Of a DNA stretch of 57,449 bases, positions 1-57,449 are shown piece by piece. The DNA is from Nitrospina sp. (GTDB lineage Bacteria; Nitrospinota; Nitrospinia; Nitrospinales; VA-1), in NCBI GenBank assembly GCA_018702695.1, contig JABIYR010000112.1:1-57449 (forward strand), in the 5' to 3' direction. How positions within the stretch are numbered: the first letter of the stretch is position 1; each line of letters opens with the position of its first letter. The translations under genes were made by a program, and so were the position numbers. The notes under the pieces were generated by a model that worked only from the letters and a program-made list of their open reading frames with translations, was not told the DNA's origin and did not search any database.

Positions 1-652
1 ATTCTGCATTTCCACATACCAGCGAGCCCACTGGAGCGGAAAGACCTTTTGACAAACAAAACATGATTGAGTCGGCTTGACGAGTTATTGAATCGACTTC
101 AATATTTAAGGCTGTCGCAGCATTAAATATTCTTGCTCCATCGAGGTGAACTTTAAGACCTCTTTCTACTGCCAGGTTTCTTACGCTATCCATATAGTCG
201 GAGGTGATGGGTGTGCCTTGGCAAAAATTATGCGTGTTCTCAAGGCATATCAACCGGGTCGTGGGGTTGTGAATGTCTGGCTGACGAATGCTCTGCTCTA
301 AGTTTTTCAGGTCTATTGTTCCCTCAGCAGTATTAGCAAGTATTCTAGGGAAGACTCCCCCGAGAGCGGAAATACCCCCCACTTCGTGTAGGAAAATATG
401 ACTTTTGTCACCCAGTAATATTTCATCACCGCGTTGGCAATGGCTCAATACGCAGATGAGGTTTCCCATGGTTCCACTGGGCACAAATAAGGCGGACTCT
501 TTTCCTGTTTTGCTGGCCGCCTTGGCCTCTAATTGTTTAAGGGTCGGGTCTTCTTCGAATACATCATCACCGACCACAGCGTTAGCCATTGCTTCACGCA
601 TGGCTTGGGTGGGTTGTGTGAGCGTGTCACTTCTTAAATCAATGGGTTTCAT
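1..652 (-). CDS. ltaE: Low-specificity L-threonine aldolase (3' part cut by window edge)
   Basis: PLP-dependent aldolase that splits L-threonine or L-allo-threonine into glycine and acetaldehyde in the cytosol. Translating the reverse strand from the ATG at 652 gives a typical family N-terminus (MKPIDLRSDTLTQPTQAM), followed by a VVGDDVFEEDPT segment and, near the window edge, SKGLSAPVGS, whose lysine is the expected Schiff-base residue. About 217 codons are present; the C-terminal third lies outside the window. The start overlaps the end of the upstream 113-residue membrane protein by 14 bases, so the two are probably co-transcribed. The family call is secure. Substrate preference between threonine isomers cannot be read from the sequence. 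Confidence 0.9.
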   Translation of the reverse strand, partial: MKPIDLRSDTLTQPTQAMREAMANAVVGDDVFEEDPTLKQLEAKAASKTGKESALFVPSGTMGNLICVLSHCQRGDEILLGDKSHIFLHEVGGISALGGVFPRILANTAEGTIDLKNLEQSIRQPDIHNPTTRLICLENTHNFCQGTPITSDYMDSVRNLAVERGLKVHLDGARIFNAATALNIEVDSITRQADSIMFCLSKGLSAPVGSLVCGNAE

Positions 653-980
653 GACCCTCCTTATTTTTAATCTCGTTACTTTCCATGCGATTGCGCTTAA
701 CTCGATAATAGGCGATAGATATAAAAAAGGTGGGAATGACAAACCCGCTGAGTAATAGGTTGTTTATGTTATCGGGCGGGTAGTCTAAAGCCAATAAACC
801 TTGGTACATCAATTGAATCAAATAGGCTAGAAGGCCACAGGCGATAAACAAATAACCGATTCGTTTGGAGCCTTTAGGCCCTGGAAAGATGAGGGAATAG
901 GCAACAAAGTTCAAGCCTAGAAAGAGAATTCCACTCATGAACATCAGATAAATAATTTGGTTTTGGGCTTGCGTCAGCAC
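639..980 (-). CDS. Small integral membrane protein, unknown function
   Basis: A 113-residue protein with about three hydrophobic segments (near residues 8-32, 42-64 and 76-93) and a basic, charged tail, so it is probably an inner-membrane protein. I do not recognise a family. The first codon is GTG at 980, with no strong Shine-Dalgarno sequence in front of it. Its stop codon overlaps the start of the threonine aldolase gene, an arrangement typical of translational coupling and the main reason to believe it is real. No catalytic motif is visible and the link to threonine metabolism is positional only. Confidence 0.65.
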   Translation of the reverse strand: MLTQAQNQIIYLMFMSGILFLGLNFVAYSLIFPGPKGSKRIGYLFIACGLLAYLIQLMYQGLLALDYPPDNINNLLLSGFVIPTFFISIAYYRVKRNRMESNEIKNKEGHETH

Positions 981-1314
981 GAGGTTTTCAGTTTTTAAAG
1001 GTTAAACGTGAATTTGTATTTTATAAGGTATCTCAGGAGATATAAACTTTAAATTGCATTCTTTAAAAGTGGAATAGTTTCAAAGTAAAGGATAGGTCGT
1101 CAGGTGATCGTATTTCCGGCAACACGCAAAACGAAAAGATCTCCCAATCCCTAATCAAAGACTATTTTCGATGAAATGAGAGAATCGAGGCAGGTTAGGA
1201 AAGCCGTTACCAGTTGTTGACTTTTAGCCAGTTCAATATAATGTTCAGGAGATTGATTCGGGTGTATGGCTTATCCTGTTGTATACCGATTACTAACTGG
1301 TGCCTGTTTTTTTA
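981..1314. other. Intergenic, 334 bases
   Basis: AT-rich stretch between the small membrane protein gene and the end of the outer-membrane barrel gene, both on the minus strand. It should hold the promoter of the membrane protein/threonine aldolase pair; an AT-rich TTATAAAAT-like element lies near 1018-1026, but no matching -35 box is convincing. I see no RNA gene, repeat or clear intrinsic terminator here. Confidence 0.4.
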
Positions 1315-2763
1315 TCAAAAACGAAAAGTCAGCATGGAACCCAAGTAGGTAATGTCGCGCCCTGGGGAAGCCTGCTTGAGAAATTCTCCAGCTCGAAAAT
1401 AGACAAATATTCCTTTTAAATCTAGATGCGGGTTGAAGGTGTATTTCACCTCCAACTCCGGTTGAGCGCCGACATAACGCGCTCGGCTCGATTGGCCACT
1501 ATGCAGTAATCCATTGCCAATGGAATAGATTCCATCATTCAGGCTATCCCGCCAAATAAATAAGGTGCTCGTAGTGAAAGACCAATGTTTGTCCAGCATC
1601 CATGTTGCACGAGGGTGCAAATCGCGTTGGTTGATGAGACCACTCGCGGCCAGCTGACTGATATGTTTTCCTTTAGGAAAAAAAGGGTTGAAAGAGTTCA
1701 GCTCTGAACCTGCAGGATCGTCATCACCGGAATAAACATCGGCGCGCAAACTCAAACGCAGCTTTCCCCAACCATTGAGTGGCAGGGTATAACCCGTGTC
1801 TGATGCCAGAGCGTAGGCATGAATATTTCCTTGACCGAAGGTGCCGAACTGGTATAAAAATTCAAAATTATAATCAATATTTTTAAATTTCCCCCATAAG
1901 CGAGTGCCGAGGGTTTGGCGCGTTTCTTCTTCTTGTCCTTGATCAAAAGTCGCGTCACGATCATGTAAACCGAGATAATACAAGTCCGTATTTAGAGAGA
2001 AGTTGACCGGTAACTTTCGCCGCACTCCATAAAGACCCCAAACTGATTTAGCCTTGCCAGAAATATTGTCGAAGGAGTTTCGGTTGAGTGTCACGGGGCG
2101 AGCACCGAATGCACGCACATCCCAGTGTGGGGTGCGGAATATTCCGGTCAGCGCATCGTGACTGAGGCGCATATTGGGTCGCTCGCGATAATTGAAAAAA
2201 CGCCTGCTCCCAAAAACAATTTCCTGACGACCCGCCCGCAAAGTCACCGATTGACCCGCATTTTCCCATAACTTGAAATCGATGAAAGCTTGGTTCAGGT
2301 CGAGCCAGTCCTTGTCCACACTGCGAGGCCCGCCGTTGCGCCCCGATTCAATGCCGCTCATAAACTGACTGAAAATACGAAGGCGTTTGCCAAGATGAAG
2401 GTCCGCATGAGCTAAGTAACGCTGGAGGTAATAGCCATTCTGATCCTGAGTCCCCTTGCCCCAATTATTGTTATCAATGTATTCAAAATGCTGGCGGGTT
2501 TCTCCTCCCAGAGACATATAGACTGATGCGGATTGATTGAGAGGAATGTACTTTATTGGATCAAAAAAATCCGTACGTAGCTTGGGGTCATGCAGGAACT
2601 GATAATTTTCTTCGTACCGTGATGAATTGAATGACGGTCGCTCGGCGTTGGCCCAAGAGGGGAAGATGATGAAAGTCAGCAGAACCCCCCATATCAAACG
2701 TGACACAAGAGAAGGAACGAATGTCAATGCAGTTTCTTGCTTCACAATTAGACAATGCCTCAT
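1315..2763 (-). CDS. Alginate-export-type outer-membrane beta-barrel protein
   Basis: A 482-residue exported protein resembling the alginate export (AlgE-like, Alginate_exp) family of outer-membrane barrels. A hydrophobic segment at about residues 20-38 ends in an Ala-x-Ala signal-peptidase-like site (WANAE). The body shows alternating amphipathic strands, a conserved-looking arginine-rich stretch (LRAGRQEIVFGSRRFF) and a final R-F at the C-terminus, as barrel assembly signals require. Family members conduct anionic polymers or other solutes; no alginate synthesis genes are in view, so the substrate is unknown. A start a few codons downstream (GTG at 2745) would also give a signal peptide. 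It lies just beyond a NarL-type regulator gene on the same strand, which is suggestive at most. Confidence 0.8.
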   Translation of the reverse strand: MRHCLIVKQETALTFVPSLVSRLIWGVLLTFIIFPSWANAERPSFNSSRYEENYQFLHDPKLRTDFFDPIKYIPLNQSASVYMSLGGETRQHFEYIDNNNWGKGTQDQNGYYLQRYLAHADLHLGKRLRIFSQFMSGIESGRNGGPRSVDKDWLDLNQAFIDFKLWENAGQSVTLRAGRQEIVFGSRRFFNYRERPNMRLSHDALTGIFRTPHWDVRAFGARPVTLNRNSFDNISGKAKSVWGLYGVRRKLPVNFSLNTDLYYLGLHDRDATFDQGQEEETRQTLGTRLWGKFKNIDYNFEFLYQFGTFGQGNIHAYALASDTGYTLPLNGWGKLRLSLRADVYSGDDDPAGSELNSFNPFFPKGKHISQLAASGLINQRDLHPRATWMLDKHWSFTTSTLFIWRDSLNDGIYSIGNGLLHSGQSSRARYVGAQPELEVKYTFNPHLDLKGIFVYFRAGEFLKQASPGRDITYLGSMLTFRF

Positions 2764-2804
2764 TGGGGTAACAGGTGGGTTGGTTTAATAATTGTTAAAT
2801 CATA

Positions 2805-3485
2805 TCACGATGGCTTTATGTTTGGGGTAGGGCCTTCATTAATAAAGCCATTTTTTAATGCATAGTGAATGAGATCCGTACTATTTTTAAGCCCCATTTT
2901 TTCTAGGATATTGGCGCGGTGAGTGCTGATGGTTGTGATACTGACCGAAAGCTCCTCAGCAATTTCTTTGGTTCTTTTTCCTGAAGCAATCAAGCAGAAT
3001 ACTTGGAACTCACGAGTGGAAAGCTGTTCATGCTGAAGTTTACTGGTATCGTTATGGAGTTCCTCAATCAGTTTTTCAGTGAGCGAGGGGCTGATAAACT
3101 TTCCTCCCGAAGCCACAGTGCGAATGGCTTGGCAAAGTTGATCGGGGGCGCTAGATTTAGTGAGATAGCCCGAAGCACCTGACTTGATCAAGCGTAACCC
3201 ATAATGCTCCTCAGAAAATATGCTCAACATCAGAACGTTTAGTTTTGGGTACAGAGACTTCAACTGGATCATCACTTCCCAACCATTTTTTTTCGGCATT
3301 TCAATATCCAGCAGGACGACATCGACTTCTAGGTCTTTGATGCGTTCCAACACTTGGTTGCCATCCTCAGCTTCTCCAACTATCTCTATGTCAGAGTGTT
3401 GGGTTAAGGTATGGCGCAAGCCTTGACGCACCACAAAATGATCGTCGGCAATGAATACTCGGATTTTACTGCTTGATTGAGCCAT
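2805..3485 (-). CDS. NarL/FixJ-type response regulator
   Basis: A 226-residue DNA-binding response regulator. The receiver domain (about residues 7-125) has the acidic pair DD at 14-15, the phosphoacceptor Asp60 in VDVVLLDIEMP, and a lysine in GYLTKSSAPDQ. A LuxR-type helix-turn-helix follows at about residues 153-215 (LSTREFQVFCLIASGKRTKE). It overlaps the 3' end of the upstream histidine kinase gene by 20 bases, so it is almost certainly that kinase's partner. In family terms it would activate or repress transcription once phosphorylated; its targets are not evident. A short linker and an 18-residue tail follow the HTH. Confidence 0.93.
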   Translation of the reverse strand: MAQSSSKIRVFIADDHFVVRQGLRHTLTQHSDIEIVGEAEDGNQVLERIKDLEVDVVLLDIEMPKKNGWEVMIQLKSLYPKLNVLMLSIFSEEHYGLRLIKSGASGYLTKSSAPDQLCQAIRTVASGGKFISPSLTEKLIEELHNDTSKLQHEQLSTREFQVFCLIASGKRTKEIAEELSVSITTISTHRANILEKMGLKNSTDLIHYALKNGFINEGPTPNIKPS

Positions 3486-4896
3486 GTTCGTCTAGTGGAA
3501 TGGTCACCCGAACTTGGGTGCCTTCGTTTGAATTGCCGGTTATATCAAATTCACCGTTCAAAAAATAAACGCGCTCGCGAATTCCTAAAAGCCCGAGAGA
3601 ACTTTCATTGTATATTTCATTGGGGGCAATGCCTATGCCATTGTCAAGTATCTCCAAAACCAATTGCTGTGCGTCCATTTGTAGGTCGATCTTCACCTGC
3701 TTGGCACCTGAATGACGAGAGATGTTTGTCATGGTTTCCTGAAAAATACGAAAAACCGTGATCTTAATATCCCGGTTCAGTTCCGTGTTGGAGGGAGGCC
3801 ATTGCAACTGGCATTGAATACCAGTCCTTTTTTCAAACTCCGAGGTTTCCCAGCGCACGGCTTCACCCAAACCCAGCACATCCAGTATCTGAGGTCGCAA
3901 TTCGGTGGCTATGCGTTGGACAGACTGGATTGTATTGTCGATCAATGTGTTCATTCCCCCTATGCGTTGTTGAGCAATATCGGGGACCGACTGTAAATCG
4001 TGACTCAAACAGCCCAATTCCATTTTCAATGCGGTGAGGGTTTGGCCCAGCTCATCATGAACCTCGCGGGCAATATGGGCTTTTTCTTCCTCGCGAACCG
4101 TTTGCAACTGATTGCTCAAACCTCGTAGCTGTTCCTTTGACTTGATCAATCGATCTTCGGTATTGACGCGCTCTTTAATTTCTATTTCTAGGTTATCGTT
4201 ACTTTGGTGTAGAGCTAGAATAACGCGGTTGCGAAAATATTCGAAACGATATAAGGCCATTCCAATGATCAGAAAAATGATAAAACAACCGATCATCAAA
4301 ATATATTGGGTGGCTTTGAAATATTGCAAGTCTATGGATATGAGCTCCATGAGACGCAACTTAATCTGATCCGCATTTTTTGTGAACTTGGAATACTCTT
4401 CATCATAGCGATGATCAATGGGGGACCCCGCTAAAGAAGTTTTTCGGTGCGACAATCGATGTTCGGCAATGGTGCGAAATTCTTTTAACTCTTGAATGAC
4501 TTTATTTACGATGCCACGAACTTCAATATCTTTCAGAGGGATGATGGTCTGCTCTAAATTCCTTTCTCCTTCCAGCATGGCTTTCGCATTCATGCCAGCA
4601 ATATCCAATGACTTTTTAACATCTTCAATGTTTTTGGTTTGGTCGCCTGCCAGAATTTCCTCGACCATCATATGCGCGACCGATACGTTGAGCTTGATTT
4701 CTGTGTCAGCGTTAATGAGAGGGGCGTAAACCGTGATCATTTCCAACCCTTTTTGAAAACTAAAACCTACTATTCCAATGACTAAAAATAAAAAGCAAAA
4801 TAGAAAAATAGGAATCCAGCGAGGCATTATTCCCGATTTGCGGTCGGAATAGAATGGCAGATCAGCTTTGGCGGTAACGCCCGTCAATTCATTCAT
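3466..4896 (-). CDS. NarX-like sensor histidine kinase
   Basis: A 476-residue membrane sensor kinase. A transmembrane helix at about 28-50 and a second at about 197-217 bracket a helical periplasmic sensor of some 145 residues, followed by a short coiled coil. The HisKA_3 dimerisation helix carries the phosphoacceptor His280 in AHIAREVHDELGQTL. The HATPase domain shows the N box (FQETMTNISRHSGA) and G1 box (LDNGIGI). This layout is that of the NarX/DegS/UhpB group, which phosphorylates NarL-type partners; the partner gene overlaps its 3' end. The stimulus is unknown: I do not see a NarX P-box. The start at 4896 gives a cytoplasmic N-tail of about 27 residues. Confidence 0.92.
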   Translation of the reverse strand: MNELTGVTAKADLPFYSDRKSGIMPRWIPIFLFCFLFLVIGIVGFSFQKGLEMITVYAPLINADTEIKLNVSVAHMMVEEILAGDQTKNIEDVKKSLDIAGMNAKAMLEGERNLEQTIIPLKDIEVRGIVNKVIQELKEFRTIAEHRLSHRKTSLAGSPIDHRYDEEYSKFTKNADQIKLRLMELISIDLQYFKATQYILMIGCFIIFLIIGMALYRFEYFRNRVILALHQSNDNLEIEIKERVNTEDRLIKSKEQLRGLSNQLQTVREEEKAHIAREVHDELGQTLTALKMELGCLSHDLQSVPDIAQQRIGGMNTLIDNTIQSVQRIATELRPQILDVLGLGEAVRWETSEFEKRTGIQCQLQWPPSNTELNRDIKITVFRIFQETMTNISRHSGAKQVKIDLQMDAQQLVLEILDNGIGIAPNEIYNESSLGLLGIRERVYFLNGEFDITGNSNEGTQVRVTIPLDEHGSIKQ

Positions 4897-5198
4897 ACTT
4901 GGCTAGGTAATAAGGGTGATTTTATGCAGAATAAGTCATAACTCTTCGCACTGCAATCGAATTTGGGTTCTATTTTCATCGTCAAACCAAGGGCCTGAGT
5001 ATTAAGCGGAGAGCGATTCGGGGCCGGTTATCTAGCTTGATTCCCTGACCGAACTCCCCTCTATGAAATACAAGGCAACCGGCCAGAGGGTTTCAAAGGG
5101 ATAGTATGGAGAAAGAAGTTGCGTGGGATCAAGATTCCTCATAGTGGCTTGTGGAGAACCCGAGTCAGGTTTTCCACAAGCCTCAAAGAGTGGGGCCA
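4897..5198. other. Intergenic, 302 bases, with SulP 3' hairpin
   Basis: Lies between the kinase start and the SulP stop, both on the minus strand. It carries the strong hairpin at 5146-5182 (separate entry) and presumably the kinase promoter near 4900-4990. No open reading frame or RNA gene is convincing. Confidence 0.4.
5146..5182 (-). terminator. Hairpin after the SulP gene
   Basis: Two 15-base arms, GGCTTGTGGAGAACC and GGTTTTCCACAAGCC, pair with one G-T wobble around a 7-base loop, starting 16 bases past the SulP stop codon. There is no run of U after the stem on the minus strand, so it may act as a 3' stabilising or Rho-assisted structure rather than a classical intrinsic terminator. Confidence 0.55.
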
Positions 5199-6935
5199 TT
5201 ATTTTAAGCAGACCACCTTATTTACACTCAGCTCTTTAGCCATACTGACTGCATCATTGATGACATCAAAATAATTCTTTTGTTCCACCCGGTCTAAAAC
5301 CTTCACACTTTTAAGCACACTCATAATATGGTTTGGAGCACTACAGATCAGTACGTTTTTGTTATTTTTTTCCGCATTGGCGACCAAGTCTTCCAGCGCA
5401 TACGCTCCAGAAAGATCAATCATGCTGACATCTTTTAAATTTATGATTAACGTGTCATGAGACTCTGCGGCGGCGTAAGTGTCTTCTAATTGTTTCACGG
5501 CTCCGAAGAACATGGGGCCGCGTGGACATAGAATTTTCACCTTTTGTTTCATGTCATCCTTTAATAAATCCTGCGCAACATCATCTTCAAGATAGGTGAG
5601 GTTAGATTTATAAGTTCGGCTCACTTCCAGAACAAACCGAAAGAATGCTAAAACGATGCCGACCGCCATGGCGATCAATAAATCTTCAACAATGGTTATG
5701 ATCAAAACCGTCCAGAAGACAATCATATCTGTCAAAGGCAGGCGGTGCAGAACGGGCAAGATGCGATAATCTAAAATGTCGATGCCGACCTTAAACAAAA
5801 TTGCCGCCAGACAGGCCATCGGAATCTGTTCAGCATACGGCCCTAAGCCTAAAACCAATGCTAAGAGCACAAGCCCATGAACGACGGAAGATAAAGGCGT
5901 TTTGCCTCCTGATTGAATATTTGCAACCGTTCGCATGGTTGCTGTTGCGGTGGTCAGCCCACCAACCAGACCTGCGGCGCAATTAGCCAAGCCTTGGCCA
6001 AACGATTCGCGGTCACTGCTGTGTTTTGTTCCTGTCATGTTATCGGCAACGATACATGTGAGCAAAGAATCAAACACGGCCAGACCCGCTAAACCTGCGG
6101 CAGGCCCCAGATAATCTCCAAACTTTGACCAGTCCGGCCAATACAGATCAGGAAAGCCTGTCGGAATGGTTCCGATGTATTCGATATCAAAACCATTCAT
6201 ATTGGCGATGGCGGTTCCGGTCAATAAGGCCAAAAGCGGGGCAGGGATGATTTCGGCCTTTGGAACCATTTTTACTATTCGCGGCCAAATGAATAAAATC
6301 GCCAAGGTCGGAACAGAGACCATGAGGGCCTGAGCCTTAAAATGCATGATGGCATTGGGAATATCATAGATACCTTCCATGACCGAATGAGGTGCCGGAT
6401 AACCAAAAAATGAGTCAAACTCTAAAATCATTACTATGATGCCAATGCCGCACATGAAACCGGCAACCACCGAATAGGGCACAAAATAGATCAGCTTGGA
6501 AATGCCCATCAGAGAAATCCCTATAAGAATGACTCCGCTAAAAAATATAATGGCAAATGCCGCCGAGAGGTCAGGTTCCCCCGATGCCAAACGAAAACCA
6601 ACCATGATCATTGCCAGCTGAGCCATTTTGGGGCCAGTGGGGCCACTCACACCGGTTTTACAGCCGCCAAACAGTCCACCAATGATACCGCCTGCAATCG
6701 CACCCCAAAGGCCTGTTATCGCTCCGAGACCGGAACCGACTCCAAAGGCAAGGGCTAAGGGCAATGCAATGATTGCGACCACCATCCCCGCGAGGATGTC
6801 TTGCCCGATATTGGTGTGCATGATTTTAATATTGTTCCAAGGGTTGATCTCTCGTAAAGAGGTTTTCAGAGTATCGGTAACAAACGAGAGGGTTTCACTC
6901 AGTTCACTTTTATTTTCTAGATTCGGCTCTTTCAT
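5199..6935 (-). CDS. SulP-family anion transporter with STAS domain
   Basis: A 578-residue inner-membrane transporter of the SulP (SLC26) family. The hydrophobic N-terminal three quarters contains the family signature region (GMVVAIIALPLALAFGVGSG) and repeated Gly/Pro-rich membrane helices up to about residue 445; a cytoplasmic STAS domain follows at about 460-565, with the DVSMIDLSGAYALEDL segment typical of that fold. Family members carry sulfate, bicarbonate or other anions, often with Na+ or H+. In an autotroph a BicA-like bicarbonate role would be plausible, but the sequence does not decide the substrate. No carbonic anhydrase or sulfate-assimilation gene is adjacent. An odd 16-base palindrome lies about 210 bases upstream. 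Confidence 0.93.
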   Translation of the reverse strand: MKEPNLENKSELSETLSFVTDTLKTSLREINPWNNIKIMHTNIGQDILAGMVVAIIALPLALAFGVGSGLGAITGLWGAIAGGIIGGLFGGCKTGVSGPTGPKMAQLAMIMVGFRLASGEPDLSAAFAIIFFSGVILIGISLMGISKLIYFVPYSVVAGFMCGIGIIVMILEFDSFFGYPAPHSVMEGIYDIPNAIMHFKAQALMVSVPTLAILFIWPRIVKMVPKAEIIPAPLLALLTGTAIANMNGFDIEYIGTIPTGFPDLYWPDWSKFGDYLGPAAGLAGLAVFDSLLTCIVADNMTGTKHSSDRESFGQGLANCAAGLVGGLTTATATMRTVANIQSGGKTPLSSVVHGLVLLALVLGLGPYAEQIPMACLAAILFKVGIDILDYRILPVLHRLPLTDMIVFWTVLIITIVEDLLIAMAVGIVLAFFRFVLEVSRTYKSNLTYLEDDVAQDLLKDDMKQKVKILCPRGPMFFGAVKQLEDTYAAAESHDTLIINLKDVSMIDLSGAYALEDLVANAEKNNKNVLICSAPNHIMSVLKSVKVLDRVEQKNYFDVINDAVSMAKELSVNKVVCLK

Positions 6936-7145
6936 AATGCGATGAGAAGCTCCCCTTAAAATTTTGCGACCCTAACTAGTAGGCATGCAACGGTGTCAAA
7001 TGCTAAGAGTTCGATTCGAAAAAAACCGACCCTTCTAAATATAAGGGGGAAGTCTATCGTAAGTAGCGAGTTAAAAAAATACCGCGAGAATGGATTGTTG
7101 AGCCAATAAAATTGGAGTGGACAGATGAACTTATTCGACGCATTC

Positions 7146-7161
7146 GTAGGACTAGTCCTAC
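7146..7161. promoter_or_regulatory. Perfect 16-base palindrome upstream of SulP (possible operator)
   Basis: GTAGGACTAGTCCTAC is its own reverse complement and lies about 210 bases upstream of the SulP start. With no loop it is a poor RNA hairpin but a good shape for a dimeric DNA-binding protein site. A degenerate relative with the same ACTAGT core, CCTAACTAGTAGG, sits at 6971-6983, closer to the gene. The binding protein is unknown; a NarL-type or other two-fold regulator would fit. Confidence 0.4.
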
Positions 7162-7229
7162 TTGAGATCGGTGTTTAAGGAATCTGTAGGTTGTTAGTTC
7201 GTAGGGAGTGTTATCGAGGCTAATATATG

Positions 7230-7264
7230 AAAAGGTGTGGAAGAAAAATTCTTCCACACCTTTT
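7230..7264 (-). terminator. Strong intrinsic-type terminator of the triheme cytochrome gene
   Basis: A perfect 16-base-pair stem (AAAAGGTGTGGAAGAA with its complement) closes a 3-base loop about 70 bases past the cytochrome stop codon. The stem ends in TTTT on either strand, so it can work in both directions, though only the minus-strand gene reads into it. Confidence 0.8.
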
Positions 7265-7335
7265 GGGTGGTTTTAGAAAGGCTTGCAAAGCTCAACAAGA
7301 ACCTGAGTGCTATCGCGGAAATTTGCGATAAGTAT

Positions 7336-7683
7336 CTACTTGATATGACATTTATCGCAATCGGTTTCTGTGGAGACGGAAAAGGCATACTCACCATCAT
7401 GACAGCTCCCGCAGAATTTTCCGGCTTGCATTGATTTCATGGTCATCTTTTGTTGTGCGGCACCAATTTTCTTTTTGAAAACTTTTGAATGACAATCATT
7501 GCAAGCGGTTCCGTAGTTCAGGTGGATGGCATGGCTAAACTGGACCGGAGCCTGATCACCCGTGCCACTATATATGATAGCGCCGGGCATCATTCTCGCC
7601 AAGCTACTGTTTGGAAAAAGGTATAGAGACAAGCAGAAAAGGCTTATTATTGCTGTGATAAAAAACAAGTGTTTCTTTTTCAT
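7336..7683 (-). CDS. Exported triheme c-type cytochrome (c3/c7-like)
   Basis: A 115-residue periplasmic electron carrier. An N-terminal signal sequence (KKK then a hydrophobic run to about residue 29) is followed by three CxxCH haem-binding motifs at 61-65, 91-95 and 109-113, plus extra histidines (FSHAIHL near 49-55) suited to be distal axial ligands. Length and motif spacing match small triheme c7-type cytochromes that shuttle electrons across the periplasm. The ATG at 7683 is preferred over 7695 because GAGG lies six bases before it. The gene has its own sigma-70-like promoter (7729-7758) and a strong terminator (7230-7264), so it can be expressed apart from the porin gene upstream. Redox partners are not identified. 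Confidence 0.9.
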   Translation of the reverse strand: MKKKHLFFITAIISLFCLSLYLFPNSSLARMMPGAIIYSGTGDQAPVQFSHAIHLNYGTACNDCHSKVFKKKIGAAQQKMTMKSMQAGKFCGSCHDGEYAFSVSTETDCDKCHIK

Positions 7684-7728
7684 TTTTGACCTCATAGTAA
7701 GATTATGCAGGTAGAGAAAAATTAATCA

Positions 7729-7758
7729 ATGATAAGAGTTATTAACTCAATATGTCAA
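7729..7758 (-). promoter_or_regulatory. Sigma-70-type promoter for the triheme cytochrome, with overlapping palindrome
   Basis: On the minus strand, TTGACA (7753-7758) and TATCAT (7729-7734) are 18 bases apart, with a leader of about 39 bases before the cytochrome ATG. The spacer contains GAGTTATTAACTC (7736-7748), a near-perfect inverted repeat, so a repressor could sit between the two boxes. Confidence 0.6.
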
Positions 7759-7788
7759 GTTTCAACCTAAGCTTGATAAATCGGCTGA

Positions 7789-9036
7789 TCAATACATATA
7801 AGCAATACCCAGGTTGAACTGGTCGGTTGACGTGTTATCACCCAGCATAGTATGCGTATGATCGGCTTTCAGCGCGACCTCCGGGATAGGGCGATAGGTG
7901 ACGCCATAGGTATAAACCGCATTACGATTTTTAGAGCGATCGGGTGCGGTTCCATCCATTTCGTCCTGCGTTCGTACTCTTTCAAACATGAAATGAGGGA
8001 TGATATCGTGCATTGTTCTAATTTTTAATAACTGCGGGAGATGCACCCCTACCTGAACATTATAACCAAAATTATTAGCCGCAATTCCCGTTGAACAACC
8101 AGCAGATGTGGCACAAAACGTATTCATGGCGGCTGAGTCTTCAATGTTTGTGTTAACAATCGAAGCATTCATATCAAACCATCTCCAACGATATTTGATA
8201 TCGGCTTCCAACAATGTCATATGCCCGCCTTCTTCGATCAGGTTGTGGGTGGTATCCCCATCAACCAACGAGAACCCCACTTGCAAGCCACGCATAAGCC
8301 GGGTGAGTTCGACACGCGCAAATACGCTAAAATCATCGGCAATACGATTGTTGACCTGAGCGCGTCCGCCACGAATGCCATTGCTACTGAAAGAATCTCC
8401 TGAACCGCCCGAGCCACCGGTTCCTGCACCATTTGCTGTGGAATCACTGGAGATAGATTGCAGGGAGTTCATGGCATAGACACGATAGATGACACCGTCC
8501 ATGGGGCTACCATAAATTCCGAAACCACCAGCATTCCAAGTGGTTGGTATGAGGCGCGATTGAAGTAAGGGGCGTTCAACTGAGAAAAATAGGTTCGGTT
8601 CATGAAATTCATTGAGCAGACCTGTGGGTGCCAGCATGACGCCTGCGCGTATATTGAAACCGGGGGTTAGCAGAAAATCCAAGTGGCCGAACTCGAACTC
8701 AAGTTCTTGCGCCGCATGTTCAAAGTCGATTTCTGCATTAAGGTGAACCCAATCTGCCAATAATGCATGTATTCCCACGACAAAACGATGATTATCAATT
8801 TGAGTGGTTGCGGCTCCTGGGTTATGGTTGAAATGCATTTCACCGTAGCCATGAATACTGACCCGGTTATTGTCAGTGGTGCCAGCCCCCATTCCCATTC
8901 CCTTTAAATCATCGACTTCATCAGAAAGCAGGTCAATTTTTCTTTCCAGTTCCTCTGTGCTGGCAGAATAAGCCGGTGCGACGGCCAACAAAAGCAGTAG
9001 AACCACCAATATGGGTAACCCCAGTTTGTATTTCAT
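7789..9036 (-). CDS. Outer-membrane porin-like beta-barrel protein
   Basis: A 415-residue exported barrel. It has a clear signal peptide (MKYKLG, a Leu-rich core, then AYSA), a short predicted coiled coil after cleavage (TEELERKIDLLSDEVDDLKG), then Gly/aromatic-rich amphipathic strands from GYGEMHFNH to the end, finishing ...NLGIAYMY with a C-terminal aromatic residue. A coiled coil followed by a barrel is common in trimeric porins. It looks related to general or phosphate-type porins, but the substrate cannot be named. A Fur-box-like sequence lies 77 bases upstream and a triheme cytochrome gene lies just downstream, so a link to iron supply or metal redox chemistry is possible (inference). 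Confidence 0.8.
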   Translation of the reverse strand: MKYKLGLPILVVLLLLLAVAPAYSASTEELERKIDLLSDEVDDLKGMGMGAGTTDNNRVSIHGYGEMHFNHNPGAATTQIDNHRFVVGIHALLADWVHLNAEIDFEHAAQELEFEFGHLDFLLTPGFNIRAGVMLAPTGLLNEFHEPNLFFSVERPLLQSRLIPTTWNAGGFGIYGSPMDGVIYRVYAMNSLQSISSDSTANGAGTGGSGGSGDSFSSNGIRGGRAQVNNRIADDFSVFARVELTRLMRGLQVGFSLVDGDTTHNLIEEGGHMTLLEADIKYRWRWFDMNASIVNTNIEDSAAMNTFCATSAGCSTGIAANNFGYNVQVGVHLPQLLKIRTMHDIIPHFMFERVRTQDEMDGTAPDRSKNRNAVYTYGVTYRPIPEVALKADHTHTMLGDNTSTDQFNLGIAYMY

Positions 9037-9452
9037 GATACTTTCTCCTTGAATAATATCGAGCGATTCATACCCTTGAAGTGAGGGCGACCGCCGTAAA
9101 CTCTATAGTTTTGATAATGGTTATCATTTGCATAAAAGTAGTTTTAATTAAAATTCATTAATTTGTCAAGTTTAAATTTATCTAACAGTTAAAATAATAG
9201 GGTTTTATTGTAAAAATTGGCGAGTGAACTCGGTACTGCTAAGAATGAAACAGAGCGTTAATCATTAAAAGAATGTCACGTTGTACCATTGAATAGGTAG
9301 GTTTTAGGTGGGACGGCTGGGAGTAAAATAAACTTTATGTTTGCAGAAGAGGGGGCATAAGCCCAGTGAGGTAGTCGTAGTTTGGTTTTAATATGCGATT
9401 TCTAAACTGCCTTTTCCGGGGAAAGAGCGTTCCCCTTCCCCGGAAAAGCGAT
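9037..9452. other. Intergenic, 416 bases, with Fur-like site and 3' hairpin
   Basis: Lies between two minus-strand porin genes. The right part holds the long hairpin at the end of the BBP2 porin gene (9398-9460); the left part holds the Fur-box-like site (9113-9131) and the promoter of the downstream porin. The middle (9140-9390) is AT-rich and shows nothing I can name. Confidence 0.5.
9113..9131 (-). promoter_or_regulatory. Fur-box-like operator upstream of porin gene
   Basis: GATAATGGTTATCATTTGC matches the classical 19-base Fur consensus at 15 positions by hand count and contains the inverted pair TGATAA/TTATCA. It lies 77 bases upstream of the porin start in the only intergenic stretch that can hold its promoter. 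This predicts iron-responsive control of the porin gene; other Fur-family proteins could also recognise it. Confidence 0.6.
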
Positions 9453-9460
9453 TTAGAAAT
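9398..9460 (-). terminator. Long hairpin at the 3' end of the BBP2 porin gene
   Basis: A perfect 13-base-pair inner stem (CTTTTCCGGGGAA at 9411-9423 with 9436-9448) is flanked by a second 9-base pair, ATTTCTAAA/TTTAGAAAT (9398-9406 with 9452-9460), across small bulges. The outer arm includes the porin stop codon. The run of U expected of an intrinsic terminator is weak, but position and stability support a terminator or mRNA 3' protector. Confidence 0.65.
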
Positions 9461-10586
9461 AAAACAATGCGTTGAAAGCCACTGTATCTTGAGTGTCCTG
9501 CGGGTTGGTATTTCGGTCAATAAATGGTGTTGCGCTTGAGTCGTCATGACGGTACTCAGCTCGAACAACCATATTGTTGTTGATTCTAACTTCTGGCGTG
9601 AACGTAAAAGAAGCCAGTTGTTGAACGGTTGAAGAACGAAACCCATCGGAGTCGTCGAAAAACTGGCCGCGTAGATTAAGAGAAAGCCAGTTGTTTACGT
9701 CATAGCGAGCGATGCCTGAAAACCCCCACCACTGTGCATCAAGACCCGCACCTCTGGCATTGTCTTCGGTACCGTAGACATAATTCAAATTTAACGACAG
9801 TTTATTGGTAACGCTGATATCTGCAACCACATCAAAGAAATGTCTGTAGTCATCTGAGTTATTGGCTTGATTGACTTGTTCTTCAGCACTGCCAAAATAG
9901 TTAAATAACAATGTGATATTGTCGCAGGCCATCCAAGAAACTTGACCGCCAAAACCTTTTGCGGCGTTGGTATCGGTTTGATTGTCCTGTCCATTTGAGA
10001 TCATTCCTAACAGACCGACTGTATCACTCAATGCATACTGCATGCGAACGCCGGTATGCGTGAAAGGGCCGTAGTTGAAGAGAAAGGAGCGAGAGAAATT
10101 AGAATTCCATCCGTCATAACCATCCATGACTTCTGCACCGATATGGGTGGCAAACTTACCAAAGTCAATCAACAAGCCGTTGCCAATGGGGGCATTGTAT
10201 TGAACGAATGCAATTTGCAAATCAAAATCATCATCGGAAACATCTGTTGTGCCAACGCTGGGGCCGCCGCCGGCTTTATTGGTTTGCGGGCCGCTGAAAC
10301 CGTAGGTCATGTCTAAGCGAAACCCGACATCGCCTATATTGGCCGCATCTTTTTTCAGAACGATTTCTGCATTGTCAAACTTAAAAGAATTATCATCGAA
10401 ATCATAAACACGGAGACGGTTGGATTTGTCAGAAGGTTGATCGAAATTATAGGAGTAGGAGGAGGATGCAAATCCATGCACCTCAATATCCTTGATTAAT
10501 TCCAAAGCCGAATCTGCATGAGCTGAAGTTGTAAGCCCAAAGATAAGAGCAATACAAGCCAACCCCTTAAGGGAAATTCTACGCAC
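9453..10586 (-). CDS. BBP2 (OmpL-like) outer-membrane porin
   Basis: A 377-residue barrel of the putative beta-barrel porin-2 (BBP2/OmpL-like) type. A signal peptide (MRRISLKG, hydrophobic core, SAHA) leads into IEVHGFASSSYSYNFD and later VGFRLDMTYGF, DFDLQIAFVQYNAPIG and GLLIDFGKFATHIGAE, which is the family pattern; the protein ends in ...NALFYF with the usual C-terminal Phe. I place the start at GTG 10586 rather than the upstream ATG at 10613, because a full AGGAGG lies inside the longer reading, seven bases before this GTG, and the shorter form has a normal signal peptide. The substrate is unknown. It ends within a strong hairpin. Confidence 0.85.
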   Translation of the reverse strand: MRRISLKGLACIALIFGLTTSAHADSALELIKDIEVHGFASSSYSYNFDQPSDKSNRLRVYDFDDNSFKFDNAEIVLKKDAANIGDVGFRLDMTYGFSGPQTNKAGGGPSVGTTDVSDDDFDLQIAFVQYNAPIGNGLLIDFGKFATHIGAEVMDGYDGWNSNFSRSFLFNYGPFTHTGVRMQYALSDTVGLLGMISNGQDNQTDTNAAKGFGGQVSWMACDNITLLFNYFGSAEEQVNQANNSDDYRHFFDVVADISVTNKLSLNLNYVYGTEDNARGAGLDAQWWGFSGIARYDVNNWLSLNLRGQFFDDSDGFRSSTVQQLASFTFTPEVRINNNMVVRAEYRHDDSSATPFIDRNTNPQDTQDTVAFNALFYF

Positions 10587-10729
10587 TTTCCACCTCCTGT
10601 TAATGAAATCCAAAAAGCCTGTGTTATACGCAACAGGTGCATTTATGTATTTCAGATTAAATAATTTTAATGAATGAGAAATTTTCTCCCACTATGAATT
10701 AAAAGTCAAGGTTTTTGAAGGGGTTATGG

Positions 10730-12016
10730 TCATACTAGGTTATACCCGGTTTCACCGTGCTGACTTGTATCGAGCCCCATTTCTTCATCTTCATCATCCA
10801 CCCGAAACCCTATTGTCTTGTCAATGAGGATGATAAGAAAGTAGGTGACAATGAAAGAATACGCTCCGGCGGCCCCAATGCCTAGCAACTGCACCCAAAC
10901 CTGCTTGAAATTGCCAGCCAAAAACCCAGTTCCGCCTATCGTAACGAACAACCCGGTAGCCAATGCTCCCCAAGCTCCACCTATGGCGTGAATCCCAAAC
11001 ACATCGAGAGAGTCATCGTACCCCACCTTCATTTTCATCACGACGGCATAAAAGCAGATGATCCCGGCCAAAAAACCAATGACGATTGCCCAAAGCGGTT
11101 CTACAAACCCCGCCGCCGGGGTAATCGCGACCAAACCAGCTACGATTCCTGAAGCACCTCCCAAGGCACTGGCTTTACCACTTTTAATAAACTCAATCGC
11201 AAGCCAACCAAGAAGACCCGCTCCTGCGGCGATTTGAGTATTGGTGAATGCCAGAACAGCTAGCTCATCAGCGGCTAATGAACTGCCAGCGTTAAAGCCG
11301 AACCAGCCGAACCATAACAACCCGGCTCCCAATAGAGTGAGGGGTAAGCTATGAGGGATCATGAGTCTGCCAGGAAAGCCTCTGCGCGGTTTAAGAATGA
11401 GAGCGGCGGCTAAAGCGGCGGTTCCTGATGAGATATGAACCACAGTTCCTCCGGCAAAATCTAGGTCACCCATGTCACCCAACCAACCGCCGCCCCACAC
11501 CCAATGGCAAAGTGGGTCATAAACCACGGTGGACCATAAGAAAATGAACACAATATAAGATTTAAACTTCACCCGCTCAGCCATTCCCCCACTGATGAGT
11601 GCGACGGCGATAATGGCAAACATCAGCTGAAACATACTGAACAGGTATTCCGGAATTGTGCCAGAAAGGGTCTTATAATCAATCCCCATGTAGAGAACTT
11701 TACTCAGGTCTCCGACAAAATGTCCGATATCGTTACCAAAGGCTAAAGAGTAGCCAAAAAGCACCCATTGAATAGTGATGACCCCGAGCGGTACAAAACT
11801 ATGCATCAATGTACTGAGGACATTTTTACGTCGCACCATGCCGCCATAAAAAAGGGCGAGGCCAGGAAGCATGAGCATCACCAAGGCCGAAGAAACCAAT
11901 ACCCAAGCGGTATCTGAGTAGCTGATCTTGTTTACTTCTTCCGCTACTGCCGTCACAGGCCAGAGCATGAATAAAACAATCAGGGTGATCTTGCACGCTT
12001 GAGTGATGAATTTCAT
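10730..12016 (-). CDS. amt: Ammonium channel (Amt/MEP/Rh family)
   Basis: A 428-residue inner-membrane ammonium/ammonia channel. A cleavable signal-like N-terminus (to about residue 25, AVAEE) is followed by about eleven membrane helices. Family hallmarks include FYGGMVRRKNVLS, the first pore histidine in PLCHWVWGGGW with DFAGGTVVHISSG after it, and the second pore histidine in FGIHAIGGAWGALATG. The short acidic tail is where a GlnK/PII protein would act, but no PII gene is adjacent in this window, unlike the common glnK-amt pair. I looked for a -24/-12 promoter upstream and found none, so control is not evident. Confidence 0.95.
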   Translation of the reverse strand: MKFITQACKITLIVLFMLWPVTAVAEEVNKISYSDTAWVLVSSALVMLMLPGLALFYGGMVRRKNVLSTLMHSFVPLGVITIQWVLFGYSLAFGNDIGHFVGDLSKVLYMGIDYKTLSGTIPEYLFSMFQLMFAIIAVALISGGMAERVKFKSYIVFIFLWSTVVYDPLCHWVWGGGWLGDMGDLDFAGGTVVHISSGTAALAAALILKPRRGFPGRLMIPHSLPLTLLGAGLLWFGWFGFNAGSSLAADELAVLAFTNTQIAAGAGLLGWLAIEFIKSGKASALGGASGIVAGLVAITPAAGFVEPLWAIVIGFLAGIICFYAVVMKMKVGYDDSLDVFGIHAIGGAWGALATGLFVTIGGTGFLAGNFKQVWVQLLGIGAAGAYSFIVTYFLIILIDKTIGFRVDDEDEEMGLDTSQHGETGYNLV

Positions 12017-12532
12017 AAAACCTGATCTCCTGAATAGAATAGGGATGTGGGTGACTAACCTTCTTTCTATTAAGTTTTCAATTCTTATGCCAACTAGAGA
12101 AAATTAACTTTTGGAACGAGTGAATGTTAGTTAATCGTTTTAAAAACAAATATTTGTATGTAAATTGAGAGCCGTTAGGGTAAGATATAGGAGCAGGTTT
12201 TTTTAGAGTAGGTTGCTAGTCAAATGAGCAACGCCTACTATTTTTGCTATAAAATGCATCATAAAGTTAAGGTCTTTAATTATGAGATGAGTCACGACGC
12301 AAGCTTGGTTTCCGTCAATAATATGACTTTATAAGGAAAATCATTCCTGTCGTTTATCGAGAGTGTTTTCGGTGGATGGTCTGTAACTCTTTTTGTAATA
12401 ACGTTTATATTGGTTTTATTCTGATCAGGTTGGGTTTGGCATATAAATTGCTAAATTTGATAAGAAAACATATAAGTCCCTGAATTTTAAAGTAATTATT
12501 TTTCTCGATCACAAGGGGCGGGAGAGCATTTT
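12017..12532. other. Divergent intergenic region, 516 bases
   Basis: AT-rich region between the leftward amt gene and the rightward flagellar cluster. It carries a sigma-54-like site for fliL at 12437-12452. A tiny frame at 12224-12334 has no ribosome-binding site and is not called. No RNA gene or terminator is evident. Confidence 0.5.
12437..12452 (+). promoter_or_regulatory. Sigma-54-type (-24/-12) promoter for fliL
   Basis: TGGCAT, five bases, TTGCT, with exactly ten bases between the GG and GC pairs, closely follows the RpoN consensus. The predicted transcription start near 12463 gives a leader of about 70 bases before fliL. This is the best of four such sites in the window. Confidence 0.7.
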
Positions 12533-13057
12533 ATGGCAGAAGATGAGGATATATTAGAAGAACTTGAGGCCGCAGAGGCAACGGGTGGCAAAAAGTCGAT
12601 GGGCATGATCATTGGTATTCTGGTCGGGCTGTTGGTGTTAGGCGGTGGGGGTTATTACGCATACATCAACTTTTTTCAAGAAAAGCCCGCCGAAGAAAAG
12701 CCCGCTGAAGGCGAAGAGGCCAAAGAAGAAGCACCGGCTGAAGAAGACCCCAGCTTGGGTGTCATGTTTTCGCTGGACCCTTTTGTTGTTAATTTGGCTG
12801 GTAGTTCGGGCAAACGTTTTCTTAAAGCGACGATTTCCTTGGAACTGAGTACTCCTGAGGTACATGTCGAACTAAAAGAAAATATCCATAAAATTACAGA
12901 TTCAATTTTAGTATTGTTGAGCAGTAAAGCTTTTGAGGACGTTTACTCCGTTCAAGGTAAGTTCAAACTCAAAGATGAGATCACAGCTCGTGTAAATCGA
13001 TTTTTGGTGGTTGGGCATGTTAAAGATGCATATTTTACTGAGTTCATTATTCAGTGA
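12533..13057 (+). CDS. fliL: Flagellar basal-body protein FliL
   Basis: A 174-residue single-pass inner-membrane protein that sits beside the stator at the flagellar base. A short acidic N-terminus is followed by one membrane helix (about residues 23-47), a Glu/Ala/Pro-rich linker (about 50-72) and the periplasmic FliL domain (SLDPFVVNLAGSSGKRFLKA onward), ending ...HVKDAYFTEFIIQ as is usual. It opens the flagellar cluster, followed by fliM 38 bases later, and is preceded by a sigma-54-like promoter and a GGGAG ribosome-binding site. Confidence 0.93.
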   Translation: MAEDEDILEELEAAEATGGKKSMGMIIGILVGLLVLGGGGYYAYINFFQEKPAEEKPAEGEEAKEEAPAEEDPSLGVMFSLDPFVVNLAGSSGKRFLKATISLELSTPEVHVELKENIHKITDSILVLLSSKAFEDVYSVQGKFKLKDEITARVNRFLVVGHVKDAYFTEFIIQ

Positions 13058-13095
13058 TACAATAATAAAAGCTATTCAAATAACGTGAGTCTGTT

Positions 13096-14079
13096 ATGAG
13101 TGAGGTTCTATCACAGGGTGAAGTCGATGCCTTATTGAGAGGTGTCGGAGACGGTGAAATTGAGACCGAAATGGATGAAGCACCGGAGGAGGTTTCCGGT
13201 ATTGTTACTTATGATCTCACCAGTCAGGAAAAAATCATTCGAGGGCGACTTCCGACTCTAGACATCATCAACCAGATGTTTTCTCGGTTGTTTCGAAACA
13301 CGTTTTCTACTTTGATGCGAAGATCCGTGGATGTCAGCACGGTCTCTACCGATACGATCAAGTTCGGAGATTTTTTACGCTCTCTGCCCGTTCCTTCCAG
13401 TCTGCATATTTTTCGTATGGAACCTTTACGCGGTCATGGTTTGGTCGTCGTTGAAAGCAAGTTGGTTTTTGCGGTTGTGGATACTTTTTTTGGTGGGTCT
13501 GGAGATAAAGAAGCCAAGATCACAGGTCGAGATTTCAGTGCTATCGAAATCAGAATGACTAAGAGCGTTGTGTTGAGCGTTCTAGAAGACCTTGAAAAAG
13601 CTTGGCGACCTGTTCATACCGTAACCACAAACTTTGTACGCTCGGAGGTGAACCCACAGTTCGCGGCGATCGTTCCACCGACTGATATCGTGTTGGTTAT
13701 TTTGTTCGAAATAGAAATGGAAAATATTTCAGGAACGCTGACTATCTGTCTTCCTTATGCGGCCATTGAGCCAGTAATCCCTAAGCTTAAAGCTCAGTTT
13801 CAGAGTGAAGAAATTGAAGTGGATCAAGTATGGGTGCGTCGTCTCAGGACAGAGCTGTTAAGCACCGAAGTAGAGCTGATTACGGAACTAGGGTCAACAG
13901 AAATAACACCTCAGGAACTCATGGAGTTCAAGGTGGGAGACACCATTACTCTAGGTAATGACGTGACCGATCCATTGGTCATGAAAGTTGAACAGAACCC
14001 CAAATTTAAAGGTTTTCCCGGTGTTTCACGGGGAAATAAAGCGATACAGATAACTGAAGTGATCGAAAGGGAAGGATAA
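13096..14079 (+). CDS. fliM: Flagellar motor switch protein FliM
   Basis: A 327-residue C-ring protein that sets the direction of motor rotation. The N-terminal peptide LSQGEVDALL is the usual binding site for phospho-CheY. It is followed by an acidic linker, the CheC-like middle domain (about 50-230) and a SpoA/FliN-like C-terminal domain (about 245-320). The length matches the family. It lies between fliL and fliN, with fliN starting four bases after its stop. No chemotaxis gene is in the window, so the source of CheY must lie elsewhere. Confidence 0.96.
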   Translation: MSEVLSQGEVDALLRGVGDGEIETEMDEAPEEVSGIVTYDLTSQEKIIRGRLPTLDIINQMFSRLFRNTFSTLMRRSVDVSTVSTDTIKFGDFLRSLPVPSSLHIFRMEPLRGHGLVVVESKLVFAVVDTFFGGSGDKEAKITGRDFSAIEIRMTKSVVLSVLEDLEKAWRPVHTVTTNFVRSEVNPQFAAIVPPTDIVLVILFEIEMENISGTLTICLPYAAIEPVIPKLKAQFQSEEIEVDQVWVRRLRTELLSTEVELITELGSTEITPQELMEFKVGDTITLGNDVTDPLVMKVEQNPKFKGFPGVSRGNKAIQITEVIEREG

Positions 14080-14083
14080 GCTT

Positions 14084-14455
14084 ATGGAAGATGAATCCGC
14101 AAAAGAGGATTTTGAAGCACTCGATGATATTGAGGATATTGATGCCGGGGATGATGCGGATGATGCCGGGGAAACCTCAGTTTCCAGCGGTGAAACCAAA
14201 AGCCTGGATCTCATTCTAGATATTCCCCTAACCGTTACCGTAGAGTTAGGTCGTAGTAAAATGCTGATCAATGACCTTTTGCAGTTAGGGCAGGGGTCAG
14301 TGATCGAGTTGACCAAACTAGTGGGCGAGCCCTTGGAAGTTTTGGTCAACCAAAAATTAGTTGCCCGAGGTGAGGTGGTGGTTGTTAATGAAAAGTTTGG
14401 TGTGAGGCTAACCGATATTGTTTCTCCCATGGAACGTGTACAGTCTCTCTCATAA
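14084..14455 (+). CDS. fliN: Flagellar motor switch protein FliN
   Basis: A 123-residue C-ring protein. The first 45 or so residues are very acidic (Asp/Glu runs); the rest is the SpoA/FliN domain (LDIPLTVTVELGRSKMLIND, then VVNEKFGVRLTDIV). It works with FliM in the switch and with FliH in docking export substrates. It starts four bases after fliM and is clearly translated with it. Confidence 0.95.
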   Translation: MEDESAKEDFEALDDIEDIDAGDDADDAGETSVSSGETKSLDLILDIPLTVTVELGRSKMLINDLLQLGQGSVIELTKLVGEPLEVLVNQKLVARGEVVVVNEKFGVRLTDIVSPMERVQSLS

Positions 14456-14600
14456 AAGGAGCCATATTTAATGCGGCCAGTGTGACCTGTGCCGCAGACC
14501 CTCCACTTTAGCCCGTTAAAACGCCATTTTTAAAGAAGTTCCTTCCTGATACCCAAGTATTATTCAAAAAAATCGTGTTTATCTAGAATTTTATTCATTT

Positions 14601-14616
14601 AGGTATGAGCCTTGCA
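14601..14616 (+). promoter_or_regulatory. Possible sigma-54-type promoter for fliO
   Basis: AGGTAT and TTGCA with ten bases between GG and GC. The -12 half is good; the -24 half departs from TGGCAC at three of six positions. It lies 69 bases upstream of fliO in the only sizeable gap (229 bases) inside the cluster. Two small inverted repeats follow it (near 14622-14658). Confidence 0.45.
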
Positions 14617-14684
14617 ATTTAGAGTTTTAAATTAAAAACTCGTCGGTTTTTTGACGATATTTAAAATGAGCAAGGGTACTTAAA

Positions 14685-15989
14685 ATGAAACAATCACTGA
14701 GAACGATATTTTTTCTAGGTTTATTCCTGTTATCTCTCACTAGCCTGGTTGCGGCTTCTGATAAATGGGGGTATCTCAACCTTTTAAAAAGTGTAACGAC
14801 TAATAAGGTGGATGATGGACTGATCGTTCGCCTTGAGTTTGAGAAGCCAGTTGGTGAATATAAAGAACCGGTGTTTTTTGAAAAATCGGTTCAAATTGAT
14901 TTTCCATTTGCATTTATTAAGCCTGCTAAAAAATACTTTCCTTCCGAAAGCTTATTACTGACAAAGGTCTTTGCCGCGCAATTCGATGCTGACACCTTAA
15001 GAGTTCGATTTCTTAAAAAAGATAAATCCAATGACCTGCAAGGCCGTTTTCATTTAGCCCAGCAGGGACGTTTTGTGATTGTTCGTGTTGACTCACACGC
15101 GCCTGCTTTGAAAGCAAAGCCTGCAATCGTTTCTGAGGTGCGTGCGCCTGCTAATAACGAGTTGATGACCGAAGACGAGTTGGCTGTGTTTTTGGCTCAA
15201 GCATCCGAAAAAATTCGCAATAAGAAAGACACCCAAACATTAAATAGCGATGCACCCGAAAAAGCATCTATCCCGGTTCCCACTAAGGAAAAAGAAAATA
15301 TTGAACCATCACCCGCTATTAAGGTGACCCGTGCGGGCATGGGGGTCGAACCGATTGTGGAACAGATCAAAAAAGCTACCCAGAAAAAATCGACACCTGA
15401 AAAGAGTGTCGATGGCAAAAAATCCCCATCTGACTCCTTCACTCGCAAGAGCAATACGAGTTTTTCCTTGAAAGAGTCTCGTCCCACAGGAAAGCCCATT
15501 GAACTCATTCCTTCTAGTTTGAGAATGCTTTCAATGCTGGCTGTGGTGCTTGGAATCATGTTCTTGTTATTTTTTGGGTTTAAAAAATATGTGTTGAAGA
15601 ACACGGTGTTCGGAGGTGGAGAGAAACTGGTGAATGTTCTGGGGAGTGGGTTTCTGGCTCCTAAAAAGAATATTGTTCTGGTTGAAGTTGCGGGTGAGGT
15701 GTTGGTATTGGGCATGTCACAAGACAATATTTCGATGCTCACTCATATCACCGATCCTGAACGAATTGAAGACATTAAGTCCAAAGGCGGTAAAGGGGGA
15801 AGCGGCTTGAATTGGAATGGAGGCAACTCGGCGCAGAAAGAAGCCGGAACAGCAAGCATGACGGGGCAGTTTTCAAACTATATGAAAAAGTTTTCTAATC
15901 CAGAGAAGAATAATAAAGATAAATCTGTCGCCGATATCACCGCGCAGATTAGACAGCAAATGGGAAGGTTTAAAAACGCAAGAGCATGA
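14685..15989 (+). CDS. fliO: FliO-like flagellar export protein with extra periplasmic AMIN-like domain
   Basis: FliO helps assemble the FliP-FliQ-FliR export gate. Here it has 434 residues, several times the length of enteric FliO. A signal sequence (to about residue 24) is followed by a beta-rich segment at about 30-137 that resembles an AMIN-type periplasmic domain (GLIVRLEFEKPV, VQIDFPFAFIKP, DTLRVRFLKKD). A long polar linker follows, then one membrane helix at about 279-299, then the FliO core (KLVNVLGSGFLAPKKNIVLV...LVLGMS). The 3' end overlaps fliP by four bases (ATGA), which fixes its identity. The AMIN assignment is by pattern only. Confidence 0.85.
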   Translation: MKQSLRTIFFLGLFLLSLTSLVAASDKWGYLNLLKSVTTNKVDDGLIVRLEFEKPVGEYKEPVFFEKSVQIDFPFAFIKPAKKYFPSESLLLTKVFAAQFDADTLRVRFLKKDKSNDLQGRFHLAQQGRFVIVRVDSHAPALKAKPAIVSEVRAPANNELMTEDELAVFLAQASEKIRNKKDTQTLNSDAPEKASIPVPTKEKENIEPSPAIKVTRAGMGVEPIVEQIKKATQKKSTPEKSVDGKKSPSDSFTRKSNTSFSLKESRPTGKPIELIPSSLRMLSMLAVVLGIMFLLFFGFKKYVLKNTVFGGGEKLVNVLGSGFLAPKKNIVLVEVAGEVLVLGMSQDNISMLTHITDPERIEDIKSKGGKGGSGLNWNGGNSAQKEAGTASMTGQFSNYMKKFSNPEKNNKDKSVADITAQIRQQMGRFKNARA

Positions 15990-16747
15990 ATAATAAACGA
16001 AACAGCCTGATCTTAATTCTCGTTGCCCTAGTAATATTTGTAGGGGGGATGGTTCTTCCCGCAGAAGCCATACCGCTTCCTTCCATTCAATTGGGAATGG
16101 AAGATATGGACGACCCCGGAAAAGTTTCCAGTGCTCTACAGATTCTGTTCATGCTCACGATCTTGACACTGGCTCCATCGATCTTGATCATGACCACCTC
16201 ATTTGCCCGAATCATTATCGTATTATCTTTTCTGCGTCAGGCAATGGGAACGCAACAAACACCCCCAACGCAGATTTTAATTGGGCTGGGTCTTTTTCTA
16301 ACTCTTTTTGTAATGGGCCCGACTTGGGGCGAGATCAACAAAAATGCATTGCAACCCTATTTGAATGAAGAGATATCCCAGATGGATGCTTTGAAACAAG
16401 CCGAAGCCCCTATCAAACGTTTTATGTTGAAACAAACACGAGAGAAAGACCTTTCGTTATTTGTGAATATGGCAGATGGACAGCGTCAAAGTGATGAGTC
16501 GGTAGAGATTCAATCCTTAATCCCGGCATTCATCATTAGTGAGTTGAAGACGGCATTCCAAATCGGATTTTTAATTTATATTCCCTTTTTGATTCTCGAC
16601 ATGGTTGTGGCCAGCATACTTTTATCCATGGGTATGATGATGCTTCCTCCTGTTTTAATTTCTCTCCCCTTTAAGCTCATGCTGTTCGTGATGGTGGATG
16701 GCTGGTATCTAACTGTGGGTTCACTGATCAGAAGTTTTGGAGGTTAA
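15986..16747 (+). CDS. fliP: Flagellar export gate protein FliP
   Basis: A 253-residue core component of the type III export gate, made with a cleavable signal peptide (to about residue 28, LPAEA). The body has the family motifs LTILTLAPSILIMTTSFARI, FLRQAMGTQQTPP and the C-terminal SILLSMGMMMLPPVLISLPF. It overlaps fliO by four bases and precedes fliQ by six, in the near-universal fliPQR order. Confidence 0.97.
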   Translation: MNNKRNSLILILVALVIFVGGMVLPAEAIPLPSIQLGMEDMDDPGKVSSALQILFMLTILTLAPSILIMTTSFARIIIVLSFLRQAMGTQQTPPTQILIGLGLFLTLFVMGPTWGEINKNALQPYLNEEISQMDALKQAEAPIKRFMLKQTREKDLSLFVNMADGQRQSDESVEIQSLIPAFIISELKTAFQIGFLIYIPFLILDMVVASILLSMGMMMLPPVLISLPFKLMLFVMVDGWYLTVGSLIRSFGG

Positions 16748-16753
16748 CGGTTC

Positions 16754-17023
16754 ATGACACAAGCATTTATCATTGATTTTGCTGTAGAGAGCATCAAGAC
16801 CACTCTACTCTTATCTGCGCCCATGTTGGGGTTTGGGTTGGTGACAGGGCTGGCGATATCCATTTTTCAAGCCGTGACCTCGATTCAAGAGCTGACGTTG
16901 ACCTTCATTCCAAAAATTCTGGCGGTATTTCTATCTGTTCTACTATTTTTCCCTTGGTTGATGCAATTGATGCTCAACTTTACCTCCAAAGTGCTTATTA
17001 ATTTTCCTGAGTATATTCAGTAA
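16754..17023 (+). CDS. fliQ: Flagellar export gate protein FliQ
   Basis: An 89-residue protein with two membrane helices (about 15-38 and 50-76) joined by the conserved QAVTSIQELTLTFIPKI loop. It forms the outer ring of the FliPQR gate. Its stop overlaps the fliR start by one base (TAATG). Confidence 0.96.
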   Translation: MTQAFIIDFAVESIKTTLLLSAPMLGFGLVTGLAISIFQAVTSIQELTLTFIPKILAVFLSVLLFFPWLMQLMLNFTSKVLINFPEYIQ

Positions 17024-17799
17024 TGGATATTTTCAATCTCAACTATGCTGAGTTTGAAAGATTTCTTTTTATCTTCTTTAGAGTGGGAGCGCTGATACTT
17101 TTTGTCCCGGTTTTGGGGAGTAAGCAGATTCCCATGACTATGAAGGTGGGGTTCATTCTATTTATAGCGATTGTGATTTTTCCGTTGGTTCAAAACCAGC
17201 CCCTACCAGAGCCACAAAGTATTTTTGAACTGGCAATCTATCTCACGGCTGATGTGACCATTGGGCTTGGCATTGCCTTCATCGCTCGCCTCATTTTTGG
17301 TGCTGTGCAAGTTGCTGGAACCGTTGTGGATTTTCAAATGGGGTTTGGGGTGGTGAATGTCATTGACCCGCAAACGGATACACAGGTTTCTGTCACGGCC
17401 CAGTTTCATAATATTCTGGCGATATTGGTGTTTTTGGCCATCGACGCGCATCATTTTATTATCCAAGCGATTGTGGACAGTTTTTTTATTATCAATCCAG
17501 CAGAGGTTAGCTTTTCCGGAATCACTCCAGAGTATATGCTTCATCTTTTTTCAGGAACTTTTACGACGGCCGTTAAAATTGCGGCTCCCATCATGGCGAT
17601 TCTTTTCTTTCTCAGCGTTGGGCTGGGTTTGGTAGCCAGAACGGTTCCGCAAATGAATGTGTTTATCGTGGGTTTTCCTCTACAAATAGGGGTTGGGCTT
17701 GTGATGGTAGGCTTGTCCATGCCTTTTTTTAATATTCTCATTCAGCAAGCCATGCTTGAGCTTCCCTCTAAGTTCATGGGTTTTCTGCGCCTCTTATAA
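17023..17799 (+). CDS. fliR: Flagellar export gate protein FliR
   Basis: A 258-residue integral membrane protein with about six helices, completing the FliPQR gate. Family stretches such as FQMGFGVVNVIDPQTDTQVS and the C-terminal GFPLQIGVGLVMVGLSMPFF are clear. It starts on the last base of the fliQ stop and ends nine bases before flhB. Confidence 0.96.
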   Translation: MDIFNLNYAEFERFLFIFFRVGALILFVPVLGSKQIPMTMKVGFILFIAIVIFPLVQNQPLPEPQSIFELAIYLTADVTIGLGIAFIARLIFGAVQVAGTVVDFQMGFGVVNVIDPQTDTQVSVTAQFHNILAILVFLAIDAHHFIIQAIVDSFFIINPAEVSFSGITPEYMLHLFSGTFTTAVKIAAPIMAILFFLSVGLGLVARTVPQMNVFIVGFPLQIGVGLVMVGLSMPFFNILIQQAMLELPSKFMGFLRLL

Positions 17800-17808
17800 T
17801 ACTGCGTT

Positions 17809-18876
17809 ATGGCTGAAGATAATAAAGACCAAAAAACCGAAGACCCCTCCTCCAAGCGAATCAGCGATTCGCAAGAAAAGGGTAATTTTGCTCACAGTCG
17901 AGAGATCAACTCTTCGTTCATTCTTCTCGCGGCTCTCACTGGTTTTATGAGTTTGGGGGAGCAAAGCGCCCGTGACGTTATGAGCGCGTGGACCACCTCG
18001 ATCGTGGAAGCTGGGACCCTGCAACTCACGTCGGAAGAATTATTTAAAGTCATTGTCACATCGATGAAAGATTTTTTAAAAATCATCGGTCCTTTCCTAT
18101 TTTTGATCATGCTGGGTGGAATCGGTTCTAATATTGTTCAGATTGGTGGTTTGCGCTTTTCCACTCATCCATTGATCCCTAAATTTAACAAGCTGAACCC
18201 TCTGACTGGGTTTGGCAGAATTTTTTCTAAAAATACTTTGATGGAGTTATTTAAATCTCTGTTTAAAGTCGGCATCATATCGGTGGTTTCTTATTACACG
18301 ATTAAGTCGCATTGGACTGAAATTCCCGGTTTGATGGGGTTTGGAGTGGGGCAGAGTCTTTCATTTATGGGGCAGGTTGCATTGGAAATCATTTTCTATG
18401 TTTTATTGATTATGATCTTCCTTTCTCTGATAGATTTTGCCTTCCAGCGTTTCACTTACCATGAAAACCTGCGCATGACCAAACAGGAAGTCAAAGAAGA
18501 AAGAAAAGAAACGGACGGTAACCCGCAGATCAAACAACGTATTCGCACCGTACAAATGGAGATGGCGCGAAAACGTATGATGTCAGCGGTTCCCGATGCC
18601 GATGTCATCGTTACCAACCCTACCCATATTTCTATTGCCATTAAATACGACCCTAACAATTCTTCAGCTCCTTTGGTTGTCGCCAAAGGGGTTGGGCCGA
18701 TCGCCATGCGTATTCGAGAAATTGCCAAGGAAAATGGCGTACCTCTGGTAGAGGACAAACCGCTTGCACGCGCGCTCAATAAAACGGTGGAAGTGGGGCA
18801 ATTGATTCCATCCAGCCTCTATAAAGCTGTGGCTGAGATATTGGCTTATGTTTATAAGCTCAAACATCACTCTTAG
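17809..18876 (+). CDS. flhB: Flagellar export switch protein FlhB
   Basis: A 355-residue substrate-specificity switch of the export apparatus. Four membrane helices lie between about residues 30 and 210; the cytoplasmic domain carries the autocleavage motif N270-P-T-H273 in VIVTNPTHISIAIKYD. The N-terminal stretch (DQKTEDPSSKRISDSQEKG) is typical. The stop codon overlaps a sigma-54-like promoter for flhA. Confidence 0.97.
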   Translation: MAEDNKDQKTEDPSSKRISDSQEKGNFAHSREINSSFILLAALTGFMSLGEQSARDVMSAWTTSIVEAGTLQLTSEELFKVIVTSMKDFLKIIGPFLFLIMLGGIGSNIVQIGGLRFSTHPLIPKFNKLNPLTGFGRIFSKNTLMELFKSLFKVGIISVVSYYTIKSHWTEIPGLMGFGVGQSLSFMGQVALEIIFYVLLIMIFLSLIDFAFQRFTYHENLRMTKQEVKEERKETDGNPQIKQRIRTVQMEMARKRMMSAVPDADVIVTNPTHISIAIKYDPNNSSAPLVVAKGVGPIAMRIREIAKENGVPLVEDKPLARALNKTVEVGQLIPSSLYKAVAEILAYVYKLKHHS

Positions 18877-18890
18877 GCATGAACATTGCA
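18875..18890 (+). promoter_or_regulatory. Sigma-54-type promoter for flhA, overlapping the flhB stop
   Basis: AGGCAT, five bases, TTGCA, with ten bases between GG and GC; only the first and last bases of the -24 hexamer depart from TGGCAC. The predicted start near 18901 leaves a leader of about 135 bases before flhA. It suggests that flhA-flhF-flhG-fliA can be transcribed apart from the upstream genes. Confidence 0.6.
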
Positions 18891-19036
18891 ATTATCAATA
18901 AATCAAGGGCGAGACGATTTAACTCTCCCGAGATTGAAATCGATTGATTAGGATTAAGGCTTTTGTTTGAAAGTGTTTACGGTAGTTGCCCTGAGTGAGG
19001 GTGGTGTCAAAACTTTGAAGGTTGAATGAGGGAATC

Positions 19037-21124
19037 ATGGCGCAAGCGAGCAAATTAAAACTTTTAACAGAAAGACCGCAAGAAATATTGGTTGCGGTGG
19101 GCATCGTCACGGTTATTGGGGTGATGGTGATGCCGATCCCCACAGTGGTACTCGACCTGCTGCTTTCTTTCAGTCTAACATTTTCATTGATTGTGCTCAT
19201 GGTGGCGGTCTTTATGATTTCTCCGCTTGAGTTTTCTGTTTTCCCTTCTTTGCTTCTCATCATCACCTTGTTAAGGCTCTCTATGAACATTGCCTCGACG
19301 CGAATCATTCTTTTGAATGGCGATCAGGGTGCTTCTGCCGCAGGGCAGGTGATTCAATCATTTGGATCGTTTGTGGTGGGAGGAAATTATGTAGTGGGAA
19401 CCGTCGTCTTTGTGATTCTGGTTATGGTCAACTTTATCGTTATCACCAAAGGTTCCGTGCGAACTTCGGAAGTGGCGGCTCGTTTTACGTTGGATGCCAT
19501 TCCCGGTAAGCAGATGAGTATCGATGCTGACTTGAATGCTGGCCTGATTAATGAGCAAGACGCTCGCACCCGCAGAAGCAATCTCGAACGGGAAGCCGAT
19601 TTTTATGGATCAATGGATGGTGCCATTCGTTTTGTACGCGGTGATGCGATAGCCGGAATTCTCATTACTCTGGTAAATATTCTCGGTGGTTTTGCGATTG
19701 GGGTTTTTCAGCAAGGCATGGAAGCAGGTGAGGCGGCGCAAATTTATACCCTGTTGACCATTGGAGATGGTTTGGTTTCGCAATTACCTGCTTTGGTGGT
19801 TTCTACTGCCGCTGGTTTGGTTGTGACCCGATCGGTCTCGGACAAAAACTTGCCGGGTGAATTGATCAAACAGTTATTAGACCAGCCTTTTGCTTTTGTC
19901 ATCGCATCGGCCATCTTGTTTTTCTTTGGCTTGATTCCAGGGCTTCCACATTTCCCATTCCTGTTAATGGCTTTGATAGCCGGAGTCATAGCGTTTTACA
20001 AGCTAGAAGATAATAAGAAAGTCGCGAAGTTAAAACTGCGTAAAAAAGAAGATGATTCGAAAGTGGCATTGCCTGAAAAAGTCGAGTCCATCCTGCCTCT
20101 TGATATCATGGAGTTAGAAGTTGGTTATGAACTGATTCCACTCGTTGATGCAGATCGTAATGGAGAACTTTTAGAGCGCATAAAATCTATTCGTCGGCAG
20201 TTTGCTCTGGAAATGGGCTTCATCGTTCCACCTCTGCATATTAGAGATAACCTGCAATTAAAATCGAATGAATATGCAGTGCTTATAAAAGGGGTTGATG
20301 TCGCACGTGGTTCTATCATGATGGGGCGAATCCTTGCGATGAACCCAGGAACGACAGATCGAGAAATTGAAGGAATCAAAACCACTGAGCCGACCTTTGG
20401 GTTGCCTGCTGTCTGGATCCCAAGCAACAAGAAACAAGAAGCTCAGGTAGCGGGTTATACAGTGGTCGATTCGGCAACGGTTGTCACCACTCATATCAAG
20501 GAAACCATCAAACGGCATGCACATGAGCTGATGGGGCGTCAAGAGGCGCAGGCACTTCTAGATAAATTCAAGGAAACCAACCCGAAAGTGGTTGAAGAGC
20601 TCATCCCAGGTTTGTTGAGCTTGGGCAAGGTACAAAGAGTCTTCCAAAACCTGCTTAAAGAACAAATTTCCATTCGTGACCTCAGAACCATTCTGGAAAA
20701 ACTTTCTGACTATGCTTCACTGACACAAGACCCTGATGTGTTAACAGAATACGTTCGTCAAGGGCTGGCTCGACCTATTACCAAACAATATCAATCTACA
20801 GATGGAACTCTTTCAGTCATGACTCTGGATCGGGGCATTGAAGATATTATCGAAGGCTCCATTCAAAGATCAGAGTCGGGGGCCTATTTAGCACTGGAGC
20901 CCAATGTGGCAGAACGATTTTTGGGTCGTCTCAAGGAAATGATTGAAAAAATTACTCCGACCATTGATACGTCTCCGGTCCTGTTGGCATCTCCGGGGTT
21001 GAGGATGCATATTCGGAAATTTACAGAACGTTTTATACCTGACTTGATCATCATATCGCACAGCGAAGTGGCACCTTCTGTGCAAGTAAAAACTTTGGGG
21101 ATTGTGAATATAAATGCGAATTAA
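19037..21124 (+). CDS. flhA: Flagellar export protein FlhA
   Basis: A 695-residue export-gate protein with a hydrophobic N-terminal half (about eight helices to residue 320) and a cytoplasmic substrate-docking half. The conserved loop SEVAARFTLDAIPGKQMSID and the segment GLINEQDARTRRSNLEREAD are present. I use the ATG at 19037, which has GAGGGA just before it, rather than the in-frame TTG at 19022. The 3' end overlaps flhF by 11 bases. A 160-base gap with a sigma-54-like promoter separates it from flhB. Confidence 0.96.
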   Translation: MAQASKLKLLTERPQEILVAVGIVTVIGVMVMPIPTVVLDLLLSFSLTFSLIVLMVAVFMISPLEFSVFPSLLLIITLLRLSMNIASTRIILLNGDQGASAAGQVIQSFGSFVVGGNYVVGTVVFVILVMVNFIVITKGSVRTSEVAARFTLDAIPGKQMSIDADLNAGLINEQDARTRRSNLEREADFYGSMDGAIRFVRGDAIAGILITLVNILGGFAIGVFQQGMEAGEAAQIYTLLTIGDGLVSQLPALVVSTAAGLVVTRSVSDKNLPGELIKQLLDQPFAFVIASAILFFFGLIPGLPHFPFLLMALIAGVIAFYKLEDNKKVAKLKLRKKEDDSKVALPEKVESILPLDIMELEVGYELIPLVDADRNGELLERIKSIRRQFALEMGFIVPPLHIRDNLQLKSNEYAVLIKGVDVARGSIMMGRILAMNPGTTDREIEGIKTTEPTFGLPAVWIPSNKKQEAQVAGYTVVDSATVVTTHIKETIKRHAHELMGRQEAQALLDKFKETNPKVVEELIPGLLSLGKVQRVFQNLLKEQISIRDLRTILEKLSDYASLTQDPDVLTEYVRQGLARPITKQYQSTDGTLSVMTLDRGIEDIIEGSIQRSESGAYLALEPNVAERFLGRLKEMIEKITPTIDTSPVLLASPGLRMHIRKFTERFIPDLIIISHSEVAPSVQVKTLGIVNINAN

Positions 21125-22196
21125 AAAAATTACGGCGAGTAATTATTCTATCGCCTTACAGCTAGTAAAAGAAGAGCTGGGGGAAGATGCGCTGATATTG
21201 AGCACCCGTTCTATTAAACCGCTTAATGCGGGAGGAATGGAAGCGACTCAGGTGGAGATCACCGCCGCCGTTGAGTTCGACTCGCCAAAAACTGAGCCAG
21301 AAGTCCCCGTGACGAGTGAGGTTGAAAATGCAGAATTGCCAGAAAAAGAGGATGCAGATTTAAAATCTCTCATTTTCAGTCTGCTAAGTCGCACCGATCA
21401 AGCTCAGTCTATGGGGCTTAAGCCACATCAGTTCAAGGCCTATTCACATCTGGTTGAAAATGGTTTGGATAAAAAACTGGCATCAAAAATTTTGCAAAAA
21501 GCGTTAGAGCAAAATGCAGTCTCGATGGGTGATTCCGACCAACAACCTGAAAGAGTTATGAATTTGATGGAAAAGGTTCTTCCATGCAAGGGTGAGATTG
21601 ACCTCAGTCAATACGGCCCCAAAATTGTTGCATTTGTTGGCCCTACAGGGGTGGGTAAGACCACCACCGTGGCCAAAATTGCCGCCGAATACACCCTTCG
21701 TAGAAATAAAAAAGTAGTCATGGTTTCTCTGGATACGTATCGCTTAGGAGCGGTGGATCAATTGCAGATATACGGGGATATCATGGAGGTTCCTGTCGAA
21801 GTGGCACGAGGAAAAGCCGACCTGTGTCAAATCGTCCAGAAACATAAAGATAAAGACCTCATTCTAATTGATACGACAGGGCGGTCACATCAAGACAAAG
21901 ACTACTCCAGACAGTTGAAAGAAGTCTTTGATACGGTGGGAGGGGTGGAAACGCATTTGGTTTTAAGTGTTACGGCGCAGGAGCAATTATTTTCGGCAAC
22001 CTACAACCAGTTTTCTTCAATGGGGTTGGATCGCGTTTTATTTACTAAACTGGATGAAGGCTTGATTTTTGGGTCTTTATTCAATTTTACAGTGCGCAAT
22101 CGTTTGCCAATTTCCTATTTGACATCAGGGCAACAGGTTCCTGAAGACTTGGAAGTGGCTAGGCCCGAACGGGTAATAAGTTTGATTTTTAACTGA
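21114..22196 (+). CDS. flhF: Flagellar placement GTPase FlhF
   Basis: A 360-residue SRP-type GTPase that selects the polar site for flagellar assembly. The basic N-terminal B domain (MRIKKITASNYSIALQLVKE) and a variable linker lead to the N and G domains. The P-loop GPTGVGKTT is at about 175-183, DTYRLGAVDQL follows, then DTTGRSHQD and the TKLDEG guanine-specificity motif. It overlaps flhA and precedes flhG. FlhF with FlhG indicates numerically and spatially controlled, probably polar, flagella. Confidence 0.95.
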   Translation: MRIKKITASNYSIALQLVKEELGEDALILSTRSIKPLNAGGMEATQVEITAAVEFDSPKTEPEVPVTSEVENAELPEKEDADLKSLIFSLLSRTDQAQSMGLKPHQFKAYSHLVENGLDKKLASKILQKALEQNAVSMGDSDQQPERVMNLMEKVLPCKGEIDLSQYGPKIVAFVGPTGVGKTTTVAKIAAEYTLRRNKKVVMVSLDTYRLGAVDQLQIYGDIMEVPVEVARGKADLCQIVQKHKDKDLILIDTTGRSHQDKDYSRQLKEVFDTVGGVETHLVLSVTAQEQLFSATYNQFSSMGLDRVLFTKLDEGLIFGSLFNFTVRNRLPISYLTSGQQVPEDLEVARPERVISLIFN

Positions 22197-22223
22197 TTTC
22201 AAGATAAATTAAAGGATTAAGGA

Positions 22224-23093
22224 ATGTTTCAGGATAATCAGGCAAGTACTTTAAAAAGAATGGCATATGGGAAGATGAGCGAATCGAACTTGAGGGTCTT
22301 GGCAGTCAGTAGTGGTAAAGGCGGCGTTGGTAAAACCAACTTTGTTGCCAACCTGGCTTATGCCTTGTCTAAAAGAGGAAAAAAAGTGCTTGTTGTCGAT
22401 GCCGATCTGGGATTGAACAATATTGACATCCTTTTAGGGCTGACTCCACAGAAACATATTGGACATGTGCTGGCGGGAGAATGCAGTATCGAAGACATCA
22501 TTCTTCGTGGCCCGGCTGATATCCATGTTTTGCCCGCTGGCGATGGCTTGCAAGAGTTGACGCAATTACAATCCGAAAAGAAAATGCTTCTCATGGATGA
22601 GTTGGACCGTGTCAGTCACGGGTATGACTTCCTGATTTTTGATACGGGTGCTGGCATTTCCACCAATGTCACTTATTTTTGTAGCGCCGCTCACGAGACG
22701 TTACTCATTGCCACCACAGAGCCTACTTCATTGACAGATGTTTATGCGTTGATTAAAACTCTGCATAATAAACACGCTCAAAAGAATTTTAGAATGATTA
22801 TCAACTCAGTCAGCTCAGAGCGGGAAGCGCAGGGCGTTTACCGGAATTTGACGGCTGTTACAGATAGGTTTCTTGCTGGTGTCTCCATCGAATACTTGGG
22901 TTATATACTGCAAGACCCCAATGTACCCAAGGCGGTGCGACAACAAAAAGCCTTTTTAGAGTTATATCCTTTTTCAAAGTTCAGCGTATGCATTAACGAC
23001 TTGGCGGAGAAGATCTCTAAAGAGAAACCCAGCTCCTTATCTTGTGAAGGGGCTCAACCTTATTTCTGGCGGAGTGCATTTCCGGTGCAATGA
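22224..23093 (+). CDS. flhG: Flagellar number regulator FlhG (FleN/YlxH, MinD-like ATPase)
   Basis: A 289-residue MinD/ParA-type ATPase that limits flagellar number with FlhF. The deviant Walker A motif SGKGGVGKTN is at about 30-39, with VVDADLGLNNIDILLG and FDTGAGIS after it. The region after about 240 is short and lacks an obvious long amphipathic membrane helix. A good AAGGA site precedes the ATG. It overlaps the next small gene by four bases (ATGA). Confidence 0.93.
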   Translation: MFQDNQASTLKRMAYGKMSESNLRVLAVSSGKGGVGKTNFVANLAYALSKRGKKVLVVDADLGLNNIDILLGLTPQKHIGHVLAGECSIEDIILRGPADIHVLPAGDGLQELTQLQSEKKMLLMDELDRVSHGYDFLIFDTGAGISTNVTYFCSAAHETLLIATTEPTSLTDVYALIKTLHNKHAQKNFRMIINSVSSEREAQGVYRNLTAVTDRFLAGVSIEYLGYILQDPNVPKAVRQQKAFLELYPFSKFSVCINDLAEKISKEKPSSLSCEGAQPYFWRSAFPVQ

Positions 23094-23350
23094 ACCCACT
23101 TAATATTCAAAAGATGGCTGCCGCTTTTGGTTTGATCGCATTTGGTGTTTTAGCGGTTGGTAGTGTTCTTATGGGCAGTCGAATGTTAACAGGAATGATT
23201 CGAGGCGGTTTGGCGGCATTGGTTTTTGGCGGTCTGGTTTGGGGATTTGGGAGTGCATTTTTGCAGGTGGATGAGGATGATGAGGTTCAGGACATGGCAG
23301 AAGATGGCAATGACCCGGATAAGGGAGCAAAGTTGGATGAAACTGCATAA
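23090..23350 (+). CDS. Small two-helix membrane protein between flhG and fliA
   Basis: An 86-residue protein with two hydrophobic, Gly-rich segments (about 9-29 and 35-57) followed by a very acidic tail (VDEDDEVQDMAEDGNDPD). It overlaps flhG by four bases (ATGA) and ends 16 bases before fliA, so it is translated as part of the flagellar operon. I do not recognise the family. Position suggests a role in flagellar assembly, or as a partner of FlhG or FliA, but no motif shows this. Confidence 0.75.
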   Translation: MNPLNIQKMAAAFGLIAFGVLAVGSVLMGSRMLTGMIRGGLAALVFGGLVWGFGSAFLQVDEDDEVQDMAEDGNDPDKGAKLDETA

Positions 23351-23366
23351 CGAAAGAAACGGTTAA

Positions 23367-24128
23367 ATGGCAAACAAACAAGAAGCACTTCAGGAAATTG
23401 AAATTTCCGTAGAAAACCGGGAGGCTGTGATTAAGGAGTACGCTCCGATGGTCAAGTATGTCGCCAACCGAATTGCCATGCGCTTGCCCCCTCATATTGA
23501 GGTGGATGATCTAATGAGCGTTGGGGTTTTGGGTTTGATCGACGCGATCGATAAGTATGACTCTTCGCGAGGGGCCAAATTTAAAACCTATGCAGAGTTC
23601 AGGGTACGTGGAGCGATTCTTGATGAGTTGCGTTCTATGGACTGGGTTCCGCGATCGGTGCGGCAAAAAGCTTCTGCCATGGATGGCGTGATACAGAAAC
23701 TACAAAACAAACTCGGGCGACCTCCTGAAGACGAAGAAATTGCCGAAAGCATGGGAATCAATTTGGATGAACTGTTTACCATGTTAAACGAAACCAAGAG
23801 CATGCCCATACTCAGTTTGGAAGATTTAGGCATTGCCAAGGAGTCGGGTGAACAGCAAAGCCTTCTTGACTGTCTGGCAGGGAAGGGCGATGCCGACCCG
23901 CAAACTCAACTCAGACTGAATGAGCTAAAGGGAATCATTGCCAAGGCGATTGATACATTGCCTGAAAAAGAACGCTTGATGATTTCTTTATATTATTATG
24001 AAGAACTTACAATGAAAGAAATCGGGGAAGTATTGGGCATCACCGAATCCCGTGTTTCACAAATTCACTCCAAAGCGGTATTCAGACTGCGTAATAAATT
24101 AAAATCGATAATAGCCGAAGAAATGTAG
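23367..24128 (+). CDS. fliA: Flagellar sigma factor FliA (sigma-28)
   Basis: A 253-residue RNA polymerase sigma factor of the FliA/WhiG group. Region 2 (MVKYVANRIAMRLPPHIEVD, then FKTYAEFRVRGAILDELRSMDWVPRSVR), region 3 (KLGRPPEDEEIAESMGI) and region 4 (LPEKERLMISLYYYEELTMK, then LGITESRVSQIHSKA) are all present in order. It would transcribe late flagellar and chemotaxis genes. It closes the cluster; no FlgM gene is in the window and I noticed no sigma-28 promoter here. Confidence 0.96.
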   Translation: MANKQEALQEIEISVENREAVIKEYAPMVKYVANRIAMRLPPHIEVDDLMSVGVLGLIDAIDKYDSSRGAKFKTYAEFRVRGAILDELRSMDWVPRSVRQKASAMDGVIQKLQNKLGRPPEDEEIAESMGINLDELFTMLNETKSMPILSLEDLGIAKESGEQQSLLDCLAGKGDADPQTQLRLNELKGIIAKAIDTLPEKERLMISLYYYEELTMKEIGEVLGITESRVSQIHSKAVFRLRNKLKSIIAEEM

Positions 24129-24269
24129 TCGGGCTGTCACCGATTCTATCCTGCAAAAAATAAGGCCTACCTCTTAAATGGTAAAGGGGGATGGGTCTCT
24201 GCTGAAATTAAAAAAAACTCTTAATTTAAATAATAGCATCGCAATGCAGTGTGCAAAGAGTCGCCAAGC

Positions 24270-25211
24270 CTAGGTATAGACTTTTTTCCCAGCTTCTTCG
24301 GGAGGGCGTGTTTTCCAGCGACGGTGGCCACACATCCAAGGGGAAGGGTTTTCTCGTATGACATTTTCGATGAAGAGCTGACACTGTTGCGTCCACTCAA
24401 GAATATCATTTTTTTTATTGTCGGATTTTTCAAACAGGATTTCAGGCCCGTACTCAATGCGATAGGTTCCTTTGTCAGTTGGATGGCAGAAAAGAGGAAG
24501 AATGGGGGTCTGAGTACGGTGGCTCAATAAGGCAAGGGACCGGGGTGTGGCGGCTTTTTTACCAAAAAAATCGACAAAGACTGCACCTTTGGCGGTGTTT
24601 TGATCCATCATCACCGCGACACTGCCATTATTTTTAATTTCCCTGACAATTTTTAAAGGCGACTCATCTCGATAAAGAATCTTGTTTCCTGAAAGGCTGC
24701 GAAAATTTTTTGTGGCGATATCGAGATAAGGGTTGTCGAGTTTTCTTACTATAGAAGAAAGCGGACAAATTCCCAAATAGCCGTGTAGCAAACCCATGAT
24801 TTCCCAATTCCCATAATGCGCGGTCAGAAAAAATATGCCCTTATTTTTTTTCAGACATTGGCGCAATAAGTCTAATCCCGTTGGTTCTCCTTCAATGAGA
24901 CTTCGAACTCGATTCTCCGTGTCGCGGGTGACCCAGAGGCATTGCAAGGTTGATACAGCCAGATTTTGGTAAGATTTTTGAATGATTTCGTTTTTATCGT
25001 CCTGAGATTTAGAGTCGGCAAAAATAATATTGAGATTGGTGATTGCAGAGCGTTTACGTTTTCCCGAAAAATGAAAAACCAGACGGCCCAACCCTCTTCC
25101 CATTTTCACGACAGTTTGCTGGGGCAGAGGTTGCACTAGAAAAAGCAGGATCTTGAAAAGAATATATTCTAGGAGATGCCGAGTCGGTTTCAAGGTTTTG
25201 ATTTCATGCAA
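24270..25211 (-). CDS. lpxL: Lipid A biosynthesis acyltransferase (LpxL/HtrB family)
   Basis: A 313-residue inner-membrane acyltransferase that adds a secondary acyl chain to lipid A. The HxxxxE catalytic motif is in LTAHYGNWEIMG, with a downstream DQNTAKGAVFVDFFGKKAATPR segment typical of the family. The start is not clear: TTG at 25211 gives full coverage and lies just after the acpS stop. It is the last gene of the purE-tsaC-acpS-lpxL run. The call implies a lipopolysaccharide-bearing outer membrane. Whether it adds laurate, myristate or another chain is not readable. Confidence 0.88.
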   Translation of the reverse strand: MHEIKTLKPTRHLLEYILFKILLFLVQPLPQQTVVKMGRGLGRLVFHFSGKRKRSAITNLNIIFADSKSQDDKNEIIQKSYQNLAVSTLQCLWVTRDTENRVRSLIEGEPTGLDLLRQCLKKNKGIFFLTAHYGNWEIMGLLHGYLGICPLSSIVRKLDNPYLDIATKNFRSLSGNKILYRDESPLKIVREIKNNGSVAVMMDQNTAKGAVFVDFFGKKAATPRSLALLSHRTQTPILPLFCHPTDKGTYRIEYGPEILFEKSDNKKNDILEWTQQCQLFIENVIRENPSPWMCGHRRWKTRPPEEAGKKVYT

Positions 25212-25214
25212 AGG

Positions 25215-25592
25215 TTATTGTTCGGCAATGGCTTGTGCAATGGCGTAATGTTTATCATGCGAAATTGAGATGTGAATGCATTTTAGGTTTAATTTCTCAA
25301 ATAATTTTTTGCCCTGCCCATTCATGACGACAAGGGGTTTACCTGAATCCTGATTCACCACTTCAATGTCTTTCAGCCCAACCTCCTTGCTGATGCCGGT
25401 TCCCAAACTCTTGGACACAGCTTCTTTAACGGCAAACCGGGCTGCGAAATGTTTTACCGGGTCGGCCTGAGACTGGCAGTACCTTATTTCGTTATCAGTG
25501 AATACCTTTTCCTCAAAACGAGGGGAAAATTTGGTTAAGGAATTTTGAATGCGTTTGATTTCAATGATGTCAACGCCGGTCCCATAAATCAT
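25215..25592 (-). CDS. acpS: Holo-[acyl-carrier-protein] synthase
   Basis: A 125-residue phosphopantetheinyl transferase that moves 4'-phosphopantetheine from CoA to acyl carrier protein. The N-terminal GTGVDIIEIKRI and the FAARFAVKEAVSKSLGTGI motif, with the Mg-binding Asp and Glu residues, are intact. It overlaps tsaC by four bases (ATGA) and is followed three bases later by lpxL. Confidence 0.95.
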   Translation of the reverse strand: MIYGTGVDIIEIKRIQNSLTKFSPRFEEKVFTDNEIRYCQSQADPVKHFAARFAVKEAVSKSLGTGISKEVGLKDIEVVNQDSGKPLVVMNGQGKKLFEKLNLKCIHISISHDKHYAIAQAIAEQ

Positions 25593-26251
25593 CCACGTAC
25601 CTCAGAACTCGCTAAGGGGGTCAAATTGTGCAAGGATTTTTTAATTTCAGAAAATAAAATAGCACCTTGTCGGACAATACGAACGGGTGTTTCAACCGCA
25701 TCGATTAGGGTGGAAGGTTCTCCCCCAAGACACGCACCTCCATCCAATATCAAGTCTACCTTATTTCCGAAAGAGTGTTGAACTTGTATTGCTGTAACAG
25801 GTGGCGGTTCTCCTGAGAGATTTGCGCTGGGGGCTGTGATGGGTTGCCCCAGAGCCGAAATTAAATTGACGGCTATCGAATTTCCGGGGTGCCGAATGGC
25901 TATTTTTTTTGACCCTGCCAATATGTTCTTGGGAATGATGGAGCGGGGTTCAAAAAGAAGGGTTAATGGGCCGGGCCAAAAATGTTGCATTAAAGCGGAG
26001 TGAGCCGGATTGATTTCTTTCACCAGTAATTTCAGTTGTACTTTTGAATTGATTAAAAGGATCAGTGGTTTGTTGCTTTCGCGTTTTTTTAATTCAAAGA
26101 GCCGATTGACAGCTTCTGCGTTAAAAGGGTCTACCCCCAATGCATAAAACGTGTCCGTCGGAAACGCGATCACCCCTCCTGCGCATAGAACTTTCCGTAC
26201 CTTTGCTAAAACAGCATCGGTGTTGGAGTTAACCTTTAAAATTTGCGACAT
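25589..26251 (-). CDS. tsaC: L-threonylcarbamoyladenylate synthase (TsaC/Sua5 family)
   Basis: A 220-residue enzyme that makes threonylcarbamoyl-AMP for the t6A modification of tRNAs. The YrdC fold shows FPTDTFYALGVDPFN, KKRESNKPLILLI with the conserved basic residues, and PSANLSGEPPPVTA. It lacks the extra C-terminal Sua5 domain, so it is the short TsaC/YwlC form. It overlaps purE and acpS at its two ends. Confidence 0.93.
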   Translation of the reverse strand: MSQILKVNSNTDAVLAKVRKVLCAGGVIAFPTDTFYALGVDPFNAEAVNRLFELKKRESNKPLILLINSKVQLKLLVKEINPAHSALMQHFWPGPLTLLFEPRSIIPKNILAGSKKIAIRHPGNSIAVNLISALGQPITAPSANLSGEPPPVTAIQVQHSFGNKVDLILDGGACLGGEPSTLIDAVETPVRIVRQGAILFSEIKKSLHNLTPLASSEVRG

Positions 26252-26747
26252 GGCGGGTATTTAGTTTTTTGCTTTTTTGCGCAACGGCCTTGGCTTGATC
26301 TTTTTTGTATTTTACAAGTTGGCTTGAAAGTTTGTCATCCGACAATGCTAGGATTTGAACTGCTAAAATACCGGCATTTTTCGCACCGGGTTTGCCAATG
26401 CTCACCGTTGCAACGGGTACGCCTCCCGGCATCTGAGCGGTTGATAAAAGTGAGTCAAGCCCATTGAGAGATGTGGAATCGATAGGGACACCTATCACAG
26501 GAAGATGTGTTTCAGATGCAATCACTCCGGCAAGGTGGGCCGCGGCCCCTGCGCCTGCGATCAGCACTTTAATACCTCGGCGTTTTGCTCCTTGAACATA
26601 TTTTTTGGTTCGTTCAGGGGATCGGTGAGCCGAGGAGACGAGAATTTCATGGGGAACATTAAAGTGCTCGAATACCTTGCTCGTTTCTTCCATAATAGTG
26701 AAGTCTGAGTCACTTCCCATTAAAATGCCAACTAAAGGTTTACTCAA
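26229..26747 (-). CDS. purE: N5-carboxyaminoimidazole ribonucleotide mutase
   Basis: A 172-residue class I PurE, which converts N5-CAIR to CAIR in purine synthesis. VGILMGSDSDFTIMEE, SAHRSPERT and AGAAAHLAGVIAS carry the active-site Ser, Asp, His and Arg. I place the start at TTG 26747, which gives the usual MSKPLVGILMGSDSD and has GAGGTG six bases upstream; a GTG at 26756 is the alternative. No purK gene is adjacent. The 3' end overlaps tsaC by 23 bases. Confidence 0.93.
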   Translation of the reverse strand: MSKPLVGILMGSDSDFTIMEETSKVFEHFNVPHEILVSSAHRSPERTKKYVQGAKRRGIKVLIAGAGAAAHLAGVIASETHLPVIGVPIDSTSLNGLDSLLSTAQMPGGVPVATVSIGKPGAKNAGILAVQILALSDDKLSSQLVKYKKDQAKAVAQKSKKLNTRHVANFKG

Positions 26748-26840
26748 GATAAACACCTCGAAGTTTCAGGAATAGTTTTGAATTTAGGGACAACTTTTAT
26801 AACAATTTTTTAATGCAGGATCAAGCTTAAGAGCCTATCG

Positions 26841-29800
26841 TTAAACATCTTCACAAACCGTTCGAAAACCTAAAAAGGAAGTGCAATAACTCCGTAGAAA
26901 AGATATTCGACGCCATGCCGCGATATGTTTATAGTGAGTGATGAAACTCCCGCCCCGAGCTATTTTATATTCTAGGTCATAAGCGGAGCCGCTGGAACCT
27001 TTTTTATCGTTAGTGTCCTGCATCCACTCAAAAACGTTGCCAAATAGATCCTGAATACCCCCTAATAATTCATTCTCATAAAAATGATCGACGGGTAAGG
27101 TGTCTAATATCCCAGTTTCTTCAATATTACAGAACTCAACTATTCGATCCTGATCCCAGAGAAACTGGTCGGGAGAAATTTTCCCAAAATCGCTGGCTAC
27201 ATATTCCCATTCTTTTTCGCTAGGCAAACGAATGCTCTGCCCTGTCATTTGGCTTTTCCATTGGCAATAGGCTTGCGCATCGTTCCAGGTGACCTGCGTT
27301 ACCGGGTGATTATGCTTTCCGTATAAAGAGTCGGGTTGACCATCAGGGCAAAGCCAGAAGGCATCTTTAATAGGCCCCAAACTGGGGTTACAAAAAGAAG
27401 TTCGGTTGGCACGCGTCCCTTGAAAAATTAGTTCGCCACTTTGATAAACGATAGCATCGATCAATGTTTCTGCCTCTGTTTTATATTGGGTCTCATTCAC
27501 AAAACGAAAAAACTCAATATTGGTGACGGGGTATTTTTTGATCAGAAAAGGTTTTTCGACCTGGACCTGTTGGTGCGGGGCAGAGTCTTTAGATTGGGGG
27601 TGTCCCATCAAGAAACCCCCTTTGGGGACATGCACCCACTCATCCCACTGCTCGCTGAATTGGTAAAGATAATCCATGATATGTGGGCTTTGTTCGCTCG
27701 GCGTGCCCAACCCCAAACGGTGACGGATGGCTAAGGGCCACTCGGCCTTGGCGAGAGCATCGTCGTACTCCAATGGCTTGCTACCGTCATCATCGGCGAC
27801 CACCTCAATCTGACCTTTTTCTTTTTCAGTGTGAAACGCGTCAGAAAGTTCTTCAAACGCTTTGCCCAAGCTGGTTAGCTTGTTTTCATAATGAGAAAGG
27901 TTTTCCATCAACTCTGCTTTTCGGGATTCATCCTCTTTGTTCATCGACTGTTTGACTTCAGCCAGTTCTTTTACGAATTTTTGATATTCTTCTACGCGGT
28001 TCTTAAGGTCGCCTTCCATCGAGTCTACGACAGACTCTCTATGTTTGAGCCTTTCCTGAAGTTCTCTTTCTGCAACCCGGGTATCTTCAGTGATCGATTT
28101 TTCTTTTTCCTTCAGACTTGTTGTTAAGCGAACGGCCTCGTCTTCCATAGAACCGATTCGGGTTTTGAAAGCTTCATATTCGCTGTTCTGCGTGTTTTGA
28201 ATGTCGGTGTAAATGGTATTGAAATCAGCGAGAAATTTTACGACTTCATCTTTGTGTTGGGAGACTTCGGCTTTGATAGTTTGGATTTCCTGAAGTTCTT
28301 GCATCACTTCAGATTCAATTTGAGTTGATTTCTCTAAGGTCTGTTTTTCTTCATCGAGGAGTTGTTGCTGATGGGCGATAATACCCTGTTCATCCTGATC
28401 TAGCTTTTCCTCTTTGGCATCGAGGGCCATGTCTTTTTCAATTTGTTCCACCTCGAGAGAGTTTTTAAACTCTTCAAACTCATCATTCATGCGCTTAAGT
28501 TCCTGCGTTTCTCTTTCCAATAAATGTTTTTCCTTACTACGCTGTCGTTTTTGTTCGCTTAGCAGGGCCTTGGTTTGCTCCGTGACTTTTTGAGATTCCT
28601 TGGAATGCTCAGTTTCAAGTTCCTTAATTTTAGTCTGAATTTCTTCATCGATCTTGGGGCGCGACTCTTCCATTTCCTGCAATAACTTCTTCTTCCTTTT
28701 CAGGAGGTTGGCTTGGGTTTTTGCGGCGGTTTTAATCTGGTCTACGGCGAACTTGCCGCCATCAATGCCGCTCAGCTCTTTCAGGAGACTCGCCTTTTCA
28801 ACCGCACTTTCTTTTTCATGTTTATTGAGGAGTTTCTGTTTTTTTGTGAGCTCTCTTTCTAGCTTATCCAGCTCTGCCTGCCGCTTTTTAGTGTGTTCGT
28901 CAGCTTTTTTTTGCGCTTCAAGGGCCAACCCTTGCTCGCGAATTCTTAGTAACTCATTTTCACGGCCCAAACGTTCTTCATCTTCATCAAATTCTTCAAT
29001 CCGACGAATATGATATTCTGACTTTCTTTGGAATTCTCGCTCCAGCTCTTCTTTTTTCTTTTCATACTCTTTTTTTAACCTGAGCTTAAAGTTTTTCTTT
29101 TCTGTTTCGAGTGATTTTGAGAGCTTAAGAAGTTGCTGGTTTTTTTTGGATTGTTGCAGAGTCGCTTTTTTGATTTGTAATTGTTTGGTCTGAGTGGACT
29201 TATAGTTCTTTTCTTTGAGCTTTTGAAGATTTTGCTCTTCGGCAAACATCTTTTCCATCAACTCTGTCATTTCATCAAACTTGGCTCTGAAAATTTCATC
29301 TCGTCTTGAAAAATCTGTGTCAAACTTGGACCGCGATGTTTCATGTTCTGCTAGCCGTTGACTCCTCTCGCTTCTCAATCCCTCCAGTTCGACACGGGCT
29401 TCTTCTAAATCCTTGTGCAGGCGCGCTGTTTCTTTTTCAATTTGTTCCTTAGACTTTTCGTTATGCTTTAGTTCTTCTTCGCGTAAATTTTGTAGGCGTA
29501 TGCGAAACTGGGCATTTTCTTGTTCGAGTTGAATCTTGCTTTCTTCCAGCTCCTTCTCTTTATCAAGAATCTCTCGCATTTGTGCATTGGTTTGCTCTTC
29601 GCGTTGTTTTAACCGCTCTAGTTGTTGCTCGAACTCTTGTTTAAGTTCTTCCGGTAGGTTAAATGTGACCTCCGACTCTTTGAATTTCTTTGCTTTTGCA
29701 GGGGCTATATCGGATGTCGTGAGGGGTTCTTGTTTTTCTACCACTTGGATGAAGGCATAGTCGGGGCCTACGATTATTTCTGCTGGATTGCCTTGTCGGG

Positions 29801-30068
29801 AAATGCAGTCAAACAACTCACGGTTGAGTTTCTCTCTTAGCACGTTCAGCCAGTCTAAGCGTTGCTCTTGATTTTGAGGCATTGAAACTTCAGCTTTCTC
29901 AAGAGCCTTCAGTATTTCAAGGGGGTCAATAGATTTCTTGTTGTCGGGTTTTTGCCCAGGCGTATAAAAAGCCTGAATGCTGTGAAATAAAGCCACCGCT
30001 TCCCGGTCCCCAGACTGCGAATAATGATCCGCAAGGTATTGAATATTTTTTAGGCTGAAATTTTCCAT
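26841..30068 (-). CDS. Giant coiled-coil protein with C-terminal FGE/sulfatase-modifying-factor domain
   Basis: A 1075-residue protein with no signal peptide or membrane helix. A small N-terminal domain (1-110, with a VGPDYAFIQVVE strand) is followed by an almost unbroken Glu/Lys/Gln-rich coiled coil from about 135 to 760. The C-terminal domain, at about 810-1075, has the FGE-sulfatase fold: VPKGGFLMGHP, KKYPVTNIEFFRFVN, HPVTQVTWNDAQAYCQW, RLPSEKEWEYVAS, DLFGNVFEWMQD, ARGGSF and the terminal LGFRTV. The pair of active-site cysteines of true formylglycine-generating enzymes is not evident, so this is more likely a binding domain. It stands alone between purE and an MFS gene. Function unknown; a long scaffold or tether is the natural reading. 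Confidence 0.88.
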   Translation of the reverse strand: MENFSLKNIQYLADHYSQSGDREAVALFHSIQAFYTPGQKPDNKKSIDPLEILKALEKAEVSMPQNQEQRLDWLNVLREKLNRELFDCISRQGNPAEIIVGPDYAFIQVVEKQEPLTTSDIAPAKAKKFKESEVTFNLPEELKQEFEQQLERLKQREEQTNAQMREILDKEKELEESKIQLEQENAQFRIRLQNLREEELKHNEKSKEQIEKETARLHKDLEEARVELEGLRSERSQRLAEHETSRSKFDTDFSRRDEIFRAKFDEMTELMEKMFAEEQNLQKLKEKNYKSTQTKQLQIKKATLQQSKKNQQLLKLSKSLETEKKNFKLRLKKEYEKKKEELEREFQRKSEYHIRRIEEFDEDEERLGRENELLRIREQGLALEAQKKADEHTKKRQAELDKLERELTKKQKLLNKHEKESAVEKASLLKELSGIDGGKFAVDQIKTAAKTQANLLKRKKKLLQEMEESRPKIDEEIQTKIKELETEHSKESQKVTEQTKALLSEQKRQRSKEKHLLERETQELKRMNDEFEEFKNSLEVEQIEKDMALDAKEEKLDQDEQGIIAHQQQLLDEEKQTLEKSTQIESEVMQELQEIQTIKAEVSQHKDEVVKFLADFNTIYTDIQNTQNSEYEAFKTRIGSMEDEAVRLTTSLKEKEKSITEDTRVAERELQERLKHRESVVDSMEGDLKNRVEEYQKFVKELAEVKQSMNKEDESRKAELMENLSHYENKLTSLGKAFEELSDAFHTEKEKGQIEVVADDDGSKPLEYDDALAKAEWPLAIRHRLGLGTPSEQSPHIMDYLYQFSEQWDEWVHVPKGGFLMGHPQSKDSAPHQQVQVEKPFLIKKYPVTNIEFFRFVNETQYKTEAETLIDAIVYQSGELIFQGTRANRTSFCNPSLGPIKDAFWLCPDGQPDSLYGKHNHPVTQVTWNDAQAYCQWKSQMTGQSIRLPSEKEWEYVASDFGKISPDQFLWDQDRIVEFCNIEETGILDTLPVDHFYENELLGGIQDLFGNVFEWMQDTNDKKGSSGSAYDLEYKIARGGSFITHYKHIAAWRRISFLRSYCTSFLGFRTVCEDV

Positions 30069-30183
30069 GATTATCGTGGGTCTAATGCGCTGGACTTTGA
30101 AGTCTTTACCTGTTGAACGGTGAAATTAGGAAAAACCTTACCTCCATCATTATATCAAAGGAGAAGATGGGGTTAAAGGTATG

Positions 30184-31419
30184 TCAATGGGTGTTTTTCC
30201 ATCTTCCGTGTTTGATTTCCGGGATGAGCATGAGTGTTGCTACCACCATCATGGCGCAAGAAAGGATACCGATATTTTGCGCTCCAATCACTCCCACCGC
30301 CCAATAACCAATAAGAGGTCCCAAAGTTCCCCGAATTCCAGTTAAACTGACATGCACCGACATATAGGCCCCTGTTTTTCCGGGTGGGGCATATTTGGTG
30401 ACCCATAGGTTCCAGGCAATACTGCCTCCCGCAAAGGCGATTCCTATTAATGCTGAGCCGGCACCGATCACCCAAGGGTTGGAACTGATAAAAAATAGCA
30501 AGATCCCTGCTCCGAAGGATAGGTTCAGAATCATTCGTAGTACTACGAAATTCATTTTATCAAATAGTCTGGCCCAGAATGGAATCAATAACATTCGCAG
30601 TGTTTCGGGGATGACCGTGATAATCATGGCGACAAAGATTGCCGATCCTTCAATACCCCATTGCGGTGCAGTGAGATAATCCACTCGCAACGGCAACGTC
30701 CATAAGTTAGCAAAGCCCATAATGAGCCAAGTTAATAATACATAACCAAAAGAGCGGTCCTGCAATGCATATTTCATGTTCCCGAAAGGGTGTGCATGGG
30801 GGCTGTTATCTAATTTTTTGGACGGCATGCAATAGATCGCCATGGCTTTTAAAAAAGCGCAGAGACCTAAAAAAGTAAACAGGAATGAAAAATATTCGAT
30901 ATCTTTTTCAAGAATTGATGACCCTATAAAACCAGAAAGAGCGGCGACCCCCACCGATAAAACTAAGGACTTGGAAAAAATCGCTCCACGCCGACTGGGT
31001 GGGTAATTGTCTCCGTAAATATCTGTGATGAAAGGAAGCAGAGCGCTACGACTGATGTATGCAATGACGACAAAAGTAGCGAAGAGGTAAAGCGAAGTGG
31101 TCCACGCCGCAATCAGAAGACAACCTCCTGTAACGGTAGATGCAATGGCCCCCCATGTGGACTTCTCCCAATTTGTTTTGGAAGCATAGTGTAATAACAG
31201 CATGGAAAGAAACATGCCCATAAAAGGGGCGGCGGCGATCAGAGATTTGGTCGTTGCCTCGGCATCGAAATATCGAATGGCTATAAATAAACAGAATGTT
31301 TGAGCGCCAGAAGAAAGCACTCCCTCAAACCCTCCCCGCCACAAGTCACATTGATAGGTTTTTTTTGTGATCTCATCAGCGGTCAAGCTGGAATAATTTT
31401 GTTTGAATTTAAAACTCAT
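30184..31419 (-). CDS. Major facilitator superfamily transporter
   Basis: A 411-residue inner-membrane protein with about twelve helices in two halves, and a central loop after SFLFTFLGLCAFLKAMAIYC. The segment YGDNYPPSRRGAIFSKS fits the cytoplasmic loop of MFS carriers. The ATG at 31419 is used rather than a TTG two codons upstream; neither has a good ribosome-binding site. I cannot name the substrate. It is divergent from the sensor-kinase gene at 31615 and follows no clear operon. Confidence 0.85.
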   Translation of the reverse strand: MSFKFKQNYSSLTADEITKKTYQCDLWRGGFEGVLSSGAQTFCLFIAIRYFDAEATTKSLIAAAPFMGMFLSMLLLHYASKTNWEKSTWGAIASTVTGGCLLIAAWTTSLYLFATFVVIAYISRSALLPFITDIYGDNYPPSRRGAIFSKSLVLSVGVAALSGFIGSSILEKDIEYFSFLFTFLGLCAFLKAMAIYCMPSKKLDNSPHAHPFGNMKYALQDRSFGYVLLTWLIMGFANLWTLPLRVDYLTAPQWGIEGSAIFVAMIITVIPETLRMLLIPFWARLFDKMNFVVLRMILNLSFGAGILLFFISSNPWVIGAGSALIGIAFAGGSIAWNLWVTKYAPPGKTGAYMSVHVSLTGIRGTLGPLIGYWAVGVIGAQNIGILSCAMMVVATLMLIPEIKHGRWKNTH

Positions 31420-31614
31420 TAACAATGCGGTGTGTGTTTTTAAGTCGGTATTTTTAATACGTTGAAAAACAATTATTTAGTGCAGATCGTCTCTTAGATG
31501 GCTTTAAAAGAAGATACTCGAGTTAGGGTATTATCGGCTAAGGTTTGTAGGGCGTTAACAAAAAGACTATACTATTTTCCCACCAGTATTACACTTGATT
31601 GCTTTGTATAAAGT

Positions 31615-33069
31615 ATGGGAATGAAGAAGAAAATTATATTGCAGACATTATACATTATTCTCATCATAGCTTTTTTTGCTGTGATTTGGGAGTTTGTGTT
31701 GGAAGAGTTTCTTCTTTTGGATATGGATGAAGGTATTCATGAAAAAAAGACGGATGTCTCAATCGCTATTTCTATTTCATTGCTTGCTTTGATCTATCCT
31801 GTCTATAGAGGGCTGAAGCTTATCTCAGACTGGAAGGCGCTGGAAAAGGTTTTTATCAGTCATGGATTGAATTTCAATGAGGGCACAGAAAAGATAATCA
31901 GCCTTGAGTCCATTACACATACATTAGTGGCGGAATTGAATCGAAGAAAAAAAGCAGAAAATGGAATCAAAAGTGAACGGGAAAACTTTTTTAATATGCT
32001 CGATCAGTTGCCCATTTCTTTTCATTTACAAGCAGATAATTACACCATCCCCTTTGCAAATAAGATGTTCAGGCACCGGTTTGGTGCACCCAGTACGGGT
32101 ATGTGTTATCGAGTGATGCACCATCGATCGGAACCTTGTGAGCCGTGCCCTACGTTTGACGTGTTCGATTCACATGAAACTCAGTCGAGTATTTGGACTT
32201 CTCCAGACGGAAAGACCTATATGACAGTTGTGACTCCTTTTGAAAATGTAGAAGGGGCCAAATTACTTATGGAAATGGCCGTAGATATCACCAGCGAGCA
32301 AAAGGCCAAAGATGATTTGAAGCGGGTTTTGGCTGAGCAAGAGGAGCATATCAAGGTACGCACTCTAGAGTTGGAGCGGAGCAATGCTTCACTTAAAGAG
32401 TTTTCTTCGTTTGCGGCGCATGACTTAAAGGAGCCTTTAAGAAAAGTCATGCTTTTTAGCGAACGATTTCGAGGTGTCATGACAGAGGATTTGGAAGGGA
32501 AAGCTCATACCTACCTCGATGGCATGCAAAACGCGGTTCAGCGCATGGATATTTTAATCGAAGACTTGTTGCATTTATCGCAGATTAGCACTGGAGGGAC
32601 TTGTTTCATTCCGGTAAATCTCAATGATCTCGTTGCCGAGGTGATTGAGGATCTGGAAGCGAGTTTTCCGGGCTCACGAAATAATATATCTGTACCGAAC
32701 TTACCGGAGGTAGAGGCAGATAGAACTCAAATGTATCAGTTGTTTAAAAATATTCTGTCGAATTGTTTTAAATATGGGAAAGCTGAGGTTTTGAGCGTGG
32801 TGACGATTGCAGTGAAAATAGAGAACAATCAACCCCTTCAAATATCAATTCAAGATAATGGCATTGGGTTTAACGAAAAATATAAAGAAAAAATATTTAA
32901 GCCTTTTGAACGTCTGCATGGTCGAGACCAGTATTCGGGAACAGGAATTGGCTTGGCTATTTGCAAAAAAGTTGTAGAAATACATGAGGGCAAAATTGAT
33001 GTGCAAAGTCAGCTTGATGTGGGAACCCGGTTTACAATTCGATTGCCTCATTCTTTGCTGGTCTCTTAA
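31615..33069 (+). CDS. Membrane PAS-domain sensor histidine kinase with cysteine cluster
   Basis: A 484-residue orphan kinase. Two membrane helices (about 7-26 and 47-66) precede a short coil, then a PAS domain (about 122-230) carrying Cys164, Cys175 and Cys178 in GMCYRVMHHRSEPCEPCP, a pattern seen in PAS domains of anaerobe-related lineages and possibly a metal or redox site. The HisKA box has His269 (FAAHDLKEPLRK). The HATPase domain has NILSNCFKYG, DNGIGFNEK and GTGIGLAICKK. This resembles phytochrome-like and other kinases of the HisKA type. No response regulator gene is adjacent, so the partner is unknown. Confidence 0.92.
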   Translation: MGMKKKIILQTLYIILIIAFFAVIWEFVLEEFLLLDMDEGIHEKKTDVSIAISISLLALIYPVYRGLKLISDWKALEKVFISHGLNFNEGTEKIISLESITHTLVAELNRRKKAENGIKSERENFFNMLDQLPISFHLQADNYTIPFANKMFRHRFGAPSTGMCYRVMHHRSEPCEPCPTFDVFDSHETQSSIWTSPDGKTYMTVVTPFENVEGAKLLMEMAVDITSEQKAKDDLKRVLAEQEEHIKVRTLELERSNASLKEFSSFAAHDLKEPLRKVMLFSERFRGVMTEDLEGKAHTYLDGMQNAVQRMDILIEDLLHLSQISTGGTCFIPVNLNDLVAEVIEDLEASFPGSRNNISVPNLPEVEADRTQMYQLFKNILSNCFKYGKAEVLSVVTIAVKIENNQPLQISIQDNGIGFNEKYKEKIFKPFERLHGRDQYSGTGIGLAICKKVVEIHEGKIDVQSQLDVGTRFTIRLPHSLLVS

Positions 33070-33077
33070 AGCAAATT

Positions 33078-33227
33078 TCACTCACCCCTTCCCTTCCTCC
33101 AGGCATTGCCAAGATAGCCGTAGCTAAGAGGCTTGATCACACCGCTTTCAATGAAAACCTGCCAATCATTTAGTTTTCCTTCATAGACTTTAAGTTTCGT
33201 TTGAATTTTCTCGTACTTGAGTATCAT
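33078..33227 (-). CDS. Possible small protein, unknown function
   Basis: A 49-residue frame (MILKYEKIQTKLKVYEGKLN at the start; SYGYLGNAWRKGRGE at the end) filling the gap between the kinase and cinA genes on the opposite strand. Its composition (Tyr, Trp, Lys, Glu) looks protein-like, unlike the shadow sequence upstream of it. It lacks a clear ribosome-binding site. It could be a real small gene, a remnant, or chance. Confidence 0.3.
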   Translation of the reverse strand: MILKYEKIQTKLKVYEGKLNDWQVFIESGVIKPLSYGYLGNAWRKGRGE

Positions 33228-33260
33228 GAAAGGTAAAATATTTGAATCGATTAACAATAA

Positions 33261-34544
33261 ATGGGATGTCTCATGATCTTTGGTAATTCTAAAGCACCTT
33301 CTGCCGAGCTGGTGGTGATTGGAGATGAAGTGGTCAGCGGTTTGATCTTGGACCGTAACTCGAAATTTCTGGGTGAACGCATTCATGAAATGGGCGTGAC
33401 CCTTACCCGCATTACCACAGTGGGTGACTCGCCTGCTATCATTGAAGATAGTGTGAGGCTTGCTCTGAAACGTTGCGATTGGGTCATTTTGACAGGCGGG
33501 CTGGGTGCGACCCATGATGACATCACGAAAGCGGTGCTACTCAAAGTATTCGAATGTGGTTTGAAAAATGATTCGAATGTTGCAGTCATGCTTGAAAAAA
33601 TGTTCCGGCTTCGAGGTCGCGAGGTTCCTGATAGTGTGCAAACCCAATCTGAGGTGCCTGAGAAAGCTGAAGTACTTTATAACGAAAAAGGCACGGCCCC
33701 AGGGTTTAAAATGTTCAAGGATGAGAGTATTTTATTCTCTCTCCCCGGTGTGCCTCTGGAGATGCAATATTTGTTTGAAAAATATGTCGTCCCAGAAATA
33801 TCTGCCAAGAACAATAAAACCTTTTTACATCGCCTGATAAAAACGACTGGAATTTCAGAGGCTGTTTTGTGGGAAAAAGTGGGGCCTTTTGAAGCATTGC
33901 AGGAAAAAGCGGCGATTGCTTCTTTGCCTTCTCATTTAGGAGTTCGAATACGTATCTCGGTGTTGGCCGATTCGAAAGAGAAGGGCGATGTCTGTTTGGA
34001 TGAGGTGGAAAACTGCCTTGCGCAACGTTTGTACCCTCATGTTTATGGTAGTAATGATGAACGGCTTGAAGATAAAGTCGGCGTTTTATTACGAGAAAAG
34101 TCTTTGACTCTGACGACAGCCGAGTCTTGCACGGGAGGTTTGATCGGGCATCGGATCACACAAGTTTCCGGTAGTTCTGATTATTATAAAGAAGGGTTTG
34201 TGGTTTATAGCAACGAAGCAAAAATAAATCGTTTGGGAATCGAACCGAGCTTGATTAAAGAGTTTGGTGCGGTGAGTGAACCGGTTGCGAAAGCCATGGC
34301 CGAAGGGGTCTGTCGCGTGACCGGCGCTGATATAGGCGTTTCTGTGACTGGTATTGCTGGGCCATCAGGGGGCAGTGACCTCAAGCCTGTTGGCTTGACT
34401 TATATTGCAGTGCATGATGCTACAGGAACTCATTGTGAAAAATTTGTCTTTACACATGACCGGGTGCGAAATAAAGAGCGATCGGCACAGGCGGCCTTGA
34501 ATCTAGTTCGACTACGAATACTGGGGGTAACGGATACTCAATGA
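33261..34544 (+). CDS. cinA: CinA-family protein (MoCF-like domain plus nicotinamide-nucleotide amidase domain)
   Basis: A 427-residue two-domain CinA. The N-terminal molybdopterin-binding-like domain (VVIGDEVVSGLILDRNSKFL, ILTGGLGATHDDITKAVL) is typical of the ADP-ribose/NMN-related pyrophosphatase half. The C-terminal domain has TTAESCTGGLIGHRIT and VSVTGIAGPSGG, as in PncC-type NMN deamidases. It therefore probably salvages pyridine nucleotides; the competence link in the name comes from Gram-positive species. Its stop codon abuts the convergent rhomboid stop codon with no base between them. Confidence 0.93.
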   Translation: MGCLMIFGNSKAPSAELVVIGDEVVSGLILDRNSKFLGERIHEMGVTLTRITTVGDSPAIIEDSVRLALKRCDWVILTGGLGATHDDITKAVLLKVFECGLKNDSNVAVMLEKMFRLRGREVPDSVQTQSEVPEKAEVLYNEKGTAPGFKMFKDESILFSLPGVPLEMQYLFEKYVVPEISAKNNKTFLHRLIKTTGISEAVLWEKVGPFEALQEKAAIASLPSHLGVRIRISVLADSKEKGDVCLDEVENCLAQRLYPHVYGSNDERLEDKVGVLLREKSLTLTTAESCTGGLIGHRITQVSGSSDYYKEGFVVYSNEAKINRLGIEPSLIKEFGAVSEPVAKAMAEGVCRVTGADIGVSVTGIAGPSGGSDLKPVGLTYIAVHDATGTHCEKFVFTHDRVRNKERSAQAALNLVRLRILGVTDTQ

Positions 34545-35180
34545 TTAGCGAATATGTTTGAAGGGCAAGATGAGAAAAACTCCTGCCACGAACCCACCGA
34601 TATGAGCGAACCAGGCTGTTCCCCCTGCGCCCGTTGAAACACTGTTCCAAATTTGCAGTCCAATCCATATGAGTAATAATGCAATGGCTGGAACCCGCGC
34701 AATGGTCCAGAAAAAACCAAGAAAGATGAAGGTTTTGATGCGAGCGAAAGGAAATAAAACCAGGTAAGCACCGAGTATTCCTGATATCGCTCCGCTCGCG
34801 CCCACCATAGGAATGGGGGATTGGGTATCGGTGGCGATATGGCCGAAGGCCGCAATCGTCCCGCAGACAAAATAAAATAGAATGAAGCGGAACTTTCCTA
34901 AAACGTCTTCAATATTGTTTCCAAAAATCCAGAGGTACAGCATATTCCCCCCTAAATGCCAGATCCCGGCATGCATGAACATGGAAGTATAAATAGTGGG
35001 GAAAGCATCGATAGGGTTGTGAGTAAGCTGATAGGGAATGAGTGCATAGTTTGCATAAAGGACGCTGGGGTGAACAGGCAGGTTCATCCCGTAAATGAAC
35101 ACAAAGATGTTGAGCAGTAAAAATAGAAGTGTGAAAACCGCAAAATTTTTTGTTGGGTTTTCGTCCTTTAACGGAATCAT
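34545..35180 (-). CDS. Rhomboid-family intramembrane serine protease
   Basis: A 211-residue polytopic protein with about six helices. The catalytic serine lies in MVGASGAISGILGAYLVLFP, the paired histidine in WFAHIGGFVAGVF near the C-terminus, and HAGIWHLGGNMLYLWIFG supplies the oxyanion-side His and Asn. All the residues of an active protease are thus in place. ATG 35180 is preferred over TTG 35183. Substrates would be single-pass membrane proteins; none is implied by the neighbours. It is divergent from the NACHT-FGE gene, with 180 bases between them. Confidence 0.9.
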   Translation of the reverse strand: MIPLKDENPTKNFAVFTLLFLLLNIFVFIYGMNLPVHPSVLYANYALIPYQLTHNPIDAFPTIYTSMFMHAGIWHLGGNMLYLWIFGNNIEDVLGKFRFILFYFVCGTIAAFGHIATDTQSPIPMVGASGAISGILGAYLVLFPFARIKTFIFLGFFWTIARVPAIALLLIWIGLQIWNSVSTGAGGTAWFAHIGGFVAGVFLILPFKHIR

Positions 35181-35360
35181 CAATGAGGGCTTTGCTGGGC
35201 AATATGATAGAATTAATTATTATGATCATAACAGGTTTGCCATTGTCCAGCTCGGTAAAACTTTGAACAGGATTCTGGCAAAGAATTTTAGAAGACTCTG
35301 TAATTAAAGGATGCAATCCATGTCTGTGTATAAAATTTCTCAATCATCAGGTTATGAATC

Positions 35361-37757
35361 ATGAGCTCTGAAGAAGATCTGGTTCCCGGTTTTGATGGAG
35401 AAAAAGTTCCTGTTGCTTCAGAACGGCCGGAAGAGTCCATTGAGTGGGTGATCGAGACTTATAGAAAACACCAATTAAAAATAGTTACTAATTGGTTGGA
35501 TGAGTCCTTACCGAAAGGCAATCGCAGAAATATATTGATTCCTCAGATCTTGCTGGACACCAATCCCGTCATGCATAGGCAAAGTCTGCTGGAACAAGTC
35601 TTTCCTGCACCTCGAAAAGTAAATGAAGACTTGCTTGAAGTGAATCGTTTGAAGCTCATGTTGGACGCTCAGTCGGGAATGGGGAAAACCACCTTTCTAA
35701 AATATTATCAGGAAGAGCAATTACAGAAACCGACTCATCAGGTTTATTCCTTACCGGTCTATTTTCATTTAGGGTGTCTGGAAGAAGGGGCGCGGTTTGA
35801 CCTGTTTCGTAAAAATTTGAACCGTGAAATTATAGCGGTGATTTTGTTGGAACTCGAAGAAGACCCGGAACTCACTTTGGATGAGAGCCTTCTTGAAAAT
35901 ACGGTCAACTCTATTTTTAACTACAGCAAGTGCATGCTTTTATTAGATGGTTTTGATCAGCTTCATCCGCAAGATCGGTTTCAGTTTTTTATGGAGTCTT
36001 TTCTGGATGACAACGCCTTCCGTAGTAATTTTGTTTTGCTCGCCAGTCGTGGTTTTAACTTTGGTTCTTTATCCACCGATGCAGTCATTAAACGTGGCGA
36101 AAGTACCGCCTTTCAAATGACTTTTCAGAAGCTCGATGTAAAAGAGTGCGCTTCCTACCTGAAAGATGCTTCCAAAAACAGAAAACTGGTCGACTTAGCT
36201 TTATACACCCCGGAACTTTTAGAAGTGCCCATCTTGTTGTCCATGATCCGTGAACTTTCCGAAAATGAGATTCTTGAAGGGTTGCAAAATAGGATGGAGA
36301 TTTACTCGGCTTGGTTTCGTTTTAAACTGAAATCAGCCAACCCTTCAGCAGATGAAGCTTGGGTTGAAAATAGTTTGGATCAACTGGCTGAAATTTCTTA
36401 CCGATTGATGGCGGAGGATAAGCACCAACGCTTTCTGGATGTGGAGCCGGGTTACACAAAAACCATTTTTGCAGAAAATCCGGTTTTTTTGAAAGAAGGA
36501 GCTATGGCTCCTTGGTGGGAGGGTATCTTGCAACAAACGGCTCGACGTTGGGAGTACCACCACCCCTCGTTTCAGGAGTTTCTAGCGGCCCGGTATATGC
36601 AAAATAGCGAGGGTTGGGAAACCATTGTCAGAGAAAACTGTGGCAATGAAAAATGGCACGAGGCCATTAAAATTTTGTCGGGAAGTGTTTCCGGCGAAAA
36701 GCTATTTGATATTTTGATTGCAGAAGGAGCGGTGATGTTGGCTGGCAACTCACTGGCTGAAGTGGGCGATCTGCCAAAGGGGCAAAGTTTGTTGGTGCGG
36801 CAGTTGTTAAAATATCAATGCAAGGAAACCCTCCCTCAATTTGCTTTGTGTCGGCAGGTGCGTGTCGAAGAAGTGTTTCAACATAACGAAGCTGAGTATT
36901 TGGATAATTTATTGAAACGCCTATTGACCCGTGAGCACCGAGACAGTCGAATTTTATTCAGCGTATTAGAGCTGATCCTTGCAAAACAAGGGCATAGTTT
37001 TCACCGTCTGTTGGACAGCTTTGATTTAGAACCGCTGAAAAGTCTGGATGCGTTGCAAGCCTTTTTTATGGAAGTCCCGCAACTGGATAAAGCGGGCCAA
37101 TCGGTACTAAAAAAACTGGGCGAGAAGGTCACGATTCCGGCAGGACCCTTTATTTATCAGGATGAAGTCGATGAAGAAGATCAGATCCTGATGAAAGAAT
37201 ATTCGATCATGAAATTTCCGGTGACGAATGCGTTGTTTGAACAGTTTGACCCACAGCATAAGAACCGATTCCCTAAATATTCTTTTGATGCGGACCAGCC
37301 CGTTATTGGCATTAACTATTATGAGGCCGTGGTTTTTGCTCTGTGGATGGGGATGAGACTGCCGACAGAGCAAGAATGGGAGAAGGCCGCCCGAGGAACA
37401 GATGGTCGGATTTATCCTTGGGGTGAGGCCATGGGCTATGAAAAGGGCTTTGCCAACACTTGTGACTTCATGGCGTGTAAGACCAGCCCTGTCACGGACC
37501 TAGAGCAGGGGATGTCGCCATATGGCTGTTTTGATATGGCGGGGAACGTTTGGGAATGGTGTATGCAGAAAAATGTCTCCGTGCATTCCACCCAAAGGGT
37601 GGTTCGAGGCGGCTCTTGGATGAATTATTTGGTTCACGCCAAATGTGCCTTTAGAAACTCTTTTGACCCGACCGAGCGATATTTAGCCGTTGGTTTACGT
37701 TGTGTTGAGGCACCTCAATTCACTGAAATTGAAAGAGAGGATGAGGATGATCTGTAA
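35361..37757 (+). CDS. NACHT (STAND) NTPase fused to a C-terminal FGE-sulfatase domain
   Basis: A 798-residue cytosolic protein. After an approximately 90-residue N-terminal region comes a NACHT-type NTPase: Walker [11 protein letters not shown] at 102-111 (Ala in place of the first Gly), Walker [13 protein letters not shown] at 190-201, and the winged-helix signature [14 protein letters not shown] at 400-413. A helical region follows (about 420-585), then a compact FGE fold at about 590-783 ([60 protein letters not shown]) and an acidic tail. STAND proteins oligomerise on ligand binding, with the C-terminus as sensor. There is no obvious N-terminal effector domain. It stands alone. Immune or signalling use is inference. 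Confidence 0.88.
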
Positions 37758-37871
37758 AGCCATTAATGACCGTAAAATTATAGAATAAAAAGGTAAAGAA
37801 AATTATTTTTTGACGATAAGGTAGAGATAACGGGTAGTGAGCATAACGAGTTGAATTGAATCAAGTTTTCC

Positions 37872-37899
37872 TTGACAATAAGCAGTTAAATTCTATTAT
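37872..37899 (+). promoter_or_regulatory. Sigma-70-type promoter upstream of the HD-GYP gene
   Basis: TTGACA (37872-37877) and TATTAT (37894-37899) are 16 bases apart. If used, it would give a leader of roughly 230 bases. Confidence 0.45.
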
Positions 37900-38024
37900 C
37901 GAGTAATAGTTGAACAATTAGTTTACCTCTGTTCCGGTTTGGGTACGGTTCAGGGTTAATGAGGCTCACAAACAAAGCTGAATTTTGATAAATTAGGGCG
38001 TTTTATTGAGATTTTTGCAGTTTT

Positions 38025-38040
38025 GGGCGAAATGCTTGCA
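38025..38040 (+). promoter_or_regulatory. Possible sigma-54-type promoter for HD-GYP regulator and motAB
   Basis: GGGCGA and TTGCA with ten bases between GG and GC. The -12 half is perfect, the -24 half partial. The predicted start is near 38051, about 90 bases before the gene. Confidence 0.45.
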
Positions 38041-38141
38041 AAAGCCTAACAAATTTACAGTATAATTCCCCTTGGGGAAATTTAAATAAGTGGGGAATAC
38101 CCTCTAATTCTTAACTAGTATGATCTTTGGAGCTTAGGCAT

Positions 38142-39503
38142 TTGGCTATCACGAGACCTCCCAAACGATTTTTAAGTATTGATGACGATCGCACTCTGCA
38201 AATGATCGTTAAACAGATACTCACCAAGTCTTTTGGTGCTGAAACACTGGAAGTGTTTCAAGCCTCAACGGGTGAAGAAGGGCTTCAGGTCATGCGTGAA
38301 ATCAAGCCCGATATCATTCTTTGCGATATCCATATGCCAGGGATGGATGGGTTTGAAGTCTGCCGGAACGTTCGCGAGTTGAAACTGCGCTCCGCCGTGA
38401 TACTCATGTCCGCTTATGATGCGGAGCAAGATAATGCCATCAAAGCAAGTGAAACGGGTGCCGATGCTTATTTATCCAAGCCACTTAAAAAGGGTGAGTT
38501 GCTGTTTGTGGTCAATTTTGTCATGCGCTTGGCCCACCTCAATGATTCGGTTTTCGAAAAAAATAAACAGCTGGAATCATCTTTAGGGCAGTTAAAGCAA
38601 TTTCATCAAAAACTCGCATCCTTAAATGAAGAGTTGCGTAATGATAAACGGCGTTTGGGAGTCAGTCTGAAAGAAATGACCGATCTCAACCAACAACTGG
38701 AGAGCAAGAACCAACAAATATCCTCCATGGTGGAAGAGTTGGCAGATAGATTTGACTCAACTGAAGGTCTCTTGGCGACCATTATCGAATTGCATCAGAC
38801 AGAACATCGAGGCCACTCTGAGCGCGTGGCAGAAATGTCTATTTATATTGCGGAGAAAATCGGCTTGACCGACTATCAGGTCCGAAATGTGAAATCTGCC
38901 GCCCGGCTTCACGAGTTAGGAATTGTCGCTCTCCCCACTCAGGAAAAGAGAAAAGAAGCGTTGAGTGAGGGGGATGAAAAAAAATCTCCCTCCTCCACCA
39001 GCCATCCATTGGTTGGAGAAATGCTATTGAAAGAGTTCCCAGGTTTTGAACTGATTGCCGAGATCATTCGTCATCTCCATGAAAATGTGGATGGCTCAGG
39101 TTCTCCCGATGGAATGTATGGCGACCGAATTCCCGTTGGGTCGCGAATTGTTTGTGCGACCAGCTATTATGATCATCTGAAAATGATGTCTCCAGATAAA
39201 TCGGGGGCAGACATTTTAGCCAAAATGGATGAAAAAACGGGAATCATCTTTGATGAATCGATCATTGCAAACCTGAAGGAGTTTGTTGCAAGCCGAGGAG
39301 ATGTTAAAGAAGCACCTTCTATGGAATGTTCTGTTTTTGCATTGGCTGAAGGCATGGAGTTGGCTTCTGATATCTTTTCAGAATCAGGCATCAACCTGTT
39401 AAGAAAAGGAACGGTTCTGGATCAGGAAACTTTGGGTAAAATTTTAAGATTTCATAATGTCGATCCTATTACTGGGATCATTAAAGTAAAGCAACCGTCA
39501 TAA
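38142..39503 (+). CDS. Response regulator with degenerate HD-GYP domain
   Basis: About 453 residues. The receiver domain (phosphoacceptor Asp62 in ILCDIHMPGMDG) is followed by a coiled coil (about 135-205) and an HD-GYP-type domain. That domain keeps HRGHSERVAEMS and HENVDGSG, but the catalytic HD is HE (LHELGIVALP), the following GK is missing, and GYP is GSP. It therefore probably cannot hydrolyse c-di-GMP and may only bind it or act as a scaffold. An additional beta-rich domain closes the protein. TTG 38142 (with GGAG nine bases before it) is preferred; TTG 38127 is the alternative. motA starts four bases after the stop, so a role in motor control is likely. Confidence 0.88.
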   Translation: MAITRPPKRFLSIDDDRTLQMIVKQILTKSFGAETLEVFQASTGEEGLQVMREIKPDIILCDIHMPGMDGFEVCRNVRELKLRSAVILMSAYDAEQDNAIKASETGADAYLSKPLKKGELLFVVNFVMRLAHLNDSVFEKNKQLESSLGQLKQFHQKLASLNEELRNDKRRLGVSLKEMTDLNQQLESKNQQISSMVEELADRFDSTEGLLATIIELHQTEHRGHSERVAEMSIYIAEKIGLTDYQVRNVKSAARLHELGIVALPTQEKRKEALSEGDEKKSPSSTSHPLVGEMLLKEFPGFELIAEIIRHLHENVDGSGSPDGMYGDRIPVGSRIVCATSYYDHLKMMSPDKSGADILAKMDEKTGIIFDESIIANLKEFVASRGDVKEAPSMECSVFALAEGMELASDIFSESGINLLRKGTVLDQETLGKILRFHNVDPITGIIKVKQPS

Positions 39504-39507
39504 AAAT

Positions 39508-40311
39508 ATGGATTTAGCCTCTTTAGTTGGTGTCATTGCAGGTGTAGGGCTGGTATTGGCCTCGATTTTAATGAACAGCGGTCTCGACCTGTTTATTAAT
39601 ATTCCCTCTGCCATGATTGTTTGTGGAGGTACGCTTGCCGCGACCTTTATTGCTTTTCCCATCAACGAAGTGATGAAGGTGATGGGGTTGTTCTTAAGAG
39701 TTTTCATGGTCAAGAAGTCAGACCAATATCAATTGATAGAAGTTATGGTTGATATTTGTAATGTTGCCCGCAAAGGCGGCGTGCTGGCGATTGAGTCCAA
39801 GCTCAAGGATATCGATAATGAATTCTTGAAAAAAGGATTAGAAATGACGGTGGATGGTAAAGATGAAGCCACTGTTAACTCGTTATTGAAAAGAGAAGTC
39901 AAACAACTTCAGAATGCACATAAAGATGGTTGGGAAATTTTTAACCAAATGGGTGCCTTTGCACCGGCCTTTGGCATGGTGGGAACCCTGATCGGACTGA
40001 TTCAGATGCTTTCGGATCTTTCTGATGTGAGTTCCGTAGGTCCCAAAATGGCGATCGCATTGATCACGACCTTCTATGGTGCGGTCATTGCTAACTTATT
40101 TTTCATTCCCATGACGGTTAAACTCAAGCGCCGTAGTGCTAGCGAAGGGCTTGAGATGCAGTTGATTTTAGAAGGCTTGGCCTTTATTAGGAAAGGTGTG
40201 AACCCCCGGTTCATGCAGGACGTTCTCGAGAATTACCTCGATACCTATCATGGTAAAACGGAGAAGAAAGGGGACGATAAGGGGAAGAAACCTGCTAAGG
40301 GAAAGAAATAA
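39508..40311 (+). CDS. motA: Flagellar motor stator protein MotA
   Basis: A 267-residue stator subunit with four membrane helices. The N-terminal DLASLVGVIAGVGLVLAS, the cytoplasmic charged loop, and the two C-terminal helices (FAPAFGMVGTLIGLIQML, MAIALITTFYGAVIANLFF) with their conserved prolines and threonines match MotA/PomA. The C-terminal tail is Lys/Gly-rich. It follows the HD-GYP gene by four bases and precedes motB by six. Whether protons or sodium ions drive it is not clear from sequence alone. Confidence 0.95.
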   Translation: MDLASLVGVIAGVGLVLASILMNSGLDLFINIPSAMIVCGGTLAATFIAFPINEVMKVMGLFLRVFMVKKSDQYQLIEVMVDICNVARKGGVLAIESKLKDIDNEFLKKGLEMTVDGKDEATVNSLLKREVKQLQNAHKDGWEIFNQMGAFAPAFGMVGTLIGLIQMLSDLSDVSSVGPKMAIALITTFYGAVIANLFFIPMTVKLKRRSASEGLEMQLILEGLAFIRKGVNPRFMQDVLENYLDTYHGKTEKKGDDKGKKPAKGKK

Positions 40312-40317
40312 ATAGTC

Positions 40318-41133
40318 ATGGCTGAGAAAAAAGACGCAAAAAAAGAAAAGAAAAAGGCTCCGGAAGAAGAGGACGAAGGGGAGGACCACGAGTGTCCTGA
40401 GGGATCCCCGGCTTGGGTCATGACCTTTGCAGATCTGGTAACGCTTCTCATGGTGTTTTTCATTTTGCTTTTTGCTATGGGGTCTATTGAAGAAGAAAAA
40501 TGGAAGCAGATTAAATCTTCCATGCGCGATGCTTTGGGGCAGGAGAAAATCCCTGAAGCGGGTATTCGTGAAGGTTTGGATGTTATCAAAGAAAAAGTGC
40601 TCGATGAAAGTACGATTCACGCTGTCGATGAAGTCGGTGCTATGGTGGCCAAAGAGGTAGAAGAAATTGCCTCAGAAGTTGAGGAGTTTGTTTTCAAGAA
40701 CAAACTCGCAGGTAAGGTGGATGTCTCCTCAGATGAACGCGGTGCAATCATAACCATTTCTGACACTGTCCTGTTTCCCGCCGGAAAAGCTAGGATGACC
40801 GGTGCCGGAAACGATATCATCAAGCAGGTTTTTGACTTGCTACAGCAGTTCAGCTATCAGGTAAAAATTGAAGGACATACCGACAATTCACCGATCAAAA
40901 CGGAACGATTTCCTTCAAACTGGGAACTGTCTGCATCACGTGCGGCAGAGGTTGCCCGAGAACTTGTTACGGCGGGTTTCCCCCCTACTCAATTGTCCAT
41001 CGAAGGGTTTGCGCAATATCGTCCCAAGGTTCCTAATGACAGCCGTGAAGGACGGGCTACCAACCGTAGAATTGAAATTGTTTATCAGCGTGGTAGCATT
41101 CGCAAGCATATGGTCGATATTCTGCGTCGATAG
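40318..41133 (+). CDS. motB: Flagellar motor stator protein MotB
   Basis: A 271-residue stator subunit. A charged N-tail, rich in Lys and Glu, leads to one membrane helix whose Asp39 (MTFADLVTLLMVFF) is the ion-binding residue. A periplasmic linker and an OmpA-like peptidoglycan-binding domain follow (KIEGHTDNSPIKTERFPSNW, SASRAAEVARELV, NRRIEIVYQRG). The Glu-rich acidic stretch near 70-130 would include the plug. It forms a two-gene unit with motA. Confidence 0.95.
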   Translation: MAEKKDAKKEKKKAPEEEDEGEDHECPEGSPAWVMTFADLVTLLMVFFILLFAMGSIEEEKWKQIKSSMRDALGQEKIPEAGIREGLDVIKEKVLDESTIHAVDEVGAMVAKEVEEIASEVEEFVFKNKLAGKVDVSSDERGAIITISDTVLFPAGKARMTGAGNDIIKQVFDLLQQFSYQVKIEGHTDNSPIKTERFPSNWELSASRAAEVARELVTAGFPPTQLSIEGFAQYRPKVPNDSREGRATNRRIEIVYQRGSIRKHMVDILRR

Positions 41134-41221
41134 GTCTAAGCTCTCTATGGCATGAGTAATTTACTCACAGCCTCGAAGGTGTTATAAAATAACCCTCATT
41201 TCTACAAACCCAAGTCATTCC

Positions 41222-42328
41222 TTGATTGAGTCGAAACACATTCAATATATGCGCCGGACGCTTGAACTAGCTGTTCTGGGCACAACCAGCCCGAACCCGA
41301 TGGTAGGGGCTATTATTGTGCGGCGAGGGAAGGTTGTGGGCAAGGGTTACCACACTCGCGCCGGGGCTCCACATGCAGAAGTGGAAGCGTTAAAGCAAGC
41401 AGGCCACAAAGCAAAGTCGGCAGATCTTTACGTCAACCTAGAACCCTGTTGTCATTTTGGACGAACCCCCCCTTGTATTGATGCGATCATTCAAGCTGGC
41501 ATTAAAAGAGTTTTTGTCGGCATGAGAGACCCGAACCCAAAGGTCAGCGGCAAAGGTTTGCGTGCGCTTAAAGCAAAAGGCATTGCCGTCGTTTCTGGCA
41601 TTTTAGACCAAGAATGTCAGAAGCTGAATGAGTCGTTTGTGAAAATAATGAAAACGGGGCGGCCTTTTGTGATAATAAAATCGGCCTTGTCTCTGGATGG
41701 AAAAATTGCCACCCGTTCGGGTGATTCGCAGTGGATTTCAGGCGAAATGGCGCGGAACCATGTTCACAAAATCAGAAGTCAGGTTGATGCCATCATGGTG
41801 GGGACGGAAACGGTTTTAAAAGATAACCCGCGCTTAACATGCAGGCTTAAAACAGGTTTGGTCAAACACCCCACCCGTATTATCCTTGACCGAAGGAACC
41901 GGGTTCCACTCACGGCAAATGTTTTTAAAAACAGTCGTTCTCAAAAAGTTGTTTATGTAACGGGTCTTAATCTCCCGGCGGCTCGTCACAAAACATTGCT
42001 TGCCAAGAAGGTGGATGTCTTGCAAGTCAAAGCTGGAGCAAAGGGATTTAACATTAAGTCTCTTCTGAAAGAACTGGCCAATAAAGACATTAACTCGATA
42101 CTGGTTGAGGGCGGTGCCGAATTGAATGCCAGCATTGTTAAGGCTGGCGGGGCAGATCGAATTATCACGTTCATCAGCCCGATATTGATTGGTGGAGTTA
42201 AAGCTCCCGGTCTTCTGGGCGGGAGCGGTGTGATGAAGGTAGCGGGGGCGATGAAATTAGAGAATATGGAAGTAACAAAAATGGGTGAAGACCTAATGGT
42301 GGAGGCCACGATATGTTCAGCGGAATAG
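41222..42328 (+). CDS. ribD: Bifunctional riboflavin deaminase/reductase RibD
   Basis: A 368-residue two-domain enzyme for steps two and three of riboflavin synthesis. The deaminase domain has HAEVEAL and PCCHFGRTPPC as zinc ligands; the reductase domain begins near SALSLDGKIATRSGDSQW. The start is probably TTG 41222 (MIESKHIQYMRRTLELA), because family members have a few residues before YMRRAL; ATG 41249 is the alternative. It heads the rib operon, overlapping ribE by 16 bases. No FMN riboswitch is visible in the 88-base gap upstream. Confidence 0.94.
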   Translation: MIESKHIQYMRRTLELAVLGTTSPNPMVGAIIVRRGKVVGKGYHTRAGAPHAEVEALKQAGHKAKSADLYVNLEPCCHFGRTPPCIDAIIQAGIKRVFVGMRDPNPKVSGKGLRALKAKGIAVVSGILDQECQKLNESFVKIMKTGRPFVIIKSALSLDGKIATRSGDSQWISGEMARNHVHKIRSQVDAIMVGTETVLKDNPRLTCRLKTGLVKHPTRIILDRRNRVPLTANVFKNSRSQKVVYVTGLNLPAARHKTLLAKKVDVLQVKAGAKGFNIKSLLKELANKDINSILVEGGAELNASIVKAGGADRIITFISPILIGGVKAPGLLGGSGVMKVAGAMKLENMEVTKMGEDLMVEATICSAE

Positions 42329-42960
42329 TTCAAACGGTAGGAATCATTGACGAGTTTGTCAAAAAAAATGAAGGCGCTGTATTGGTGATCAACGCAGGGG
42401 ATGATCTTACAGGTTTTGAAGATGGTGAAAGCATCGCTGTTAATGGCGTTTGTCTCACGGTTGTCGACTCGACGGCTTCGACTTTTAAGTTGGAGCTGAG
42501 TACCGAGACATTGAGTCGAACAAATTTTAAAGATGCTGTAAAAGGAGACCGGATTAACCTTGAACGGTCTCTCACCCCTTCAACCAAAATTAGCGGTCAT
42601 TTTGTGAGCGGTCATATTGATCAAGTGGGGGAAATTGTGAATATTGAAGAAAAACCGGGTGAAGTGTTGTTTCGCTTTTCCCACCCTTCGGAACTCGGTT
42701 CTTTCATCATGGAGAAGGGTTCGATTGCTATAGACGGCATCAGCTTGACGGTTTTCGACTGTAAGGACAATCAATTCACCGTTTCAATCATTCCTTTCAC
42801 GTTGAGTCATACAAACTTGGGGGGTAGGAAAATAGGCGATTTAATAAATATTGAATGTGATATGATTGGCAAATACGTATTTAAAGCCTGCGAAAACCTG
42901 TTGAATCCGAATGATAAAAAACCGTCTATCGACTTTCTTCGGCAGCAGGGCATTGTGTGA
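42313..42960 (+). CDS. ribE: Riboflavin synthase alpha subunit
   Basis: A 215-residue enzyme that dismutates two molecules of 6,7-dimethyl-8-ribityllumazine into riboflavin. The N-terminal [10 protein letters not shown] and the two lumazine-binding repeats (first with [10 protein letters not shown], second with [10 protein letters not shown]) are present. It overlaps ribD and sits just before ribBA. Confidence 0.95.
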
Positions 42961-42971
42961 TTGAGGAGAAC

Positions 42972-44183
42972 ATGGAACGAGAATTTAGTACTATTGAAGA
43001 AGCCATAAAAGAAGTCCAGCTCGGAAAAATGATTGTCATTGTGGACGATGAGGATCGCGAGAATGAAGGGGATTTGATGGTTGCCGCCGAAATGGTGACA
43101 CCCGATATCGTCAACTTCATGGCAAAATTCGGGCGTGGGTTGATTTGCCTGACCTTGACAGAAAAAAGGACCGCTGAATTGGGGCTGAGTATGATGGTGG
43201 ATGATAATCAATCTGCTTTTGAAACTCCTTTTACCGTTTCCATTGATGCCAAGCAGGGTGTGACGACTGGGATTTCATCGGCTGACCGAGCGCATACCAT
43301 TAAAGTTGCGATCAACCCGGACTGTGTTGGAAGCGATTTGGTGAAGCCGGGGCATATTTTTCCTTTGCGCGCCAAAGATGGCGGCGTATTGGTTCGCATG
43401 GGCCAGACGGAGGCTTCGGTTGATATTGCTCGGATTGCGGGTTTGCAGCCTTATGGAGTGATTTGCGAAATCATGAATGATGATGGCACCATGGCAAGAG
43501 TGCCGCATTTGACTGAGTTTATTAAAGAACATGATCTGAAAATGATTACCACGAAAGATCTGGCCGAATATCGCCTTAAGCAGGAAGCCTTGGTGGAAGA
43601 GGTCACCTCTACGATATTGCCAACTCCTGAAGGTGAATTCCGCTCTATTGTTTTTAAGAATGTCTTGGATGACCAGACTCATATCGTTTTAGTCAAAGGT
43701 GAGATTAAAGAAGACGAACCCACCTTGGTTCGCGTTCATTCTCAGTGCTTGACGGGGGATGTCTTCGGTTCCTACCGTTGTGATTGCGGAGAGCAGTTGA
43801 AAAAATCGATGGAGATGATCAACAAAGAAGGAAAAGGGGTATTGCTTTATCTGTATCAGGAAGGGCGCGGAATAGGAATCGTAAACAAAATGAAAGCCTA
43901 CGCCTTGCAAGATCAGGGCAAAGACACGGTACAGGCTAATGAAGAGCTTGGGTTCAAACCTGATTTGAGAGACTATGGCATTGGCGCACAAATTCTGCGT
44001 AAGCTAGGGCTTGGTAAGGTCCGTATCATGACCAACAACCCTCGCAAGATTGTCGGATTGGAAGGTTATGGGCTGCAATTAGTCGAAAGGGTTCCCATCG
44101 AAGTTGAGGCTAAAAAAGATAACCTCAACTACCTACGGACCAAGAAGGATAAAATGGGCCATATTTTTGACAATATTAATTGA
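42972..44183 (+). CDS. ribBA: Bifunctional DHBP synthase / GTP cyclohydrolase II (RibBA)
   Basis: A 403-residue fusion that makes both precursors of the riboflavin pathway. The N-terminal half has [17 protein letters not shown] (DHBP synthase acidic loop); the C-terminal half has [20 protein letters not shown] with the zinc cysteines, and [11 protein letters not shown]. The ATG at 42972 with GAGGAG just upstream is preferred over an earlier GTG at 42957. It lies between ribE and ribH. Confidence 0.96.
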
Positions 44184-44192
44184 ACGATTACC

Positions 44193-44657
44193 ATGACTAA
44201 ATATATAGAAGGGGATATGAACGGCAAGGGCCTGCGTTTCGGAATCGTGGTGAGCCGTTTTAACGACTTGATAACCAGCAATTTACTCAGTGGTGCGTTA
44301 TCTGCATTTGTAGAGCAGGGTGTTGATGAGAAAGATCTGGAAGTCGTACGTGTGCCCGGAGCTTTTGAAATTCCGCAAGCCGCAAAAAAACTATGCTCTT
44401 CCAGAGAGTTAGATGGCATCGTTTGTTTGGGTGCGGTGATCAAAGGTGGGACTCCTCACTTTGAGTATATTTCAGCTGAAACCAGTCGTGGGGTGGGCCA
44501 AGTGGGGTTGGAGTTTAATATCCCCGTTTTGTTTGGCGTATTGACCACGAATGACCTTGAGCAAGCGGTTGCAAGGTCAGGCTCTAACTCTTCTAATAAG
44601 GGGAGAGAGACAGCGTTGGCGGCTGTTGAAATGGCAACTTTGTTCAGGAAAATTTAA
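44193..44657 (+). CDS. ribH: 6,7-dimethyl-8-ribityllumazine synthase
   Basis: A 154-residue enzyme that joins 3,4-dihydroxy-2-butanone phosphate to the ribityl pyrimidine. VVSRFNDLITSNLLSGA, VPGAFEIPQAAKKL, LGAVIKGGTPHFEYIS and the GVLTTNDLEQA motif are all typical. It completes the rib set and is followed eight bases later by nusB. Confidence 0.96.
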   Translation: MTKYIEGDMNGKGLRFGIVVSRFNDLITSNLLSGALSAFVEQGVDEKDLEVVRVPGAFEIPQAAKKLCSSRELDGIVCLGAVIKGGTPHFEYISAETSRGVGQVGLEFNIPVLFGVLTTNDLEQAVARSGSNSSNKGRETALAAVEMATLFRKI

Positions 44658-44664
44658 GGAATTT

Positions 44665-45096
44665 ATGGGAAAGCGGCGTGCTTCACGGGAACTGGCTTTA
44701 AAATTTTTATATCAGAATGAGTTCAATCCAGACGACCTTGAAACTCAGATGGAGCAGTTTTGCGAAAGAGCAAATACGCACCCTGAAATCATCGAGTTTA
44801 TGGGGACGTTGATCGATAAGGTTTTTGATCGGTCAGAAGAGATTGATGCTCAGGTACAAAAATTTAGCGATCACTGGACGTTGGATCGTATGTCTATGAT
44901 CGACCGCAATATTCTGCGGTTGGGAATTTGTGAATTGTTATTTGACACATCCACTCCTCCTAAAGTGGTCATTAACGAAGCCGTTGAGATTTCAAAGAAA
45001 TTTGGTTCCGCAGATTCTCCGGATTTTATCAATGGAATTCTCGACAAGGTTTATAAAGAAACTCTTAAAACGGTTTCTCCCCCCACCATGAAATAA
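44665..45096 (+). CDS. nusB: Transcription antitermination factor NusB
   Basis: A 143-residue RNA-binding protein that joins NusE in rRNA antitermination. The N-terminal KRRASRELALKFLYQNEF, central DRMSMIDRNILRLGICELL and C-terminal NEAVEISKKFGSADSPDFIN are characteristic. ATG 44665, with TAAGGA upstream, is the start; longer in-frame readings run back into ribH. The ribH-nusB order is widely conserved. Confidence 0.95.
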   Translation: MGKRRASRELALKFLYQNEFNPDDLETQMEQFCERANTHPEIIEFMGTLIDKVFDRSEEIDAQVQKFSDHWTLDRMSMIDRNILRLGICELLFDTSTPPKVVINEAVEISKKFGSADSPDFINGILDKVYKETLKTVSPPTMK

Positions 45097-45107
45097 GGCG
45101 CATTTTT

Positions 45108-45836
45108 ATGCGTTATATCATCTTTTCCGATTTACACAGCAACCTCGAAGCTCTCAATCAATTTCAAACAGAGATCGAAACCATCGAGTACGATAAGTTG
45201 GTCTGCTTGGGAGATATTGTCGGTTACGGGGCAGACCCCAACCCTTGTGTTGATTGGGTGAGAGAGAAGGTCAATGTTTGTATAGCGGGGAACCATGACT
45301 GGGCGGTTGTTGAAAAGACGGAGACCGACAATTTTAATTCCTACGCTTATGATGTCTGTCTTTGGACGCGAAACGAACTGACGCAAGAAAATAAAAATTT
45401 TCTTCGCTCGCTTCCTCTAGAGCATGAAGAAGGAGGGGTTTATTGGGTGCATGCCTCGCCCTTCGAACCCGAGGCATGGCATTATGTGACCTCAAAGGTC
45501 GGGGCAAAACGTTATTTCAGGCATTTTGAAGGGTCGCTTTGTTTTGTCGGTCACTCTCACCGCCCTATTGCTATAGAGCAAACAGGAGATGGGGAGGTGA
45601 ATGAGTCGGTCGCAGAATGCTGGACCCTTGAAGCGGGAAACCGTTATATTTTTAATGATGGAAGTTTGGGGCAACCGCGTGATGGAAACCCAGACCCTTC
45701 ATTCATGGTTTATGATTCCAGCGAAAACTCGGTGACGGTTCATCGTTTTGCTTATGACCTGAGCTTGACTCAGGAAAAAATCCTCGCCAAAGGACTGCCT
45801 TTTTATCTGGCTGAACGCTTGGCTCGAGGCCGCTAA
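45108..45836 (+). CDS. Metallophosphoesterase (YfcE/MJ0936-like)
   Basis: A 242-residue calcineurin-type phosphoesterase. Metal-binding motifs are in order: FSDLHSN, GDIVGYGADPN, GNHDWAV, HASPFEPE and GHSHRP. The domain fills the protein. Relatives act on small phosphodiesters or phosphoproteins; the substrate is not evident. It follows nusB by 11 bases and is probably in the same transcript. Confidence 0.88.
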   Translation: MRYIIFSDLHSNLEALNQFQTEIETIEYDKLVCLGDIVGYGADPNPCVDWVREKVNVCIAGNHDWAVVEKTETDNFNSYAYDVCLWTRNELTQENKNFLRSLPLEHEEGGVYWVHASPFEPEAWHYVTSKVGAKRYFRHFEGSLCFVGHSHRPIAIEQTGDGEVNESVAECWTLEAGNRYIFNDGSLGQPRDGNPDPSFMVYDSSENSVTVHRFAYDLSLTQEKILAKGLPFYLAERLARGR

Positions 45837-45913
45837 ACGAATATTTTTGTTATTGGCTCACTTGACCCCAAAAGGGGGAGATGTTAAGCTGAATCAACAA
45901 AACTTCAATAAAA

Positions 45914-45925
45914 TTAACTAGTTAA
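45914..45925. promoter_or_regulatory. 12-base palindrome before the amidase gene
   Basis: TTAACTAGTTAA is perfectly self-complementary and lies 28 bases upstream of the amidase ATG. It may be a regulator site; nothing more can be said from sequence. Confidence 0.25.
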
Positions 45926-45953
45926 GGCAATCAGGCTTTTTTGAGGCCTTCTC

Positions 45954-47459
45954 ATGATGGTGCATCAAATCCACAAAAACATGAAAACGGCGGTATTTGT
46001 TGTTCTATTTCTATGCCTACAGGCTTCCTTGGCTTGGGCGGCGGCTTCGCATTCTTCGGGCGATCTCTATTATCTGGCGCAGAAATCGTATTACCAGCTC
46101 AAAAAATCTCCTGACAAACAAAAATTTCGTCACCACTGGGAAAATGTCATTCAAAAATTTTCCAAAGTGGTGAAGCATTACCCTCGCAGTCAGCAGGCTT
46201 ATAAAGCTGTTTTTACCATGGCCCGTTTGTATGCAGGGTTGAGTGGAATCTCCAAGAATTCAAAAGATTTAAACCAAGCCCTGCATTATTATAAAAAGGT
46301 TTCCAGTGACTACTCAGGCGGAACTCTGACTGACGATGCTTTGTTTGAGTCGGCCCAAATATACAAAGATAAAAAGGATTTCTCCTCGGCGGCCAAGACA
46401 TTAAAAACCATTTATGAGAAGTATCCCAAAGGCGATCAGGCTAAGAAGGCACGATTAGAATATAAGAGGCTGGCATCAGTTTCTCAGGTTGGAAAAATAA
46501 AAAAACAACCGACGACCGCTAAAATTACTCAGCCCAAAAGGCTCAAGAAGGTGAGACCGGCTAAAGTTGTTGTGAAGCAGGCGGTGTTGGCGAAACCTAA
46601 AAAACCGATCAACAAAACAACCTTAGCCAAGCAAAATAAAAAGCAAGACAAACCGGTTGCCAAATTAGTTGTGACGGCCAAAGCTAAACTGCCTGCAAAA
46701 ACACCGGTAAAAAAAGCGTTATTTAAAAAGTCAAAAGGGGGCCATCTTTTTGCCCCATCATCGAGTAAGGCTCAAACCCCTACGATTGTAGTGGACGCAG
46801 GACACGGCGGTAAAGATCAGGGCGCGAAAAGCGCAAAAGGTTTGCATGAGAAAGACATCAACCTGACCATTGCCCGGCATGTCAAAACTATTTTGGTGAA
46901 TCGATTTAAATATAGAGTGGTGATGACGCGAAAAGATGATACCTTCATCCCTCTGAAAGAAAGAAGTGAGATCGCTAATAACCGGAATGCCGAGCTGTTT
47001 GTCTCCATTCATGCCAATGCGGCAAAAAGAAAATCCGCTCATGGCATCGAAACCTATTTTCTGGGGACGACTCACAATGATGATGCACTGGCAACCGCCG
47101 CTAGAGAGAATGGCGAGCTGGTTTATTCTGTTAAAGACGATCAGGTTCAGCAGATTTTGGCAAGCCTCATTACCACCACCAAAATCAATGACTCTTCCCG
47201 TTTAGCGGGAACAGTGCAGGAAAACCTTTATAAGTCTTCTAAGAAAAAATTTCGAGAATTGAAAAACTTGGGAGTCAAAGAAGGGCCTTTTTATGTTCTA
47301 CATGGAGCCGACATGCCAAGCATTTTAGTTGAAGTTGGTTTTTTGACCAATCGCAAAGAAGCAAACATGCTGTCCAAGCCCGACTACCTCTACCGCTTGG
47401 CTTCATCCATCGCAGAAGGCATTCACAAATTCATGCTGGACAAGAGGCCTACTATTTAA
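45954..47459 (+). CDS. Exported N-acetylmuramoyl-L-alanine amidase (Amidase_3)
   Basis: A 501-residue periplasmic cell-wall amidase. A signal sequence (to about residue 33, SLAWAAA) is followed by a helical TPR/YbgF-like region at about 40-175 (LYYLAQKSYYQL, DDALFESAQIY), a Lys/Pro-rich linker at about 180-270, and the catalytic domain: IVVDAGHGGKDQGA and LHEKDINL (zinc His and Glu), ERSEIANNRNAELFVSIHAN (second His), and ILVEVGFLTNRKEA (catalytic Glu). This is the AmiC-like architecture used in daughter-cell separation, with tetratricopeptide-type repeats in place of an AMIN domain. der follows ten bases later. Confidence 0.92.
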   Translation: MMVHQIHKNMKTAVFVVLFLCLQASLAWAAASHSSGDLYYLAQKSYYQLKKSPDKQKFRHHWENVIQKFSKVVKHYPRSQQAYKAVFTMARLYAGLSGISKNSKDLNQALHYYKKVSSDYSGGTLTDDALFESAQIYKDKKDFSSAAKTLKTIYEKYPKGDQAKKARLEYKRLASVSQVGKIKKQPTTAKITQPKRLKKVRPAKVVVKQAVLAKPKKPINKTTLAKQNKKQDKPVAKLVVTAKAKLPAKTPVKKALFKKSKGGHLFAPSSSKAQTPTIVVDAGHGGKDQGAKSAKGLHEKDINLTIARHVKTILVNRFKYRVVMTRKDDTFIPLKERSEIANNRNAELFVSIHANAAKRKSAHGIETYFLGTTHNDDALATAARENGELVYSVKDDQVQQILASLITTTKINDSSRLAGTVQENLYKSSKKKFRELKNLGVKEGPFYVLHGADMPSILVEVGFLTNRKEANMLSKPDYLYRLASSIAEGIHKFMLDKRPTI

Positions 47460-47469
47460 TGGTCCAAGC

Positions 47470-48801
47470 ATGAGCACTTCTATTATTGCCATTGTTGGCA
47501 GAGCCAATGTTGGCAAGTCTACCCTCTTTAATAAGCTCACGCAGAGCCGTTCTGCTATTGTCAATGACACGCCTGGGGTCACCCGAGACAGAATGTATGG
47601 GGCCGCAGAACTTGGCAACCGCCCGGTAATAATTGTTGATACCGGGGGGGTGGATGTGGACACCGCGAACCCGATAGAGCTTCAAGTTGTTGAGCAGGCC
47701 CTTTGGGCTAGAAACGAAGCCGACTTTGTGATTGTGGTGGCAGACAATCAAACGGGGTTGACGGGGCCAGACCGTGAAATGATTTCCCAGATCCGCAGAT
47801 CGGGAAAACCTTTTTTGCTCGCTGTCAATAAAGTCGATTCGCCTTCTCACCATGAGATCCTTCCCGAGTTCTCAGAACTGGGCTTGGAAAATATTTTTCC
47901 GATTTCAGCAGAACACGGAAACGGTCTTTACGAATTGATTGAATTCGTCTCCCAAGCGTTACCTGAAGAGGACACTAACCCTGATTACCTAGAAGACAGC
48001 ATACGCATTGCGGTGATAGGTCGGCCCAATGTTGGGAAGTCTTCCTTGATCAACAAATTATTAAAATCGGAACGTTGCATCGTATCGAATATTCCCGGAA
48101 CCACTCGTGATGCCATTGATACCTTTTTGGAGTGGAATGACCGACGCTTTGTCCTGATTGATACGGCAGGCATTCGGCGTAAAGGTAAGACGAATAAGGT
48201 TCTCGATAAATTTAGCGTGATCATGGCTTTGAAAGCGCTGGACCGTTGTGATGTGGCGGTGTTGGTATTAGATGCCGCAGAGCAGGTCAGCGATCAGGAT
48301 GCAACGGTGGCAGGGTATGCGCTGGACCGTGGAAAAGCCTGTCTAATTTTAGGCAATAAATGGGATTTATCACGTGAGAGCGAAGTTACATTTAAGGAGT
48401 TTGAAGAACGCGTTCGCCATCGGCTTAAATTTTTGGAGTTTGCTCCTGTGGTGACGGTGTCGGCAAAAACAGGTTTGCGGGTGGACAAAATTCTGCCAGA
48501 GGTGGAAGGGGTTTATGAGCAGTATTCTCAGAGTATTCCTACATCATCACTCAATGAAAGTTTTGTTAAGGCTATTAACAAGAACCCAATGTCGAGTTAT
48601 CGGGGTAAGTTTATCAAGTTGTATTACGCCACTCAGGTTAAAAAACGACCGCCCACCTTTAAGTGTTTCATAAATTATCCAGAAGGCATTCACTTTTCTT
48701 ATCGGCGTTATTTGATCAACAGTCTTCGGAAAACGTTTGGATTTTCCGGGACTCCAGTTCGTCTCATTTTGGCTGGAAAAAGAAAAATCGACGAACCTTG
48801 A
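47470..48801 (+). CDS. der: Ribosome-assembly GTPase Der (EngA)
   Basis: A 443-residue GTPase with two tandem G domains, needed for 50S ribosome maturation. The first P-loop is GRANVGKST, the second GRPNVGKSS, with DTPGVTRDRMYG and NIPGTTRDAID as the switch regions, NKVD and NKWD as specificity motifs, and a C-terminal KH-like domain ending near KRKI. Full length. It is convergent with the slyD-like gene. Confidence 0.97.
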   Translation: MSTSIIAIVGRANVGKSTLFNKLTQSRSAIVNDTPGVTRDRMYGAAELGNRPVIIVDTGGVDVDTANPIELQVVEQALWARNEADFVIVVADNQTGLTGPDREMISQIRRSGKPFLLAVNKVDSPSHHEILPEFSELGLENIFPISAEHGNGLYELIEFVSQALPEEDTNPDYLEDSIRIAVIGRPNVGKSSLINKLLKSERCIVSNIPGTTRDAIDTFLEWNDRRFVLIDTAGIRRKGKTNKVLDKFSVIMALKALDRCDVAVLVLDAAEQVSDQDATVAGYALDRGKACLILGNKWDLSRESEVTFKEFEERVRHRLKFLEFAPVVTVSAKTGLRVDKILPEVEGVYEQYSQSIPTSSLNESFVKAINKNPMSSYRGKFIKLYYATQVKKRPPTFKCFINYPEGIHFSYRRYLINSLRKTFGFSGTPVRLILAGKRKIDEP

Positions 48802-48860
48802 ATAGCCCTCTGCTATTCTGAGCCCTGTTGACATGAATCGTGGTTTATCGAACGTTCCTT

Positions 48861-49343
48861 CTAGTGGTGGTGCGCTCCGCCTTCACCGTGGGCATGACCA
48901 TGAGTCAACTCTTCTTCTGTGGCTTCACGAATCCCCGTGATTTCAACTGCAAAATGCAGAGTTTCGCCCGCTAAAGGGTGGTTGCCATCGACATCAATCT
49001 GGTCCCCTTCTATGCCTTTTACCATGAAGACGATGCGTCGCTCGCCATCTTCTGCTTCAAACTGCATACCCGGTTTAATGTCAGCATCTTTGGGGAAGTT
49101 CGATCGCTCAACCTTCAGTCTTAGGCTGGGCATCAAATCGCCATAACCTTCGGCCGGGGGAACGGTGACTTCTTTTTTATCTCCAATAGCCAACCCTTCA
49201 AGTGCTTTTTCTAGGCCCGGAACAATCTGTCCTTTACCGTGTAGATAAGCAAAGGGTTGGTTTTTGTCGGCCCGGTCTAATTCTTCTCCGGCCGCATTTT
49301 TGAGACAATAACTCATGTTGACCACTGAATCTTTCTTAATCAT
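48861..49343 (-). CDS. slyD: SlyD-like FKBP-type peptidyl-prolyl isomerase (cytosolic)
   Basis: A 160-residue prolyl isomerase and chaperone. The FKBP halves (SYCLKNAAGEELDR, QIVPGLEKALEGLAIGDKKE) flank an insert-in-flap domain, and DGNHPLAGETLHFAVEI closes the fold. The tail is His-rich (HGHAHGEGGAHHH), as in nickel-binding SlyD. The ATG at 49343, with AAGGA seven bases before, is chosen over a longer frame from 49373. There is no signal peptide. An exported paralogue lies just upstream. Confidence 0.93.
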   Translation of the reverse strand: MIKKDSVVNMSYCLKNAAGEELDRADKNQPFAYLHGKGQIVPGLEKALEGLAIGDKKEVTVPPAEGYGDLMPSLRLKVERSNFPKDADIKPGMQFEAEDGERRIVFMVKGIEGDQIDVDGNHPLAGETLHFAVEITGIREATEEELTHGHAHGEGGAHHH

Positions 49344-49398
49344 CGATAATCCTTTCAATAAAATAATTGTCACTTGTCCGCTCAGGAAGTGAGCAAAA

Positions 49399-49917
49399 TT
49401 AATGTGATATTTTCACAACTTTGATTTCAAAGGTCAAAGCCTTGCCTGCCAAAGGGTGGTTCATATCAAGGGTAATATGTTCTGGTGTGACCTCGGTAAT
49501 AAATGCACGCATTTGCTGTTCTCCGGGGCCACCGACGAGTAATCCCATGCCCACTTTGGGTTCTCGGTCTTTAGGGATTTCTGCTCGAGGGACCTGCTGA
49601 ATCAGCTTGGGGTTGCTATCGCCATAGGCTTCAGCGGGTAAGAGGGTGAATTTCTTCTCCTCCCCCAAGTTCATTCCCAAAACGGCTTTTTCAAATCCCG
49701 GAATAACACGTCTCGTCCCCACCTCAAACTGCATGGGTGAATCATGTTTGCTGGATGCGTCAAATACCGTGCCGTCGCTCAGCGAACCTGTATACTCAAG
49801 GGTGACCTTATCTCCATTAGCAACAGGAGCTGGGTTCGCCTGAGAAATCTGCATCGGGGCACTGAATGCAGAAATTAAAATGGCAAGAATAATGGGAGAA
49901 AATTTGAACCATTGCAT
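49399..49917 (-). CDS. Exported SlyD-like FKBP-type peptidyl-prolyl isomerase
   Basis: A 172-residue relative of the gene downstream, but with a signal peptide (hydrophobic to about residue 24, then SQANPA) and no His-rich tail. It shows VTLEYTGSLSDGTVFDASS, RRVIPGFEKAVLGMNLGEEKK, an insert-in-flap domain and DMNHPLAGKALTFEIKVV. It would act on periplasmic proteins. AAGGGTGA precedes the ATG. An intrinsic terminator-like hairpin at 49944-49974 lies in its own leader, an unusual place that suggests attenuation. Confidence 0.92.
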   Translation of the reverse strand: MQWFKFSPIILAILISAFSAPMQISQANPAPVANGDKVTLEYTGSLSDGTVFDASSKHDSPMQFEVGTRRVIPGFEKAVLGMNLGEEKKFTLLPAEAYGDSNPKLIQQVPRAEIPKDREPKVGMGLLVGGPGEQQMRAFITEVTPEHITLDMNHPLAGKALTFEIKVVKISH

Positions 49918-49943
49918 AGCGTCACCCTTTTATTATGACGTGA

Positions 49944-49974
49944 TGAAAAAAAGGTCATCCTTGAAGATGACCTT
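49944..49974 (-). terminator. Terminator-like hairpin in the leader of the exported FKBP gene
   Basis: On the minus strand AAGGTCATC and GATGACCTT form a 9-base stem with a 6-base loop, ending in a run of seven U. This is a good intrinsic terminator, but it lies 27 bases upstream of the FKBP ATG and not after any leftward gene. Confidence 0.65.
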
Positions 49975-50199
49975 GTAGAAAGTTTTTGAAGCTATCTGAT
50001 AATGCATCGACTAATTATATAAACAAGATTTTGCCATTTTCAGAACATTCTGTCAATTACTGAGACCGTTGTTTTTACTAATGAATCTCTAGCCTTTCTA
50101 GCACGAGGTCGATTGGGGTGTTGGCATCAAAGCTTGAAGGCAGGAAGGTGCCGTATTAATTTTGACATTTGATGCATAATTTGGAATGTTTATAGGTCT

Positions 50200-50224
50200 A
50201 AAGTACTTAATATAAAAGTACTTT
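50200..50224. repeat. Inverted repeat upstream of the IHF/HU gene
   Basis: AAAGTACTT and AAGTACTTT, perfect 9-base arms with a 7-base spacer, about 110 bases upstream of the TTG start. It could be an autoregulatory or other operator. Confidence 0.4.
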
Positions 50225-50335
50225 GATGTAAAGACGTGGTATGTTTATCTTGAAATTTGATCATCAGTTATGAAGAGCATTATCATGATAGGCTGTAAAT
50301 GTTAGATAAGATTATCGTTGTTCGAGGAGTTAGTT

Positions 50336-50665
50336 TTGAATAAAGCTGATTTAAATGGAACTCTGGTGAAAGCGGATATTGTCGATCAGGTCTACGACAA
50401 GGTCGGGTTCACGCGTCATGAAGCGGCACAGGCTGTCGAAGTTTTGTTTGACGAAATCAAGTCTGAATTGGCGCTAGGAAATAATGTTCGTATCTCAAGG
50501 TTCGCCAGTTTTATATTGCGAGAAAAAAAAGCTCGGAATGCTCGTAACCCAAAAACGGGAGAAACGATTCGCATTCAACCGCGAACGGTTTTAACTTTTA
50601 AACCCAGCAAGCAATTGCTGGACTCTACCAACCACTTTTCTTGCGATGACTCCTCAGATACCTGA
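50336..50665 (+). CDS. ihfA: Integration host factor / HU-family DNA-binding protein (IHF alpha-like)
   Basis: A 109-residue DNA-bending protein. Helices ([20 protein letters not shown]), the beta saddle ([20 protein letters not shown]) and the arm ([20 protein letters not shown]) are complete. It begins with TTG at 50336, six bases after GAGGAG; an earlier TTG at 50318 would place that ribosome site inside the gene. It overlaps the MerR gene by 20 bases, an ihfA-merR order also known in other Gram-negatives. IHF often assists sigma-54 promoters. Confidence 0.93.
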
Positions 50666-51008
50666 TAAATTATTTTTTAAAATTGGTGAAGTGGCTGATC
50701 TTGCCGGTGTGGAACAGCATGTTTTGCGCTATTGGGAAGATGAAATTGATGCGCTGAAACCGACTAAAAACAAGTCGGGGCAGAGGTTGTATCAGAAAAA
50801 AGATGTCGAGTTGGTCTTAAATATAAAACGACTTCTTTATGAAGAGAAATTCACCATTGCTGGTGCCAAAAATAAGCTCAAGAAGTTTAAGAAAAAAGAA
50901 ACTCAGTTGGATTTTGCCTTTGACCGTGAAGCTTTTCTGGATTGGAAGAGGGGGTTGAAGAGTGACTTGGAATCGATCTTAGAATCGCTGGATGACCGGG
51001 AACGCTGA
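50646..51008 (+). CDS. MerR-family transcriptional regulator
   Basis: A 120-residue regulator. The N-terminal winged helix ([40 protein letters not shown]) is followed by a helix ([20 protein letters not shown]) and a lysine-rich coil. There is no C-terminal ligand domain or metal-binding cysteines. It overlaps the IHF gene and is followed by a two-way terminator. Targets are unknown. Confidence 0.92.
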
Positions 51009-51073
51009 AAACAGGTCTTGGCGTTTTTTCCCCTGCTTAGCAGGGATGGTTTGAAAAGGGCAGGAGGGGATAT

Positions 51074-51108
51074 AAAAAAACCTCCCGGTAATAACCGAGA
51101 GGCTTTTC
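51074..51108. terminator. Bidirectional intrinsic terminator between merR and the peroxiredoxin-like gene
   Basis: CCTCCCGGT and ACCGAGAGG form a 9-base stem with one G-U pair (on the minus strand) and a 4-base loop. The run of A at 51074-51080 gives seven U on the minus strand, and CTTTTCTT gives U on the plus strand, so it serves both convergent genes. Confidence 0.85.
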
Positions 51109-51123
51109 TTGTCTGATATTTTT

Positions 51124-51597
51124 TTATGAAAAACCTTTTTTTGCAACTGCTAGTAAGCCATCAAGAGTTCGACAACCGAGTAGCTCGGCATCTTCTCGAG
51201 CCACTTGTTCCCCGCTTGCATCCACCGCAATGACAGATCGTTGTAAATAACGGCTTTTTACCCCTTCTAGGGTTAGCTTGTTGGCATTGCCAAATTCCTG
51301 ACTCACATCCTGATAGATATGAGGGAGGCCTCGTCCGGCATTGCTCAGAATATCGGTTCCCACAATTACAACGACTTCATCAGCCCCTGCGTCCTTAAAT
51401 TTATCCATATTATCCTTAACAAGGTCAAACTCCTTGTTGCAGAAGCCACCCGCGCCGGGCAGGGTGACAATGAGTCTTTTGCCCTTGATATCATTAATAG
51501 ACTGTTCTTGCTCCAGAGGAGTCGAAGCGGCTTTTTCTACTGACCATTCTGGGTTTAATCTGATTAGTTGTACGTCACTGCCTGGCAGGGTTGCCAT
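51124..51597 (-). CDS. Divergent peroxiredoxin-like (redoxin fold) protein
   Basis: A 157-residue protein that resembles peroxiredoxins of the Prx5/redoxin type: GKRLIVTLPGAGGFCNKEF sits where family members have a PGAFTPxCTKE-like loop, and RSVIAVDASGEQVARED matches the usual late strand pair. The active-site loop lacks the conserved Thr and is one residue shorter before the Cys, so peroxidase activity is uncertain. A second cysteine lies in LLGCRTLDG near the C-terminus. It stands alone, with a strong terminator downstream. Confidence 0.75.
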   Translation of the reverse strand: MATLPGSDVQLIRLNPEWSVEKAASTPLEQEQSINDIKGKRLIVTLPGAGGFCNKEFDLVKDNMDKFKDAGADEVVVIVGTDILSNAGRGLPHIYQDVSQEFGNANKLTLEGVKSRYLQRSVIAVDASGEQVAREDAELLGCRTLDGLLAVAKKGFS

Positions 51598-51799
51598 AAA
51601 AAAACCTCCTTAATTTAGCGTTTGTTAAGAGACCCTTCTAAGATGCTTTGTGAGGGTAGAAGGTTGCGAAAATTGTGCAATAAATATTCTTTCAAAATAA
51701 CATGTTAACTATTTGATTTTATAGGTTGAGCTATTATGGAAAAATAATGCCGGTTCTGTTAACCTAAATATGTCGATAATTTTGGAGGTTTCAGAACCA

Positions 51800-53374
51800 A
51801 TGCGTAAAAATATTATCATAGTTTGGGTTTTGATTTTTAGTCTTTTGTTTTTGGGAACCGCCTTCGGTCAGGAAGCCAAGAGACCTTATTATGAGCACCC
51901 TGGAGATTATAGACAACAGATAGACGATCTAAAATCAGCTTTCAAGAAAAGCTTTGGTTATGAGTTGCTGGATATGGAAAAGGGCTGGAAAGCCGAGGAA
52001 ATTAAAGAATTGACCTTGGCCTTTTCCCGGCTTCCTGAAACCTTTTTAAATATTCCTGACGTTAAAGGGTTTTATCATTTCAGTAAGCTTAGAGCGGCTC
52101 CAGAAGGGATGCCTGTGGATGATGTGTCTGCCGCCACATTTCCCAGTTTTCAAACGGTACATAGGACTTCGCATCGATCCTACCATGTGGAAGTGGATGA
52201 TCAGGAGCCACGCATAGAATTTTTCAATCCCTTATTTTATGAAGACAGGGAGACGTTGCAAAATATTGTCCAGCATGAGATGGCGCATTTTTATGATATT
52301 TTCAATAAGTACCCCTCTTTTTCCTCGGAATGGCTGAAAATCTCGCGTTTCAAATTGATTCACCTTCCCGCTCTTGATGGGCGACCGGGAGATGATTATT
52401 TATTTGCGCTTCTCAATGACCCCGATGCACAGCATTATGCCCCGGTTTCTTCGCGTCAGCTTCCAACCTATTCACGGCAGAATCCGCAGGAAGACTTTGC
52501 TAATTCAGCTTCCGCCTATATCAATTATCCTTATTTTCGTTACAGCCACCCCAAGCGCTATCGGTTTATGAAAAACAAGGTATTTGGTGGCAAGGAGTAT
52601 TTTTCTGATGCGGGGGTGAGCTATCTAGAAAAAGTCACCACCGATATTGATCGAGCTCTAGCCGATAGAGATTGGGATGCGGCTATCGATATCACTCGGG
52701 AAGTGGGCAGGGATTACTCTCCAGAAATTGAATCGACGCTGGTCGAAAAACTACAAAACAGTTTGGACTCATCTTCCGATTCGGTGCGCGATTCTAAATT
52801 AGGCATCGCGACTTGTTATTTATATAGCCCCAAAGCATTGCAAGTTCGTAAAAACTTGATTCGCAAAAAAAGGGTTTCATTGCGATCGCTTTTAGAGGTA
52901 CGACAATGTGGACTGAAGTCTCGACGTTCCTTTGAGAAGGTGTTTGCTCTGTGGTCGATGCGAAATATTTATTATTTCGAAAGTAAGGGGCGTCCTCAAG
53001 TGCAGTTTCTTGACCCGGCTTTGCCTATAGCAGGAGCAAGGGGATTTGAGACGCGTTATTTATGGCGAATTTACTATGAAGGCAGTAGTGTCCACATGGC
53101 AGAAGGTAGCTATCAAGTCGAAGGAGTGAAGTCAGGTGCGATCAAAATTGACCTCCAAAAAACTGCTGTGGGCACCTTGAACCTGCCAGCGGAAAAACCT
53201 CTTGTTTTTGAGTTAGGGACGCAACGGGTGCACCCAAGAGAATTTAACCGGTTAAACAGCAAAATGGCAAAAATCAGGTTTGTTATTCATAAAGGCTTTA
53301 ATTATGAAGCTTCTAACAACCCAAAAATCAAGATTATTTACCCGGACCGTCCTATCTTTGAAGCATTAAAGTAA
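51800..53374 (+). CDS. Exported HExxH zinc-metallopeptidase-like protein
   Basis: A 524-residue exported protein. A signal peptide (MRKN, hydrophobic core, TAFGQ) precedes a domain with VQHEMAHFYDIF (HExxH) and, about 80 residues on, QEDFANSASAYINY, whose Glu is in a good place for a third zinc ligand; this spacing resembles ATLF/gluzincin-like domains. The C-terminal half (about 270-520) is not recognised and ends in beta-rich sequence. ATG 51800, with GGAGGT ten bases upstream, is preferred over ATG 51770. It converges with the DUF1566 gene with one base between stop codons. Substrate unknown. Confidence 0.78.
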   Translation: MRKNIIIVWVLIFSLLFLGTAFGQEAKRPYYEHPGDYRQQIDDLKSAFKKSFGYELLDMEKGWKAEEIKELTLAFSRLPETFLNIPDVKGFYHFSKLRAAPEGMPVDDVSAATFPSFQTVHRTSHRSYHVEVDDQEPRIEFFNPLFYEDRETLQNIVQHEMAHFYDIFNKYPSFSSEWLKISRFKLIHLPALDGRPGDDYLFALLNDPDAQHYAPVSSRQLPTYSRQNPQEDFANSASAYINYPYFRYSHPKRYRFMKNKVFGGKEYFSDAGVSYLEKVTTDIDRALADRDWDAAIDITREVGRDYSPEIESTLVEKLQNSLDSSSDSVRDSKLGIATCYLYSPKALQVRKNLIRKKRVSLRSLLEVRQCGLKSRRSFEKVFALWSMRNIYYFESKGRPQVQFLDPALPIAGARGFETRYLWRIYYEGSSVHMAEGSYQVEGVKSGAIKIDLQKTAVGTLNLPAEKPLVFELGTQRVHPREFNRLNSKMAKIRFVIHKGFNYEASNNPKIKIIYPDRPIFEALK

Positions 53375-53375
53375 A

Positions 53376-53795
53376 TTACGAGATCGACCGGACCATGCGG
53401 TAGGCCATATTGAGGTTGGCATATTTTGATGGCCAAACTTTCACTCCATCTTCATATTGAATGACCAGCGCGGAGGAGTCTCGCTCATCAAGGGTCCAGG
53501 TTGTTCCTGCGCTACCGGGCTCGAAGATTGCGGCGAGGTAGATTTCATCGCCATATTTATCAGTGTTCTTGTAGTCCAAGTCGAACAGTGACCATGCCTC
53601 ATCTTGGGTTGGGAAACGCCAATCCTCATAACCTGCAATCCGTTCAAGGTTGGCGATTTCTACATAGTCTTGCCCTTTATACCAATTGAGCCATTTTTTG
53701 GTGTCTTGAAACGAGTCCGTTTTTTTCCAGATTACATTTATTTGACTGTCGGTAATCGTGCCATTTTCATTATCTACAAAACGATTGCTTGCCAT
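53376..53795 (-). CDS. DUF1566 / Lcl C-terminal-domain protein
   Basis: A 139-residue protein that is almost entirely a DUF1566 (Lcl C-terminal) domain, a C-type-lectin-like fold: RFVDNENGTITDSQINVIWK, then KWLNWYKGQDY, GYEDWRFPTQDEAWSLFD and finally YRMVRS. No signal peptide. Its role is unknown. The fold class is the same broad one as the FGE domains elsewhere in the window, though the sequences are not close. Confidence 0.82.
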   Translation of the reverse strand: MASNRFVDNENGTITDSQINVIWKKTDSFQDTKKWLNWYKGQDYVEIANLERIAGYEDWRFPTQDEAWSLFDLDYKNTDKYGDEIYLAAIFEPGSAGTTWTLDERDSSALVIQYEDGVKVWPSKYANLNMAYRMVRSIS

Positions 53796-53903
53796 ATATT
53801 TAATTCTCTTTATTGGGTTCAGTTATGAGTCCGGTTCCACTGTGTGAAAATGAAGTAGAAGCTCTTGGAAATATATAGGGGCTGAATAGAGTAGGGAAAT
53901 AAG

Positions 53904-54134
53904 TCACCAACCCTGACCTTTGATCCCATAGGTTCTGCTTCCGGCAGACCCTTTTTGTAAATAGCTTTCTAGGTCATCATTGTTATCTGCCGTTGTGTCT
54001 GTGGAAGCCTCGTATAGCTGACTTTTAATGGCATCAACGATAAATCGATTCATCTCTTGTTCATTATCTTTAAAGCGATTTACAAGACGTTGATAAAGTT
54101 CGGCGTCCATTTTAAGGGGTAGTTCTTTTGACAT
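53904..54134 (-). CDS. Small protein, possible ribbon-helix-helix regulator
   Basis: A 76-residue protein whose first 45 residues (LPLKMDAELYQRLVNRFKDN, then MNRFIVDAIKSQL) have the strand-helix-helix pattern of ribbon-helix-helix (CopG/Arc-like) proteins. The tail is acidic, then Gly-rich. There is no toxin gene next to it. The ATG has no clear ribosome-binding site. Reality is probable, function tentative. Confidence 0.6.
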   Translation of the reverse strand: MSKELPLKMDAELYQRLVNRFKDNEQEMNRFIVDAIKSQLYEASTDTTADNNDDLESYLQKGSAGSRTYGIKGQGW

Positions 54135-54233
54135 GAGAGTTTATTGGCTAAATTATAATTTATATTATTTTAGAACAAAAACTGTCGGAATGAAAGGTTC
54201 GGGTGAGTATTGACTCTAGCGCTCTGGCAAAAC

Positions 54234-56516
54234 CTATGCCCTCTCCGTTTCCAAAGCCAGAGGTGTGTAGGGCAGATCGATAACAAAAACGGTTCCCTTT
54301 GGGGAATTATCTTTGACTCGAATGGAGCCATTGTGGTCAATGATAATTCTGTTTACGATAGCTAAACCCAAGCCTGTGCCGCGTTTTTTTGTTGTGAAAT
54401 GGGGCAGGAATAATTTCTCCCTGTCGGTAGCACTGATTCCGGTTCCATCATCTGAAAACTCAATCCGCACATGTTTTTCTTTTTGCATAATGCGAGTGCT
54501 GATATGGATAGAGCCTCCTTCTTCAATGGCATCGGTGGCATTTTGAAATAGGTTGATGAAGACACGATGAATTTGTTCGGGGTCAATATTTAAGGCGCCG
54601 AGATTCGGGTCAAAGCTCTTTTTGATCTTGATTTTTTTATCATGTTCTGAATATGAAATGAGAATATCATCAATGAGTTTATGCAGAAAAGTGGGGCGGG
54701 GGTTTGGAGTGGGCATTCTTGAGAATCGTAGAAACTCGTTGAGTAATTCTTTCATTCCTTCTACTTCCTGAGTGATGATATGGATGCTCTCATCAAATAC
54801 CCGGTCAAAATCATCTTTATTCTCATAATATTTCTTCTTTAATCTTTGCGTGTTGAGTTGGATTGGAGTGAGAGGGTTTTTGATTTCATGAGCGATTCCC
54901 TGTGCAACTTCTTTCCACGCCGCAATTTTCTGTGTTTTGATAAGATGTGTTAAGTCTTCAAAGACGATAACAATCCCTCTATACTTTCGCGTTTTTCCAC
55001 TAAGAACCTGAATATTGACCAATAGTGTGAGGTTGTTTTCACCCACGCGCAGATCAATTTGTTGCTCGATGGAATCGTTGTCGTTGTTGGTCATCCGCTT
55101 TATGAGCTTTCTGATCGGCTGGTAATAGGAAGAGTCAAAAGCATCATGGTAGGAGGAACCAAAAACATTTTCATTATCAAGGTTGAGAATTTTTTCAGCG
55201 GCCTTATTAAAGGTGGTGATGGCACCGCCTTTATCGACTGAAATCACACCTGCACCGATGCTGTCCAAAATGGTTTCGATATAATTTCTTCTTCTATCCA
55301 GCTCAATATTGGTTGTTTTTAAATCTTCGTGAGCGTGTTGAATATTGAGTCGGCTTTCGTTTAACTCTCTCGTCATGGTGTTAAACGAATCAACCAAAAT
55401 GGCTATCTCATCGGTGGCTCGGGCTCCAATCTTAAAGTCCAGATCTCCCTCTGTGATACGGCGTGTGCCTTCTGCCAATTGCTGAATGGGGACGGTGATG
55501 CCGCGCGCCATATAAAAACCCAACCAAATGGCCGAAAATAGAATGAGAAGCGTAATGAGCAGAAAAGTGGTGTAGTAGTTGGCACTGACCGGAATTTTCA
55601 AAAAACTCTGCTGCTGATAATCTTCAAAAGTGTTTCGAATGGTTTCTACTTTTAATAGAGAACTTCTGGGTACGGGGTTGAGGGTGAGGATATAACCCCA
55701 TATCGAAATTTTATCTTCTATTGACTCGGTAAGAGGAACGACAACGATCATAACACTCCCCCGGTGAGTCATTTGAATTTCTGTCACCCCTTCGCCGTCA
55801 ATGCTCTTGTTGATCAAATCAGAATAGTTCAATTGCACTTTTTCAGAGAGCTTCGATGAATCGATTTCTGAAACGATGGGTTTTAAATCGCTGTCGTAGA
55901 TGAGAATTCCTGCCAGATCATATTCAGACACTTTCTCCCGGGCCAGAGAGTGCAATTTGTTTCGTTTAATCTTTAAATACAGTTCTTGGCTGTTGATGAA
56001 GTATTCAATTTTTTTGGTTTTGGCCAAGGCGCGTTTTTCATACCCTGAATAATAATCCCGAGCAATATCCATGGAATATTCCAGGGTTTGTTCTATTTGT
56101 AAATTGAACCAGTTACCGATACTGAATGTGAAGAGCTTGCTCGCCACCGTGAAGAGCAGAATAGAGGGAACCAAAGCCAGAATCAGGAATGCAATGATCA
56201 GTTTTGTCTGGAACTTAGAACCGATTATTTTACTTCGTCGTTCGTTATAAACTTTAACCAGATTCCGGGTTATCAATATGATCAACAAAAATAATAAGAT
56301 CAGTATGATATTGAATACTGCCAGAACCGTTATATTGTTACCAATGGCTGAAGTCGATTGTGCTTGAAGAAAATAGTTCTCTAGAAATGTCATTCCAATC
56401 AGAGCGATTAAAACGCCCAGAATGGTGATGGTGGTGCGTTTGCGCTTGTCTCGCAACTGCTCCTCGGTTGGCGGGACATAATTGGCGGGTTTGTCTATTA
56501 AGGAATCGGATGACAT
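54234..56516 (-). CDS. NtrY-like membrane sensor histidine kinase
   Basis: A 760-residue kinase. An N-terminal group of helices (about 28-48, 60-85, 110-132) and another at about 305-328 flank an extracytoplasmic sensor; a HAMP domain, a PAS domain (ETILDSIGAGVISVDKGGAI), a HisKA domain (VAQGIAHEIKNPLTPIQLN) and an HATPase domain (FQNATDAIEEGGSI, DDGTGIS, RGTGLGLAIVNRI) follow. The order is that of NtrY. The usual NtrX/NtrC-type partner gene is not beside it here. ATG 56516 with GGAAG upstream is preferred over 56576. It lies downstream of a DUF4390 gene, a common pairing. Confidence 0.92.
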   Translation of the reverse strand: MSSDSLIDKPANYVPPTEEQLRDKRKRTTITILGVLIALIGMTFLENYFLQAQSTSAIGNNITVLAVFNIILILLFLLIILITRNLVKVYNERRSKIIGSKFQTKLIIAFLILALVPSILLFTVASKLFTFSIGNWFNLQIEQTLEYSMDIARDYYSGYEKRALAKTKKIEYFINSQELYLKIKRNKLHSLAREKVSEYDLAGILIYDSDLKPIVSEIDSSKLSEKVQLNYSDLINKSIDGEGVTEIQMTHRGSVMIVVVPLTESIEDKISIWGYILTLNPVPRSSLLKVETIRNTFEDYQQQSFLKIPVSANYYTTFLLITLLILFSAIWLGFYMARGITVPIQQLAEGTRRITEGDLDFKIGARATDEIAILVDSFNTMTRELNESRLNIQHAHEDLKTTNIELDRRRNYIETILDSIGAGVISVDKGGAITTFNKAAEKILNLDNENVFGSSYHDAFDSSYYQPIRKLIKRMTNNDNDSIEQQIDLRVGENNLTLLVNIQVLSGKTRKYRGIVIVFEDLTHLIKTQKIAAWKEVAQGIAHEIKNPLTPIQLNTQRLKKKYYENKDDFDRVFDESIHIITQEVEGMKELLNEFLRFSRMPTPNPRPTFLHKLIDDILISYSEHDKKIKIKKSFDPNLGALNIDPEQIHRVFINLFQNATDAIEEGGSIHISTRIMQKEKHVRIEFSDDGTGISATDREKLFLPHFTTKKRGTGLGLAIVNRIIIDHNGSIRVKDNSPKGTVFVIDLPYTPLALETERA

Positions 56517-56683
56517 TGTGGCTTCCGAAATATGCAGAGGTTTAGAAAACAGCAGTTTATCATATAAACGGATCAAATAACTTGAGGAATTGTTGGCCTC
56601 AATGTCTAGAGTTCAACAGAATGAATGGTGTTGATAGGTATAAAATAATGCCAGAATTATTTAAGAGTAGTGGGAAGTTCGAT

Positions 56684-57361
56684 CTATTTATTAAAAGATC
56701 GAATCAGGTCTCGGGCTGGAATTTCATCCGTTTGATTTGCATCTCTAGCTTGTTTTGAAAGCTCTAAGTCGGGGTCGATTGAGAGTGGGGAGGTTTGCGC
56801 CCAAGATGTTTCAAATTCGCTGAAAGGCACAAAAAAGAATATATAATTGAAAGGAAACCAGAATCGATCGGTTTCTAAATCTGCCTTGACCCGAACATAA
56901 TATTGTTCATTAGGGTCAAGTTTATAGATCGGGGCGATAGGAATATCTTCTAACGTGAGCATCAGCTTTTGATACTGAGGTTCGCTACGGGTGATTATAT
57001 TTCTCTTAATATTATTTCCGAATTCTGAGAAGCGGTATTTTTTCTTCAGGGAATCAAACTGAACGCGATGTCTCACCTTGTTGGAACTGACCAGGCTGTC
57101 CATCCATAAAGTATTGGCTTTACGTAGCTCAATATCATAGGTGAAACTCATCGGAACGCCATTTGCAATTGCTTCTCTTATCTTTTCAGTGAAGCCATCG
57201 ACCAGTCTGGCATTCATGACAACATATTTGCCTTTTGTTCCCACACCAATATTAACCACATCGGGGGAGACGGCAGATGCAGACGATACCCAACTGAGGG
57301 TCATCATTAAAATGCTCAACACGAATGATGATATCAAGCGTTTATTTGCGAAAAAAATCAT
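56684..57361 (-). CDS. DUF4390 exported protein
   Basis: A 225-residue protein with a signal peptide (hydrophobic to about residue 28, SSASAV), followed by a beta-rich domain with NARLVDGFTEKIREAIANG and SFTYDIELRKANTLW, typical of DUF4390, and near the end YYVRVKADLETDRFWFPFNY. The function is unknown; such genes often lie before NtrY-like kinases, as here. ATG 57361 is preferred over TTG 57370. The start overlaps the end of an epimerase gene. Confidence 0.85.
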   Translation of the reverse strand: MIFFANKRLISSFVLSILMMTLSWVSSASAVSPDVVNIGVGTKGKYVVMNARLVDGFTEKIREAIANGVPMSFTYDIELRKANTLWMDSLVSSNKVRHRVQFDSLKKKYRFSEFGNNIKRNIITRSEPQYQKLMLTLEDIPIAPIYKLDPNEQYYVRVKADLETDRFWFPFNYIFFFVPFSEFETSWAQTSPLSIDPDLELSKQARDANQTDEIPARDLIRSFNK

Positions 57362-57449
57362 AGGTCTCAATCAACCCTTGCTCCAATGAAACTTTTGGTT
57401 TCCATCCAAAACTTTTATGAAATTTTTGGAAGTCGATAACACTTCTTCG
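57342..57449 (-). CDS. C-terminus of a sugar-nucleotide epimerase/dehydratase (cut by window edge)
   Basis: The last 35 codons of a leftward gene: ...VIDFQKFHKSFGWKPKVSLE, then QGLIETYDFFRK and stop. This is the usual ending of NAD-dependent SDR epimerases (for example UDP-glucose 4-epimerase or GDP-sugar enzymes), where a GWxPxxSLEEGL pattern recurs. Which sugar it handles cannot be read from this fragment. It overlaps the DUF4390 gene start by 20 bases. Confidence 0.75.
   Translation of the reverse strand, partial: RRSVIDFQKFHKSFGWKPKVSLEQGLIETYDFFRK

Follow-up and report, generated by a model that had tools for sequence, protein, structure and literature searches.

The window analysed here, a stretch of 57,449 nucleotides from a contig of Nitrospina sp., harbors on its minus strand a gene (26841..30068; ATG start at 30068, stop at 26841-26843) that encodes a protein of 1075 amino acids, hereafter the rod protein. 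An initial annotation had listed this ORF and its length, and it stands as a real gene; the minus strand, which had been left unstated, is a correction. The gene is flanked by purE on its 3' side (26229..26756, minus) and by a gene for an MFS transporter on its 5' side (30184..31425, minus). Both neighbours are conserved and belong to a conserved block, lpxL-acpS-ywlC-purE-[rod]-MFS-cinA-rhomboid-NACHT/FGE-HD response regulator-motAB-ribD. Frequently preceded by flhA-flhF-flhG-fliA, this block is nonetheless found elsewhere in G025 and G038, with the rod gene still inside, and nearness to flagellar genes is therefore not specific. Since the rod gene travels with the purE/MFS block and not with flhA, membership of a flagellar operon, as judged by synteny, is ruled out. 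As for the flagellar sigma28 regulon, no convincing sigma28 site was seen upstream of the rod gene or its orthologues. What is present is a putative sigma70-type promoter with an extended -10 element (TTAACC-16-TATAAT with TG ahead; 30149..30176, minus), and a TGnTATAAT-like element is conserved just upstream of most orthologues, across genera.

Among 77 genomes of the phylum, full-length or edge-cut rod genes are confined to four families that belong to a single order, and the gene is thus specific to the order of the Nitrospinaceae. In a scan of 84,980 species, all relatives came from Nitrospinota except for one weak match limited to FGE, but the scan also missed distant orthologues of the same order, so that absence elsewhere is unproven. 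The site between purE and MFS is conserved throughout the order and the rod gene is cleanly absent from it in several clades, which points to a gene that was ancestral to the order, had a fixed place and was repeatedly lost. In two genomes of the g8 clade, G028 (L083) and G022 (L081), an ORF of about 130 amino acids with weak similarity to the HD response regulator lies beside purE at the place of the rod gene. That the reading frame is more than a chance ORF is confirmed, on sequence grounds, by full-length orthologues in four families and by pN values (0.10-0.36) far below a pS near saturation; purifying selection is apparent on the N-terminal domain, the rod and the head. The head is the most conserved region, which argues for a maintained module and not for debris.

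The central part of the protein is a predicted coiled-coil rod of 616 amino acids (residues 134-749; 27822..29669, minus). A variable linker (residues 116-133; 29670..29723, minus), whose length differs among orthologues, precedes it and a link to the head follows (residues 750-808; 27645..27821, minus). Around 620 residues of near-continuous coiled coil had been proposed initially, and the 616 residues delimited here agree with this. The hydrophobic stripe along residues 134-749 has one coherent period of 3.56, with a power far above chance (38.5 vs a 95% maximum of 8.4 in shuffled sequences), and in the AF2 model a single unbroken helix starts at residue 140 and reaches the end of the part that was modelled. 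The composition is about 20% basic and 24% acidic, and prolines are very scarce. A period of 3.56 is between heptad (3.50) and hendecad (3.67) packing, and frequent stutters are therefore expected. Indeed, the search for register breaks that had been recommended revealed that the register drifts along a sliding window, with glycine/proline positions near 432-440 and 471. The periodicity suggests that chains pair into a coiled coil, which, at 0.1485 nm per residue, would be about 91 nm long.

The length of the rod is strictly kept. In 20 of 21 orthologues, the rod aligned to that of the window protein without any indel, with identities that range between 22% and 76%; only L043 deviates, by one gap of 5 amino acids. 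SMC arms from the same genomes, taken as a control, had 0-3 gap residues at 33-41% identity in distant pairs. NACHT-FGE and flhF had several gaps, and lpxL, cinA, flhA and MFS (48-76% identity) nearly none. A gap-free rod is thus not a unique property, as SMC arms are almost as strict; rather, length and register of the rod appear to be constrained about as in this known mechanical coiled coil, and also at lower identity. The charge spectrum has weak long-range peaks only and no strong repeat. Two patches of the rod, residues 510-546 (28431-28541) and 341-395 (28884-29048), are near-invariant and include R519, E520, E523, E539 and K394; their conservation seems to be above what helix packing needs, and they are possible lateral docking sites.

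The N-terminal domain (residues 1-115; 29724..30068, minus) is the fastest evolving and least conserved part and is missing in the orthologues of G038, G039, G041 and G043. Modelling of the first 110 residues and of the head had been suggested in the initial annotation. The AF2 model of residues 1-115 (pLDDT 80.5) has four helices and two short strands; Foldseek gave no fold match at E<=0.001 and no Pfam family scored above cut-off. No transmembrane-grade segment was found in 22 orthologues, in which the highest 19-residue Kyte-Doolittle mean was 0.94. This is in line with the initial view of a protein free of signal peptide and membrane anchor, and membrane-anchored homologues, which would have contradicted that view, amounted to none among the 22. 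A cytosolic rod with a non-catalytic binding head is well supported.

The head (residues 809-1071; 26856..27644, minus) is the sole Pfam domain of the protein (PF03781, E=1.3e-41). It matches human FGE (SUMF1) with 1.2e-24 as a single sequence and with 2.9e-40 as a profile of 22 members, and Foldseek assigns the AF2 model of the head, which is of modest quality (pLDDT 65), to FGE as well (E=5e-10). In the profile alignment both cysteines of the human motif GGSYMCHRSYC face other residues: T1044 (26937..26939, minus) is aligned with the catalytic Cys336 and I1049 (26922..26924, minus) with the catalytic Cys341. With Thr and Ile opposite the human cysteines, the copper-binding pair is gone. The corresponding motif reads GGSFIT, GGSYIT, GGGYLT or similar among orthologues, and the pair is absent in 22 of 22; in L043 (genome G039) the first position alone is occupied by a Cys. 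The claim that an FGE-sulfatase fold is present here without its catalytic cysteine pair was therefore correct. In distant orthologues the identity of the head is 42-62%, whereas that of their rods is 22-43%, and 0-13 residues of the head alignment are gaps in the same comparison. The head is thus probably a non-catalytic module, devoid of the cysteine pair, and it may serve for docking.

Could the protein nevertheless be a coiled-coil stalk that carries a working enzyme of the FGE/sulfoxide-synthase superfamily? Its head retains the fold and many core residues, but the cysteine pair is missing in every orthologue, a DinB-type partner domain as in EgtB, OvoA and SenA is not found in the rod protein by Pfam, and the NCBIfam models of these three score 49-71 bits vs cut-offs of 360-420. 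Cysteines and domain layout thus rule out, as far as can be read from the sequence, the identities of FGE enzyme and sulfoxide synthase, and we regard this explanation as the least probable of all. In passing, PF03781 domains are strikingly expanded in genome G000 (L021-L039), which has 19 of them in 2.49 Mb, several with N-terminal signal-like sequences.

A second gene with an FGE domain is located about 5 kb from the rod gene (window 35361-37757, plus strand). It encodes an NACHT-type NTPase of 798 amino acids with a C-terminal FGE domain and is found at the same place across the order. FGE-type domains are known from STAND-linked and VMAP conflict systems (PMC7159879, PMC10907252), and together with this neighbour they could lead to the assumption that the rod protein is a conflict or immune-like sensor whose FGE/C-type-lectin head detects molecules of invaders. 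However, the rod protein has no NTPase, TIR or nuclease domain, neither it nor the NACHT-FGE protein was matched by PADLOC, and the head of the rod protein is the most conserved region and is not diversifying. Moreover, NACHT-FGE is retained even where rod, flhA and motAB are lost, which rules out a coupling of the rod to this gene. A role in conflict is thus very improbable. A sensor had also been among the options considered initially; for this we see no positive support, as the head is highly conserved and no match to an NTPase, a kinase or a defence system is attached to it. The alternative named alongside it, a tether or cytoskeletal element, is strengthened by a rod length that is kept without gaps.

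A cellular context, for which the initial annotation gave no hint, emerged from the losses of the gene. Within the genus of the window and its sister genus the rod gene is broken or gone in G005, G010, G012, G014 and G033. In a tree of seven neighbour proteins, used to place the decays, these are five separate tips, and the decays are therefore taken as independent. A CheW domain is absent in five of five rod-decayed genomes. Flagellar or stator genes have decayed in four: G005, G012 and G014 are without intact flhA and G010 is without motAB at the locus. Conversely, flhA is present in all 25 genomes with an intact rod. All five losses fall among the 6 CheW-null of 17 genomes (tip-count p about 0.001), and in a set of 14 genomes, 5 of which have an impaired flagellum or stator, 4 of 4 losses fall among these 5 (p about 0.005); these p-values are post hoc, come from several markers tried, ignore branch lengths and have genome shrinkage as a confounder. 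In G033 (L048 2145-3728), an in-frame deletion of about residues 185-739 fused the N-terminal domain and the first stretch of the rod to the head, leaving an open frame of 528 amino acids. A gene that is broken in relatives had been named at the outset as something that would refute the proposal. The gene is indeed broken in some relatives (G010, G012, G014, G021 and G033), but chemotaxis or flagellar genes are lost there too, and this coincidence argues for conditional dispensability and not for a non-gene.

Two further genomes, G002 (L111) and G020 (L112), have lost motA and have a remnant of motB behind the HD-domain response regulator; flhA is intact and the rod is kept. They weaken a coupling of the rod to motAB alone, and CheW tracked the rod better. 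G011 kept the rod without a CheW or MCP match, in a MAG that is 82% complete. These three genomes speak against a link to motility, as do the clades g14 and g5/g8, which have flagella and CheW but no rod, the unspecific nearness to flagellar genes and the sigma70-type promoter of the rod gene. Taken together, the rod protein is probably linked to the motility/chemotaxis machinery, as judged from this pattern of joint decay. Its association with genes for motility and chemotaxis is a new finding.

Genome streamlining alone could have the same outcome. If the rod were a tether for another cytosolic or membrane process, independent of motility, then its erosion and the loss of chemotaxis would both result from shrinkage; four of the five decayed genomes are at or below 2.0 Mb (G005 1.7, G010 1.8, G014 1.6 and G033 2.0 Mb), and flagellated, CheW-containing clades lack the rod, namely g14 (G042, G044, G046, G048) and g5/g8 (G019, G022, G028, G032). 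Shrinkage does not explain G012, though, which has 2.6 Mb, is 98% complete and yet has broken rod, flhA and motAB. Nor did the block erode as a whole: NACHT-FGE, MFS and cinA are intact in the decayed genomes whose assemblies cover this stretch of the locus. We consider such a motility-independent tether unlikely, although it is to be taken seriously.

With a non-catalytic head that is conserved, a rod under register constraint and no membrane anchor, the rod protein looks more like a cytosolic scaffold or tether than like an enzyme or a sensor. We tentatively favor, at somewhat less than even chances, a cytosolic, non-catalytic scaffold or tether of fixed length that has a pseudo-enzyme head for docking and serves the machinery of motility and chemosensing. 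Two or more chains would pair over the 616-residue coiled coil, giving a rod of about 90 nm. The pseudo-FGE head may then dock one partner, and a second would be bound by the small N-terminal domain or by the beginning of the rod. The protein would thereby keep cell parts at a set distance or array them laterally, and the partner machinery would most likely be the motility and chemosensory apparatus. There is precedent for coiled-coil proteins acting on motility: HmpF of Synechocystis co-precipitates with chemotaxis receptors and a pilus ATPase, and the Ccrps of Helicobacter and AglZ of Myxococcus affect motility (PMC7002697). On these grounds we rank a motility scaffold first, a filament or a motility-independent tether next, and a conflict sensor or an enzyme far behind.

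The filament just mentioned would be an intermediate-filament-like cytoskeletal protein: filaments of the rod would set cell shape or stiffness, the head would decorate or cap them, and the absence of the rod from streamlined lineages would mirror an altered cell form, lost motility being a correlated symptom. In favor of this, the coiled coil is long and free of gaps, its register is constrained and its breaks are conserved; crescentin and similar coiled-coil proteins determine shape (PMC10873595), and cultured members of the group do differ in shape, with a helical Nitrohelix and a short-rod Nitronauta (PMC8026999). But the charge spectrum lacks a strong long-range repeat of the staggered-assembly type, phmmer against the PDB gave FGE-fold proteins only, with neither crescentin nor another coiled-coil structure among them, and the rod gene is present in helical and short-rod relatives alike, provided that G017 and G037 are those strains. 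A shape-determining filament is rather doubtful and stands level with the motility-independent tether.

Returning to the motility scaffold, it is tempting to speculate further that the protein is a dedicated molecular ruler: a rod fixed at about 90 nm would link the chemosensory or flagellar machinery to some other part of the cell and would dock via a repurposed FGE head devoid of the catalytic cysteines. We think this improbable, but, if true, nitrite oxidisers of the Nitrospina type would have a spatial organiser of bacterial motility that is new in kind and specific to them. With rod length so exactly conserved, a direct test of a ruler or lattice mechanism is feasible. The phylum of the Nitrospinaceae is described as the ocean's most abundant known nitrite oxidisers (PMC8026999), and the rod protein is a candidate for an uncharacterised internal scaffold in this family. 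It is encoded in the genome of at least one cultured strain and probably in those of two.

How does the rod protein compare to known systems? A described protein with this layout was not found in the literature searched, as the initial annotation had surmised, and the sequence search beyond the phylum reached close relatives only; nor was a paper found that links Nitrospina to sulfatase-modifying factors or connects FGE-sulfatase and coiled coils. Over its full length the head can be aligned with FGE of human and bacterial origin, but unlike SUMF1 the rod protein has Thr/Ile at the positions of Cys336/Cys341, no signal peptide and a 616-residue rod attached. The head also matches human SUMF2 (pFGE), an FGE paralogue with no known catalytic activity; SUMF2, however, is a protein of the secretory pathway and is not known to have a coiled coil. 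An FGE domain that serves in binding or sensing is a trait in common with STAND/VMAP and DGR proteins (PMC7159879, PMC10907252), but the rod protein differs from the former in having no NTPase or effector domain and from the variable proteins of the latter in having a conserved head and no hypervariable region. PorK/GldK are structural ring proteins with an FGE-like domain, to which the rod protein is connected by a weak NCBIfam match and by PDB matches; they are envelope lipoproteins, whereas the rod protein has no signal peptide.

As for the rod, its near-absolute resistance to indels across the same genomes is like that of SMC arms, but in contrast to SMC/Rad50 it carries neither an ABC ATPase head nor a hinge, PF03781 being the only domain. 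To our knowledge, none of crescentin, FilP, the Ccrps of Helicobacter, AglZ and HmpF has an FGE head, and for crescentin no relationship in sequence was evident. Nevertheless, there is a likeness in kind: these proteins are long cytosolic coiled coils, several of which affect shape or motility (PMC7002697, PMC10873595), and a long, apparently cytosolic coiled coil without transmembrane segment is also what the sequence of the rod protein predicts. The rod protein would thus be a new architecture inside the known class of coiled-coil-rich bacterial scaffolds, and it would add pseudo-FGE domains to the known protein-binding heads on coiled-coil scaffolds.
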